Below, in pieces: positions 1 through 55,853 of a DNA stretch of 55,853 nucleotides. Position 1 is the stretch's first letter, and each line of letters begins with the position of its first letter. The notes under the pieces were generated by a model. That model was not told the origin of the DNA and did no database searches. It saw only the letters and a list, made by a program, of their open reading frames with translations. The position numbers and the translations under genes were made by a program. Origin of the DNA: a virus; IMG/VR virus record IMGVR_UViG_3300027969_000126, positions 1 through 55,853 of that record; one strand, written 5' to 3'.

Positions 1-1360
1 AACGATAAAAGTTCAACATTTCAGGAAATATTGATAACATATCAGTCTCTCTACGTTCGTCCAATTCATTAAACCAATTGTAGAAATCTCTGCGTCCTTC
101 TATTAATTTATCATTGGGATAAACTGTTTCTGCCATATAATCTACTACACGTTTGAATTTTTCATATTCAACCGTCGTAAACTTATTACTAGCATTATCA
201 TCAACGTTATCTAACATAAACTTTAATGCATCATGCATATAGGGCATAAATTCTTCTTTGGGAAGAATATTCATATCATACTGTATTGGGTCACGCAAAT
301 AAGGTGTATCAAAACGAACACGATGACTCTTTGTATCAGCATACCACCCATATCGTTCACGCCATTCTAAGAACTTAGCCAAATACTCTTTAAACGTAGT
401 TACACTAAAGACATTAAATGTAATCATAAACGTAATTGGGCTATCGGTGCGTTGTAAGTATGTATGGAAATTCTTTTCCCATAACTCTAAATCCAATCCT
501 GTACGAATATACTCAGCACGAGGACCCCAAGTGTCTAAACTAGTGAATAACTTAAATGCTTTGATTTTACCATCATCACACAATTGTTTAACTGTGTCGC
601 TTAATTTTTCTATTAATGCTGTTTTGGTGCCTAAATTACTATTGACGTTTAATTCTAACCAAGGCATAGGATCACTATCAATCTCTTTTAGTAGCTTCCA
701 AGTGCTAGTGTGCATCGTCGGTTCTCCGCCCGTAACACGCATAATGTTTAATGTCTTGCGTAGTTCAGGCCACCACTTCCAAAATGCATCAACATAAGGA
801 TTTTCTTCTTCACGTTGATATAATTTCATCCAATCAATATCACACCGATGATTCTTTACCGTAGTAACAGGGCCATTGACTTTGATTTCATTATAGAAAC
901 TTGTACTATACTTTGGATGACAATAACCACACTTAAAATTACATTCATTACCAAAGTTAATCTCTAAGTATTCCGGGTTAATGTTTTGGTCCCAAGCGCC
1001 TTTGGCTGCTTGCTTGTATCGTTCTTCAGTAAAGATAGATGCATTGCGAATGTGCCTATCACTAATGTAATCAGGACCCATTGCTTCAATATTCCAGCAG
1101 TATTGACATCCAGTTGGCTTGCTACCCTCAAGCATTTCTTTACGCTCAAGTTTCTTATGCATTGTATTGTGTAGAGCCGAAGGATTATCGGCTAACTCGC
1201 TTAATGGAATTTTATGTGGTTTAGGATGATAACAACTGTGTGTTTCCCCTGACTGTAAGTACATAGTTACATGATGCCACTTAGCCAAACAAAAGGAGGG
1301 GGTCGTTTCGTTTTCTATCCGTATCTTTATGTCTTGTATTCGTTTGTGTTCACTACTCAT
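1..1360 (-). CDS. Radical SAM protein with N-terminal twitch/SPASM-like domain (C-terminus cut by window edge)
   Basis: The open frame runs from ATG at 1360 to the window edge (453 codons, no stop). Seen: the radical SAM cluster motif CNFKCGYC (Cys140, 144, 147) and a GGEP motif at about residue 211. Before the core lies a cysteine set (Cys24, 43, 85, 88, the last two as CQYC) spaced like a SPASM/twitch domain, but N-terminal instead of C-terminal. Known: N-terminal-twitch radical SAM proteins form a family common in aquatic T4-like phages, with substrates mostly unknown. The start overlaps the preceding stop by one base (TGATG), so it is the last visible gene of an operon with three glycosyltransferase-like genes. 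Inferred: it modifies a peptide, sugar or nucleotide in the same pathway. The substrate cannot be read from the sequence. Confidence 0.88.
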   Translation of the reverse strand, partial: MSSEHKRIQDIKIRIENETTPSFCLAKWHHVTMYLQSGETHSCYHPKPHKIPLSELADNPSALHNTMHKKLERKEMLEGSKPTGCQYCWNIEAMGPDYISDRHIRNASIFTEERYKQAAKGAWDQNINPEYLEINFGNECNFKCGYCHPKYSTSFYNEIKVNGPVTTVKNHRCDIDWMKLYQREEENPYVDAFWKWWPELRKTLNIMRVTGGEPTMHTSTWKLLKEIDSDPMPWLELNVNSNLGTKTALIEKLSDTVKQLCDDGKIKAFKLFTSLDTWGPRAEYIRTGLDLELWEKNFHTYLQRTDSPITFMITFNVFSVTTFKEYLAKFLEWRERYGWYADTKSHRVRFDTPYLRDPIQYDMNILPKEEFMPYMHDALKFMLDNVDDNASNKFTTVEYEKFKRVVDYMAETVYPNDKLIEGRRDFYNWFNELDERRETDMLSIFPEMLNFYR

Positions 1361-2313
1361 CACCATCCTTCGATTCTGCGAATAACATCCATCTCAGTAA
1401 TGAGCGGACCTAGATTATGTTTGTCAGCATTGTAGTGCCGTTTAAAAAACTTACTTTGTTCTTTATTTAAGGTACACATTGGCAATCCTAGTTTATCATG
1501 TAATACTTCGCCCATTAGTGTTGCTTCACGTTCCGGATCTCTATGTTCCTGTTCTTCCCATAATGTAATATAGTTATCAAACCACTGTACATTAGTGTGA
1601 TCCCATTCAGTTAACATAGTCATGTATGTACCTAATCTTGCTCCATATATAGCCCACATACCATTCTCAACATCAGCACCAACGTTGTGCCATATAGTTA
1701 AGTTGTTTAAATTTCTAGTTGCAACTGTTTCTTTTAGTGTGTCAATATCAGGCCTTGAACCTTTATCAAGCACCATTTTTACTCCTTCACGGAATCCAGC
1801 ACGCCACGCTTGGAACGGAGTATAATTAGGATACGTTGTTGAATAACAGTCATACATTGCCCAGTATAAGTTATCTTTACTGTCCATGCAGAAATCAGCA
1901 ATACGTGTCATGTCACCTTCTGTTTGGTATTCATGTGTTTTCATGTTAGCAACATAAGTTTTTGTCCAACTACTCATACCACCATTACCATAACGCAAAC
2001 CGTTGATAGAATTAATTGCTTTCCAACGATATTGTGCTAGTTTGTATTTAGGATCTTTATTATTAAAATCTAATTGCATATTGAAGAAGTTTTCTTCAGG
2101 CATATTATCACCGTCAATTAGAATAAATCGTTCTGTATCACTTGCGTTACCGGCCGCTTTATGTGCAGCATCACTACCTTTAACTCCGTCTACACGTTTA
2201 GCCCACGGAACCATATTTTTAATCTTAAGCCAAAATTCTTCTTTTTGTGGCTCATCGTAACTTAGATAGATACAATCTAAATCAGCTACATCTATTATAT
2301 TTTCATAACTCAT
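1360..2313 (-). CDS. Putative glycosyltransferase-like protein
   Basis: The protein has 317 residues starting MSYEN. A longer GTG-started form (to 2349) would overlap the upstream gene by 47 bases. The ATG at 2313 overlaps it by only 11, in keeping with the 1-8 base overlaps of the neighbours, so I chose it. Seen: an FILIDGDN segment, which looks like the DxD metal and nucleotide-sugar site of GT-A fold glycosyltransferases, an N-terminal 'IYLSYDEP' strand, and a Trp/Tyr-rich C-terminal half. No signal peptide or membrane segment is visible. Inferred: a family-2-like sugar transferase acting with the adjacent radical SAM protein and two further transferases. The acceptor is unknown and the family call rests on the DxD motif and context. 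Confidence 0.6.
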   Translation of the reverse strand: MSYENIIDVADLDCIYLSYDEPQKEEFWLKIKNMVPWAKRVDGVKGSDAAHKAAGNASDTERFILIDGDNMPEENFFNMQLDFNNKDPKYKLAQYRWKAINSINGLRYGNGGMSSWTKTYVANMKTHEYQTEGDMTRIADFCMDSKDNLYWAMYDCYSTTYPNYTPFQAWRAGFREGVKMVLDKGSRPDIDTLKETVATRNLNNLTIWHNVGADVENGMWAIYGARLGTYMTMLTEWDHTNVQWFDNYITLWEEQEHRDPEREATLMGEVLHDKLGLPMCTLNKEQSKFFKRHYNADKHNLGPLITEMDVIRRIEGW

Positions 2314-2641
2314 AAATATGCAATTTCCATTTTGTATTTGCAGTATCACTATTTACAATAATACTTATATCTTCCGGATGACAACTAGTTCCTTCACTGT
2401 CAGGCATTAATTTATATACTACTGCATTGGTTTGTGCCCTTGATATTTTACCGTCAATAACTCTAATATCAGGTCTTGCTTCTGCAAAGGTTAGTGCATC
2501 AATAATAATATAATTGCCGATCATTGATTTATCACCAGTGTAACATATTACCTTTCCAGTATCATCATAATACAGTCTAAATTCAGGTGGTTCTATCTTA
2601 GGTGCTTCCCAAATAATAACATAATCTTCTTGATCATTCAT
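2303..2641 (-). CDS. Hypothetical protein in glycosyltransferase operon
   Basis: 112 residues, ATG start. The start overlaps the stop of the upstream transferase gene (ATGA), and the end overlaps the next gene by 11 bases, so it is translationally coupled to both. The protein is mostly alternating hydrophobic and charged strands: 'FRLYYDDTGKVICYTG' then 'YIIIDALTFAEARPDIRVIDGKI'. This suggests a small all-beta or alpha+beta cytoplasmic protein. I recognise no catalytic motif. Its conserved position between two sugar-transferase-like genes suggests an accessory role in the same pathway, but that is inference only. Confidence 0.6.
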   Translation of the reverse strand: MNDQEDYVIIWEAPKIEPPEFRLYYDDTGKVICYTGDKSMIGNYIIIDALTFAEARPDIRVIDGKISRAQTNAVVYKLMPDSEGTSCHPEDISIIVNSDTANTKWKLHIYEL

Positions 2642-3393
2642 ACTACTATTTTATCACAAAAGTTCTTCACATGATAGTGAAATGGATACTGCTGGGGTAC
2701 AGTCTGTACTCTAATTTGATTAGGTAAACATTCATATACAAAAGTATCTGTCCAATTTTCTGTTGGATTACCATTGATATATTGTTTCATATGTATCATA
2801 CTCATTTCGTTAAAGGTAGGTAACGTAGTTTTTTCTACCCCCATGATGTTACATACTAAAGAATAAACCCAGTCAGTTGTTGCTAATTCATCTGGATTAC
2901 ATTTTAATATCTTTTTATATGCTTCCCAATTAGTAAAAATTTCTTTAACTAAATCAAAAAAATATTTTGAGGTCTCTGATTTTTTAAAATAAGTTATAGC
3001 ATTGTAAACATTCGGTAACTTATTATCGTCAATGAATCTTCGGTAAAATCTCACATCAGAAATTTCTTGTTTAAAGTTTCTAATGGTAGTTGACACTACT
3101 ACATCTCTGTCTTTGAGAACATCCCACCAATGATCAATGTTTCTAGGAATATACATATCTGCTTCTAATTTGATTGTATAGTCATACGGGCTTGCTTCAT
3201 ATACTTGCCAGTCATTGATAAGTTTCCAATCACTGTCTTTTGCCAAATCACCATAAGGTAACATCTCGGTTGTGATGATAGTTACGTTAGCATCTGGCAT
3301 TACTCTTAGTATGCTTTTACGTAATGTTTCCGCACATTTAGTATAACTTGTTTTCTCAGTATCCTGAGCCATTATTACAAAGCCTTTATTCAT
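2638..3393 (-). CDS. Putative glycosyltransferase-like protein
   Basis: 251 residues. The N-terminus (MNKGFVIMAQDTEK) reads like the first Rossmann strand of a nucleotide-sugar transferase. A 'KLEADMYIPR' segment at about residue 75 carries the ExD/DxD-type metal site, followed by 'HWWDVLKDRDVVVS'. The start lies 8 bases inside the upstream gene with a GGAG Shine-Dalgarno, and the stop overlaps the next gene as ATGA. No membrane segment is visible. This is the second of three GT-A-like proteins in the operon. All three differ in sequence, so they may add different sugars or act in sequence. The acceptor is unknown. The call is from motif and fold pattern, not from a database match. Confidence 0.58.
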   Translation of the reverse strand: MNKGFVIMAQDTEKTSYTKCAETLRKSILRVMPDANVTIITTEMLPYGDLAKDSDWKLINDWQVYEASPYDYTIKLEADMYIPRNIDHWWDVLKDRDVVVSTTIRNFKQEISDVRFYRRFIDDNKLPNVYNAITYFKKSETSKYFFDLVKEIFTNWEAYKKILKCNPDELATTDWVYSLVCNIMGVEKTTLPTFNEMSMIHMKQYINGNPTENWTDTFVYECLPNQIRVQTVPQQYPFHYHVKNFCDKIVV

Positions 3394-4192
3394 GTATCAA
3401 CTCCATAAAGTTTTCTTTATTCATAACATGAAAATCCATATCTTTAATAGTAATGTATTCTTTGCGGATTTTACCCCGATTCCAATTATCAAACATCACG
3501 GTGTATTCAGTATTAAATTCATCATCTTTGTTTTTATATACACTTGTATTCTTACCAACGTGCAACAGATTCCACGGTATCACATCTTCAATTGGAGTAG
3601 TATGTCCGTTTACTATTCTAGTAGCCAAAGTTAGTGCGTAGTCATTACGAAAAGTTGCTGCTATAAATCCATGAATACTAGCATAGTGATCAAAATTATT
3701 TTGAATCATTTCCAGTGAATCAAATATTTGTTTTGCTCTTTGTGTTTTTTTGAATGTAACTACCGTAGCCCATAGTGTTTTAAAACTATACACGCTTAAA
3801 ACTTCTTGTGATACATCTGGATGCATAATAAAACTAGTAGTATCATGGCAACAAAAGTCTGTTGGTAAATCAAATGTTGTTAATAACTTGTCTGAGTTAA
3901 CCATATAATCAGTATCTAGTAAGATAGTTTCATCGTATGGACTAAATTGATATGCACGATATCTACCTTTATTATACCATAATCCCCAATCTCTTTTGTT
4001 AGACTTATCAGCAGGAGCCATAACAATGTTATCAAATTGATATGATTGTTTAACTGGCAATGATTCACTATCTGTTACTAATGTAACAGGGATATCTAAA
4101 AAATGATTAATGCGTTTAGCAGTTGCTACTGCCATGTCATAGTAATTATATTTTGGACTGTTGAAAGCGAAAAGTAATGCCCCTCTGTTCAT
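3386..4192 (-). CDS. Putative glycosyltransferase (GT-A fold, GT8-like)
   Basis: 268 residues. Seen: 'GALLFAFNSPKYNYYDMAVATAKRI' pattern at the N-terminus (strand plus helix typical of GT8-like transferases), 'IPVTLVTDSESL', and a clear DxD segment 'ETILLDTDYMV' near residue 90. The C-terminal part has 'IEDVIPWNLLHVGKNTSVY' and 'FHVMNKENFMELIHE'. Among the three transferase-like neighbours this has the most typical DxD. The start overlaps the upstream small gene by 4 bases (ATGA) and the end overlaps the next gene by 8. The operon sits directly after tail-fibre genes, so glycosylation of a virion protein is one possible role and modification of DNA or host surface another. Neither is shown by the sequence. 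Confidence 0.62.
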   Translation of the reverse strand: MNRGALLFAFNSPKYNYYDMAVATAKRINHFLDIPVTLVTDSESLPVKQSYQFDNIVMAPADKSNKRDWGLWYNKGRYRAYQFSPYDETILLDTDYMVNSDKLLTTFDLPTDFCCHDTTSFIMHPDVSQEVLSVYSFKTLWATVVTFKKTQRAKQIFDSLEMIQNNFDHYASIHGFIAATFRNDYALTLATRIVNGHTTPIEDVIPWNLLHVGKNTSVYKNKDDEFNTEYTVMFDNWNRGKIRKEYITIKDMDFHVMNKENFMELIHE

Positions 4193-4494
4193 CTTTTCTT
4201 CTCTAATTCAATCCATTCTTTATACCATGATTCCATAACGGTTTTGTAAGTTCCGTTAAGTTTTTCTAGTAATTCAACTCTATTAACTCGTACCGGATTA
4301 TTAAACGTGTCAATTAATATTACCCATTCGTCTGAAGAGGCATTTAAGAAATTTAATGTTTCTAAATTGGCTCTCCAAAGTCCGGTTTGATCTGCTACGA
4401 TAAATTTACTATCGTATTTGTCTTTTAAGTAGGCTTTAGCTGAGTTATGGTTGAAGCGGGCTTTGGCTTCAGCAATTAATGATGTTGTATCCAT
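4189..4494 (-). CDS. Hypothetical protein between tail-fibre and glycosyltransferase genes
   Basis: 101 residues with a good Shine-Dalgarno (TAGGAG) before the ATG and a late-promoter-like octamer TCTAAATA at 4510-4517. The sequence begins with a helix (SLIAEAKARFNHNSAKAYL), continues as short strands ending in 'VILIDTFNNPVRV', and ends in a charged helix 'MESWYKEWIELEKKR'. Size, position just after tail-fibre-like genes and the Trp-containing C-terminal helix are reminiscent of small tail-fibre assembly chaperones, but I see no diagnostic motif. It is the first gene of the transferase/radical SAM operon by overlap (ATGA with the next gene). Confidence 0.55.
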   Translation of the reverse strand: MDTTSLIAEAKARFNHNSAKAYLKDKYDSKFIVADQTGLWRANLETLNFLNASSDEWVILIDTFNNPVRVNRVELLEKLNGTYKTVMESWYKEWIELEKKR

Positions 4495-4509
4495 GTGTAC
4501 TCCTACGAG

Positions 4510-4517
4510 TATTTAGA
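4510..4517 (-). promoter_or_regulatory. Late-promoter-like octamer TCTAAATA
   Basis: On the minus strand the octamer TCTAAATA differs from the T4 late promoter TATAAATA at one position. It lies 15 bases before the start of the gene at 4494, between two genes and outside coding sequence. It would drive the transferase/radical SAM operon. Support is the recurrence of the same core at other gene starts in this window. Confidence 0.45.
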
Positions 4518-4542
4518 TGGATACAACGAGATTGATAAAAAA

Positions 4543-5502
4543 TTATGCTGCCGATACGGTTCCGGTAATAGAGATAGCACCCCATGTATTAGCGGGTAAA
4601 TAAGTCGTTTCAGGTGCGACCGCAGTTACGGTTGTAGTAGAACCTGAACCTACTGTTAATCCATTCGGGACTTCATCCCAAATTGTATAAAGTGTGACTA
4701 CAGAACCTGCATCACCGTTTGATCCTTGAGTACCATTACTTTTTGCAATTACACGAATGAATGTACTTAGATAACCAGATGGTCCTGTTGAAGCTAACTG
4801 TGTAAATACGTTGGCATTACTTGTAGTTAGTGCATAGTAACCATTATTTGGAAGCAAGGTTGGTGCATTGCCGCCGCCGCCTACTTTAGTTATACCATTA
4901 AATGATACACTTGAAATAGTTACTGCGCCGGAATTTTGAGCACTCATAACTACTGTACCCACGTTACTTGCCAAGTTATTAAATAATAAATTAATACCGG
5001 CTGTAGAATTTGCGTGAGCGCATGTAACTTTTAACTGTCCACCAGAATTAAAAAAGTATCTTGCTGCATCACCGTTTGCAAAAGTTACAGTATGTGTAAA
5101 TGTTGCGGCTGCTGACCATGTAGTAGCAATTGTTGCGGTATTGGCTGTAGTAGAACCTTGCGTTGCGGCATTTAATCTGCTAGTATAGATTGTTGTTAAG
5201 TTAGTAGGTATTGCAGACAGATATGTAACAGTGCCTCCGGCAACAGGAACAGATACTGATGTAATACTAGTACCTTGATGTGATGCCGCACTTGCAGTAT
5301 TAGATACTAATGCTCCCCATTGACTACTAGCAGCAACTTGTGTACCTGCTGCTATATTTGCTACTGCTGTTTGTCCATATCCTGCATTGGTTCCGCCGGT
5401 CGCCCATACTGCATTTAATGTACCGGATGTTGTGGTTGGATTACCGCCTACTAGTGAGTTAAAATCTGTTGCTGCGATTGTTCCGTATTGTGCGTATGTC
5501 AT
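4543..5502 (-). CDS. Putative virion surface / tail-fibre-like structural protein
   Basis: 319 residues, very rich in Ala, Thr, Ser, Gly and Asn with almost no Lys and few charges, as usual for beta-structured phage fibres or tip proteins. The N-terminus 'MTYAQYGTIAATDFNSLVGG' is of a type seen at the start of many phage structural proteins. Repeated short strands follow ('GTVTYLSAIPTNLTTIYTSR', 'TFTHTVTFANGDAARYFFNS'). Shine-Dalgarno AAGGA precedes the ATG. It follows a tail-fibre gene after 9 bases. No enzymatic motif. Exact identity (fibre, collar fibre or tip) cannot be given. Confidence 0.6.
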   Translation of the reverse strand: MTYAQYGTIAATDFNSLVGGNPTTTSGTLNAVWATGGTNAGYGQTAVANIAAGTQVAASSQWGALVSNTASAASHQGTSITSVSVPVAGGTVTYLSAIPTNLTTIYTSRLNAATQGSTTANTATIATTWSAAATFTHTVTFANGDAARYFFNSGGQLKVTCAHANSTAGINLLFNNLASNVGTVVMSAQNSGAVTISSVSFNGITKVGGGGNAPTLLPNNGYYALTTSNANVFTQLASTGPSGYLSTFIRVIAKSNGTQGSNGDAGSVVTLYTIWDEVPNGLTVGSGSTTTVTAVAPETTYLPANTWGAISITGTVSAA

Positions 5503-5511
5503 TTTTTATCC

Positions 5512-6756
5512 TTATTTAGAAACAGTAACAATTGCTAAAACTGTTCCAATACTAGTTGTTGTTTTATTTTCTAATGCTCGTCCAACAACATTGAATGCAG
5601 TTGCTTCACCTGTTGTAGCTGCACGGGCTATTCCATTACCTGCGCTAACTAGACGATCACCCTTCTTAACTATACCTTTAACTTTAACTTGAACACGACC
5701 TGTCATAGCGACCGGCGGGTGAGTAGTATCAGTACCTGCACCAGAGTTCATTAAGTAAGCAGCAGTATCAGAGATAACACCAAATATATCTTCACTTAAT
5801 TCGTACTTGACACTAGTAATTTCTTTATCACCGCCTAATTCAACAACTGTACCTGCGTCATAATAAGCATCTGCTTCAAAGCGTTCTGCCAAGTCAGCGT
5901 ATGTTGCTAGTAATCTACTACCACTAGTTAATGTCCAATTACCTGTAATTGAGCCAGCTACTGTGTTACCGCTTGTTGTAATGTTTGCAGTAGTTACACT
6001 AGTAGGAGCAAGTACTCCACTAAATTGTGATACTGAATTTGAACCAGTAAGATAATCATAAACGTTTCCGTTGTTATAAGTACCTGCAAAACTGATAGGA
6101 GTACCGTTTGCATACATATACTTGTCAGTTTTAATACCGTATGTATTACCAGAATTGTTAATTACAATGTTACCTGAGTTCATATAGACTACAGTACCGG
6201 CTACAGAGTTAGCAGTTCCTGTACCATTGAGAGTCCAAGTACCAGTAATTGTGCCTGCTGTTGTTGCACCGCCGGTTGTTATAACTGTAGTGTTTAATGT
6301 TCCAATGTTAGCAGTAGTAATATTTGCATTTGCTATCGTAGCAGTATTTTGAACGGTAGCCAATTGAACTGTTATGTTTGATGCACTTATGTTGTTTGAA
6401 ATAACTGCATTATTTGATGATAAATTTCCAGTAACAGTAACAGCACCGAATGTAGTTGTTCCTCCACTAGCTGTTGAAGTTAGTGCTAACCAGTTACTAC
6501 TAGAAGCCCCGTCTATCGGGCAAACATACATAGTATTAGAGTTTGTATTAAACCATAATTGGCCTGCAAGTGGGTTAGCAGGAGGACTTGCATTTGCAAA
6601 GTTCTCTATAGCATGGACAAAGTTAGTGTCCAAATATTGACCGTAACCAGCATAGTTTCTGCCCGGTAGTGCTAATGAAGTACTACTAGTATTAATAGTA
6701 CCGTCAGCAATGGTTGTAAGCACTTGCCCATTACTTTTTACAATTGTATATGCCAT
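5512..6756 (-). CDS. Tail-fibre-like protein
   Basis: 414 residues. The N-terminal part (MAYTIVKSNGQVLTTIADGT ... PANPLAGQLWFNTNSNTMYV) resembles the attachment portion of phage fibres, where the 'GQLWFNT..N..Y' motif is common. The middle is low-complexity strands rich in T, N, I and V with repeating 'TAGTITGTWTLNGTGT' and 'TVAGSITGNWTLTSGS' units. The C-terminus contains 'ATYADLAERFEADAYYDAGT', a segment found near fibre tips and reminiscent of intramolecular-chaperone (peptidase G2-like) domains, which is inference. Shine-Dalgarno CGGAG. A GATAAATA late octamer lies 23 bases before the start. Likely a receptor-binding or accessory fibre. Confidence 0.7.
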   Translation of the reverse strand: MAYTIVKSNGQVLTTIADGTINTSSTSLALPGRNYAGYGQYLDTNFVHAIENFANASPPANPLAGQLWFNTNSNTMYVCPIDGASSSNWLALTSTASGGTTTFGAVTVTGNLSSNNAVISNNISASNITVQLATVQNTATIANANITTANIGTLNTTVITTGGATTAGTITGTWTLNGTGTANSVAGTVVYMNSGNIVINNSGNTYGIKTDKYMYANGTPISFAGTYNNGNVYDYLTGSNSVSQFSGVLAPTSVTTANITTSGNTVAGSITGNWTLTSGSRLLATYADLAERFEADAYYDAGTVVELGGDKEITSVKYELSEDIFGVISDTAAYLMNSGAGTDTTHPPVAMTGRVQVKVKGIVKKGDRLVSAGNGIARAATTGEATAFNVVGRALENKTTTSIGTVLAIVTVSK

Positions 6757-6779
6757 TTTAAAATTACTCCGATATCTGT

Positions 6780-6787
6780 TATTTATC
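6780..6787 (-). promoter_or_regulatory. Late-promoter-like octamer GATAAATA
   Basis: GATAAATA on the minus strand directly after the stop of the upstream gene and 23 bases before the fibre gene start at 6756. One mismatch to T4 TATAAATA. The following bases leave room for a start site and a CGGAG ribosome site. Confidence 0.5.
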
Positions 6788-7408
6788 TTATATTGTCACT
6801 AAATTCGTCAAACTTTGAATTCTAACTGTATAATCAATCTGAATCTGTCTGTTTAAACTCTTTTGTACTGGGTGAAATATTACATGAGTTAGCAATCTTG
6901 TAATAGTCTGCCCCGTGGTATCTGTCCCATAATTAGCAAGTAAACCCAATTCGTCAAAAACATAGGAACTATCTGTTTGGGTGCTGTTATCAAATGCGTC
7001 CTGACCAGCTGGCTCGCCGTAATCCAATAGACATTGTACTAAAATATCACTATAAACTTTGCCCGTAGTGTGGGTCACTGTCATCTTGTTTCTTGTAGGA
7101 TCTAAGTTAAAAACGCTAGTATCATCAACAATTTTTGTATAGGTTTGATTGTACAGTGCTGCATTTTGCCCAGTTACATTTGGGGGCAAATATGTAATAA
7201 CTCCGGTATCTGACACACTTGCACCACCATTACCAAAAGCCATTTCATATATTTCCCCGTACCCGCGACTACTTAATGTATCAGCAATTGCTATAGACAT
7301 GTTTTCGTAGTTAATAGCATTTTTCTTATCCACAAATATTTCCCCATTATTGGGGTCGTAGATTTTCAAAAATCCTTCTATTTTGTATGATAGTGTTATT
7401 ACTGACAT
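6788..7408 (-). CDS. Putative structural (baseplate/fibre-connector) protein
   Basis: 206 residues. The start shares bases with the preceding stop (TAATG) and has AGAGG as ribosome site. The N-terminus reads 'EGFLKIYDPNNGEIFVDKKN' followed by 'AINYENMSIAIADTLSSRG'. The remainder is strand-rich ('VLTHVIFHPVQKSLN'-type segments, 'IQIDYTVRIQSL'). I recognise it as the kind of small structural protein found beside fibre genes in T4-like cyanophages and pelagiphages, without a T4 name. Its DPN..EI.V segment is echoed in the 50-residue protein encoded just before it, suggesting shared fold or duplication. Confidence 0.55.
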   Translation of the reverse strand: MSVITLSYKIEGFLKIYDPNNGEIFVDKKNAINYENMSIAIADTLSSRGYGEIYEMAFGNGGASVSDTGVITYLPPNVTGQNAALYNQTYTKIVDDTSVFNLDPTRNKMTVTHTTGKVYSDILVQCLLDYGEPAGQDAFDNSTQTDSSYVFDELGLLANYGTDTTGQTITRLLTHVIFHPVQKSLNRQIQIDYTVRIQSLTNLVTI

Positions 7409-7560
7409 TAATTATCGCCTCTTATTTGTACTAATATTTCTTTAGTGTTTGGATCTGTTATTTTAACGCCGGAAGAAAAGTAAAACCCACCCAATTCATT
7501 TGGTTTTGTACTAGGGGTTTCGGGTTGTACTTTCTCTTTTTCTTCCGCTTTTTCGTTCAT
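7408..7560 (-). CDS. Small hypothetical protein (50 aa)
   Basis: A 50-codon ORF from ATG at 7560 to TAA at 7408, filling the space between the giant gene and the 206-residue gene and coupled to the latter by TAATG. The first third is charged (NEKAEEKEKV), then Pro/Thr-rich, then 'GGFYFSSGVKITDPNTKEIL' plus 'VQIRGDN'. The last part resembles the start of the next protein (both have a KI.DPN..EI.V pattern). No ribosome site is seen, but a GATAAATA octamer ends 5 bases before the ATG, so a late transcript would begin at or next to the start codon. Likely a small virion or assembly protein. Confidence 0.6.
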   Translation of the reverse strand: MNEKAEEKEKVQPETPSTKPNELGGFYFSSGVKITDPNTKEILVQIRGDN

Positions 7561-7565
7561 ATATT

Positions 7566-7573
7566 TATTTATC
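7566..7573 (-). promoter_or_regulatory. Late-promoter-like octamer GATAAATA, leaderless geometry
   Basis: GATAAATA (minus strand) lies between the stop of the giant gene (7575) and the ATG at 7560. With T4-like spacing the transcript would start at about 7560, so the mRNA would have no leader. A second overlapping match AATAAATA lies at 7562-7569. Confidence 0.4.
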
Positions 7574-7574
7574 T

Positions 7575-10500
7575 TTAATTTATATCCGTTCTTAAGAATA
7601 TTGCGCCCTCAGCATCTGCAATCTGTAACGGATCTCCTTCCGTCTGATTGTAGATTCCTGGGATTGGGTTCCATTCTTCTTCATACAATACATTTGTCAT
7701 TCTGTTGTTAGGCAACAATCCAAACACCTCAGCATATAATGGGGTGTACGTTGGTACTCCGGTTCCATTTGTGCCCCTGCTCAATAAGCTAACAGTGTTA
7801 AGTTCTAAATCACATTCTTGGAAGCCAATTTGCTCCCCGTTAATGTATAGCAATCTACCCTCAACTGACGTTATAGTTAATGAATCATTAACTGAAACTT
7901 GAGAAGAAATTTGTAAAATAGGAGCGCCGACAACTAACGGATTTGGGTGTAACGGCCAAGGGTATCCAACACCTTCTAAAACTATCTTATAATTTGCAGG
8001 ATTTACAGTAACACCGGTTGTATTATTGTACACCGTTACGTGACATATTGCATTCTTATTAGACACTAGGCCAATGTTATATTTTCCATCCAGCACTGCT
8101 GGACAAACATTTTCTTGTACTATGCTGTCAGTAACTCGGGATGCATCATTTAAGTAAATTACGTCATCGGTAAATTTCAAAGGTTCAACTAACCAAGTTC
8201 TAGTTTGAGTATTTGCTCTATACACAGAAGCATTACCTTTTTGTGATACATTTAATAAGTAAACTAACTCATTTGGAGTTGCTGTAGGCATCATACTAGT
8301 AATAATAACTTCATCACCGGTATTAATTGTAGTTAGTACTGATAAATTATTGTAAGGATTTAATCTTAATGAAGAAGATGGTAAACGGTAACCGTTAACT
8401 GTTACCCACAATCTGTCTACATTAAATTGTTCAAATTGTGATACGTTAATTGCTCCAGTATCATCAATCAACAATACTTCTGCTTCATCAGGATAACGAT
8501 CCGCAGTAATTGTAAATTCTTGTAGTCCAGTTGCTAGTCCTGTACCAGTTTGTAAACTAGAATTACATATGAATATAACTCCAACACTATTAGAGGCTGC
8601 ACCTAATGTTGTAAAATCAGTTGTGCCCGGTACAGTAATTTGATATTGATTACCAACAATGAAATTACCGGTAGTAATTTCAGGTCTGACTTCTAATACG
8701 TAATATTCAACTTTTGCCTCTATTCCGCCCATAATGTCATCATTTATTGCTGCGCCAATTTTAGTAAAATAGACAGGGGTACCGGGTACTAACGCATCAG
8801 TATTGGTAACAGTAATTCTATTTCCGTTACTAGTAGTTGTAGTTGCAACTGTATCAGCAACAGTAAATAATTCATCTAACCAAGCATATCCACCTGATAC
8901 ATATGCAGAAGCAAATGTTACAGGATAATTAACTGCATACAATGCCGGATTGTATGGTTCTGTGTATAAATCAAAGACTGTATTAGAAATTATTCTAACA
9001 TAATAAACATTATTTAATAATTGAGTAGAACCAATCATACCGTCAAGACGAACCAATGCACCTTCTGTAAAATTGTTTATAATGCCAGTAGTAACTCTTA
9101 TTGCAGGATTCTCTCCCATAGTTGCTACAATGTTATCAGTAGAGTTAGATAATGTAGGTACTATTCCATTTTGATCCTTAATTGTAAAGTGTGTAGAGTC
9201 TACAACAGAATCAACAAAGTAAACTTGTCCAGTAGTATTAATACCACCTACACTAGTAACTATTGCAGCACCGGTGCCGTAACCTGTGCCAATATTAGCG
9301 CAGGTGAAGTTATCACCCACAGAATATGTTACACCCGATGTTCCTGCAATCGTATTCCATTGAGCATTAGTTGTTGTACCTAAACTATTAATTTGATAAT
9401 CTATTCCCAATGTCAATGATCCAACTGTATATGTAGGAACTTTGAACACAATATCTTGATTTACAATCATTCCAGTAGTGCTGCTACATGTTATATAGTT
9501 TGTTCCAACTGCGGTAGCTGATATATAATATGTTCCTAATGCCGGTGAAATAATATTAGATATACTAGTAATATTAGCAACAGTTAAACCATTAACAGTC
9601 GCAGTCATACTTCCGGCCGCTGAAGCTAATATTGGTGAATCGCCGCCGACCGTAGTTGAAATTGTAAACGTAGTAGAAGTTAATATTGAAGTAACATAAT
9701 ATGTTACACCAGCTACCATGCCGCTACCAGAAATAACAGTACCAAATACTAGCGGATAATTAATTGATAGTATACTAGTATCACTAGTAGTCAACCAGTA
9801 ATTAGCTTCATCAAAATCATTTTGATCATATCCGTTATATACTGTTCCGGTTCCAGTACCCACTCCAGTCGCAGTAAAACTTGCCACAAGCGCAGTTCCT
9901 GTACCTAATCCTACTCCAGTAGCAGTGAACAATACATTTTGTGCGGCAGTTGCAGTAATTGTCGTGCTTGCAACAGTTTGAGTAGCACTTAATGTATAAG
10001 TTCCTATACCACCAGATCCAGTTAAGAAACCAGTAATAGTTGTTCCACCGGTAACACCTGTGCCAGACAATACTTGATTAATTGATAATATATCTTTTGC
10101 AGCAGTACCAGTACCAGCTGCTGTTGCCTGTGCAGTTATTATATTACCTACTGCATAAGTTATACCAGTAGTTCCTGCAACAGTATTCCAATTTGTGGTA
10201 CCCAATGATAGTATTGTATAAGTTTGACCAACGATCAATGCGGTTGACAATACTGAAGGGGTGAGTACGTTGGTTACTGTTAATACCCCAGTTAGTACTC
10301 CATTTAGTGTTTGATTAGCAATACTTCCAGTGACTGTTCCACCGCCACCAATTAATGACCAATTAGTGGTTCCAGTTGAATTTACAATATATTGCGTTCC
10401 TGCTACAAAACTACCGGCAGTTACTGATGTAGTACCTAAACTTGTCCAAGATGTAGTACCAATGGATTTAATTACATACTGATTTCCTGCTACAAAACTA

Positions 10501-13500
10501 CCAGCAGTCAATACACTATCATATGTTACTATACTAGCTGTGGTATTAGTTACTACTACTGACAATAACTCAGAACCAGGTGATCCTGTAATGTTATACT
10601 GTGTATTAAAATACTGACGTTCAGGTAAGTTATATGATGTTACTGCAACAACAGAACCCAATGTCGGCGGCGAATAAAATAATATAGTGTTAGAAACATC
10701 ACTTATAGTATACGCTGAAGATGTTAATCTAATGCCATTTATTTCTACAATAGAACTAGTAGTGTTTGTCTCACCTATATAATTATTTAAATAGAATGAT
10801 GCAGTTGATCCGTCACCGGTGAAACGCTGTACTTGAGGGATACTATACCCATACTGTACAGGGATTGTTTCTCCAAACAACGAATAAACCAAATAATCTA
10901 CAGTAGCATCGTACTCAGCAGCAAATACTAAAGATGCATTTATTCCGTTATCAGCCAAGTCAATTGCAAAATCATTTGTTATTAAAATAGCACTACCAGT
11001 ACTATTACTTAATTCTACTTCAGGACCACCTACAGTTGACGAGATAGTAAATTCATTAGCATCATATATAGCTTTTATATAATATGTTTGTTTAGGTATT
11101 ATCCCACCAAAAATAGTGTTACTGAAAACTATTTTTGTATCAAGTATTAAACTACCAGTAGAAATAGTTGTTATAGTATTAGTACCTGCTTTTGTTCTCA
11201 AAACTTGAGAAGTTACACCGTTAACCAACTGTGTACCATTATGATATACTGCCGGTGGTGTCCATATTGCACCAGTACCAACTTGGATAATTGCTTCCAT
11301 TATACCAGTTGCTGTTGTTAACGGGAAAGTTATCCCTGCTGTACCTGATATTGAATTGTAAATTTCAGAGATAGTAATTCTTTTTGAAGCGCCGCCGATA
11401 GATTTTACATAATAAACTTGATCTTCAACAATGCCACCAATTACATTTCCACTAAAAGTTATTGGACTATTCAATATGAATTCATTAACACTTTGACATA
11501 TAATTGTATTAGTGGTACTATCAGTGCCGGTTGCAATAACGTAGACCGGTGATGTGTCAGGTCTAATTAAACCTGAACCTTTGTATATAGTATTAGTATA
11601 GTTAGCATTTACATATATCTCATTGAACCCGGTAACCGCATTGAGTCTTATTGGATCAGTTTCACTATTAGCCTTCACTAACTGATCACCGTTACCTACT
11701 TCATATACATCAATGCGTAATTTATCAGTTGTAGTAGATGATACAAACGTTATTGGATCAACTAATGTAATTGTTTTTGTAATCCAATCAACTGAATAAT
11801 CAATAGTTTCATATATTGATGTGCTTAGTCCAGTGATATAATCTATTACAAATACACCTAATTGTGCTGGAACTAATGCCATATTAGCAAAACTATATTG
11901 AGTTTGATTTGCTGTAGTTGGTGCTATTTCGGTAGAAACTACATTATATCCAGTATGTTGATATATAGTATCATCCCAATCTGTACCAGGGCGTGTAGCA
12001 ACTGTCATCATAATTGTGTCGGATACAACACCAGCAACCAATTCTTCCGGACCATAACCAGCAGTGAATGCATCACCTTGAACATTGTATACAGAAGGGT
12101 CAATAATAAATGACGAATTACTAGTCCAAGTAATTGCATCTGGACTAGTTATGATAGTATTATTGTAACCAACTGCAACATATTGTTCTGCAATGTTATT
12201 CCATAATACATTTTCTAATGTTGAGTTCACCTCGGAGTTTTCAACAGTCCAATTTATACCAAATATATCAGAAGTTATTATAGTTCCTGCATCTCCTACT
12301 GCGACATACCTACTATTATATTCATCCCATATTATATTATTTAAAGTAGTGGCTACCCCTGATGATTGTACAAACCAAGTAGTTCCATTAGTACTAGTAT
12401 ATAGAACACCGTCATCGCCAAGTATTACAACTTCTTGATTATTAAATGCAATGCCATTAAATCCTAAATGTGTTCCGGCAAAGTTAACTAGAGACCAGTT
12501 ATATGCATCTGGACTAGTATATATTATGCCAAAATTAGTTGCAATGCCGTTGATTAATTGTTGCCCCAAACCTACTGCAATATAACCAGTATATCCAGTA
12601 GTAGAAACATAAGCTACACTCTTAAATGTATTAGTTAATCCATTATTAAACACAAAACGTTGTGTCCAAGAATACAAATCAGTAGATGTAACAATATTAT
12701 CACCAACTGCAACATATACCCCATTATGATAGATTACACTATTCAATGCCAATGATGGTACTGTTACTGATGATACGTCAAAATTACCCATGTCATAAGG
12801 GATACCGTCGAACGGGGTAAATGTTCCGTTACTAATCCATGTATAGCCGTTATCACTTACTAATATCGGGGTTGCATTATTAGTTGTAGTCATAACATAA
12901 CTACCACCCGCATACAACAAATCAGTAATTCCAAGTGCTTGGTTAGATATTTTATCAATTGCCCAATTTGCAGTAGTTTCACTTACATTAATTGATGAAT
13001 ATTCTTCTGCGTCTGCTGCTGCTAGATATAATAAACCATTAAACACTATTGCTTTTAAATCAATTCCATTAGGATAGAATGGTTGATTAGTCAATATAGT
13101 ATCTATTGCAAATTCATCTGCTGGGGCGAATGGATTACCCAAATAAGTACCGTTTGGATATGTTATTCCGTCTACTAATTGAGTTAAATCTACCCCTGGC
13201 ATATTGATTGTAGGTTGATAATAACCTATAATTCTGTCTAATGCATTTAATTTGATTGAGCCTTGATCTAACAATTCCCATTTACCAAATATAAAGTCAG
13301 TGTCATTATTACTAATAATACATTGATATAACTGTTTATTATATTTTACTATAGTAGGATTAAAGAAGAATGGCTCCGGCAACATTGCATAGTCACCTTG
13401 TTTAGCCATACTAAAACTTAGACCACTAGCGGTACCAACAGTAAACGTACTACCATTAACGGTCGTGCTGATAGTAAGCGAAGGTGTTATAGTTTTAATA

Positions 13501-16500
13501 TAATATACTTGTCCCAATACAATATTACCGGCCACACTGCCAGTAAACACAACAGGATCGTATTGATTAAATCCAGTTAAACTATCAACTGTAATTACTG
13601 TAGATGCAAGTGCAGTAACCGTAGTAGATGTAATACCCGTATACGGGAAGTTTTGTCCGCTAACTGCAACAGTTAAATTAGGATTAGAATACACTCCTAC
13701 TTGATTTTCTGAAATAACTTCTAAGTAATATTTGTTAACAGTGCCGGGTGGTGTTCCGTTAGAAATAGCTGATGTAACACCGCCGTCTGCATCGATAGTC
13801 AACACGGTTATAGTTAAATCATTAGTAGGAGTTGTTCCTCCAATAGCCGTTCCTAGAATAGTTATTGTATTATTAACCGCATATCCTGTTCCCGGTGTTG
13901 TAATAATTGTTCTATACCCGCCTAATATATAACTTACGTCAAATACCGGAGTAGTTCCTACATATTGGGTCAATTTTACTGGAACAGCAGTTACTACTAT
14001 AGTTCCAGTACCACCGGTCGTAGTTTTTATAGTTGCACCACCTACTCTATATGCTATATTGAATGTGTTACCCGAACGACCTGTTACATAATAAGTTACT
14101 GTATTGGTCAATGGTACAGGTAAGATGCCAGTTGAAGTAAATGTTATTGCAGTTCCGTCAGTGAATGCGGCGCCATTTGGTACAGTAATTACTGCTGGGT
14201 CTGCAACAGTTATTGATGACACAATTTGACTTGAATTTATCAAGGTAGCTGCAATTTCAATATACGGATCACCTGAACCATACATTTCACCGCTATCAGT
14301 TGTTACATTATAAACACTTGATAAGTTTGGATCAGCAGAAATTTTAAATCTTCCTGTAGTCGCCGGTGGGCTAGTATCTATAGAGTAAACATAATACACC
14401 TCCCCTAACGAGACACCGCCAATTGAAGTGCCACTAAAGAACAACGGCATACCTACATACAATACGCTAGTTGTATCAGTATTAAATTCATCTGTTAATA
14501 CTAACCAATTTAGTGTTCCTATTGTACTTGATACTTGAATGGTTGTTATATCACTATTTGTAATAGTATACGGTCCACCGGCAACTGTTAATCCACCCAT
14601 AGCACTTGCTATATTGAATTTCATATTGTTGTATATGTCTGTTAATCCTGGACCAAATGTTGGTAAACAAATTCTATCAGTAATAGTTGGGCATGACAAC
14701 GTAGCGGACATTTCTCTAGTTAATAGATTACCAACTACTCCGGTTTGTCCAATATATTGACCAGAAGTATTGTATAACGTAAATTGTTGTCCGTTAATTT
14801 GACCAGGGCTAATTGGCAATCCAACATTTAATGTCATTGAACCCGTACCTGTCTCAAGCACGGTTGTATCAGCTTGACTTGTAATTGTACATGATCCAAG
14901 TGCGGTTGTTAATGTTTTTGCAGTTCCATTAAATGTAGTAGAAATAGAAATTTTTGAACCAGATATTATTTGACTTACATAGTAAGTTGTTGTAGTTGCA
15001 ATTCCACCAAAAGTAGCAGTACTAGTAGGGGTGGCAGTTCCTGTGCCTGATCCTACTCCAGTAGCAGTAAACACGGTTCCCACTGTATTAAATGATGCAC
15101 CTATTAAAGTAAAGTCTGTTGTACCAACTGTAGTAATAGTATATTGTTGAGTCGCTACTAGATAGCCAGCTTGTAATACTATGTTACTGAATACAATAGG
15201 TTCATTTACTGTCAATCCAGTAGTAGATTCACATGTAATAGAATTATCACTTGATGATGTTCCAGTAGCATAGATTATTGTAGGATCATTGTTGAGAGAC
15301 ATTGTAAATGTTTCTTTATCCAATACTGATATTACATAGTAGATTTCATTTTCTATAACATTGCCAAATATTTCAGTATTACCAACAAAGAATATTGGCA
15401 GTCCTAAATAAAATCCATTAGTGCCATTTTGACCGGTGCTATTTAATTTTACAGTAATATAATTTGTACCGGCTGTTGTAGCTGTTACATTTCTTAAACC
15501 AGAATAATTTATAGTTAGTACTGCTAAATTAGTTAATTCACCAACATATAATACTAGTCCTGCTGCTGTTATAGTTGCTGTATTTTGTGCTACAACTGCG
15601 CCCGGATTACCATTTGCATCTATTGTATCAGAAATTGTGAAACCGGTATCTTCTAATATACCAGAATCTGGATTTGGCAACTTAACCAATGATTTAACAT
15701 AATATATAGTACTATCAAGTAACGGTGTACCTATAACAGAACCCACAAATTTAACTGGCATACCAACATAGAAACCGATAGTAGAACCAATATTAGCACC
15801 AACTACTGCGCCTCCAGACTCTGGATTAATTCTAATTGCATTTCTATATGCAATAGTAACATAAGACGATCCATATGTTTGTACAGTATTTCTAGTTCTT
15901 GATGAGAAGCTGATTGTTTGTTGATTAGTTGCATCTATTATTTCAAATGTAGCACCCATAGCACTTGCTGCAATGGTGCTGATAGGCGGTGCTGAACTAA
16001 ACAATGTTATACTAGATGCTGAAACTTGACTACTATTTGAGAATGACCCAGCATAAAAAGAACCATAAAAGCCTGAAGGTACCCACGGTATTACTTGTGA
16101 ATTATAACTAGTTCTATCAAATCGCAATGATATATTATTTTCTCTAGTTGGAGTAGATGTGGTAATAGCAGTTGCAACAGCCGATACACTAAAATATTGT
16201 GTTCCGGTACCGGTGCTAGTTAACTGTACTCGGTCATGATCCTCTACTGCCGCTGCATATTCAGTATAGAGTGCAAATTCTGGATAAGGGGTAAGTTCCA
16301 GCATGTTTACATAATATTGTCCGCCCTCTATTAATCCACCGATTGGGGTTGAACCTGCAGGCACTGTGTAAATTACCAAGTCTCCTGTTTGCAATATGGG
16401 TGTACTTATCCCAATAGCACTATCAATTAGTTGAACATTTGTACTATTGACCGTTACTGTAAATGCCGGATCAATTACAATAGAAGGAGCAACTACATAA

Positions 16501-19500
16501 CCTGAGCCTGGATTTAATACTGTTACGCCAATAACACTTCCCAAACTCATTATTGGTTGTAATTGTGCAGGTACTCTTGGTGAAGGGTATATTGATGTAT
16601 CTATATATGCAGTAACTCTTGGTGGGTTAGCGTAATTTCTACCTGAATTAATAACTACCACTGGTGGTAAATCCATAAAAATATACTCGCCAGGGAAATG
16701 CACAGTAGGTGTAGTTCCATTAATTCCACGAGACAATCCTGTTAATACATTGGTAACTAATTCTCTACCTGAATAACTTATTTCTTCTTCACCAATTCTT
16801 ATAATGCCGGTGACCGGAAATCCGTTTACATTATCAACATAACATGAATTAGAATTCAATGTAAGATAAGAATCTAAAGTTGATAATTGAAAATCAAGTT
16901 TACCAATGTAAGATAAACTGTCAGGTGATAATTGACCAATACTCAATCCATAATTATTAAACCATTGGTTGTACGAAGGGCTTTGCCATATTGGGCTAGT
17001 TGGTAAAAATTGACTATTACTACTAACATTGTCGTAAACTAATTCAGGTGTTATAAACTGTTCAATAGAAAAATCATATTGTGCAGGTAAATCAAAATCA
17101 GTTATATCACCTTCAAATATTTCTGTCCTTGTGTACTTAAATATAAACTCTTTAATTACAACATGGTACGGTTTAACTTCATTCAAATATCCCTCTAAAA
17201 ATAATTGATTGTCAGAACGGAATACTTCTAATGGTAGTAATTCACGAATAGTGTGAGAGACATCTACGAACGATGTTTTATTTAACCAAGTTAAATAATT
17301 TTGACTCTCAATTGTTTCACTTTGAATATATTCAAACAATAATATCAAACTCTTATTTCTGAATATAGATAATTCATTTGTATAAATTTGTTCATTCAAT
17401 GCACGAACTATATAACGAGTTTCAGTCGAAGGATAAACATCATATGGGGTAGTGTCAAAAAAGTTATCACCAAATCCCAATTTGCTTTCTGTGTAATCCC
17501 AAAGACGGCTACTAAATTCAATAGTACCGTTTTGCAAACCTATACGTGTCCATGATCCGTCTATTTCATATATATAAGTTTCTGAATTACCGTTGCCGTT
17601 TGTTGCTACTGTTACAATAGTTCCAACAGTAACATTTAAAGTAGATAAATCAGCGTATATAGGAACTTGTAACGATGATTTTGTGTTATCATTGTATCCA
17701 GGTGCCCACCAATTAATTAAATCCCAATATGCTTTAGTATCAAAAAATGGTTGATTTGTAGTTGGGTTAATTTCACCCACTCTATACAAGAACTGTGGAT
17801 TTCTTATTTCTACGATAGGGAATTGTGATAGCACAATATTAGCGTATTTTAAATAATTTTCTAATGCACCAAATCTATTATAGAAAAAGCCTTGTCTTGG
17901 TCTAGCCAATACACCAGTTTGTACTGCTTTAGGTAGTAATGGGTCAGGTACAACACCGCCGGCGTTATCAACTCCGCACATACTATCTAACATTCTATTA
18001 TATAAACTAATTGGTTCACTTATACCAACTGCTGCATGATTTTGATAAGCTGCACCTGATCCAGGCACGCCGGGCAAGAAATCATCAGCATAATTTGCAC
18101 GAATTAAACTATATTGACTGTGTGCAACATCGTCATTTTTTCCAGTAGAAAATCCAATATGTAATACGGTGTCATTTGCGTTTATGTAAGGGAAACAATT
18201 GTATAATCCAAATACATTAGGCAACAATGGCGTAAAATAACTTATACCAGAAAATTGAGGGCGAGTAATATAAGATTCTAACGTAATATCTGCTAATGTT
18301 TTTCCTAATCTAGTAGATACAATGCCTGTATTTCTAGCCCAGAAATAATAAATTGGATTAATTAATCCTTCAGGGTTAACTAAACCTCTAATAGTATATC
18401 TTTCTAAATTATATGGGGTACCCGGACCCGTATATTGACTAGGTGGCACATTACTTACTACCCAAGTATATACCGCTACATCACTTCTTGGAAATACTCT
18501 ACCCCACCATTGGCTATTATAACTTATATCATTTTGATGATAATTCATAAAACGAGTATTACTAGTATCAAACCATAGTTGCCCTAACTTATCAGCACCC
18601 CAAACTAACCCAGGTTGTCCTGATACGGTTGGAGAATTATATCCTGCAGGATCAACATTAGAAACAACATCAATGTTTTCTGTTACTGCACCTAATAATT
18701 TACCTTGTAACGGATCAATGTAATCCAAATTCTCTAGTGTGTTGTTAGTTTCTGCACTAAACAATTGAATGTTATAGACCCCATTAATATCTACAATAGC
18801 TGATGTACTTCTGTATACTGCCCAATCTGGTGTAGCACTGGTGCTTATATAAATTATTACTTGACCGTTTGTATTAACATCTGGGTTAAATTCTGGTGTT
18901 CCAATAAGAACAGTGCCGTTATTAAAGTCTAATGCTTGGCCATACATCGGTTGTGAGCCATATACCAAATCTTGTGAATTAGTACTTTGTGCATATACAT
19001 ACTTGCCTGGATTATTGATATTTTCATTATAAGTAGCCAAATAATCAAACATGTATACTGCGCCGGCGTTAGTGAATGTGTCTACCCACTGTGTCGCATT
19101 GTTGTCAAATATAGTATCATTGTCTAATTCATCATCTACAAAATCAAATGTAGTAGCACTATAACGAGTTCCAGTAGGGGCACTTACTACGATTGAATCG
19201 GTAATTGGATCCATTTTAATTACGGTGCCAAACTGTGTTGTACCCGTTAAATGAGGGCAATTTATCTTTTGTGTTTGCTTGTAAATTGTTATTCCTAATT
19301 CAGCTAAAGTAGCAGTATCTACTACTGATAGTGATAACTTATTACCAGCTACACCCAATTCAAAATCAACTAGTGAAATTATTAGTTTACCGTCAACATC
19401 AGTTGCATAAACATTTGGAATTGAAACTGAGTTAATATTTGCAGCAGCAGAAGTTGCATCACCTGCCGGCAATACAACCATAAACCCATTAATTAAAATG

Positions 19501-22500
19501 GTTCTAGATGTAGTTATAGTACAAGTTTCTGTTCCATATATGGTACCATATCTTTCACCCCCGTTAGTGAATCTATGAACCGCACCTTCGTAATTTTCTG
19601 CACTTAATTCAAATGGTGCACCAATTAGTATTTCATTTGCAAATGTATTAGTTTCTATGCTAGTTCCAAATTGTACGCCAATTCTAGGAGTTTCTTCATT
19701 AGTTAAGGTTTGAGTTAATACAAAATTAGAACTGCTAATATTTAATATATCACCTGCATTCAATGTAGATGTATTATCACTGTATACATACAATGTTGAT
19801 CCAATAACTGCATACTTGTTATCTGTTATTAAAGTGTCATTTACTGAAACATACAACGGTATTGTTTGTACAATAACTGTCATACTACCCGTTGCAGTGG
19901 TTAAATCTATAGTAGAACCAGTTCTAGTTGCAGAAATAGTAAATGTAGTTGCCGTTGGCTTAGCTTTTACATAGTAAACTGTATTGGCTGATATTGCACC
20001 GCCTGAAATTATACCAGATGAATTTGCAACACCTGTACCAGATCCGGCACCTGTTGCAACGAATGTTAATCCAACTGTATTAGATGCTGCCCCAATAGCA
20101 ACAAAATTAGTTGTACCAATTGCAGTGATAACATATGATTGACCTATTACAAAACTACCGGCATTAGTTACTGTAGAGAATATTACAGGATCACCTACGC
20201 TAAAACCAGTACTATCGCTTATTGTAATTCTATCAGTTGATGAATTTGTAGCAGTTGCAATTTGTGTAACTGTAGTTGGTGTCCATGCTAACGGGAATGA
20301 TAATGGTATAAACGCTACACTAGTAGATTGTGCTATAAAGTTTTGAACTGTTCTAGCAAATATATAAGAGTAACCATAATTTTCTGTGTTAGCATCATAA
20401 TTTTCTTGAGGCGCACTGATAATTACAGTATCACCATAATAATCAGTTGAAATTGCTTGTCCAAAATCATCACCGCTAACAGTTAATCCTAAGGTATCCC
20501 CATCGATAATATATGATTGTTGATATGTAGAGTTTGATGCGACACCAGTACCAGTGCCTACTCCAGTAGCAATAAATATAGTTCCTACCTCGTTGCTAGT
20601 AGCACCGATAGTTGTAAAATCAGTAGTTCCTACTGAGATAATAGTATATGTTGTTCCACTAACAAAATTACCTGCATCAACATTGTATGCTGCTCTACGA
20701 TATACATAAACGCTATTGTTATCTATATCTGATACATATAACCAATTTTGATCTCCGGATAAAGCAGTAGAACTACCCCAATTTGTAACTCCAGCCGGAG
20801 CAGAAATAGTTTGACATAATGCCAATGTGTTTAATGCTATAGTAGATATTAATTGATATATATAAACTTTAGATGCAGTGGTTGGTTCTGAGATAACAAA
20901 TAAGTTATCAGAATATGATATAGTAGAACCAAAAGATGTTCCTTGAGTTATTGTTTGAACCAAAATGCATGTATTAGTTTCAGCATCATACGCATAGCGT
21001 TGTACTTTCCCCAAATATGAATCACCAATTAAATATCCCAGCTTACTAGTATAGGCTACTGCACTACCAAATGTCCCGGTTGATAATGGTGCTAGTTCTT
21101 GTTTATATTGATAATTTAAACTTTTACGATATACAGCCCAACTACCGTCATTATTGGTATCTACCCATACTTTTAATTTATTAAATTCATTATCTAATAA
21201 CGGTAAATTAATAATTTCAGGTGCAGTTGCCACACGTTGACTTTGCATTCTAAAGCCAATGCCCAATCCAGTTATGCTTTTTACTTGTGGATTTAATGAT
21301 AAATTTATAATAACTCTAAACGGATCTATAACAGCAGCAACTATATAATAATTGTTAATAGCAACATCAAAATTAGCTATAGCAAAAATTTGATAGCGTG
21401 TTAAATTGTGCGCCTGACTAAAAGTTATAGTTACAGTATTGTTTAAATTATTTGTGGCTGTAGTAATAGAACCCAAACTTGCAGGGGTATATACTTGCCA
21501 TGATGATAAGTAATTTGCTATCCAAACATAATCACGAACATAGAATTGATTTATCGGTACTATAGTTCCAACAGCATTTTGTGCAGTTGATAATCCGGAA
21601 TAATAGTAACTTGCCATTTTAACGTCATCAAAATTAACATACCCTGCTGTAGGATAAAGCATTGACGGTTGTATGTTTGCTACAGTTGGTAATATATTAA
21701 CAGAGTTTATAGGTCTATTATAATTAAACAAATCATATATAGGTACTTCTTGTTGTATCCCTTGAGTATCACCGCCGCTAGTTAATCCAACGATAGATGG
21801 GTTACCCACCAAATCTGGTTGACTTAATCTAAATTCAACAAAATTATTATTTAATATTCCACCAAATTCACCCGATTGTATTGCCCAATTTTCATACAAT
21901 GTATAATCAATTCCACCTTGTGGGAGATTAGCACCTTTAAATGCATTAGCGGCATTTAATGTTCCTTTATCTTTGATTAAATTTTTATAAACATTTACTT
22001 GTGTTACATCAGTTAAATCTACTAATGCTAAATAATCTCTTGGACGATACCCAATCAATGAGAATGATAACAAATCTGCATCATTTTCTAAATTAGCACT
22101 ATTTACATCATAATACAAGGTACTCTCATATGAACGAGTTTGACTGTTAGGTAACAATCCTTTTTGTATTTCGTTATAGTTAGTCTCTACCCATTCACGT
22201 TCTTCAAATAATGGTTTTGCTTCAACAATTCTAATTGCTGACCAATATTTATTTTTATACTTTATGATTGACCCTTGAGTATATTTTGTATTTGCAGACC
22301 ATTCAAGTATGTTATCTTGATTAAGAATAAATCCAAATGCATCAACATTTCCATTCCAATCAGCAGTTTTTACACCACGGACAGTAATACGATTTTGGCG
22401 CAATCCAGTAATTAAATTATATATAACATCATTGAATAATGTAACATTATCAAATACAATACCATGTTCAATATTACTAATATTAAATTGACCATATGAA

Positions 22501-25500
22501 ATAGTATCACCAACATTTAGTGGTTGAACTGAGAATGCAGTATTCAAACGATCTATGCATAAGTTATTAGATTGTATTGGATATAAATCTTGGTTTAATA
22601 CAAAATTAAATTGTCTAAGCGTTAATGGTTGTACAATACAACTTTCTTTATCTATGGTTAAGTTTGATGCAGATGGATTTATAGTAGCAATACTTCCTAC
22701 ATCCCATCCGGTTTGTGCCCAATATAAAAATTCCGCAATCATTTGAGACCAATTAATTGGAATTCCATTTTCTATTTCTTCAAACTGTACACCTTGTGTT
22801 TTTAAATATTCACCGTAATTAATCAAAAATTGTGATACTTGCTGTACATTATAAAATTCAGTACCGTAGGGTATTTCTACTGTTTGATCATAAAACTGAG
22901 TAACAAGGTCAACTGATAACCCTTCTACTGAGATTGTTTCCGTAGCAGTACTAGCTTTAGGTACTAATACCTTAAAATATGCTTTAGTTTGCGAATTTCC
23001 ATATACAGTATAACCATTGGGTGTAACTTGTACTACTACACTGCTGTAAACTATTCTATCAAATGCTTGATTTTCATATAACAACAAACCGTAACTTTCA
23101 TCAGGAATTAATAATGAACTGTTGTTACTATTAGCAGAACTCTTTTCTACATAGAATTGTAACATACTCTTGTCGCTGAATCCTGCTAAACGATATACCA
23201 AACGCACATCTAAGTTATCTAATAATGTAGTTATATTTGTAGTCGCATCGATACCAACTTGCTTTTCATAATCAACAATCCAATTGATGTAGCTAGTTGC
23301 TGGAGTACCTGCACCATATATGGGTACATCACTAATTACCAAATGACTTCTATCATTTACTAAGTATTGATTGAATTCAACATTATATTTGTAATTATCA
23401 ACGTCTACTCCAAGATTAAACAATTTTGCTGGTTTTGTTAATCCCAATATACGCATCAAATCAAATGGCCAAGTGCTACTTCTACGATAACTGAATTCAG
23501 CAGGACCAACATCTCCTGCGATCCAATCACGCTTAAATATTTTATCATCGTAATTTCCTACAATTGCATCTAGCGGAGATAATAAATCACCGTTACTGTC
23601 TACTGGTATTATTTTTAATAAACCGTCACGGACAAATCTAGGCATTACGAACGGATTGCCATCATTCCAATTTAAACCGGCTGCTAAATCACCCCATAAA
23701 ACTAAGTTATCACTAGTATAAGGTGCTGCACCATATCTTGCTGCCCACCAAGTTGGTTGATTTGCAAATCCCAACATTTCCCAAGGAGTTTCATTTGGAG
23801 TAGAGGTATCATAAAAATATAAATATACACCTCTAAAATATCCAGGACCAATTGGTGCTCTATCTATTTTATTTCCGCTGTTTTTATAATTATATGTAAA
23901 TTCATTAGATGAACTGAAGACCTGTGTTTTATAATCAATTCTATTTTGACCAATCCAATTCAAAAATGCTTCACTATAAATTTGTAAGAACTGATCATAT
24001 GAATAATCTGTTTCTCTAAAGAATCCAGGCAATACTTCATATAACTCTACTGGGATTAGATTACTTAATTTTAAATTATTATAAACACGAGTTTCATATT
24101 CTAATAATACTTGATCTCTAAAATCAACTAATGTATTGGTAGTAGGATTGTAACTACCATATAATTTATTAAATGAACCATCATGTCCTAATATAAAATA
24201 TGTTGGTGTAGTATATGCAGTGTCTAATATTACTTCCGGCACAGATGCTGGATATAAACCCAACTTAGTAGGTGTGTTAGGAACATAACTACCGTATGTT
24301 TGATTATATTCATTAATCGTAACTACATCGTTAGGTAACAAATCTAAAGTTATAGTCAATGAAGGCGAATCAGTGCTTACTGTATAGTCAACGTTGGTTA
24401 CCAATTGAGTTTGTGTTCCGTTACGAGTTAAGTATACCAAAACGCCATTGTAATTTGATGTAGCAAAATTATAAACACGACTTAATGGATATATACTAGT
24501 ATCAAGCGAGTTTGCAAAAGAATATGTATTAGAAATGTACGGTGCCTTTGAGGGCAACATGTCACTCCAAAAGAATGGTTGGCTATCAGAATACGGAGCA
24601 TTAATTTGGTCCAATGCATCATCTAGCATTTCAGCCGGTGTTAACATAACACTATAAGCAGAATTGTTTACAGTGTTAACTAGTAAAGATTTAAAGGTTA
24701 TATATTGTCTACTGTTATACAATACCGCATCAAACAAATCATGACTTTGGTTACGCAAAAATGTGCCCGGCAATACTAATGATGCACTATTTTGAATAAT
24801 TCTATTACCCCACGGTACTAAATTACCTAAATCACGATAGTTGTTAGGACCAAACACTTCACCCTTTGTGTTTGGATTATTAAAAAATATACTTTGATAA
24901 TGTCCTCTTATATCACCAACGTTTGCTGTGGTTAAAGTTTCATTTAACGGGTTATTGTTTAAATTGATAGGTGTTTGATAATATGCAGTAGCACTTACCT
25001 GATCACTTAATATTAAAATTTGAATTACAGTATCAACTGAAGGAATTACAGGTATTTGAATTGTTGTTGTAGTGGTAGTTGGATTAGTAGTAGCCGTGTA
25101 TAGGGTGTTAGGCAAGTATACATTATTAACATATACTTGTATCATTGGCCAATTAGTCGGGACAGCAAGACTTGGCCCAATGTCACATACAAAAATATTA
25201 GCTGGATTTACAATAGCGTTGTATTCAAATTCAAAAATTTGATATTGTACGCTAGGTGATACCGCAGTTTGCCAGCCCAGTTCTCTTATTGAGGAAGTAT
25301 TGGGGGTGTAGTTATATACATATCCGGTATTTACCTGTTGATTAACAGATTGAGTTCCATTAACATAATTGAATGTATCTGAATTTAATGTTACGTCAAA
25401 ACTAATATCGTTAACATTATTAACAGAACTATATTTTACCGGAAACCCAAGCACCGGATCATCTACTCCAGAACCCAATGCATATGCAAATAATGAAGTA

Positions 25501-28235
25501 CCCGTAAACGAAGTACCTTGGTATATTACTGGATCACCAAAACTTATACCATTGCTATCAAAAATATCAAACTTAGGCGATTGATTTAGCTGAGTTTTTT
25601 GTTGACCTTCTTTCCATTCATTGCCGTCGAAGTAAAAATCTTTACCTAAATAATTATATCCTCTGTACACAGCAGTTTGTTCATCTGGCAAAACTAAACC
25701 GTCATCGGCTTCTGTTAAAGTAATAACCGGTGTTGTGTTTGCTGCCAACGTAGAAAAACGTGATATATAAATTTTATTTCTAACATCTAAATTAGTATCT
25801 GCTGCAAATACTACCCTAGAACCATCAAACAATGAATAGTTATCCAACGGCGTGTCAGCAGTCACTACGGATGCGGTTGATGTAGCATAGATAATAGATT
25901 GACTATACCAAGTCACCGTAATTACAGTATTAGCGCCAACAACTTCAATAGCAGATATAAATGTTATTGAAGGTAAGAACCCAGTAGAATCTGTTAAATA
26001 TTGATTTAGCGTAAATGATCCAAATACACTATCAGTAGGGACTGTAATAGTTGTACTGTATGGATATATACTAGTAGTCATTGTACCTGAAGCTAAACTT
26101 AATGCAAAGTCAGTTCCTGCCTTAGAAGTAGAAATAGTAATATTATTGTCTGATATACTAGTAATATAGTAAGTTGTTCCGGCAACTATACCCCCAAAAA
26201 CTGTTCCACCAAAAACAATAGTATCGTTTACATATAGTCCGGCGGTACTACTCAATGTTATTTGATTAACCAATGATACCGTATTAGTTGCGACTACAGT
26301 TGTTGTAGGTCCTAATACTGGGTTGATAATTGAATCATAACCGGTCCATCCTGCAACGTCAGGATAATAATTAGTATTTCCGGCAACTAATGTAAAGGCG
26401 TCAGTTGTTCTAGTATCAATAAAATCAATAGGATTTTTGCCTATTATACCTGCATCAAACATTTTGAGGTTGGGATAAAATTCTATAATAGGTCTTTTTG
26501 CTTTATTGTTTAGTTGAGTGTATTCAGTTGCAAGAGCCGGGTTATTGTTATATAATGCGGTTGCATTTATAACATCAATGTGAAACCATCTATTACTTCT
26601 TGACCATGGATTTTTATTAATTGCATTTCTTGCAATAGTAATGTAATCTTGATATATTGGTATATATAAGCCAGAATCATAATTTCCTACATCATATGAG
26701 GTAGTATCATACGGTATATATTCTGCTGATGAAAACAAGCCCGGTGATATAAGAGAACTAACCGGTACCAATTGAATAGCAGTACCTACACCTTCTACAT
26801 AATATTCTATATTATTGTAACTTTCAGGGTAGATTTCACCTTGAAACAATACTTTTAAACCATTAGTAAATACTACCCCATTTGGTGCAGTATATTGTGA
26901 TTTTCCTAAAATTTGTGTATCTATGTTAATTATATCTAATACATTGTTATCTACTAACTTGATTATACCAACTTTAAGTGGATTAATATTATCTTGATAA
27001 TACAATGTATCTAAAATTGCACTATTGTATGGCTCTAATGTTATTTGGCCTATGCTGTTTCTATAAAAATTTCTACCTACCCATTCAACACCATATGCTG
27101 CTGTTATTCTTTGATTTGTGGGTATAGATTCTTCAGGAATAAGTTGGATGATAGGATTGTCAATTTCACCCAATAATTTAACTACATAATAGTTTGCGTT
27201 TACTTGTGAGTAAAATCCACCTTCATAATTGTTATTAAAAATGTCTGTTCCGGGATAATCAGATTCTGCATTATAAATTACACCACCTTCTTCATCATAT
27301 AAGGTTTGATCATAGAATTTATCAACATAAGCAACTTCATTATATACTCCGGTATTATAGAACATTACCCGTAACCCTTCCAATGCGGTTACTCCGTCTA
27401 TACCACCAATTGAATTGACTCTGGCTCCATTCACTTCACTAAATGGTTTTGTTGATATTACATCAACAACATTGTCGCCTGGAAAATAAAATTCATTTAA
27501 TGCATTCTTTTCAGGCACATTAAAAGTTATTACACCGGCACTGGCTCCATTATTAGTAACACCATACACCTCACGAGTTTGAACATTGCGTTGAGTTGGA
27601 CTAAAACCAGTAATACCCGGCTCACCTTGAATCCAAAATTCACTATCTTGATTTACAGTAAAAGTATAAGTACCACCGCGTAGTAAAGTTAATGTAGGGT
27701 TTATTGATGGTGTGCTATCTGTTTCTGATGTAATAATAAATTGATTAGGATCAGACTGCACATGATAATTTGAGGAATTATAAACAATACTAGATGAAAT
27801 TACAACTCTTTCAGGACCGTTAGGTAACCAATAATACTGATTAAAATTTATAATAGGATCTAAATTAGTAAACGAATCCCATGAATAAAATTGACTATTA
27901 AAAAGTCTATTGTTATTGTTAGTTATTCCACCTTTAAGATTTAGTGCATCAATGATTCCCGGATAACTAATAAAATCTTTTGCAGTTGAATCATTTTCTT
28001 TTAAAAATACAACACCCGGATCTAATTGGTAATCAGTTCTGATTTTAGTTGGCTCGGTGACATAATAATCTTTAGCATTAACTCCATAACCAAATTTACT
28101 ACCTATATAACCCTGTATTTTTCTAGTATTGGGTTCTGCTACCAATTGATCTAGCGTTGCTGCTAAAAATTGACTATTGGTTTTGGTTTTAAATATTTCT
28201 GGAAGAAAATCCAATGTTCTAATTCTTGTTGCCAT
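7575..28235 (-). CDS. Giant baseplate-associated virion protein (6886 aa) in the gp7 position
   Basis: One uninterrupted frame of 6886 codons, more than a third of the window. The N-terminus '[20 protein letters not shown]' and the following '[13 protein letters not shown]...[12 protein letters not shown]' and '[11 protein letters not shown]' segments look like a conserved head of large structural proteins in T4-like cyanophages (from memory). It follows gp6 exactly where T4 has gp7 (1032 residues). Seen: (a) an FG-GAP-like propeller at about residues 2385-3130 with seven FG.A or WGSS/YGQA units; (b) recurrent modules 'FV.G..Y.I...GTT.F..IGA' followed by G-rich tails, at about 2520, 2690, 4355, 5905-6050, 6270 and 6515; (c) many 'VFSG...GG...TYYV..I...FTIS' modules; (d) six Asp-box-like S.D...W units at about 5120-5375; (e) twice a 'GEE/QI.Y/F ... 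RG.NGT' unit (about 3830 and near the C-terminus). No membrane segment or enzyme motif. Likely a huge baseplate wedge or adhesin. Confidence 0.85.
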
Positions 28236-28263
28236 TTTAAAATATCTCTATGTTATATAGTAC

Positions 28264-31200
28264 TTATGCTATTTGTAATTCAGCGGGAGTGAGGGCGGCA
28301 ATTACAATTACATCACCCGAAGATGCTGCATTTACAAATATTTCATATGGCAAACATTTAATTTCGTATAAATCACCAAACTTCATCGTAGGATCGTTTG
28401 GCACCAGTACACAAGAACTAACAAATTCACCTATCTGAGCATGTATGTACGCACTTAATTCGCTGAAATAAAAGGTGTCTCCAAAATTCCAATTATTAAT
28501 ATTAAAATAATTATTCATTTGAGTTAACACTGCACTACGTATTTCACTATCACTTGCATTTGTATTTGAATTTTTAATAACTTTAATAGTTCCGCGTAAT
28601 GCAGCAGCAGCTTTGGGCCCAAATAATGGTTTAAAAACAACACTATTTAAAATAGCACTATCAGATATCATTTTAAAATCTTGTATTTGACTATATTGAG
28701 TAGTTAACTGAGATATACTAGGCCTAATTGGCATCGGTACTGTGCCGGTAGTATCTTGTATCCAAGTTTGATATGCAGTATAATATGCCTGAGTTACTAC
28801 ATACAAATCAATAATATTTGTTGTCGCAGGATCAATACGTGTAGTATTATTACTGTTATGACGATATTGAAATTGCAATCCTTGACGTCCTGGTTTCATA
28901 CTATATTGTGGTTGCTCAACTAAAGTATAATACGGTGTTGTTATCAATTGATCTTGTACAGTTATATAAAATACATTATCATTGTATGCATAAAATAATT
29001 GTCCAACTGGATAATCATATTTTATAACTTCAATTTGTGATGCAGTCGCATATTGATACATAACGGTACTTGATGCTATCAATTGAGTTCTTGATAAATT
29101 AATAGCATCTTGTACTTCCTCAAAAAATACATATATGCCAGTGTTAGTGTTGCCGGTCACATATCCTGTAATTTCATAAAAGAAATCTGGATTCTTTATT
29201 ATCGTTCTATTATTAACATCAATACTAGCAACTTCCACTTCAAAGTCATCTATATATCCGTCGCTTTGTACAGTTTGTCCAATAATACTTGCTGAGATAG
29301 GTTTACTTAATGAATTTTTAGTTCCGGGTTGGGTGTTAGTTTCCAACACCTTCACAAAATCTTGCAAGATTATTCCAGAAAAAGGATCGTACACTAATTT
29401 ACCTGCTTCATAAGTAAATCTAGTATCTGACACACTACCAAAATAATATGCCAATGAACGATATGTTACAGTATATCTATTGTATCCAATACTTTGAAAA
29501 TTAACAAAATAGTTTGGTTCATTAAACACCCCAACACTCCATCGAAGTTGATTGGTATTTAATGAGTTATTAAATACCAATGAAAAATTTTGTTGTAATT
29601 CTAATCTTACTATGCATTCTTGTATGACTGCGTTTGGTAATGTATTACTGAAGGCAGGTAGTACTGTAGTTACTATAGCACCGGATGGAATATAACTATT
29701 CAATGTTATAGGACCTGTACCATTTGCAAATTGTCCTAATCCATTATTGTACCCGTCACCTATTGTGTTCAAAACCGTAGTCCAAATATATGTTATATCT
29801 GATGCCCCGGCTACTCCACTTACCAATCGATTATTACTATCAAAATAATAACCAGAAGGGGCTTCAAATTTTAGTAATGCACCGGATGTTACATATTTTA
29901 AATTAAAGGTAGAATATGTTCCGGTTGGAACTGGTGTCTCTACCCCGTTAACAAAATCATAAAAATATCCAGTGTTACTGTTAGCATCTACTGTACTATT
30001 ATGCCAATACGTAGTACCGTCACCGGAAGCATTGTTAATATTGTATCTAGTATAATTTTGAATATAATATTGTAAAGACCTGTTATCTTCTAATATAGCA
30101 GCTAATATATCAGTAAGGAAAGTAATAATATCACTGGTACTATTTATAGTCAACAAAGAATAACCTTCTGTATTATCTAACCAAACACCACCGTCATTTG
30201 CATAAGAGTTAGTGCTACTATATTTTCCAGTTGGATCTAATAAATCTAAATTTTTACTTACGCCAACACTACTACGATTAAGAGCCTTACTCTTAATGAT
30301 TGAACTATATAATGTATATGGGAAGTTAGTATAATCTTCCCCATTAACCATACGATTTTGTGTATAGTAACGACTTGGAGCACGTTGTTTAATATTTGCT
30401 AGTGTTTCTCTGGCTTGAGCATTTGTAACTGGAACTTGCAATGCCAATACTAATGTTAGAGTCTCTACTCTATTAACTCTACTAATATAATTTATTGATA
30501 CGCTAACGCCTTGCATATCGTTTGGTTGAATTGTATAGGTTAATGCATTACCTGCACGAACATATGATCTAAAGTTTCCTACTGGTATTTGACTAAACAC
30601 GCCATCACCAAATATATAACTTACTTGGTCATTGAATCGGCTGTTTACTGAATAGATTTGTTTAATACTACTTTCTGTTTGCAAATATGCATCTGCATAA
30701 ATGTTATCAACTTTCTTCCATAATCCATATGAGCCATTGCTTTGACTTATTTGATATAACCAAGTATCAGAATTGTTTACACCTTCAATATTAGCAATAT
30801 CAATTACTTGATTAGAAATTTGATTTTGTAAAGTAAAATCAAAATTTTGCAATGAGCCTTGTTTAAAATACACAAAGAACCCTGTATTTGGGCTACCGTA
30901 ACCTAATTTATCATTGCGATATACCATATTAAATCTATTAGTAGGGGCAGGTGGCAATTCATATACATAATCTTGCCCTACTGTGCTAATACTACATAAT
31001 TCAAAATTCATATTGATACCGGATACATTAGTTGAAAATGGTACCACTGGGGTAGTGTTTGGTGGTATCTGTAATGTATATTCGTCAGTTTTTACACCGA
31101 GGATTTGTGCTGAATTACCAGGTAACCCTACTCTTTGTGTATTAATTAATGCAGCATTTATAATAGTATTATATTGTTCTAACCAATATGGATTTGCAGG

Positions 31201-31638
31201 GTCATTCCATAATATAGGAGTATTTCCTAAATTAAATCCATTTAAATCATTTAAATTTTGAGTAGTTTTAATACTTACAACTTTTAAATAACCTTGTCCG
31301 GCTAAGTTTCTTTTTGGTGTATAGCTAACTAAATTAGCTAATTTGATAACTGAATCTCTACGTTCAGCCGTATCAATGAAATTTTCACGGGCGTTTAAAT
31401 CATTACGAAAAGCAAGACCTTGGCCCATAAACGCCATAACGTCAAGCAATGCAATAAATTCTGAACTTTCAACATAGTCATTAAACGTTTCTGGATAATA
31501 TACACGTAGATAGTCTATAAAGGTTTTGCGTAGAGTTTCATAATCGTAACTCTTAAAATCGGCTTGTTGGAACGTTTGGTAAATGGCTTTCCAGTCATTT
31601 ACCCCGAATATTGCTGATTGTCTTGAACTTGTAGCCAT
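28264..31638 (-). CDS. 6: Baseplate wedge protein gp6
   Basis: 1124 residues. The N-terminal block 'NDWKAIYQTFQQADFKSYDY' followed by 'ETLRKTFIDYLRVYYPETFN', 'SSEFIALLDVMAFMGQGLAF', 'RNDLNARENFIDTAERRDS' and 'PKRNLAGQGYLKV' is the signature of T4 gp6/baseplate J-like wedge proteins. Known role: gp6 forms the continuous dodecameric ring of wedges around the hub. T4 gp6 has 660 residues, so this one is much longer, with extra Asn/Thr/Tyr-rich strands in the middle and a conserved-looking C-terminus (VLTQMNNYFNINNWNFGDTF, ELSAYIHAQIGEFVSS). A GATAAATA late octamer precedes it at 31656-31663. The giant gene starts 28 bases after its stop. Confidence 0.93.
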   Translation of the reverse strand: MATSSRQSAIFGVNDWKAIYQTFQQADFKSYDYETLRKTFIDYLRVYYPETFNDYVESSEFIALLDVMAFMGQGLAFRNDLNARENFIDTAERRDSVIKLANLVSYTPKRNLAGQGYLKVVSIKTTQNLNDLNGFNLGNTPILWNDPANPYWLEQYNTIINAALINTQRVGLPGNSAQILGVKTDEYTLQIPPNTTPVVPFSTNVSGINMNFELCSISTVGQDYVYELPPAPTNRFNMVYRNDKLGYGSPNTGFFVYFKQGSLQNFDFTLQNQISNQVIDIANIEGVNNSDTWLYQISQSNGSYGLWKKVDNIYADAYLQTESSIKQIYSVNSRFNDQVSYIFGDGVFSQIPVGNFRSYVRAGNALTYTIQPNDMQGVSVSINYISRVNRVETLTLVLALQVPVTNAQARETLANIKQRAPSRYYTQNRMVNGEDYTNFPYTLYSSIIKSKALNRSSVGVSKNLDLLDPTGKYSSTNSYANDGGVWLDNTEGYSLLTINSTSDIITFLTDILAAILEDNRSLQYYIQNYTRYNINNASGDGTTYWHNSTVDANSNTGYFYDFVNGVETPVPTGTYSTFNLKYVTSGALLKFEAPSGYYFDSNNRLVSGVAGASDITYIWTTVLNTIGDGYNNGLGQFANGTGPITLNSYIPSGAIVTTVLPAFSNTLPNAVIQECIVRLELQQNFSLVFNNSLNTNQLRWSVGVFNEPNYFVNFQSIGYNRYTVTYRSLAYYFGSVSDTRFTYEAGKLVYDPFSGIILQDFVKVLETNTQPGTKNSLSKPISASIIGQTVQSDGYIDDFEVEVASIDVNNRTIIKNPDFFYEITGYVTGNTNTGIYVFFEEVQDAINLSRTQLIASSTVMYQYATASQIEVIKYDYPVGQLFYAYNDNVFYITVQDQLITTPYYTLVEQPQYSMKPGRQGLQFQYRHNSNNTTRIDPATTNIIDLYVVTQAYYTAYQTWIQDTTGTVPMPIRPSISQLTTQYSQIQDFKMISDSAILNSVVFKPLFGPKAAAALRGTIKVIKNSNTNASDSEIRSAVLTQMNNYFNINNWNFGDTFYFSELSAYIHAQIGEFVSSCVLVPNDPTMKFGDLYEIKCLPYEIFVNAASSGDVIVIAALTPAELQIA

Positions 31639-31655
31639 AATTATTCTCTTTTAAG

Positions 31656-31663
31656 TATTTATC
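31656..31663 (-). promoter_or_regulatory. Late-promoter-like octamer GATAAATA
   Basis: Minus-strand GATAAATA in the gap between the SGNH-like gene and gp6, 17 bases before the gp6 ATG. One mismatch to T4 TATAAATA. It would allow separate late transcription of gp6 and the giant gene. Confidence 0.5.
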
Positions 31664-31690
31664 ATACCTGAGAACATAGGTTTTTTAGGG

Positions 31691-32380
31691 TTATTGAATA
31701 ATAGTGCCGGGTTTGTAATGTTCAATCGCTTCTATTATACGAGTTGCCAACATGATATGATAAGTAGCAGTCAAGTGATTTACTCTAGTCTCCTTACTAA
31801 GGTCATTATCTTTTGGCCATCCTTCCTTCATACTTAAATACATTAATGCAGGTCGAATTTCAACACCGTTTTTCCAAGTATGATGATACTCTAAGTCTTG
31901 TGTACCTTCCCTATATTGTCTCCATGGATCATTGTATTCTGATTTATTTTTAGCAAAACTCCACATGTGAATAAACTTTGTATTAGAAAATCTAGTAGAC
32001 CATGTATCAAACCATTGATAGAAGGCCATTGCTTCATATTCAATCTTTTGATAATCATATATATATTTGTAGTAAAGATTTGCTGCTTCCCAAACTTCAC
32101 GATTAGGATCATTTTTATCAATCGGTTGACTAGCTGATCCAGGGCAAATTCCCCTAACAACACGATGAAAAAGTCTGCTGGGTTCAGACCAAGCAAATAC
32201 AGCCACATCAACTGGATCGGGGTAATCTTTAAATTGGAAGAAAGCATCCCAAGAACATGTTCCCGGAAATCCATGCCATTTAACATTATCAGTTTTGAAA
32301 TGCCGACCTACTCGATTGAGATATCCTTGCAGGTCGTGATTTTTACTGATAAAACTATCACCAAACCCAACTATATTCAT
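31691..32380 (-). CDS. SGNH/GDSL hydrolase-like protein
   Basis: 229 residues. The N-terminus MNIVGFGDSFISKNHD carries a GDS block with candidate nucleophile Ser9, as in SGNH hydrolases. 'VAVFAWSEPSRLFHR' and 'TKFIHMWSFAKN' would be the next strands, and 'RVNHLTATYH' near the C-terminus could supply the catalytic His202. The usual Asp three residues before that His is Arg here, so activity is not certain. Shine-Dalgarno TAGGA. It lies between gp25 and gp6, which are adjacent or nearly so in many relatives, so it is an insertion in the baseplate block. It could be a virion-associated esterase acting on host surface polysaccharide, or a cytoplasmic modifying enzyme. The product shows no signal peptide. 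Confidence 0.6.
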   Translation of the reverse strand: MNIVGFGDSFISKNHDLQGYLNRVGRHFKTDNVKWHGFPGTCSWDAFFQFKDYPDPVDVAVFAWSEPSRLFHRVVRGICPGSASQPIDKNDPNREVWEAANLYYKYIYDYQKIEYEAMAFYQWFDTWSTRFSNTKFIHMWSFAKNKSEYNDPWRQYREGTQDLEYHHTWKNGVEIRPALMYLSMKEGWPKDNDLSKETRVNHLTATYHIMLATRIIEAIEHYKPGTIIQ

Positions 32381-32395
32381 GCTAAAATATTCCTA

Positions 32396-32845
32396 TTATT
32401 GTAAAATAGCGCGGCCAGTAGCATTGTTAAAAAACACACTTAATTGTGTTGCTTGATTGAAAGGAGTGACCGCCATTTCAACTTCTAATAGTATCCCATT
32501 TTCTTGTGGATAAGCACGAACTGTATTTAATATTAGTCTGGGATCTTGACCGGCTACCCTACGTATTTCATTTTCTAATGCTGTTTGTACATCTCTTGTA
32601 TTTGGTTCAAATACAAATGTCCACAATGTAGTTCCATAACCCGGCTGTCCTACTTTTTGTCCTTGTTGAATGTTAAGTGCGTTAACAAAATCTTGTATAA
32701 CTAACGGGGTGTCAACTACACTAAACCCGTTTGTTTGAACATATGGTTGTACCGGCGAACCAACTCCACCTGCAGGGCCTGTAGGTAGATTGCTTGAACG
32801 CGGGGAACACGAATTAATAGTAGAAAATCCTTTGTATGTTGTCAT
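32396..32845 (-). CDS. 25: Baseplate wedge protein gp25
   Basis: 149 residues. The C-terminal two thirds matches the gpW/gp25 family pattern: 'GYGTTLWTFVFEPNTRDVQT', then 'ALENEIRRVAGQDPRLILN', with 'ILLEVEMAVTPFNQATQLSV' strands after it. Known role: gp25 sits next to gp6 and gp53 in the baseplate wedge and starts sheath assembly. The first 45 residues are an extra Ser/Pro/Gly-rich segment compared with T4 gp25 (132 residues). Shine-Dalgarno AGGA precedes the ATG. A GCTAAATA octamer lies at 32862-32869. Confidence 0.92.
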   Translation of the reverse strand: MTTYKGFSTINSCSPRSSNLPTGPAGGVGSPVQPYVQTNGFSVVDTPLVIQDFVNALNIQQGQKVGQPGYGTTLWTFVFEPNTRDVQTALENEIRRVAGQDPRLILNTVRAYPQENGILLEVEMAVTPFNQATQLSVFFNNATGRAILQ

Positions 32846-32861
32846 AATTTATCCTATATTA

Positions 32862-32869
32862 TATTTAGC
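32862..32869 (-). promoter_or_regulatory. Late-promoter-like octamer GCTAAATA
   Basis: Minus-strand GCTAAATA 16 bases before the gp25 ATG. It overlaps the TAA stop of the upstream gene, so part of the match may be due to that stop codon. Confidence 0.35.
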
Positions 32870-34379
32870 CTAGTCTAGGATTTCCACTATAATCAAGATT
32901 TAATTCTTGCCTAGATGTTTCTAATCTCTTTTTATTTTCTGTTCTTAATTCTGATTGTGTAATTATTTCTACTTCCCAATCATATTTTGCTTGTCCAATC
33001 TTAGGATCTCCGGCAGGGTATGTATCTCTCGCCTGTACATAAGCTGCTTGAGCCTCATCAATTTTTTTACTTTGGTCACGCTCTGCTTTATTCAACGAGT
33101 ACTTTAACATTGAATATTTTTCTTTATTTTTTACAGATTGGTCTTGTGCTGCAACAGCATCCGGCGCTGGGCCAGTTCCACCAAAGTCAGGAGCGGGTAT
33201 TACTGGATTACCTAATTGACTATTAATTTGAGTAGTAACTTCACTTCTGTCAACTGTGTTTGAGGCAATTGTAGGCATTTTTATTGGCTGGGGTCCCGAA
33301 CTGTTTAAACTGTTTATGTTGGCTTGCAATGCCGCTGCCGCTGATGCAGGTAATCCAGCACTTGCTAACGATGCTAATCCTTGATCACTTTTTGCTATTC
33401 CGGATATGACTGCTTTAGGATCTGTGCTAGTAAATTTATTTAATGCAGCACTTGCACTAGAGTTGCCGGCAGATAAAGAAGTACCGGTGCTTATCTTAGA
33501 AGTAAGACTAGATATATTATTTAATGCCCCGGTTGAAACGTTGTTTAGTGAAGAAGTTATACCTGCAAGTGATGCCGGTGGCGAGGCAAGTGCGCCGGGT
33601 GCATTATTTACCATAGATGAAATTGAACTCATTCCTCCCGGTATACCACTTATACCAGTACCAGTACTGGCAGATGATAAGATTGATGACGCAGAGGGTA
33701 ATAGTGATCCTCCACCTACTTTTGCTAATGGGTTAGAAGCAGAGCCGGTAAAGGCAGCAACACTACTTGATACACTAGGAAGTGCTCCGCCCACTGTGCT
33801 ACCCAAAGAACCAAATGCTGCTGACATATTTCCTGAGTTAGCTGCTGATTGTAACGCAGGAACATCTACCATGCTCCCCATTGATGATTTAAGTTGTTTT
33901 ATTTCTGGGGTCTCTGCTTGTGCTGCTGCAGGAGCCGCTGCTGCTGCTTCACCTGCTGCCTGTGTTGCTGCATTTTTTTGAGCAATTGCTTTTAAGTCTT
34001 GTGGTACTCCTGGAGTAAAAGCCTTGAATGAAGCAGTTACTGCCCCAAATGCCTGTGCAGCCACGCCCTTAACTGAGTCCGGCGGTGGAGCTGGGGCTGC
34101 CGCTGCCGCTTTTGATAGTGCATCTTCACCTGGTTTACCTGTAGGAGAACCCAGCGGTGATGATAGTGATGGTATTGCGGGCATTGATGGCATTGTCGGC
34201 ATTGATGGTAACGATGATGGCAAACCAGATAAGGATGTTGGTAAAGAACTTAGTGCTCCTCCCTTTGATGCCAAACTTGCAGCAAAGTTTCCTGAACTAA
34301 TTAAAGAGGCTACATTACTCCCCCCTCCTTGCAAGGCAGATGCAAATGCTGCGGGTGCGGGCGGTAAACTAGTTGCCAT
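32865..34379 (-). CDS. Low-complexity structural protein of baseplate region
   Basis: 504 residues. Residues 1 to about 400 are almost entirely Ala, Ser, Gly, Pro, Leu and Thr with repeating 'SLPSLPSMPTMPSMPAIPSL'-type and 'ASILSSASTGTG' units. The last 90 residues change to a charged helical segment (KYSLNKAERDQSKKIDEAQ ... ELRTENKKRLETSRQEL), likely a coiled coil. Shine-Dalgarno AAGGG. It lies between gp5 and gp25, overlapping neither. I recognise no family. The composition resembles the C-terminal extension of the neighbouring spike protein, so both may be tethers or linkers in the baseplate. The large reverse-strand frames inside it are composition artefacts. Confidence 0.6.
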   Translation of the reverse strand: MATSLPPAPAAFASALQGGGSNVASLISSGNFAASLASKGGALSSLPTSLSGLPSSLPSMPTMPSMPAIPSLSSPLGSPTGKPGEDALSKAAAAAPAPPPDSVKGVAAQAFGAVTASFKAFTPGVPQDLKAIAQKNAATQAAGEAAAAAPAAAQAETPEIKQLKSSMGSMVDVPALQSAANSGNMSAAFGSLGSTVGGALPSVSSSVAAFTGSASNPLAKVGGGSLLPSASSILSSASTGTGISGIPGGMSSISSMVNNAPGALASPPASLAGITSSLNNVSTGALNNISSLTSKISTGTSLSAGNSSASAALNKFTSTDPKAVISGIAKSDQGLASLASAGLPASAAAALQANINSLNSSGPQPIKMPTIASNTVDRSEVTTQINSQLGNPVIPAPDFGGTGPAPDAVAAQDQSVKNKEKYSMLKYSLNKAERDQSKKIDEAQAAYVQARDTYPAGDPKIGQAKYDWEVEIITQSELRTENKKRLETSRQELNLDYSGNPRLG

Positions 34380-34384
34380 AAATT

Positions 34385-36445
34385 TTATCCCTTATTAACT
34401 GAATTTTTAACAAAGTCAGTTGTTTCTTTTAGACCTACTTGTGACGCTGCTGTTACTAACCCGGCAATTGCGGTGGGGGCTTCATTTCCTGTTATTACAC
34501 CAGCTTGAGTCAATCCGGATTGTGCCTTTTGAAAGTTTGCAACTTGAGCATTTACTTGTGCCCCTGTATTATTTACAAATGCTGATAAATTTTCAGCACC
34601 CGGTGCACCGGTAAATAAGTTAGTTGTCATGGCCGATTGTACGTTTGAACCTGATTGTACCAACGAGGTAACTAATGCTGATGCTCCTGGCTTTAATACA
34701 CCAGCAGCTTCCATTTGTTGTGGAGTCATTGCTAAAGAACCAACTGCTGCGTTTAAAGATCCTTTTGCGTCATTGACTATTCCTGTACCAGAACTTACCA
34801 CAGATGCTGCATTAGCCGCGGCACCTGCTGCAACACCACTAACCATAGATGCAGTAACTCCCTTATCTAATGCAGCACTAGTAGCAGGTGTGCTACTAGG
34901 TGCAGTTGATGCTACAGCAGGTGTAACTGGATTTGGTGGGGTTGATGCTGTTGTGTTGTTTGTAGATGCTACTGCCGTGCTAGGTGCTGTTGGTAATGCG
35001 GCACTTGCGCTGGTGGTTATTTTAACATCAACACCCTGGTTAGCAGCAGCCCACGGTGCATGTGCAGGTGCTCTACTAACAATAGATGTTAACAACCCAG
35101 GAGCAGCAGCAAAACCTTTAGTTGCATCTCCTAACGTGTCAGTATGTGCAACTTGAGTAAGCAACGGTACTTCTGCTGGGACTAATGATGCGGATCCTGT
35201 ATTAAGATTTATTAGTTTTCCATTAACATACATAGTGCCATCACTATAATATGAACCTTCCCCTGCCGCAGCCATACTCATTGACCCATCTACTTTTATA
35301 GTAAACTTACCTAATGCATATCCAGTAAAACTTCCTCCTGATCTCCAAGCAATATTAGATGATGCATTTATGTTTATATTATTTGCGGCAATATTTAAAT
35401 CTTTTTTTGCATTAATGTTTATATTGTTATCTGCATGTAAATTTAAATCACCCTGTGTTCTGACATTTACGCTGTTGGTTGAGTACATATCAATTGTACC
35501 TTCTTTGCCTAACTCAATCCAACTTTGACCGTTGCTATGAATAATGTGCAAGCATTGCCCATCATCACTCATTAATATTTGATGACCCAATGCAGTTCTA
35601 AGACGTATTAATTGATCTTTACCTATAACGTCCCCGTCATCCATAACAATGCTATGTCCTCCTCTACGAGAAATAACTTCTAATGCAACATTTTGTGCTG
35701 TATTTTTTTTAGCAAGTATATCTTTATCAGTAAATCCACCTTGATATATAGGTCTGCCCGGAGTACTAACTCCCCATCCAACTCTAGAAGGGCTTTCACG
35801 CAATGCGCTACTACTAATAGGACCCCTAACTGTATCTCTAATTAAACCTTGCTGTGCATATATTGCAGCAGAATAACTATGTACAGGTTTAGCCGCAGTT
35901 AAAAATTCAGCACTATTGGTAATTTCTGGATTATTATTATTTAAATTAACAACTGGCAATTTTTGTGAACCACCAAAAGATTTTGCTTCTCCGTCATTCA
36001 TTGTTACTTTGCCACTAAATGATCCGATAGCAGGGATCATTTGCAATAATTCTGGAGGCAATACACTTCCTATATAATATCCGTAATTTGGATCACCGTT
36101 TATAAAAACACAAATAACAGTACTACCTATATCAGGGGGACTAAACCACATGCCATATGAACTTGGATTACCTGTGAAAGTACCAAAGTCTTTTGAGTTA
36201 TTTCCTGATTGTACTGATGTAGTTCCAAAGAAGGGACTCATATATCCCACTGTAATCCAAGCCTTAACATCGTCTGGATCAGGTGCACCAAAGTCTGAAA
36301 TATAAACTTGAATTCTTCCTCCCCTTGTAGGGTCAATATTGTTTTTTACAATAGCCAATACTGGTTCGGACCTAATAACGCCGCCGCCGGCGTCTGGTTT
36401 ACTTGCTTTTAATTGACCTTTTGGTTTGAATACGTCTTGTGCCAT
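34385..36445 (-). CDS. 5: gp5-like central spike / baseplate hub protein without lysozyme domain
   Basis: 686 residues. Residues 30-140 form an OB-fold as in gp5/VgrG ('LAIVKNNIDPTRGGRIQVYI', 'GTYGMWFSPPDIGSTVICVF'-type strands, 'NYGYYIGSVLPPELLQ'). Residues about 270-425 form a beta-helix needle ('HSIVMDDGDVIGKDQLIRL', 'NININAKKDLNIAANNININ', 'GSMSMAAAGEGSYYSDGTMY'). T4 gp5 has a lysozyme domain between these parts. Here the linker (about 150-265) shows no lysozyme pattern. Residues 430-686 are an Ala/Ser/Thr/Pro-rich extension ending in helices ('MTPQQMEAAGVLKPGASALV', 'NEAPTAIAGLVTAASQVG'). Role: membrane-puncturing spike at the baseplate centre. It follows the hub-like gene by 15 bases. 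Confidence 0.85.
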   Translation of the reverse strand: MAQDVFKPKGQLKASKPDAGGGVIRSEPVLAIVKNNIDPTRGGRIQVYISDFGAPDPDDVKAWITVGYMSPFFGTTSVQSGNNSKDFGTFTGNPSSYGMWFSPPDIGSTVICVFINGDPNYGYYIGSVLPPELLQMIPAIGSFSGKVTMNDGEAKSFGGSQKLPVVNLNNNNPEITNSAEFLTAAKPVHSYSAAIYAQQGLIRDTVRGPISSSALRESPSRVGWGVSTPGRPIYQGGFTDKDILAKKNTAQNVALEVISRRGGHSIVMDDGDVIGKDQLIRLRTALGHQILMSDDGQCLHIIHSNGQSWIELGKEGTIDMYSTNSVNVRTQGDLNLHADNNININAKKDLNIAANNININASSNIAWRSGGSFTGYALGKFTIKVDGSMSMAAAGEGSYYSDGTMYVNGKLINLNTGSASLVPAEVPLLTQVAHTDTLGDATKGFAAAPGLLTSIVSRAPAHAPWAAANQGVDVKITTSASAALPTAPSTAVASTNNTTASTPPNPVTPAVASTAPSSTPATSAALDKGVTASMVSGVAAGAAANAASVVSSGTGIVNDAKGSLNAAVGSLAMTPQQMEAAGVLKPGASALVTSLVQSGSNVQSAMTTNLFTGAPGAENLSAFVNNTGAQVNAQVANFQKAQSGLTQAGVITGNEAPTAIAGLVTAASQVGLKETTDFVKNSVNKG

Positions 36446-36460
36446 AATTAATTAATTGTG

Positions 36461-39223
36461 TTATCTTCCCATATAATCATCAGATGCTACTGGTGTACCA
36501 CCAATGCCAGCGACAATAGTTCCTTGAGTATTTTGTGATAGTTTTTGCATCGGATCTAATACATTGTTAATACTTCCTACAGAATTTATTGATGCTAATT
36601 GTGCCTGTTGTGCAGGATCTAAGAATGTTGGTGTCGGAAGACCAGCAAAACCAGTTACTCCAGAAGTACTTGCAGAACCATTTGCAGTTGTAGGGACTCC
36701 CGGATTAATACTTCCTCGTCCTCCGCCAGCAGCGCCATTAGTTAAATTAACGCCTGTTCTTGCTTGCGCCCCTGTTGTTTGATCAGTTGCTAAACTGGCA
36801 GCAGCATTACCTTGTCTTGCAAATCTATTGTCAGATCCGTCTACTGGTCTACCGGCTGCTGCCGCATTAGATGCGGTTGCAGTTGCGCCGGCGCCAAACG
36901 TATTTATATTACACTCTAACTCCTGTTCAAACTTACCTTTACTAAAACTACTGTTTACTTTAGTAACCATATAACTTACTCCGCCACCCCTAGCATCTAT
37001 TTGTGCTTGTATTTCATTGGGATAAGCCCAAAATTGAATTGATTTGTTTATACTCATCAACCCAGTGCGATTGTCATAGTCTTGAGGTTCTCTAAAATTT
37101 ATTTCAATAAAAACTTGTCCGCCATTTGGATTAACAGTAAATCCATCTGTTCCGTAAAATTGATTATATAATGAATTTATACTAGATGCAGCCGGTTGCA
37201 TTAAAAAGTCTGGGTCACCTAATATTCTTATTTTAGCTGCTGCATATGCACCTGGATCATATAAACTAGTTACATATGCATTCTGTGCTTGTAATCCTAC
37301 ATCCAATCTACCCGTTTTAACTGCATTTTGTTCTCCTATTTTTGTACCTATATCTTCACCTCCACCAGATGAAGCCGAAGTAGTAGACTTACCGGATACG
37401 GCCACATTAAAAAACGTGTTATCCATTTGTTGATCGTAGCTTAAAATTTCACTATTTTTTCCAGTAAACCAGTATTCATATCTTTTGTGCGGGCCATAAT
37501 ATGGTGCGCCGTTATTTACTCCCGGTGCAGTTATAACCGGTGTTTGATATTCTTGAATGATATAAGTTGTTTTATACGCAAAATCTTTTCGTTTTGTGTC
37601 CCAACCTAATATTTTTATTTCTGCACTAATATTATACCACTTAATGTCAGTTTTCTTATAAGATTGTATTTCTGCCGGCGCATTTGCTAATTGATCAGGT
37701 GTCAATGATGAAACATAAATGGTTTTTAATGCATCTTCTAAATAAGAACTTTGTACAATTATGTCATTAATGCATTGTATAATAGGTCCACCTTTACTAA
37801 ATGAAATTTGTCTTACTGTATTATCCGGTGTAGCATTTTCTGAGGCAGCAATATTAACCTGATCAGTTGTAAATACTAATCCCATTGCCCATTTTCTTTT
37901 ATCTAAATCTGCTTTACTTACAATTGATGCGCTCGGAATAGAGAATAGTGAACTACCCAAAAATGCAATATCCCATTCATTTGCAATATTAATGGATTTG
38001 TTTTCTAGTAGTGTTTGCTCATCTTTATTTAATTTAGCAAGTAACCCAACGTTACCTGATATTCCGCCTGCGCCTCCACCTCTATTACTATTATCACCTC
38101 CACCTGTGCCTATCAAACAATCAATTACTGTTTTGCCTTGAACTACTGCTCCTCTATCAATCATCCCGCGTTTTGTTCCAAACACTGATCCGGTAGCAGG
38201 GTTTGCTGCTTTGATATTATAAACTACAGTGTTACCATCTATCTTGAATTTCATTTCTGTAATGATAATATCATAATATCGTTGATAAAGACCATATGCA
38301 TTACCAGTTGGATCTCCGTCAGCAGCAGAAACTTTAGTTGGATCTATTATATTTCCATCTGCATCATAACCTAAAAATCTTATACCTATTATAAAAAATT
38401 GTTTTGATGGATTTTTAAGATCCTCAATATTTTTAGTTTTAGAAATTTTTGCTAACTCATTTGCTGCATTACGTAATTTAGTAACAAATGAAAACCCATA
38501 TGGTTCAGTTATTGTAAATTGCATGTCAAATGTATTAGTGGCAGACTGTGTATCTTTTCCGTTTATTGCCTGGGTCATTTTTAAATCATCAATATAATAA
38601 TCTAAATCAAAGCCCGGTGCACGTTTTGAGGTATTATTATTGATACCGCCACTCTGAGCAACCAAATACGCTCCATTGGTATATTGTGTTGTAGGTGCAT
38701 TTGCGCTTGACGGAGACGGAGGTGATCCTCCCATTGTTCTTGTTGGTGCGTTATTACTTGTAGTAGCATCTCTCGTTGCTTGGGCCGTTGCTTGGGCTTC
38801 AGCAGCCTCCATGCTTACTGCACCAGGTGCCATATTACTGATAGCATTAATATCACTTCTACCCGATGCAATAAATGCATCATACGCATCGGGTGTTATC
38901 ATATACAAAGATATTTGATATGTATAACTTGGAAAATTACCCAATGGGTTTTGCCAACGTTTATTGGGTATTAATGCTTGCTCAGTCTGAATAGCTTGTG
39001 TTGGTGGCTGATTTGAATTATTTACATTTGCTTGACCGGCTGCTTGTGTAGTAGGTACTTGGTTTGCTACAGTTGCAGGAGAAGGTTGTCCAGATAATCC
39101 ACCAAGTATTTGCTGTGAAAGTTTATTCCATAACGCTGTAGCTTCAGGGGATGCAACAGGATTTGGTTTACCAGAATTAACCGGAAAACCAGAATCATCT
39201 GATTGTAAATTAGGATTTGGCAT
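36461..39223 (-). CDS. Putative baseplate hub structural protein (gp27-like by position)
   Basis: 920 residues with a Shine-Dalgarno AGGG. Low-complexity arms at both ends (about 1-90 and 760-920, rich in Asn, Gln, Ala, Gly, Thr) flank a structured core: 'FPSYTYQISLYMITPDAYDA', 'FDMQFTITEPYGFSFVTKLR', 'YDIIITEMKFKIDGNTVVYN', 'YEYWFTGKNSEILSYDQQMD', 'DPGAYAAAKIRILGDPDFLM', 'YMVTKVNSSFSKGKFEQELE'. The last motif resembles the end of phage hub and late-control proteins, where a strand pair with 'F..GKF...L' closes the domain. It sits directly before the gp5-like spike, where a gp27-type hub would be expected. It may do that job, but I cannot prove homology to T4 gp27. Confidence 0.55.
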   Translation of the reverse strand: MPNPNLQSDDSGFPVNSGKPNPVASPEATALWNKLSQQILGGLSGQPSPATVANQVPTTQAAGQANVNNSNQPPTQAIQTEQALIPNKRWQNPLGNFPSYTYQISLYMITPDAYDAFIASGRSDINAISNMAPGAVSMEAAEAQATAQATRDATTSNNAPTRTMGGSPPSPSSANAPTTQYTNGAYLVAQSGGINNNTSKRAPGFDLDYYIDDLKMTQAINGKDTQSATNTFDMQFTITEPYGFSFVTKLRNAANELAKISKTKNIEDLKNPSKQFFIIGIRFLGYDADGNIIDPTKVSAADGDPTGNAYGLYQRYYDIIITEMKFKIDGNTVVYNIKAANPATGSVFGTKRGMIDRGAVVQGKTVIDCLIGTGGGDNSNRGGGAGGISGNVGLLAKLNKDEQTLLENKSINIANEWDIAFLGSSLFSIPSASIVSKADLDKRKWAMGLVFTTDQVNIAASENATPDNTVRQISFSKGGPIIQCINDIIVQSSYLEDALKTIYVSSLTPDQLANAPAEIQSYKKTDIKWYNISAEIKILGWDTKRKDFAYKTTYIIQEYQTPVITAPGVNNGAPYYGPHKRYEYWFTGKNSEILSYDQQMDNTFFNVAVSGKSTTSASSGGGEDIGTKIGEQNAVKTGRLDVGLQAQNAYVTSLYDPGAYAAAKIRILGDPDFLMQPAASSINSLYNQFYGTDGFTVNPNGGQVFIEINFREPQDYDNRTGLMSINKSIQFWAYPNEIQAQIDARGGGVSYMVTKVNSSFSKGKFEQELECNINTFGAGATATASNAAAAGRPVDGSDNRFARQGNAAASLATDQTTGAQARTGVNLTNGAAGGGRGSINPGVPTTANGSASTSGVTGFAGLPTPTFLDPAQQAQLASINSVGSINNVLDPMQKLSQNTQGTIVAGIGGTPVASDDYMGR

Positions 39224-39535
39224 TTATATCCCTAACACCTGCTTTAACACTGTTAGTGTAGGTAAATATATTTGCACTCCTGCTACAAAATCAAAATAAG
39301 GATCTTTTAATCTATTTGGATTTCTACTTGCAAATACCCACCACAATCTACTATCTGTGTACAAATCGTATGCTAGTAAATCAGGTCTATATTCATATAC
39401 GGCAGCAATTGTCCACAATATATCTGACGGTTGCATTGGTATTTGCCTATTTACCATAACATCTAAAAATTGATTATTCACTACACTTGTATTGTAATAT
39501 GGGCTACTTGCCGGATATGTATTATTAATTGCCAT
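39224..39535 (-). CDS. 53: Baseplate wedge protein gp53-like
   Basis: 103 residues from ATG at 39535. A TTG two codons earlier is possible, but the AGGAGG ribosome site is correctly spaced for this ATG, which also shares an A with the preceding stop (TAATG). Seen: 'VYEYRPDLLAYDLYTDSRLW' followed by 'WVFASRNPNRLKDPYFDFVA' and 'GVQIYLPTLTVLKQV', the pattern of gp53/LysM-like wedge proteins in T4-like phages (T4 gp53 has 196 residues). Known role: with gp6 and gp25 it forms the inner wedge. The stop is adjacent to the start of the hub-like gene (39223). Confidence 0.82.
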   Translation of the reverse strand: MAINNTYPASSPYYNTSVVNNQFLDVMVNRQIPMQPSDILWTIAAVYEYRPDLLAYDLYTDSRLWWVFASRNPNRLKDPYFDFVAGVQIYLPTLTVLKQVLGI

Positions 39536-42054
39536 TACCAAAATCCTCCTCTTCCACCTGTTTTAGACGATCTTAACAATGCGCCTGTTGCATAGTCTTT
39601 TAAACTAAATCTATTACTAACATCATTTCTAGTCACTACTGGCAATGCTGTTATGCTTAATGTTATTTTAGTAGGGACATATGTTGGTTCTCTTGTGCCT
39701 GCATATGCGCCAGAAAAATTTGGGGGCGCGGGTACTGCACCTTGTTGTACTCCGGCTGCAGCCATTCTAGATTCTCCTGGTTTGCCACCATTTGAACTTT
39801 TAGGCACCGCAGGACTTCTATTAACACCTGCTTGAGTAGCAGTACTACCTGCTGCAATATAATCAACATCAGTAGGTAATGAATATGTAAAGTTTTGAAT
39901 TAATAATGGATGTTGATCAAATTGAAATGCACCCAATCCAGTTAGATAACATAATGGTGGAGGTGTACCTGGTACTGGTCCTGGATCTTGTCCATAAAAC
40001 ATTTTTGTAATAGACCTAAAGAAATGTATTACTGCTAATATATAATTAGCCTCATATGCATCTTGTGCAGTAAAATCACAACCAATTGTAATTGCATCAA
40101 CTGCACTGCTTTTATAACTTTGATATCTATAATTAGTATGTGTCAAATCAGTAGAATCATAATTTGCAGCATATGTTACTGATATTGAAGGAGTGTATGG
40201 GAATATTACTCCATTTGTGGCGCTTAACGGAGCAAGTATGCCCGGTGGGTTTGCTGCGTATAGATAATTTGCGCCCGGAGCTAAACTCAATCTTACACGC
40301 CAATCGCCTTGTGCTGCTGCATTGGTTACATCTTGTTGAGTAGCTTGTGATTGAGTATCTGCTTTTGCCGTAGTTAAACCAGATTGAGTATTTTGTGCGT
40401 CTGCTCGTTGTGCGGCTTCATCTGCTGCAATTCTATCTTCTGCTGCTGCATCTTCAACTCGCTTTATTGCCGGATCTGTTACTTCTTTTGGACCAGGATT
40501 TACTGTTTCTGGTTCAGCTTGTTGCCTAATTTGATCATCTATTGCTGCATCCCCTACCGGAACATACAACTCACCAGTTTCTGGATTTACTTTAATATTT
40601 GGATTTACAGTACCATCTTCTGCTACTACAGCTTGACCAGTAGTATTTTCATTAATAATCTTTTGTTCAGCAACTTGTTCATCTATCCCCGCAAATTCAT
40701 CAACTGCCGGATCCCCTGCCGGAACATACAACTCTCCAGTTTCTGGATTTATTTTAATGTTTGGATTTACAGTACCATCTTCAGCTACCACTGCTAGACC
40801 AGTAGTATTTTCATTAATATTCTTTTGTTGGGCAACTTGATCATCTACCCCTGCAAATTCATTATTTAAATCTGCTTGCTTTTTGTCTTGTATAACTTGT
40901 TCTGCTGCTTGCTGTCTTTGTGCAGGGTCCTGCAAGGTGCTAATATTTTGCGCTTTATCTATAGCTATTTGATCTGCTACCTGCGCTCTTTGTGCTGGAT
41001 CTTGTAACGTAGATACTTGTGCGGGTGCAGTAGCATCTGCGTTTTCAATCAAAACTTGATTGGCTTGCGCTCTACTAGCCGGATCAGATACGTTATTAGT
41101 TGCTGCTGCTTGATCTATGGCTACTTGATCTGCTGCCTGCGCTCTCTGTGCCGGATCACTAAATGTTGATACTGGAGTAGGAGAGGTGTTATCTGCATTT
41201 ACTATGGCAATCTGATTGGCTTGTGCCCTACTAGCCGGATCTGATACGTTATTAGTTGAATTAGTATTTGGTTCTGGCAATAACGCTTGCTGTCTTTGTG
41301 CCGGATCACTAAATGTTGATACTGGAGTAGGAGAGGTAGCGTCTGCATTTGTAATAGCAGCTTGTTGTCTCTGTGACGGATCTTGCAACGTGCTTACATT
41401 TTTTGCATTGTCAATTGCTGTTTGGTCTGCTACTTGCGCTCGTTGTGCTGGATCTTGTACATTGTTAGTTGAATTGGTGTTTGGTGTAACAACAGTCGTA
41501 GCAGCTTGTTCTGCTGCTATAGCCCTTTGTGCCGGATCAGAAACGTTATTAGTTGATCCAGTAGAAGGTATTGCTGCTGCTGCTTGCGCTCGTTGAGCCG
41601 GATCTGTTACGTTGGTCGTTGAACTAGGTGGGGTGACTACATTCGAATTATTTACGATAGATTGTGTTAAATTTACACCATTTGATGCTGCTTTAAAAAG
41701 TGCCAATCCGCCAATTGCTAAAGCACCAGCACCTAAAATGTTTTGTGCCGTAAAAATTGAAGAAATTCCGGTATTGGGCTTAGGAGTAGATGATGATACC
41801 GCTTTATTTAATACCGGAGTAGTTGTTGAGCCTTGAACAAACTTTGCACCGGGAACCGGTTGAGAAATACTCGTAGTTGATCCTATTGCAAAAGTATTAG
41901 CAGGTGCCTTTCCAGTAGCCTGTGTAATTGCAGTCTTTGCAGCCGCTAACGTTGCGGCTGAGTTAGCCGTAAGATTAATTGTTGAGGTAGTGGCCGTGGT
42001 CCCGGTAGCGGTTACATTTGCTGTAGTGGGTGCTGCGTTTGGGGTGGTTGCCAT
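39535..42054 (-). CDS. Tail tube cap-like baseplate protein (gp48/gp54-like C-terminus) with long repeat arm
   Basis: 839 residues. Residues about 148-388 contain about ten copies of DPAQRAQ/DPASRAQ units separated by short Asn/Thr/Val linkers. Residues about 395-508 are a two-copy block with 'AVVAEDGTVNPNIK' and 'NPETGELYVP'. A hydrophobic stretch (ILGAGALAIGGLALF) lies near residue 112. The C-terminal third is a compact domain ('WRVRLSLAPGANYLYAANPP', 'FPYTPSISVTYAANYDSTDL', 'YEANYILAVIHFFRSITKMF', 'FQFDQHPLLIQNFTYSLPTD') that I associate with tail-tube-initiator/cap proteins of T4-like cyanophages. It is the first gene of the minus-strand baseplate block, with AAGGA and a GCTAAATA octamer before it. 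The repeat arm is unusual for this family. Confidence 0.6.
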   Translation of the reverse strand: MATTPNAAPTTANVTATGTTATTSTINLTANSAATLAAAKTAITQATGKAPANTFAIGSTTSISQPVPGAKFVQGSTTTPVLNKAVSSSTPKPNTGISSIFTAQNILGAGALAIGGLALFKAASNGVNLTQSIVNNSNVVTPPSSTTNVTDPAQRAQAAAAIPSTGSTNNVSDPAQRAIAAEQAATTVVTPNTNSTNNVQDPAQRAQVADQTAIDNAKNVSTLQDPSQRQQAAITNADATSPTPVSTFSDPAQRQQALLPEPNTNSTNNVSDPASRAQANQIAIVNADNTSPTPVSTFSDPAQRAQAADQVAIDQAAATNNVSDPASRAQANQVLIENADATAPAQVSTLQDPAQRAQVADQIAIDKAQNISTLQDPAQRQQAAEQVIQDKKQADLNNEFAGVDDQVAQQKNINENTTGLAVVAEDGTVNPNIKINPETGELYVPAGDPAVDEFAGIDEQVAEQKIINENTTGQAVVAEDGTVNPNIKVNPETGELYVPVGDAAIDDQIRQQAEPETVNPGPKEVTDPAIKRVEDAAAEDRIAADEAAQRADAQNTQSGLTTAKADTQSQATQQDVTNAAAQGDWRVRLSLAPGANYLYAANPPGILAPLSATNGVIFPYTPSISVTYAANYDSTDLTHTNYRYQSYKSSAVDAITIGCDFTAQDAYEANYILAVIHFFRSITKMFYGQDPGPVPGTPPPLCYLTGLGAFQFDQHPLLIQNFTYSLPTDVDYIAAGSTATQAGVNRSPAVPKSSNGGKPGESRMAAAGVQQGAVPAPPNFSGAYAGTREPTYVPTKITLSITALPVVTRNDVSNRFSLKDYATGALLRSSKTGGRGGFW
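40557..40860 (-). repeat. Two-copy 142-bp direct repeat inside the tube-cap-like gene
   Basis: Copies at 40557-40698 and 40719-40860 align over their full length with a few, mostly silent, differences. They encode the block containing NPETGELYVP and AVVAEDGTVNPNIK. The low divergence points to a recent in-frame duplication or ongoing homogenisation. Confidence 0.8.
40890..41625 (-). repeat. DPAQRAQ heptad-like tandem repeats (coding)
   Basis: About ten coding repeats with the core DPA(Q/S)R(A/Q)Q, each followed by A/V-rich residues and a 15-25 residue spacer, for example VSTLQDPAQRAQVADQ. Spacing is irregular at DNA level and all copies keep frame, so this is a protein repeat and not a CRISPR array or DNA satellite. 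Confidence 0.8.
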
Positions 42055-42075
42055 ATTATTCTTGTCCTTATCTTA

Positions 42076-42083
42076 TATTTAGC
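42076..42083 (-). promoter_or_regulatory. Late-promoter-like octamer GCTAAATA for the baseplate block
   Basis: Minus-strand GCTAAATA 21 bases before the ATG at 42054, in a true intergenic region. It is the natural late promoter for the block starting with the tube-cap-like gene. On the other strand the next bases read GCATAAATA (42082-42090), one mismatch to TATAAATA in its last eight, so late initiation in both directions is possible. Confidence 0.5.
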
Positions 42084-42126
42084 ATAAATATAATGCTCTG
42101 TTTTTACCTTTTCTACACAAAATCTG

Positions 42127-42155
42127 TTGCTTTTCTGCAACCATTATGCTATAAT
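42127..42155 (+). promoter_or_regulatory. Sigma70-like promoter before gp55
   Basis: TTGCTT at 42127-42132, 17-base spacer, TATAAT at 42150-42155. The -10 is a perfect match and the -35 keeps the TTG. This is host-type rather than phage late-type and fits early or middle expression of the late sigma factor. A strong AAGGAG ribosome site follows just before the ATG at 42188. Confidence 0.55.
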
Positions 42156-42187
42156 CACTCAAGCATAACTATAACTCAAGGAGACCT

Positions 42188-43099
42188 ATGTCATTACCCT
42201 CAAGAAAACCCGTCAATTATTTAAATAACAAAGATATCTTAAAAGAGATACATGAAAGTAAAACTGCATACTGTCATTTTGCTAAACCAGAATATCATAG
42301 ATATGATTTCATCGTAGATATGCCCCAATCTCCAATTGATGAAAGTTTAGAATACGCATTTAAACCCGAAACTATTCAACAAGCCAAAGAAACTAGAGCC
42401 ACTAGATTAAGTTTGGAAGCAGGGGCAAAAGACTCAATTAGCCCAGATTCTATAGAAATAACCGATCTAGTTTTCCGTGTAATGAATTGGGATCATGTTC
42501 CAGTAGCACCAAAAGTCCCCCGCAAAACAGTTAAAAAGAAAACAGCAAAAGATATCTTTGAATTTGAAGAAGTTGATCCAGATGAAATCTTTGCTGATTT
42601 AGAAGATGTAACCACTAAAGCTGAAGTAGATGACATGGTTCATGTCAAAGTAAACTTTCCCCCATTCCAACATTATAAAATTGACAAAAATAATACTTTT
42701 TATTGCGTAGGTAAAAGTCATTGGAGAGGTGATCTAGCAACCGGAGAATTCAGCAAGGATCATGGACAAGTAACAAACAAACTCGCCCGTATGTATATTA
42801 TGATGTGTGAAAAATATGCCATGAAATATAATTGGCGTGGATATACATACAATGATGAGATGCGTAACAGTGCCATTCTTCAACTTACCTATGTTGGACT
42901 ACGATTCAATGAAGCCAAAAGTGCTAATCCGTTCGCATACTATACCGCAGCAATTACAAATAGTTTCTGTCGTGTACTGAATACGGAAAAGCGTAATCAA
43001 AACATACGTGATGATATATTAGAGATTAATGGACTTAACCCAAGTTGGACTCGTCAGGGTCTGGGCGCTGGTATGAGTTCTGTGGTTTACGAAGAATAA
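42188..43099 (+). CDS. 55: Late transcription sigma factor gp55
   Basis: 303 residues. The N-terminus 'VNYLNNKDILKEIHESK' matches the start of T4 gp55 (a YNYVNNKELLQ-type motif). Residues about 205-275 hold the sigma-2-like core 'YNWRGYTYNDEMRNSAILQL' ... 'ANPFAYYTAAITNSFCRVLN' ... 'TEKRNQNIRDDILE'. Between them is about 130-140 residues of insertion absent from T4 gp55 (185 residues), with a basic run PRKTVKKKTAK followed by an acidic run. Role: binds host core RNA polymerase and directs it to late promoters, helped in T4 by gp33 and the sliding clamp. Strong AAGGAG ribosome site and a sigma70-like promoter lie upstream. The C-terminus (VVYEE) lacks an obvious copy of the T4 LDFLYE clamp-binding motif. 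Confidence 0.88.
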   Translation: MSLPSRKPVNYLNNKDILKEIHESKTAYCHFAKPEYHRYDFIVDMPQSPIDESLEYAFKPETIQQAKETRATRLSLEAGAKDSISPDSIEITDLVFRVMNWDHVPVAPKVPRKTVKKKTAKDIFEFEEVDPDEIFADLEDVTTKAEVDDMVHVKVNFPPFQHYKIDKNNTFYCVGKSHWRGDLATGEFSKDHGQVTNKLARMYIMMCEKYAMKYNWRGYTYNDEMRNSAILQLTYVGLRFNEAKSANPFAYYTAAITNSFCRVLNTEKRNQNIRDDILEINGLNPSWTRQGLGAGMSSVVYEE

Positions 43100-43106
43100 T
43101 TTGTCC

Positions 43107-43132
43107 AATGATGTTGCTACGGCAGCATCATT
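43107..43132 (+). other. Small imperfect hairpin between gp55 and gp47
   Basis: AATGA (43107-43111) pairs with TCATT (43128-43132) and TGCT (43115-43118) with AGCA (43124-43127), with a 3-base bulge. No T-run follows, so it is at best a pause or mRNA-end stabilising structure. Confidence 0.3.
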
Positions 43133-43149
43133 TATTATACAATATAAGA

Positions 43150-44163
43150 ATGACTAACCTTTTTAAAAAAGCTGCTTGCCTAACTGACATTCATTTTGGA
43201 TTGAAGTCAAATAGCTTGCAACATAATCAAGACTGTTCCAATTTCATTGATTGGTTCATTTCTAAAGCCAAAGAAGAAAATTGTGAAACTTGTTTCTTTT
43301 TAGGTGACTGGAATCATCACAGAGCAAGTATCAATATCCACACACTACAGTTTGGATTACAAGCATTGGAGAAACTAAATGACAATTTTGATAGGGTATA
43401 TTTTATACCGGGCAATCATGACCTTTATTATCGTGACCGCAGGGACATTCATAGTGTTGAGTGGGCTAAACATCTACCAAACGTACAAATCGTCAACGAC
43501 TTCTACTCCAAAGGAGATGTAGTCATTGCACCCTGGCTTGTACAGGATGACTACAAAAAGGTTCAGAAACTAAGTGGCAAATATATGTTTGGGCATTTTG
43601 AATTGCCACGATTCTATATGAATGCTATGGTTGAAATGCCTGATCATGGCGAAATTAATACCGATCATATGAAAAGTTTTGAGTACGTCTTTAGTGGGCA
43701 TTTTCATAAACGACAAAGCAAAGCAAACGTATGGTATATAGGTAATGCATTCCCCCATAATTACGCCGACGCACAAGATGATGCTCGTGGTATGATGGTA
43801 ATGGAATGGGGGCAAGACCCGATCTTTCATAGCTGGCCTAAACAACCATTGTATCGTGTTCATAAGTTAAGCGATATATTAGAAAATCCAAAGGGATTGC
43901 TATTGCCTGACAGTCATGTTAGAGTTCATCTTGACATTGATATTTCATATGAGGAAGCTAACTTCATACGTGAAACATTAATCCCAGAACATAAACTAAG
44001 AGAGATGGCATTGATACCAATGAAAGTAGACCAAGTTGATCAAGAGGGTAGGGGTGATTTGAAGTTTGAATCAGTAGACCAAATCATTATTGACCAAATC
44101 AATAGCATTGAAAGCAATAGCTTTGACAAACGAATTCTCTTGGAAATTTATAACAATCTATGA
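43150..44163 (+). CDS. 47: Recombination endonuclease subunit gp47 (Mre11/SbcD family)
   Basis: 337 residues (T4 gp47 339). I chose ATG at 43150 because the longer frame from 43045 would run inside gp55 and begins with a segment unlike the family. Seen phosphoesterase motifs: DIHFG (Asp13, His15), GDWNHHR (Asp53, His57), GNHD (88-91), GHFE (148-151) and GHFH (183-186), the complete metal-binding set of Mre11-type nucleases. With gp46 it processes DNA ends for recombination-dependent replication and host DNA breakdown. The stop overlaps the gp46 start by 4 bases (ATGA), so the two subunits are translationally coupled. Confidence 0.95.
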   Translation: MTNLFKKAACLTDIHFGLKSNSLQHNQDCSNFIDWFISKAKEENCETCFFLGDWNHHRASINIHTLQFGLQALEKLNDNFDRVYFIPGNHDLYYRDRRDIHSVEWAKHLPNVQIVNDFYSKGDVVIAPWLVQDDYKKVQKLSGKYMFGHFELPRFYMNAMVEMPDHGEINTDHMKSFEYVFSGHFHKRQSKANVWYIGNAFPHNYADAQDDARGMMVMEWGQDPIFHSWPKQPLYRVHKLSDILENPKGLLLPDSHVRVHLDIDISYEEANFIRETLIPEHKLREMALIPMKVDQVDQEGRGDLKFESVDQIIIDQINSIESNSFDKRILLEIYNNL

Positions 44164-45923
44164 TAACACTTAAGAATATTACATTACGAAATTTTTTATC
44201 AATCGGACAAGTAACACAAGCAGTAAACTTTGACAGACAAGAACTAACACTTATTCTAGGTGAAAATCTAGACTTAGGTGGTGATGGTGCTCGTAATGGC
44301 ACGGGCAAAACGTCACTCATTCAAGCATTGAGTTATGCATTGTTTGGTGTCCCCATTAACAGTATCCGCAAAGATAATCTAGTCAATCGTACCAATGCTA
44401 AAAACATGATGGTAACACTAGAGTTTAGTGTTAATGGAATCGATTACAAAATTGAACGTGGGCGTAAACCAAACATTCTACGCTTCTATGTAAATAGTGA
44501 TTTGCAAAAGGGTTTGGATGACGCACAGGGTGAGAACAAAGAAACACAGGTTGCCATTGAAAAGGTGATACACATGAGTTCAGATATGTTTAAGCATATT
44601 GTAGCACTCAACACTTACTCCGAACCATTTCTAGCATTAAAAAACAATGAACAACGTGATATCATTGAACAACTATTGGGTATCACATTGCTTTCAGAAA
44701 AAGCAGAAGTGATTAAAGGATTGGTTAAAGATAGCAAAGATGATATTCAGCAAGAAGAATTCAAAGTCAAAGCAATTGAAGAAGCCAACAAACGTGTGAA
44801 AGAACAAATTGATTCTACTAAACGTAGACAGAAATTGTGGAAGATGAAGCACGATGAGGACTTAGAGAAACTTGCTATTGATTATCAAAGATTAATTACT
44901 ATTGACATAGCAGCGGAATTGCAGGCTCATCAAGATTTAACAGCATATAATGAAAAGCGTAAGTCTATTGATGACCTCAACAAACTAGTTGCTCGGTGTG
45001 TAGCTGATGAAGCCAAAGAAGAAAAATTAGTTACAAAACTTACAAAAGAAATTACCGATTTGCGTGACCACAAATGCTATGCCTGTGGACAAGAATTCCA
45101 TGATCAAAAACACGAAAGTGTATTGGATGAAAAAATAAAAGCATTACATGAAGCAGCATTTCAAGCATTAGTTACTAATAAACAATTCTTAGAACACACC
45201 CAAGCATTAAAAGACTTGGGTATGTTAGGCACAATGCCAGTAACGCATTATGATACTGAAGCACAAGCAATCAAACATAGTAGCCAACTTGATAATCTTA
45301 TTAAAGATATTGAAAGAAAAGGTAATGAGGTTGATCCTTATGGTGAGCAAATTACTGAGATGGAGAACCAAGCACTACAAGAGATTAACTTTGATAAAAT
45401 TAATCAATTGACACGTACAATGGAACATCAGAAGTTCTTGCTTGATATACTAACCAGTAAGGATAGTTTTGTTCGTAAAAAGATTATTGACCAAAATTTA
45501 TCATATTTGAATGGTAGATTGACACATTACTTAGATAAGATTGGATTGCCGCATCAAGTAATATTTAAAAATGATTTACAAGTTGAGATTACAGAATTGG
45601 GTAGAGAACTTGATTTTGACAATTTAAGTCGCGGAGAACGTAATCGATTGATTCTAGGATTGAGTTTTGCGTTCCGTGATGTATGGGAGAACCTATATAG
45701 CCCAATCAATACATTGTTTATTGATGAATTGATTGATAGCGGGTTAGACACTATGGGTGTTGAAAACGCTATTGCTATTCTCAAAGACATGAGCCGTCGT
45801 AGACAAAAATCTATTTGGCTTGTCAGTCATAGAGAAGAATTAGCTGGACGAGTACCAAATGTATTGAAAGTTATCAAAGAAAATGGATTTACACAATACA
45901 GTACTTCCACAGAGACATCATAA
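44160..45923 (+). CDS. 46: Recombination endonuclease subunit gp46 (Rad50/SbcC ATPase)
   Basis: 587 residues (T4 gp46 560). Seen: Walker A GARNGTGKTS at residues 43-52, coiled-coil arms on both sides of a zinc hook CYAC (Cys306, Cys309), ABC signature LSRGER at 489-494, Walker B TLFIDE with Asp522-Glu523, and the His-switch segment LVSHREEL. This is a complete SMC-like ATPase. It partners the gp47 nuclease encoded immediately before it. Nothing is missing. Its stop is followed by a hairpin with a late-promoter octamer that belongs to the next gene. Confidence 0.95.
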   Translation: MITLKNITLRNFLSIGQVTQAVNFDRQELTLILGENLDLGGDGARNGTGKTSLIQALSYALFGVPINSIRKDNLVNRTNAKNMMVTLEFSVNGIDYKIERGRKPNILRFYVNSDLQKGLDDAQGENKETQVAIEKVIHMSSDMFKHIVALNTYSEPFLALKNNEQRDIIEQLLGITLLSEKAEVIKGLVKDSKDDIQQEEFKVKAIEEANKRVKEQIDSTKRRQKLWKMKHDEDLEKLAIDYQRLITIDIAAELQAHQDLTAYNEKRKSIDDLNKLVARCVADEAKEEKLVTKLTKEITDLRDHKCYACGQEFHDQKHESVLDEKIKALHEAAFQALVTNKQFLEHTQALKDLGMLGTMPVTHYDTEAQAIKHSSQLDNLIKDIERKGNEVDPYGEQITEMENQALQEINFDKINQLTRTMEHQKFLLDILTSKDSFVRKKIIDQNLSYLNGRLTHYLDKIGLPHQVIFKNDLQVEITELGRELDFDNLSRGERNRLILGLSFAFRDVWENLYSPINTLFIDELIDSGLDTMGVENAIAILKDMSRRRQKSIWLVSHREELAGRVPNVLKVIKENGFTQYSTSTETS

Positions 45924-45929
45924 TTCTGT

Positions 45930-45970
45930 ATAAAACTTACACAAATGATAAATAAATGTATAAGTTTTAT
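45930..45970 (+). promoter_or_regulatory. Hairpin enclosing a late-promoter octamer, next to the ribosome site of the GIY-YIG gene
   Basis: ATAAAACTTACACA (45930-45943) pairs with TGTATAAGTTTTAT (45957-45970) in 13 of 14 positions. The 13-base loop contains GATAAATA (45947-45954). The AAGGTG ribosome site (45971-45976) begins at the foot of the stem. Long transcripts from upstream would carry the hairpin. A late transcript starting near 45960 would lack the 5' arm. Confidence 0.65.
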
Positions 45971-45980
45971 AAGGTGAATT

Positions 45981-46616
45981 ATGTGGTTTGTTTATATTTT
46001 GTATGATACTAGAAACGGTAACCCATTTTATGTGGGCAAGGGCAATAAAAGACGATTGAAAGCGACATTGAATGTAAATGCCGGGGCTAATGCCTTGAAA
46101 AAGAAATTTTTGAAAGAAATAAGAGCAGTTGGACTTGAACCTGAATTAAAAATAGTAGGAGAGCATCCTACTGAAACTGATGCGTTGAATCAAGAAAAAC
46201 AATTAATTGAACAATATGGAAGAATTATAAAAGGCAATGGATTATTAACAAACTACGCTGACGGGGGAGAAAATGGTAGCACGGGACATATATTTTCTGA
46301 AGATACAAAAAAACTTTGGTCTTCTCAAAGAATCGGAGTTAAACAAACTAAAGAACATATTGAGAGTAGAGTAGATCAACTTAGAGGAAAAATTAGGTCA
46401 ACCGAATCCAAAAGAAAATATGTTTTGGCTAGTATTCGTAGAACTAATCCGGAACTAAAAGTTGAGATTATAAGAGAACTAGAACAAAAAGAATATACCC
46501 GAGGAATGTATACAGAATTATCTAAAAAATTGAATTGCCATCATGAACTGATAAGTAGAATACACAATGAAATTGAACTATACAAGGAAGCATTAAATGA
46601 GTGGATCAAAAAGTAA
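45981..46616 (+). CDS. GIY-YIG family (Seg-like) homing endonuclease
   Basis: 211 residues. The N-terminus 'WFVYILYDTRNGNPFYVGKG' is the GIY-YIG motif in its VYIL...YVG form. Tyr5, Tyr18, the basic pair Arg25-Arg26 and the Glu in 'EKQLIEQYG' fit the catalytic set. Residues about 98-125 ('GHIFSEDTKKLWSSQRIGVK') look like a NUMOD3 DNA-binding unit, and the C-terminal 60 residues are charged helices that may form another DNA-contact domain. Such free-standing endonucleases are mobile genes in T4-like phages. It is inserted between gp46 and a PD-(D/E)XK nuclease gene, whose first 20 bases it overlaps. Expression appears controlled by the upstream hairpin. No intron is evident around it. Confidence 0.82.
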   Translation: MWFVYILYDTRNGNPFYVGKGNKRRLKATLNVNAGANALKKKFLKEIRAVGLEPELKIVGEHPTETDALNQEKQLIEQYGRIIKGNGLLTNYADGGENGSTGHIFSEDTKKLWSSQRIGVKQTKEHIESRVDQLRGKIRSTESKRKYVLASIRRTNPELKVEIIRELEQKEYTRGMYTELSKKLNCHHELISRIHNEIELYKEALNEWIKK

Positions 46617-47151
46617 AAATAAAGGTAACTCCTTTGAGCGTGAACTCGCAACTTTTTTGTCAACTACGTATGGTGATTCATTTGTGAGGGCAGCGCATAG
46701 TGGTGCATATATAGGCGGTACTAATACGCACCGAAAAGAGCATCTTACTGAAAATCAAATCAAGTCCTTTAAGGGTGATATAATCCCCCCTGATACTTGG
46801 AATAAATTTAACGCCGAAGCAAAAAGCTATGCAGATTTTCCCTTTCATTTGATACTTACTGGAGAGTGTAAAGTATTAGATGGTTGGCTAGCGCAACTAA
46901 TGGATGTTGCTGATCCAGACGATGTAAACATTCTTTTTCTGAAGTTTAATCGTAAAGGTAGATATGTTTGTGTACAAAGCAAACTAACATGGGTTGCGGA
47001 TAATTTCACTTATTACACCTCTCAAAAACACGGAGACTGGATGATTTTCGAATTTGATAGTTTCTTCTTACATAATATACCAATATTAAAATCATATTGT
47101 TCAACAGACACCAAGTCAAAACAAAATACAATCTTAACTATTGACGTTTAA
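46597..47151 (+). CDS. PD-(D/E)XK nuclease, Holliday-junction-resolvase-like
   Basis: 184 residues, ATG 46597 with AAGGA upstream, overlapping the GIY-YIG gene by 20 bases. Seen: 'KGNSFERELATFLSTTYGDS' (Glu14 in the first helix), 'VRAAHSGAYIGG', then Asp61 in KGDIIP and Glu74-x-Lys76 in NAEAKSYADFPFH. This spacing (E ... D ... ExK) is that of archaeal Hjc-like and phage PD-(D/E)XK resolvases. T4 uses the unrelated endonuclease VII (gp49) for junction cleavage, so this may be the replacement packaging/recombination resolvase. An alternative is a restriction-like or repair nuclease. It ends the plus-strand recombination operon; the structured non-coding region follows at once. Confidence 0.7.
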   Translation: MSGSKSKNKGNSFERELATFLSTTYGDSFVRAAHSGAYIGGTNTHRKEHLTENQIKSFKGDIIPPDTWNKFNAEAKSYADFPFHLILTGECKVLDGWLAQLMDVADPDDVNILFLKFNRKGRYVCVQSKLTWVADNFTYYTSQKHGDWMIFEFDSFFLHNIPILKSYCSTDTKSKQNTILTIDV

Positions 47152-47650
47152 AACGTTTAAAAATTAGTTGGCTCAGTTGTGAGTCCTCCTTGAGTTTGTA
47201 CAGATAGTGCTGTGCTGACGGATCTGGAGTATGCTTATCAGTAATGATAAGGAAAACCGAGAAGGCAATCGTCAAAGCGAACCTTCAATGAGTCTATATC
47301 TAACTCTATCTTGCAGATATAGAACATGCGTTGTCGAAGAATCAATTGAAAGACATTGGTAGCTTCACTACAGTCCCAAAAACACTACAGGACAACCGGT
47401 TGCGTATAATATCAGAAATAGGTAATTATACGGGGAATAGATGGCAAAGGATGACGGGCATGGCAAGTTTCCATTGGTAGTGCAAATTTGCACTACCATG
47501 GCTTCAAAGCGGCAATATATCCCTAATCAAATAAAAGTTTTTAAGACTACAGAATTGTAGAAAAATAAGACCGAACGAAGTGAGGGCTTAGATGAACGAA
47601 GTTCATCTCTTAATGAACAATCCAATATTAGATAAATGAATAATTACGGA
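47152..47650 (+). ncRNA. Candidate structured non-coding RNA region, unassigned
   Basis: The only gene-free stretch above 300 bases, between two convergent genes. Helices seen: CTTATCA/TGATAAG (47234-47251) closed by a GTAA tetraloop; GAAGG/CCTTC (47261-47286); CTATATCT/AGATATAG (47294-47322); GTTGTC/GACAAC (47330-47396) enclosing GTAG/CTAC (47359-47371); CGTATAAT/ATTATACG (47403-47432); a 22-base perfect palindrome (47476-47497) extended by CCAT/ATGG; CTACA/TGTAG (47547-47560); AGATGAAC/GTTCATCT with GAA loop (47590-47608). The GNRA-type loop argues for the plus strand. I tried tRNA, tmRNA, RNase P and group I/II core motifs without a match. It might belong to the large ornate phage RNAs (GOLLD/ROOL type) or be new. 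Confidence 0.45.
47476..47497. repeat. Perfect 22-bp palindrome
   Basis: GGTAGTGCAAA is followed at once by its exact reverse complement. With CCAT (47471-47474) and ATGG (47498-47501) the inverted repeat reaches 15 pairs with one bulged T. No T-run follows, so it is not a standard intrinsic terminator. It could be a helix of the RNA candidate or a dimeric protein site. Confidence 0.8.
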
Positions 47651-47827
47651 TTAGAAGAATGGCAGTTGTGATTTCTTAGTTGTTTCTAAGTTATCTTCTA
47701 TTATCTTACTAATCATAATTCTTTCATCATCGGACATGTTAAGAACATCCTCATAGGATACCCCTCCCCTCATATACCAAGAAAACTTCAAAGCAGTATT
47801 CTTAATTTCTTTTATATCTTTTTCCAT
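47651..47827 (-). CDS. Small tail-assembly ORF, probably expressed as -1 frameshift extension of the gp26-type protein
   Basis: Alone it is 58 residues from ATG at 47827: a helix 'MEKDIKEIKNTALKFSWYMR', then 'GGVSYEDVLNMSDDERIMI' and a helix ending 'TTKKSQLPFF'. I recall such 'SWYMRGG' proteins after gp26-type genes in T4-like cyanophages. The frame is open upstream without a stop through the end of the gp26-type gene, reaching the slippery site T TTT TTC. A -1 shift would add 18 residues (RIRLLSLPPEGVQKLLDQ) plus these 58 to the upstream protein. The ATG has no good ribosome site. Known parallel: the second tail assembly chaperone in lambda (gpGT) and P2 is made by frameshift. gp51 is the T4 counterpart by position. 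Confidence 0.7.
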   Translation of the reverse strand: MEKDIKEIKNTALKFSWYMRGGVSYEDVLNMSDDERIMISKIIEDNLETTKKSQLPFF

Positions 47828-47838
47828 TTGGTCTAATA

Positions 47839-47887
47839 GCTTCTGAACCCCTTCAGGGGGTAGGGATAGAAGCCTTATCCGAAAAAA
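47839..47887 (-). promoter_or_regulatory. Programmed -1 ribosomal frameshift signal
   Basis: On the minus strand: heptamer T TTT TTC at 47887-47881 in the correct zero frame (GAT TTT TTC GGA TAA), 6-base spacer GGATAA, then a stem GCTTCT (47873-47868) with AGAAGC (47844-47839), and an inner stem CCCC/GGGG (47856-47860 with 47848-47851). The zero frame stops inside the spacer. The -1 frame stays open for 76 codons. Confidence 0.8.
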
Positions 47888-48702
47888 TCTGATATATTAA
47901 GTGCTAATTCTTGATTGTATTCATGTGAACAATTAACACATTTAATTTGTTGTGGCTTTATTGTTGAATTTGTTCTAATTGTAGATACATGTGTCCTGAT
48001 AGCTTCATATGTATTTCTATCACATTTTTCTATAAATTCTGTTATATGCTCTCTATTTGTTACTACAGTTGACTCTACACTAATTGATTCAACCGTATTG
48101 CAAATTAACTCAGAATTTATTTTTTGTATAGCTTTCATAAGTTCGCTGGATCTTTTATTTCTAGATTCTTCATCTGCATCATCCATAGCTTGCATTTCTC
48201 TAATCTGACGTTGCATTAACAATTGGCCCATGTTGCCGTTATTTACTTCTTTATATGAAAGAGGTTTAAATTTTACTTGTAATTCACCAACATGTAATAT
48301 ATTATTATAATCGTCAGATTTTATCGTAGTTAGTAAATACGATAAATTTACTTTATACTCACCTTCGTTTTCGCATGAAGGGCAAGTTGAAAAAATACCC
48401 AAATCATTGCCATTGGTTGCTGAACGTATGGCAATTAATATAGCATCTAAATCCATGCTAGGAATTGCCCAAGGGTCTTTTATGGCCGGAACACAACTTT
48501 TAATAATATCAACAACTGCACTTCCGTTAAATAATGCATCTGGCGTTTTACCAGTAATTTCATCTATAGCCGTCATCGGGTAAACGGGAAGTTCTCCAGT
48601 TTCGGGCATATCTATTGCTCCTTCAGGATAAAATTGACCTCTGCTAGGTAAGGTTAAATGCAATGCTGCTCTGCGAAAATACTGTCTTAGGGGGTTGTTC
48701 AT
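47875..48702 (-). CDS. 26: gp26-type baseplate hub / tail assembly chaperone protein
   Basis: 275 residues, GGAG ribosome site, perfect TATAAATA late promoter upstream. The 'LTLPSRGQFYPEGAIDMPET' start, the 'LPVYPMTAIDEITGKTPDAL' block and 'AIPSMDLDAILIAIRSATNG' are typical of the T4 gp26 (T4_baseplate) family; T4 gp26 has 208 residues. Two zinc-type pairs are visible, CPSC (after 'LGIFST') and CVNC near the C-terminus, probably binding one metal. It ends ...NISDFFG with a slippery heptamer over the FF codons, so a 350-residue frameshift product is predicted. Transcribed divergently from the tape measure, it probably chaperones tape measure and tail assembly rather than, or besides, acting in the hub. 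Confidence 0.82.
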   Translation of the reverse strand: MNNPLRQYFRRAALHLTLPSRGQFYPEGAIDMPETGELPVYPMTAIDEITGKTPDALFNGSAVVDIIKSCVPAIKDPWAIPSMDLDAILIAIRSATNGNDLGIFSTCPSCENEGEYKVNLSYLLTTIKSDDYNNILHVGELQVKFKPLSYKEVNNGNMGQLLMQRQIREMQAMDDADEESRNKRSSELMKAIQKINSELICNTVESISVESTVVTNREHITEFIEKCDRNTYEAIRTHVSTIRTNSTIKPQQIKCVNCSHEYNQELALNISDFFG

Positions 48703-48734
48703 TAATAATTCTCCAAAATGTGTATTTTGTAAAC

Positions 48735-48742
48735 ACTAAATA
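48735..48742 (+). promoter_or_regulatory. Late-promoter-like octamer ACTAAATA for the tape measure gene
   Basis: Plus-strand ACTAAATA 41 bases before the tape measure ATG at 48784, in the divergent intergenic region shared with the gp26-type gene. Two mismatches to TATAAATA, so weaker than the opposite-strand site. Confidence 0.35.
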
Positions 48743-48751
48743 CATGTGAAC

Positions 48752-48759
48752 TATTTATA
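48752..48759 (-). promoter_or_regulatory. Perfect T4-type late promoter TATAAATA
   Basis: Exact TATAAATA on the minus strand, 49 bases before the gp26-type ATG at 48702. It is the best late promoter match of those I located before genes in the window and supports use of gp55-dependent late transcription. Confidence 0.7.
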
Positions 48760-48783
48760 GTTAAAAATATGGATAAAAATTAA

Positions 48784-51700
48784 ATGGCTGGTGAAATCAA
48801 TATTGACGTAGAAAAACTGGAAAAAATGCTTGAAGCATTGGGTGTCAATGCGGGCACAGCCGCGGAAGCATTGGGTAGATTTGGTGATGAGACAGACCTT
48901 GCCACTGAACATGAACAAGATTCACTTAAAATTAGCCGAACGGTTCAACAAGAATTTGATAAGTTGGGGTTAATAGTAAAGAAAACTGTTGGTGTTAAAG
49001 ACGCTGAATATATAACCCTTAAAAAGTCTGAGGAGTTAGCAAAAAAACGTCAAAAATCAGATGAAGAAACTATTAAAATATTAGAAGCAACTCAAGCAGG
49101 CTTCAAATCATTGACCAAAGCGCAACAAGAGGAAGAATTAGCTAGAATGCGCTCCGCTGCTATGTTAGACCAACAACTAGCAAGCATGAATAAGGTTATA
49201 AATGAAAACGGTAAACTTGTAGATTTATCTGTTAAAATGAATCAAGCTGACCAGCTAAAATTAAATATGGCTCAGCGGCAAGAAGCAGCAATGAAAAAAC
49301 ACGAAGAAGCAATACTTGGTTCAGCTAATTCATTACTGGATCTGCCAAAAAAGTTGGGAGGTATGGCATTAAAATTTGCATTTGACAAAATAATTGGTGG
49401 TATCGATGCTACTTATAAGGGCATGATTGCATATGAAGATGCAATGCTTGCAGGCGCAAATGATGAAGTTTCTATGGGTATTTTACGCCGCGAACAGATG
49501 CAGGCTGAAGCAGATGCACATGGCAATTTAGGCGAATCCATGAAAGGTTTAGGTATAGATATGGCTATGCTGGGTGGCGCTGCTGTTGCCGGCTCAGCAG
49601 CTATTTCAATGGCAGGAGGTGCGGCTAGATTATTTTCGATAGTTATGACTGCTGCCTCTGGCCCAATTGGGCTTTTAATTGGTGCAATAACTGCGGCTGC
49701 AGGTATTTTTCTTTGGTTTAAAGGTCGTGAACAAGAACAAATAAAAAAATCAATAGAACTTCAAAAGAAACGTGATGAAGACCTAGGTAAACAAAATAAG
49801 GCTTTGTATGAAGGTTATGAAAAATTAGCTGATGTTTCATTAGTGGGTTCACGTGGCTTACAAGGAGTGTTTGATGACTTGCAAAAAGTAGGTGTTACTG
49901 TAAGTCAATTCGAAAAACTAAACAAAGTATTACAAGAAAATCGTAAAGACATGAAGTTGTTTGGTGCCGGAGCAGTAGACGGAGCCAAACAATTTGCGGA
50001 AAATGCAGGAAAATTAATAAACTCAGAATTGGGCGGTCAGTTGCGAGCAATGGGCATTAATCAAGAAGATCAAATGGCTCATATGGCTCAATTTATGTCT
50101 CAGCAATCTAAAACAGGTATGAAAGCTAGCGGAGACCAAGCAAAAGCAGCAGCAAATTATGTACTAGAACTTGACAAAATGGCAGTGTTAACCGGAGCAT
50201 CAAGAAAAGAACAGGAAGATGCTAGAAAAGCTATATTGTCAATGAATCAATTACGTGCCGCAATGCTTGAAGCTGAAGAGGCAAATGATACTGATAAACT
50301 TGCAGAATTGACTCGTGCGTATGAAACAGCTAGCGCATTAATGGCTGCAGGATTAAAAGCTGAAGGTGGCGCTCTTGCAAAATTATCAGCAGCAGGAGGT
50401 GGTCCAGTTGACGCTGAAACTGCTAGAATATATCAAGCTATGAGTGGTGCCGGCGGCACTCTTGAAATGATAAAGTCTGGTAAAGGAAGTAATGTAGATA
50501 GAACTCAAGCTGCTGTTTCAGGCTTAATGACACAAAATAAACAATATTTAGGTACTACTAAACTTACTGGTGGTATAGCAGGTCAAACGATGGGTGAAGG
50601 TGAATTAGGTACTCTCATTGACCTTAGTAAATCACAAGATAAAATAAAAGAAGCCGCATCAAAAGGTTCAATGACACCTGAAGAATATGCTGCGTCACAA
50701 CGTAAGCCGGCGGCGGACGCCGAAGCAGCTACAAAGGCCCGTATAGCGCAGCAAGAAACAATGTTAAAAACAGACAAAGGGCTTAGAGAAGGTACATTAA
50801 AGTATCCAGGTGCAGACGATCAAGCTAACATTATTTCAAAATTTGGTGAAAGTGTATCTAGTTTTATAAAAGGGGTTGATAAGTGGGTAGGTAATGTTGC
50901 AGATAGTATGTTTGGCGAAGGTTGGTGGGCAAAATATGGGCCCGGCGGAGAACAAGATCAAGAAAATTGGAGAATCACCAAAGAATTGTTTAACAACATG
51001 TGGGATAGTGCTGGGAAAGAATTTGCACCATGGTGGGACAAATATGGCATTGGTGGTGAACAAGATCAGAAAAATTGGGAAATAACTAAAAAAGCCTTTG
51101 ACGATATGTGGACCAATACTAAGAGTATGACTTCTGAAATTAGTGCAACGTTCGATAAAATTGGAAAAGATTTTGGTAAATCACTTCAAGATGTTGTAAA
51201 TGGTATGATTACAGCAATTAAGAATTTAATAAACATGATTCCTAACGCAGGTGCTGCTATAGACAAAGCCAAAGAAGTAGGCGGTAAAGCAGTAGATACA
51301 GTTAAAGGTGCAGCATCATCAGTTGCGGGTGCAGCATCAAGTGCTTGGGGAGGAGTTACTAGTGCGTTTGGCGGAGGAGGCGGCGGCGGTGGTGCCAAAG
51401 CAGCAGCACCTAGCGGTGGCGGCGGGAGTAGCGGTGGCGGTGGAGGCGGCGGCGGCGGTGGTCGAGGAGGACAAGGAGGCGCACCCGCACCAGTAGTACA
51501 AGGTGGTAGTGGTCGGGGTGTTTATGGCGGCGCAATGGAAGCAGGTAATGCTGGTCGAGGAGTTCAAGGAGTAGCAGCCGCTAATGCTGAATTAGAAAAA
51601 TATGCAAACATGAGCGGTGGTGCATTAGCTGCAAATATAACTAAGTTTGAAAGTGGTGCAGCAGGGTATAATGCTTATAACAGAGGAACTGTCGGTAATA

Positions 51701-52431
51701 AAATGATAGGTTCAGATAAACCTATAGATTTTAGTAAAATGACAATTGCTGAATATCTTGAGCATGGTCGTCTAAAATCAGGTGATCCAGACAAAATTTT
51801 TGCTATGGGCAAATATCAAATTATTCCTGATACTATGGCCGGCCTAGTAAAGAAATTAAAATTAGATCCTGAAAAAACATTTTTAGATAGTGCTACTCAA
51901 GATTTATTATTTAATGAAGGTATAATTAAACAAACTAGACGAAATGTTGCTGCTTATCTGTCCGGTCAAAGTAATGATAGAGATGCTGCTATATTAGATA
52001 TGGCTAAGGAATTTGCTAGTGTTGGTGTACCTTATCCGGCTGGTAAAGCACAGGAGCGTGGGCAATCATACTATGCTGGTGTTGGTGGTAACAAAGCACA
52101 CAATCCACCTGAAGCAGTAGGTGCAGCATTAGATGCAGATAGAACAACTAAAATTTCAGCAGCAATGGGTGGTATAACTCAGGGACCAATGTCAGGCTAT
52201 CCAGCTACATTACATGGTAATGAAATAATAACCCCATTGTCACCCAATAGTATATTGGAACAACTAGCAAAAACTTCAGCGGCGCCGGCAGCTTCAACAA
52301 ATCAATCTAATGATAGCGATATATTAATGAGTCTACATGATTTAATGGAAAATAAATTCAATGATATGATTAATACATTGAAAGATGGAAATAATTTAAC
52401 TGATAAATTAATAAAGTATTCTCTGGCTTAA
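48784..52431 (+). CDS. Tail tape measure protein with embedded lysozyme-like domain
   Basis: 1215 residues. Charged coiled-coil helices at about 1-190 and 315-560. A hydrophobic region at 262-313 (MLGGAAVAGSAAISMAGG ... GLLIGAITAAAGIFLWFKG) is typical of tape measures that insert into the host membrane. A 36-residue duplication starts at Trp714 and Trp750 (WWAKYG/WWDKYG...EQDQ). A Gly-rich linker lies at 863-902. Residues about 945-1085 form a lysozyme/transglycosylase-like domain: 'ITKFESGAAGYNAYNRG' with candidate catalytic Glu956, then 'AMGKYQIIPDTMAGLV' around Gly1009. The C-terminus 'GPMSGYPATLHGNEIITPL' is a common tape measure ending. It sets tail length and probably cuts peptidoglycan during entry. 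The T4 equivalent is gp29 by function and position. Confidence 0.88.
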   Translation: MAGEINIDVEKLEKMLEALGVNAGTAAEALGRFGDETDLATEHEQDSLKISRTVQQEFDKLGLIVKKTVGVKDAEYITLKKSEELAKKRQKSDEETIKILEATQAGFKSLTKAQQEEELARMRSAAMLDQQLASMNKVINENGKLVDLSVKMNQADQLKLNMAQRQEAAMKKHEEAILGSANSLLDLPKKLGGMALKFAFDKIIGGIDATYKGMIAYEDAMLAGANDEVSMGILRREQMQAEADAHGNLGESMKGLGIDMAMLGGAAVAGSAAISMAGGAARLFSIVMTAASGPIGLLIGAITAAAGIFLWFKGREQEQIKKSIELQKKRDEDLGKQNKALYEGYEKLADVSLVGSRGLQGVFDDLQKVGVTVSQFEKLNKVLQENRKDMKLFGAGAVDGAKQFAENAGKLINSELGGQLRAMGINQEDQMAHMAQFMSQQSKTGMKASGDQAKAAANYVLELDKMAVLTGASRKEQEDARKAILSMNQLRAAMLEAEEANDTDKLAELTRAYETASALMAAGLKAEGGALAKLSAAGGGPVDAETARIYQAMSGAGGTLEMIKSGKGSNVDRTQAAVSGLMTQNKQYLGTTKLTGGIAGQTMGEGELGTLIDLSKSQDKIKEAASKGSMTPEEYAASQRKPAADAEAATKARIAQQETMLKTDKGLREGTLKYPGADDQANIISKFGESVSSFIKGVDKWVGNVADSMFGEGWWAKYGPGGEQDQENWRITKELFNNMWDSAGKEFAPWWDKYGIGGEQDQKNWEITKKAFDDMWTNTKSMTSEISATFDKIGKDFGKSLQDVVNGMITAIKNLINMIPNAGAAIDKAKEVGGKAVDTVKGAASSVAGAASSAWGGVTSAFGGGGGGGGAKAAAPSGGGGSSGGGGGGGGGGRGGQGGAPAPVVQGGSGRGVYGGAMEAGNAGRGVQGVAAANAELEKYANMSGGALAANITKFESGAAGYNAYNRGTVGNKMIGSDKPIDFSKMTIAEYLEHGRLKSGDPDKIFAMGKYQIIPDTMAGLVKKLKLDPEKTFLDSATQDLLFNEGIIKQTRRNVAAYLSGQSNDRDAAILDMAKEFASVGVPYPAGKAQERGQSYYAGVGGNKAHNPPEAVGAALDADRTTKISAAMGGITQGPMSGYPATLHGNEIITPLSPNSILEQLAKTSAAPAASTNQSNDSDILMSLHDLMENKFNDMINTLKDGNNLTDKLIKYSLA
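50923..51111 (+). repeat. 36-codon tandem duplication inside the tape measure
   Basis: Two adjacent units start WWAKYGPGGEQDQENW and WWDKYGIGGEQDQKNW (Trp714 and Trp750) and both end near a MW pair. The DNA copies have diverged but keep frame. Such duplications change predicted tail length. Confidence 0.7.
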
Positions 52432-52432
52432 C

Positions 52433-52440
52433 GCTAAATA
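52433..52440 (+). promoter_or_regulatory. Late-promoter-like octamer GCTAAATA before the portal gene
   Basis: GCTAAATA just after the tape measure stop and 12 bases before the portal ATG. The predicted leader would be only about 6-8 bases, and no Shine-Dalgarno is seen in that interval. Confidence 0.45.
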
Positions 52441-52452
52441 CTACATAATATT

Positions 52453-54252
52453 ATGACCTACAAAAAACGTTTCACGAATAAAAGTGGTATTTCCAGTCCA
52501 ATTGGTGGCGGAAATAGTAATACCGGCGCATGGAACGGTAGCCCAGGACAAAACGGCTCTGAAACAGGAGGCTGGAATAATACAGAAATGGGTTATAAAA
52601 ACTATATGTCTAGACTTCCAGAAGTCTATACAGGTCATCCAAATCGTATTGAACGATATAATCAATATGAAATGATGGACGTTGATGCTGAAATTAACGC
52701 ATGTTTAGATATCATTAGTGAATTTAGTACACAGAAAAACGAACATAACGATACCCCATTTAATTTACAATTTACTGAGGATCCAACCCCTCACGAAGTA
52801 GAATTGCTTAAAACACAATTACAACAATGGTGTAAATTAAACGAATTTAGTACAAGAACTTTTAAAATCTTCCGTAATACAATCAAGTATGGTGATCAAG
52901 TTTTTGTGCGTGATCCCGAAAACTTCAAACTATACTGGATTGATAATACTAAAGTTATTAAAGTTATTGTTAACGAAAGCGAAGGCAAGAAGCCAGAACA
53001 ATATGTTATCAAAGATATTAACATTAACTTACAGAATCTTACTGTAGCACAGAAAACTAATTCAGACTTTGCTGCTAATCCGGCAACTGGTTTAGGTGGT
53101 ACTGGCGGCGGCTCAGGTGGTGGTGGAGGCGGTGGATATACTGTTCCAAGTATGCCCTACAACACTACAGGTAGCCGTTTCACATTGGGTCAAAGTGAAT
53201 CAGCAATTGATGCTAAACACATTGTTCATTTGAGTTTAACTGAAGGACTAGATCGCTTTTGGCCCTTTGGTCAAAGTATCTTAGAGAACATTTTCAAAGT
53301 TTATAAACAAAAGGAATTACTAGAAGATGCGGTTCTTATCTATCGTGTACAACGTGCGCCAGAACGTAGAATGTTTAAGATTGATGTTGGTAACATGCCA
53401 AGTCATTTGGCTATGGCTTTTGTTGAACGTATTAAGAATGAGATACATCAAAGACGTATTCCATCAGTTCATGGTGGTTCAGCAATAGTTGACGCAACAT
53501 ACAATCCATTATCAATGAACGAAGATTACTTCTTCCCAGTCACTGCTGATGGTAGAGGAAGTAGTGTTGAAGTATTGCCCGGTGGACAAAATCTTGGTGA
53601 AATTGATGACTTGAAGTATTTTAATAATAGATTAGCACGTGGTTTACGTGTTCCAAGTTCATATTTACCCACTGGTCCTGATGACAATACTACACCATTA
53701 AGTGACGGCCGTGTTGGTACAGCAATGATTCAAGAGTTTCGTTTCAATCAATATTGTGAACGTTTACAGAAGTATATGAGCCTTAAATTAGATGAAGAAT
53801 TTAAGTTATTCTTGCGTTGGAGAGGCTTTAACATTGATAGTGGATTGTTTACATTAGAGTTTAATCCACCACAAAACTTTGCTGCTTATCGTCAAAGTGA
53901 GTTAGATACCGCTCGTGTTAGCACATTCCAAGCTATGGAAGCATTTCCATATATGAGTAAACGTTTTGCATTAGAAAGATTCTTGGGCTTAAGTGAAGAA
54001 GAAATCAATAAGAATGAGAAAATGTGGCGTGAAGAAAACGGCAAAGAAGATGATGTCGAACCATCAAGTAGTGATTTACGTAATATTGGCGTTAGTGCAG
54101 GTGACATAGATAGTGACTTAGAGACAGCAGATAGTATTGAAAATGCTCCAGAAGAGGGAGCAGAAGCAGGTGGACCAGAAGTAGCAGGTCCTGTAACCGA
54201 TGCTGGAAACACCCCTGGTGGAATGCCTGCTCCAGCCGGTAATGCAATGTAA
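52453..54252 (+). CDS. 20: Portal vertex protein gp20
   Basis: 599 residues (T4 gp20 524). Strong family blocks: 'LPEVYTGHPNRIERYNQYEM', 'MDVDAEINACLDIISEFSTQ', 'LDRFWPFGQSILENIFKVYK', 'LIYRVQRAPERRMFKIDVGN', 'EVLPGGQNLGEIDDLKYFNN', 'LRVPSSYLPTGPDD'. Role: dodecameric portal that starts prohead assembly and passes DNA. Unusual: a Gly/Ser-rich insertion at about residues 212-230 (GGTGGGSGGGGGGGY) and an acidic, Pro/Gly-rich tail after residue 540. No clear ribosome site precedes the ATG; a late octamer ends 12 bases before it. Downstream genes follow the T4 order portal, core, protease, except that the acidic scaffold-like gene comes before the protease. Confidence 0.95.
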   Translation: MTYKKRFTNKSGISSPIGGGNSNTGAWNGSPGQNGSETGGWNNTEMGYKNYMSRLPEVYTGHPNRIERYNQYEMMDVDAEINACLDIISEFSTQKNEHNDTPFNLQFTEDPTPHEVELLKTQLQQWCKLNEFSTRTFKIFRNTIKYGDQVFVRDPENFKLYWIDNTKVIKVIVNESEGKKPEQYVIKDININLQNLTVAQKTNSDFAANPATGLGGTGGGSGGGGGGGYTVPSMPYNTTGSRFTLGQSESAIDAKHIVHLSLTEGLDRFWPFGQSILENIFKVYKQKELLEDAVLIYRVQRAPERRMFKIDVGNMPSHLAMAFVERIKNEIHQRRIPSVHGGSAIVDATYNPLSMNEDYFFPVTADGRGSSVEVLPGGQNLGEIDDLKYFNNRLARGLRVPSSYLPTGPDDNTTPLSDGRVGTAMIQEFRFNQYCERLQKYMSLKLDEEFKLFLRWRGFNIDSGLFTLEFNPPQNFAAYRQSELDTARVSTFQAMEAFPYMSKRFALERFLGLSEEEINKNEKMWREENGKEDDVEPSSSDLRNIGVSAGDIDSDLETADSIENAPEEGAEAGGPEVAGPVTDAGNTPGGMPAPAGNAM

Positions 54253-54260
54253 GATAAATA
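54253..54260 (+). promoter_or_regulatory. Late-promoter-like octamer GATAAATA, near-leaderless
   Basis: GATAAATA starting two bases after the portal stop codon and ending 6 bases before the ATG at 54267. With T4-like spacing transcription would start at or beside that ATG. A second in-frame ATG at 54276 would leave a leader of about 10 bases. Confidence 0.45.
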
Positions 54261-54266
54261 CATACT

Positions 54267-54494
54267 ATGAGACTCATGGAAATGTTTAATCCCGCCGTAG
54301 AAGGTTACCAAGATACCGAAGCGGACAACAGTAAACCAAAGTGGAAAGAAAGTCGTAAGACAAAACTAACTCTAAGACAGATACGCAAACTTAGAAAAAT
54401 GTTAGATGTTCGTAATTTTGAAAAAGCAAAGTATATCAAAAAAGTACACGAACAATATGGTGTTAAGCCCGAAGCCGGCGCACCAACTGTATAA
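54267..54494 (+). CDS. Small prohead core-like protein (gp67/gp68 position)
   Basis: 75 residues (73 before it could also start at Met4, 54276). The middle is strongly basic and helical: 'KTKLTLRQIRKLRKMLDVRN' then 'FEKAKYIKKVHEQYGVKP'. It lies between portal and the acidic core protein, where T4 has the small core proteins gp67 and gp68. A helical, highly charged small protein fits a prohead core component or protease target. Homology to T4 gp67 cannot be shown by eye (T4 gp67 is acidic), so the name is by position only. Confidence 0.55.
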   Translation: MRLMEMFNPAVEGYQDTEADNSKPKWKESRKTKLTLRQIRKLRKMLDVRNFEKAKYIKKVHEQYGVKPEAGAPTV

Positions 54495-54520
54495 AATCTC
54501 TATATCTCTCCTAAAAATGT

Positions 54521-54549
54521 AAAAAATGCTATCTTATTGAGCATTTTTT
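54521..54549 (+). terminator. Intrinsic terminator after the portal/core transcript
   Basis: AAAAAATGCT (54521-54530) and AGCATTTTTT (54540-54549) pair perfectly over 10 bases with a 9-base loop, ending in six T. The A-run on the other side makes it a possible terminator on both strands, but only plus-strand genes are near. Confidence 0.7.
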
Positions 54550-54558
54550 AGTTATACA

Positions 54559-54571
54559 GCATAAGTATAAT
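54559..54571 (+). promoter_or_regulatory. Possible promoter before the acidic core protein
   Basis: GCATAAGTATAAT contains TATAAT at 54566-54571 with no convincing -35, or a degenerate late octamer CATAAGTA. It lies just after the terminator and 30 bases before the ATG at 54602, so some promoter is expected here. Confidence 0.35.
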
Positions 54572-54601
54572 ACAAAGCCATTTCTATATAGGAGAAAAAC
54601 A

Positions 54602-55417
54602 ATGGACCACAAAAAATTTGAAACACTTATTGATTTAATTATTAATGAGAATGAAGAACAAGCCCGTGCATTATTCCATGATATCGTAGTTGAAAAAAGC
54701 CGCGAAATCTATGAAGATATAATGAACGATGAAATGGATGAAGGAATGAATCCAGGCGGTCAAGTAGGCCAGATGATGGACGAAATCAGTGCCGAAGAAG
54801 AAGGCATGACCGAAGAAGAAGATGAAGAAATTGATTTTGATGACGAAGGTGATGACGATATCGTTGATATCGAATCCGACGATGACATGGAAGGTGACGG
54901 AAGTGAAGATCGTTTAGTAAGCATCGAAGATAAATTAGACCAGTTGATGGCTGAATTTGAACAAATCATGGGCAACGCCGATGACGAAGAAGCTATGGGC
55001 GACGAAGAAATGGCTATGGGTGACGAAGAAATGGCTATGGGTGATGAAGAAATGGCAGCAGGCGATGAAGAAGCTGCTATGATGGAAGCAATCACACTAA
55101 AGAAAGTTTCCGTAACTCATGGTGACAATGGTCAAAACACAAAAAGTACAAGTTTACAAAATAGTGGACAAGCTGGAATGGACAGTCGTCCAGTAAAGTT
55201 CAGTGGTGCTAGCGAGTCAGTTCCTACAAGTCCTAAAGGACCTAGTAACTTCTACTCAAAAGGTGAGACAAGTGTAAAGAACGCTAACAACTGGAAGAAT
55301 GCTCCAGCACAAAACAATGCAGATTTAGAATCAGCACCAAAGCCAAAAGCAGGTGATAACGGTTCTAACACTAAAAGCGTTATTGAATCACGTAAGCCAG
55401 TAAAACGTAAACTATAA
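54602..55417 (+). CDS. Acidic prohead core scaffold protein
   Basis: 271 residues with a strong AGGAGA ribosome site. The N-terminal helix 'KKFETLIDLIINENEEQARA' plus 'LFHDIVVEKSREIYEDIM' is of a type I associate with core/scaffold proteins of T4-like phages. Residues 50-160 are extremely acidic (EEEDEEIDFDDEGDDDI) and include four AMGDEEM units (131-158). The C-terminal 110 residues are Asn/Ser/Lys-rich and end basic (SRKPVKRKL). Between portal and protease it probably forms the internal core and is cut by gp21 during maturation, like T4 gp22/gp68. Assignment to either T4 gene is uncertain. Confidence 0.7.
   Translation: MDHKKFETLIDLIINENEEQARALFHDIVVEKSREIYEDIMNDEMDEGMNPGGQVGQMMDEISAEEEGMTEEEDEEIDFDDEGDDDIVDIESDDDMEGDGSEDRLVSIEDKLDQLMAEFEQIMGNADDEEAMGDEEMAMGDEEMAMGDEEMAAGDEEAAMMEAITLKKVSVTHGDNGQNTKSTSLQNSGQAGMDSRPVKFSGASESVPTSPKGPSNFYSKGETSVKNANNWKNAPAQNNADLESAPKPKAGDNGSNTKSVIESRKPVKRKL
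54992..55075 (+). repeat. Four 21-base coding repeats (AMGDEEM)
   Basis: Three copies of AMGDEEM and one AAGDEEA in tandem, residues 131-158 of the acidic core protein. Copies are nearly identical at DNA level, so copy number may vary by slippage. Confidence 0.8.
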
Positions 55418-55430
55418 GGAATCTGAGAGA

Positions 55431-55853
55431 ATGGCTTTGTATCTCAAGGAGCACTTAACTTTCGACCGCGCAAGCATGGTTGTTGAAAGTGTAAGTGAAG
55501 GCGATAAGAAGAACCTTTATATGAAAGGTATCTTCATTCAGGGCGGGGTAAAAAACGCAAACGAGCGTGTTTACCCCGTTTCCGAAATCGAATCCGCTGT
55601 ACAAACATTAAACGAACAGATTACAGAAGGTCATTCTGTGTTAGGTGAAGTAGATCACCCAGATGACTTAAAGATCAACCTAGACCGTGTATCACATATG
55701 ATAACTACAATGTGGATGGACGGCGCTAACGGGTTCGGCAAGTTAAAGATATTACCAACTCCAATGGGGCAACTAGTTGCTACTATGTTGGAGAGTGGTG
55801 TCAAACTCGGCGTATCAAGTCGTGGTAGCGGTAACGTGGACGACATGAACGGC
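55431..55853 (+). CDS. 21: Prohead core protease gp21 (C-terminus cut by window edge)
   Basis: 141 codons from ATG 55431 (ribosome site AAGGA) to the end of the window, no stop. Seen: 'YMKGIFIQGGVKNANERVYP' at the N-terminus, 'HSVLGEVDHPDDLKINLDRV' with the candidate catalytic His in DHP, and 'GVKLGVSSRGSG' with the candidate catalytic Ser, as in T4 gp21-type prohead proteases (T4 gp21 212 residues). Role: cuts core and capsid proteins before DNA packaging. The major capsid protein would be expected beyond the window. Confidence 0.92.
   Translation, partial: MALYLKEHLTFDRASMVVESVSEGDKKNLYMKGIFIQGGVKNANERVYPVSEIESAVQTLNEQITEGHSVLGEVDHPDDLKINLDRVSHMITTMWMDGANGFGKLKILPTPMGQLVATMLESGVKLGVSSRGSGNVDDMNG

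Follow-up and report, generated by a model that had tools for sequence, protein, structure and literature searches.

Making a short and a long form of a tail assembly chaperone by ribosomal frameshifting is a known trick of tailed phages. In lambda, the short gpG and the long gpGT, made in a fixed proportion, bind the tape measure protein and bring in tail tube subunits (PMC5009743), and the same major review describes the chaperone frameshift as conserved among long-tailed phages "except T4". The viral DNA analysed here, a stretch of 55,853 nucleotides (hereafter the window, to which all coordinates refer), carries a gp26-type gene followed by a small reading frame, and raises the question of whether the two are separate genes, as in T4, or one gene expressed through a programmed -1 frameshift.

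The gp26-type gene occupies 47875..48702 on the minus strand and encodes a short product of 275 residues, equivalent to a TAC-N, which matches PF12322 (T4_baseplate, E = 5e-20) and the baseplate hub family phrog_150 (E = 3e-19). Its 3′ end reads GAT TTT TTC GGA TAA, in which the slippery heptamer T TTT TTC lies in the gp26 frame at 47887..47881 and is followed by the six-nucleotide spacer GGATAA (47880..47875), itself containing the 0-frame stop TAA (47877..47875). The -1 frame stays open between 47896 and a stop at 47653..47651, and the extension that it encodes, a putative T-type domain of 76 codons plus stop (47651..47881, minus strand), would be joined to 274 residues read in the gp26 frame, giving 350 residues against 275 without the shift. 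The initial annotation had proposed this heptamer in this phase, the six-base spacer and these two product lengths, all of which are borne out by direct reading of the frames. Among the 24 window ORFs of at least 150 residues, 96 in-frame sites fit the pattern X XXY YYZ; T TTT TTC occurs just once, and the heptamer at the gp26 end is the sole one of the 96 within 30 nt of a stop codon.

Relatives were collected by protein similarity and not by the heptamer. The search with the gp26 protein returned 16 IMG/VR loci and 89 phage records, with one match each, and the search with the extension returned more than 570 stretches encoding relatives, from which 80 loci were kept. The main set consists of 21 junctions from the gp26 searches, these 80 from the extension search and five named phages, some contigs being present in both searches. 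When these relatives are aligned for heptamer, spacer and stem, as the initial annotation had suggested, T TTT TTC in the gp26 frame, followed by an open -1 frame of about 60-80 codons, is found in all 106, including Phosso, Atu_ph07, PA5oct, 121Q, GAP32, RaK2, Munch and BF, whose gp26 proteins are 28-35% identical to that of the window. Elsewhere in these gp26 genes phenylalanine is encoded 481 times by TTT and 169 times by TTC, and the fixed TTT TTC after a codon ending in T is thus not a matter of codon usage. The reverse search, using the DNA signature TTTTTTCGNNTRAGGCTTYT only, yielded at least 120 IMG/VR contigs. Of these, 80 were fetched: five are unrelated, and 75 have the extension in their -1 frame. 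A recognisable gp26 lies upstream in 73 of the 75, the other two having only 13-19 readable upstream codons.

A frameshift of this kind would be expected to be helped by a stem some 5-9 nt downstream, and the initial annotation had pointed to a stem-loop. In the window, a hairpin of 13 pairs starts right after the spacer, with a predicted energy of -15.4 kcal/mol; its seven outer pairs join GGCTTCT (47868..47874) to AGAAGCT (47838..47844), its six inner pairs join ATCCCT (47862..47867) to AGGGGT (47847..47852), all on the minus strand, and a two-base bulge interrupts it. The outer stem stands as first described, and the inner CCCC/GGGG pairing does not, the best inner stem, and the conserved one, being AUCCCU/AGGGGU (47867..47862 / 47852..47847). 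This hairpin is mildly better than those of shuffled sequences (z -1.62; 16 of 200 shuffles as good), which is not decisive alone, and the weight comes from conservation across relatives. Over 62 non-redundant junctions, the folding energy of 45-nt windows shows a sharp peak at +6 after the heptamer (mean -12.5 kcal/mol, z -2.27), windows upstream of the heptamer having z near 0. A strong stem whose 5′ arm begins 5-7 nt past the heptamer is present in 87% of these 62 junctions, compared with 3-15% if the position tested is moved and 12% if synonymous codons are permuted with the protein kept the same.

The consensus structure was not found by RNAalifold in the full mixed junction alignment, because the 3′ arm sits elsewhere in part of the loci, and the stem was assessed instead by counting pairs of the named structure and by the stem-position test with its controls. 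Across 51 ungapped sequences, 81.6% of the cells of the named 13-bp stem are paired, compared with 37-53% when it is slid, and 60 cells are compensatory double changes, compared with 28 in shuffles. The outer helix alone is 89.6% paired, with 13 compensatory cells against 2.7, exemplified by the replacement of GCTTCT/AGAAGC by GCTTTT/AAAAGC or by ACTTCT/AGAAGT.

In some of the loci, the same 5′ arm is exactly complementary to a 3′ arm that comes later, at about +67 or beyond, as in GGCTCTTTGT/ACAAAGAGCC of Atu_ph07 and GGCTTCTTT/AAAGAAGCC of loci L077 and L088. In ten loci (L001, L002, L014, L019, L020, L070, L077, L088, L091 and L097) the 3′ arm ends at about +67 to +88 and not at +42, the 5′ arm still being placed about 6 nt past the heptamer (3 nt in L019), and their stimulatory element may be a long-range stem. 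Conservation of position is thus stricter for the 5′ arm than for its 3′ partner, which moves.

The run of six T at the slip site invites another explanation, namely that the frames are joined by slippage of the RNA polymerase and not of the ribosome. Such a run is, however, short by the general standards of transcriptional slippage; its phase relative to the codons is fixed, and is the same in the junctions of phiM9 (TTTTTTG) and phiM19 (TTTTTTT), and a stem at a fixed 6-nt spacer suits ribosomal pausing. We regard transcriptional slippage as extremely unlikely.

Is the small reading frame then translated as a continuation of gp26, or from a start of its own? The ORF caller reports a 58-residue ORF (47651..47827, minus strand) whose ATG is codon 19 of the extension; we do not think it a separate gene. 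Codons 4-18 of the -1 frame, which precede this usual ATG, have a pN/pS of 0.41, while reading this DNA in its other two frames gives 0.86 and 1.82; the value after the ATG is 0.26. Judged from these substitution patterns, the -1 frame is under purifying selection ahead of any usable ATG. The ribosome site of its own that the small ORF would need was rejected as a candidate: as the initial annotation had noted, no Shine-Dalgarno match precedes the ATG in the window, and the start codon is not conserved.

Two separate proteins, gp26 and a small one with initiation or re-initiation of its own, could be argued for from the ATG or TTG that occurs within the first three -1 codons in nine of the 62 junctions, in some overlapping the stop, from public records that give the small ORF as a gene in its own right, in many cases under the name gp51, and from Vibrio phage K445, in which the heptamer is absent and TAATG is found. 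Nevertheless, the ATG of the small ORF, although common, is replaced in several lineages by ATA, TTA, GTA or CTA; a Shine-Dalgarno is missing in most cases, with only six of the 62 junctions having any ATG preceded by a Shine-Dalgarno-like match within the first 40 codons; and separate initiation accounts neither for a -1 frame conserved from the heptamer on nor for the invariant heptamer and stem. It is therefore a very unlikely reading, and we retain ribosomal frameshifting.

What the two products would be can be approached through their families. The gp26-type product scores 72.5 bits against PF12322, whose curated cut-off is 24.5, and both T4 gp26 and T4 gp51 match this same family, the match in gp51 covering residues 1-201 and being followed by a C-terminal addition of about 48 residues. 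Two genes of T4 belong to PF12322; whole-genome searches of five complete jumbo phages gave one clear match each, and seven long contigs also have one clear match each, one of them with a second, sub-threshold match. When the profile of the extension was compared with that of gp51, as the initial annotation had proposed, homology emerged, and it falls at the C-terminus of both (hhalign, 4.5e-5, probability 69%, 34 residues), a result of moderate strength from a single comparison. The idea of a T4-type chaperone pair thus stands as regards the chaperone reading, through PF12322, the homology of the extension and the pattern of one gene versus two; it does not stand as regards the identity of the 58-residue ORF, which is no gp51 gene, matching only the C-terminal 50 or so residues of gp51.

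No match of weight to the extension was found in Pfam, PHROG or PDB, and none by fold; it is predicted to form helices at residues 11-40, 45-49 and 53-73 (mean pLDDT 83). The model of gp26 is a mixed fold predicted with confidence (pLDDT 92), and the proteins that it matches are phage proteins, either gp26-like or unnamed. Neither by sequence nor by fold did it give a significant match to a solved structure in the PDB, and it accordingly lacks a fold link to the lambda- or HK97-type chaperones. By analogy, the product would work like a lambda-type chaperone, yet homology to that family was not found.

A further possibility is that gp26 is a structural subunit of the baseplate hub, the long form being a variant hub protein and not a chaperone. 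PHROGs and GenBank annotate gp26 as baseplate hub, and genetic evidence placing gp26 in the hub is cited in a review of the T4 tail (PMC3004832); the same review, though, lists gp26 and gp51 as hub assembly chaperones, and a short and long pair suits tail assembly chaperones. We consider the structural role unlikely, and prefer the reading of gp26 as a chaperone.

From the slippery site, the stem, the selection on the -1 frame and the contrast of one gene with the two of T4, all of them features of the compared sequences, a programmed -1 ribosomal frameshift at the end of the gp26-type chaperone gene, making a short and a long tail assembly chaperone, appears very probable. Most ribosomes would terminate after codon 275 and release the short chaperone. 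A minority of them, made to pause by the stem-loop that lies 6 nt downstream, would shift from T TTT TTC to TTT TTT C and translate a further 76 codons, giving the long form of 350 residues with an alpha-helical C-terminal domain, the presumed counterpart of the C-terminal extension of T4 gp51. We infer that both products are made and that, by analogy with lambda gpG/gpGT, they would act as chaperones in a fixed ratio, covering the tape measure protein and attracting subunits of the tail tube or hub.

Next to gp26, a divergent gene on the plus strand (48784..52431) encodes 1215 residues, in which residues near 283-314 are hydrophobic and a C-terminal stretch near 950-1130 is lysozyme-like. Homologues occur in 53 of the relatives' loci, and relatives carry them at the same place. 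The corresponding neighbour in RaK2 is annotated as similar to a tape measure protein, and blastp of the window's protein against the neighbours in jumbo phages found no match. That this divergent gene encodes the tape measure protein is plausible.

The anatomy of this locus is also met further away in the T4 superfamily. T TTT TTC stands at the gp26 end in the cyanophages Syn1 and P-SSM4, and in Ah1, AS-yj, Vibrio phage K571, Stenotrophomonas phage BUCT608, Xanthomonas phage X1 and OLIVR5; phiM9 and phiM19 have the variants given above in unchanged phase. In cyanophages, rhizobial and vibrio phages, depositors independently gave the small ORF behind gp26 the name gp51 or "baseplate hub assembly catalyst"; these loci share the anatomy of the window and, in most, its heptamer, and differ in that the extension is smaller and annotated as a second gene. 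In T4, on the other hand, gp26 ends in TTC TTT GAG TTA CTA TAA, where the two phenylalanines are kept, the slippery site is absent and gene 25 follows directly; gp51 records are present in several genera of Straboviridae. T4 gp26/gp51 and the locus described here are alike in belonging to PF12322 and in comprising two forms, the longer of which carries the same C-terminal extension, and unlike in that T4 has two genes, on opposite strands and devoid of a slippery site, where one gene and a frameshift are found here. The comparison of the slippery one-gene loci with the T4 pair suggests that a single gene with a frameshift, the state in most of the superfamily, is the equivalent of the two genes of T4 and its nearer relatives.

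The spread of lineages favours frameshifting as the ancestral state. It seems somewhat more probable than the contrary, on comparative grounds, that the T TTT TTC frameshift of gp26 is ancestral across the T4 superfamily, including cyano-, rhizobial, vibrio and jumbo phages, with a 5′ arm fixed at about 6 nt and a 3′ partner ranging from about +42 to about +67 or beyond, and that the gp26/gp51 pair of T4 is a derived duplication in which the extension became fused and the frameshift was dropped. The gp26 frameshift appears to be near-universal among the distant relatives of T4, which itself uses two separate genes, and the locus and its relatives indicate that even within its own kindred T4 is the exception. 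They also indicate that small genes annotated as "hypothetical" or "gp51" beside gp26, in their hundreds, are the second half of one frameshifted gene, and their annotation would be corrected, jumbo phages included. Moreover, these phages would let frameshifting and gene duplication be compared in nature as two ways of setting the same protein ratio.

Vladimirov, Gautam and Davidson (2022; Virology 566:9-15) are said to have identified the tail chaperone genes of T4-like phages. The initial annotation knew of no established case for gp26/gp51 in such phages; a precedent does exist, since a passage of a later paper credits Vladimirov et al. (2022) with poly-T slippery sites in T4-like chaperone genes (PMC12846349). 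The authors of PRFect, in the passage that treats the same work, state that some T4-like phages do not frameshift but have two copies, one short and the other longer and fused (PMC10885494). A covarying stem at a fixed spacer, the reach into jumbo phages and the equivalence of the extension with the gp51 C-terminus are not stated in the literature searched, and may be in Vladimirov et al. (2022).

Other frameshifted chaperones differ in detail. Lambda gpG/gpGT, like the scheme proposed here, has a -1 slip shortly before the chaperone gene ends and a minor long form with a C-terminal domain, and its gene lies near that of the tape measure, as the gp26-type gene probably does; it differs in its heptamer, in having no detectable homology of protein sequence or fold, and in its arrangement, the gp26-type gene and the probable tape measure gene being divergently oriented. 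The Vandenendeviridae/Andersonviridae, represented by phage Adele, likewise have a -1 frameshift on a poly-T motif at the end of the short chaperone gene, but they are other families with an invariant GTTTTT, where here T TTT TTC occurs at a gene of the gp26 family (PMC12846349).

Three additional observations concern single loci. In Vibrio phage K445 (L126), near 1860-1890, both reading frames are kept but the heptamer is lost (TCA CTT TTC AAG), and in the TAATG the stop of gp26 overlaps a start codon of the -1 frame ORF, an instance of frameshifting naturally replaced by coupling. A 211-residue ORF of the window (45981-46616, plus strand), which starts with MWFVYILYDTRNGNPFYVGKG and lies between the gp46-type gene and the gp26 region, looks by eye like a GIY-YIG homing endonuclease. 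Finally, the stretch at 47628-47655 (TAATCCGTAATTATTCATT, minus strand), at and just past the stop of the extension, is identical in two related loci (L007 and L008) whose gp26 proteins show only 66% identity, and constitutes an unexplained conserved non-coding piece.
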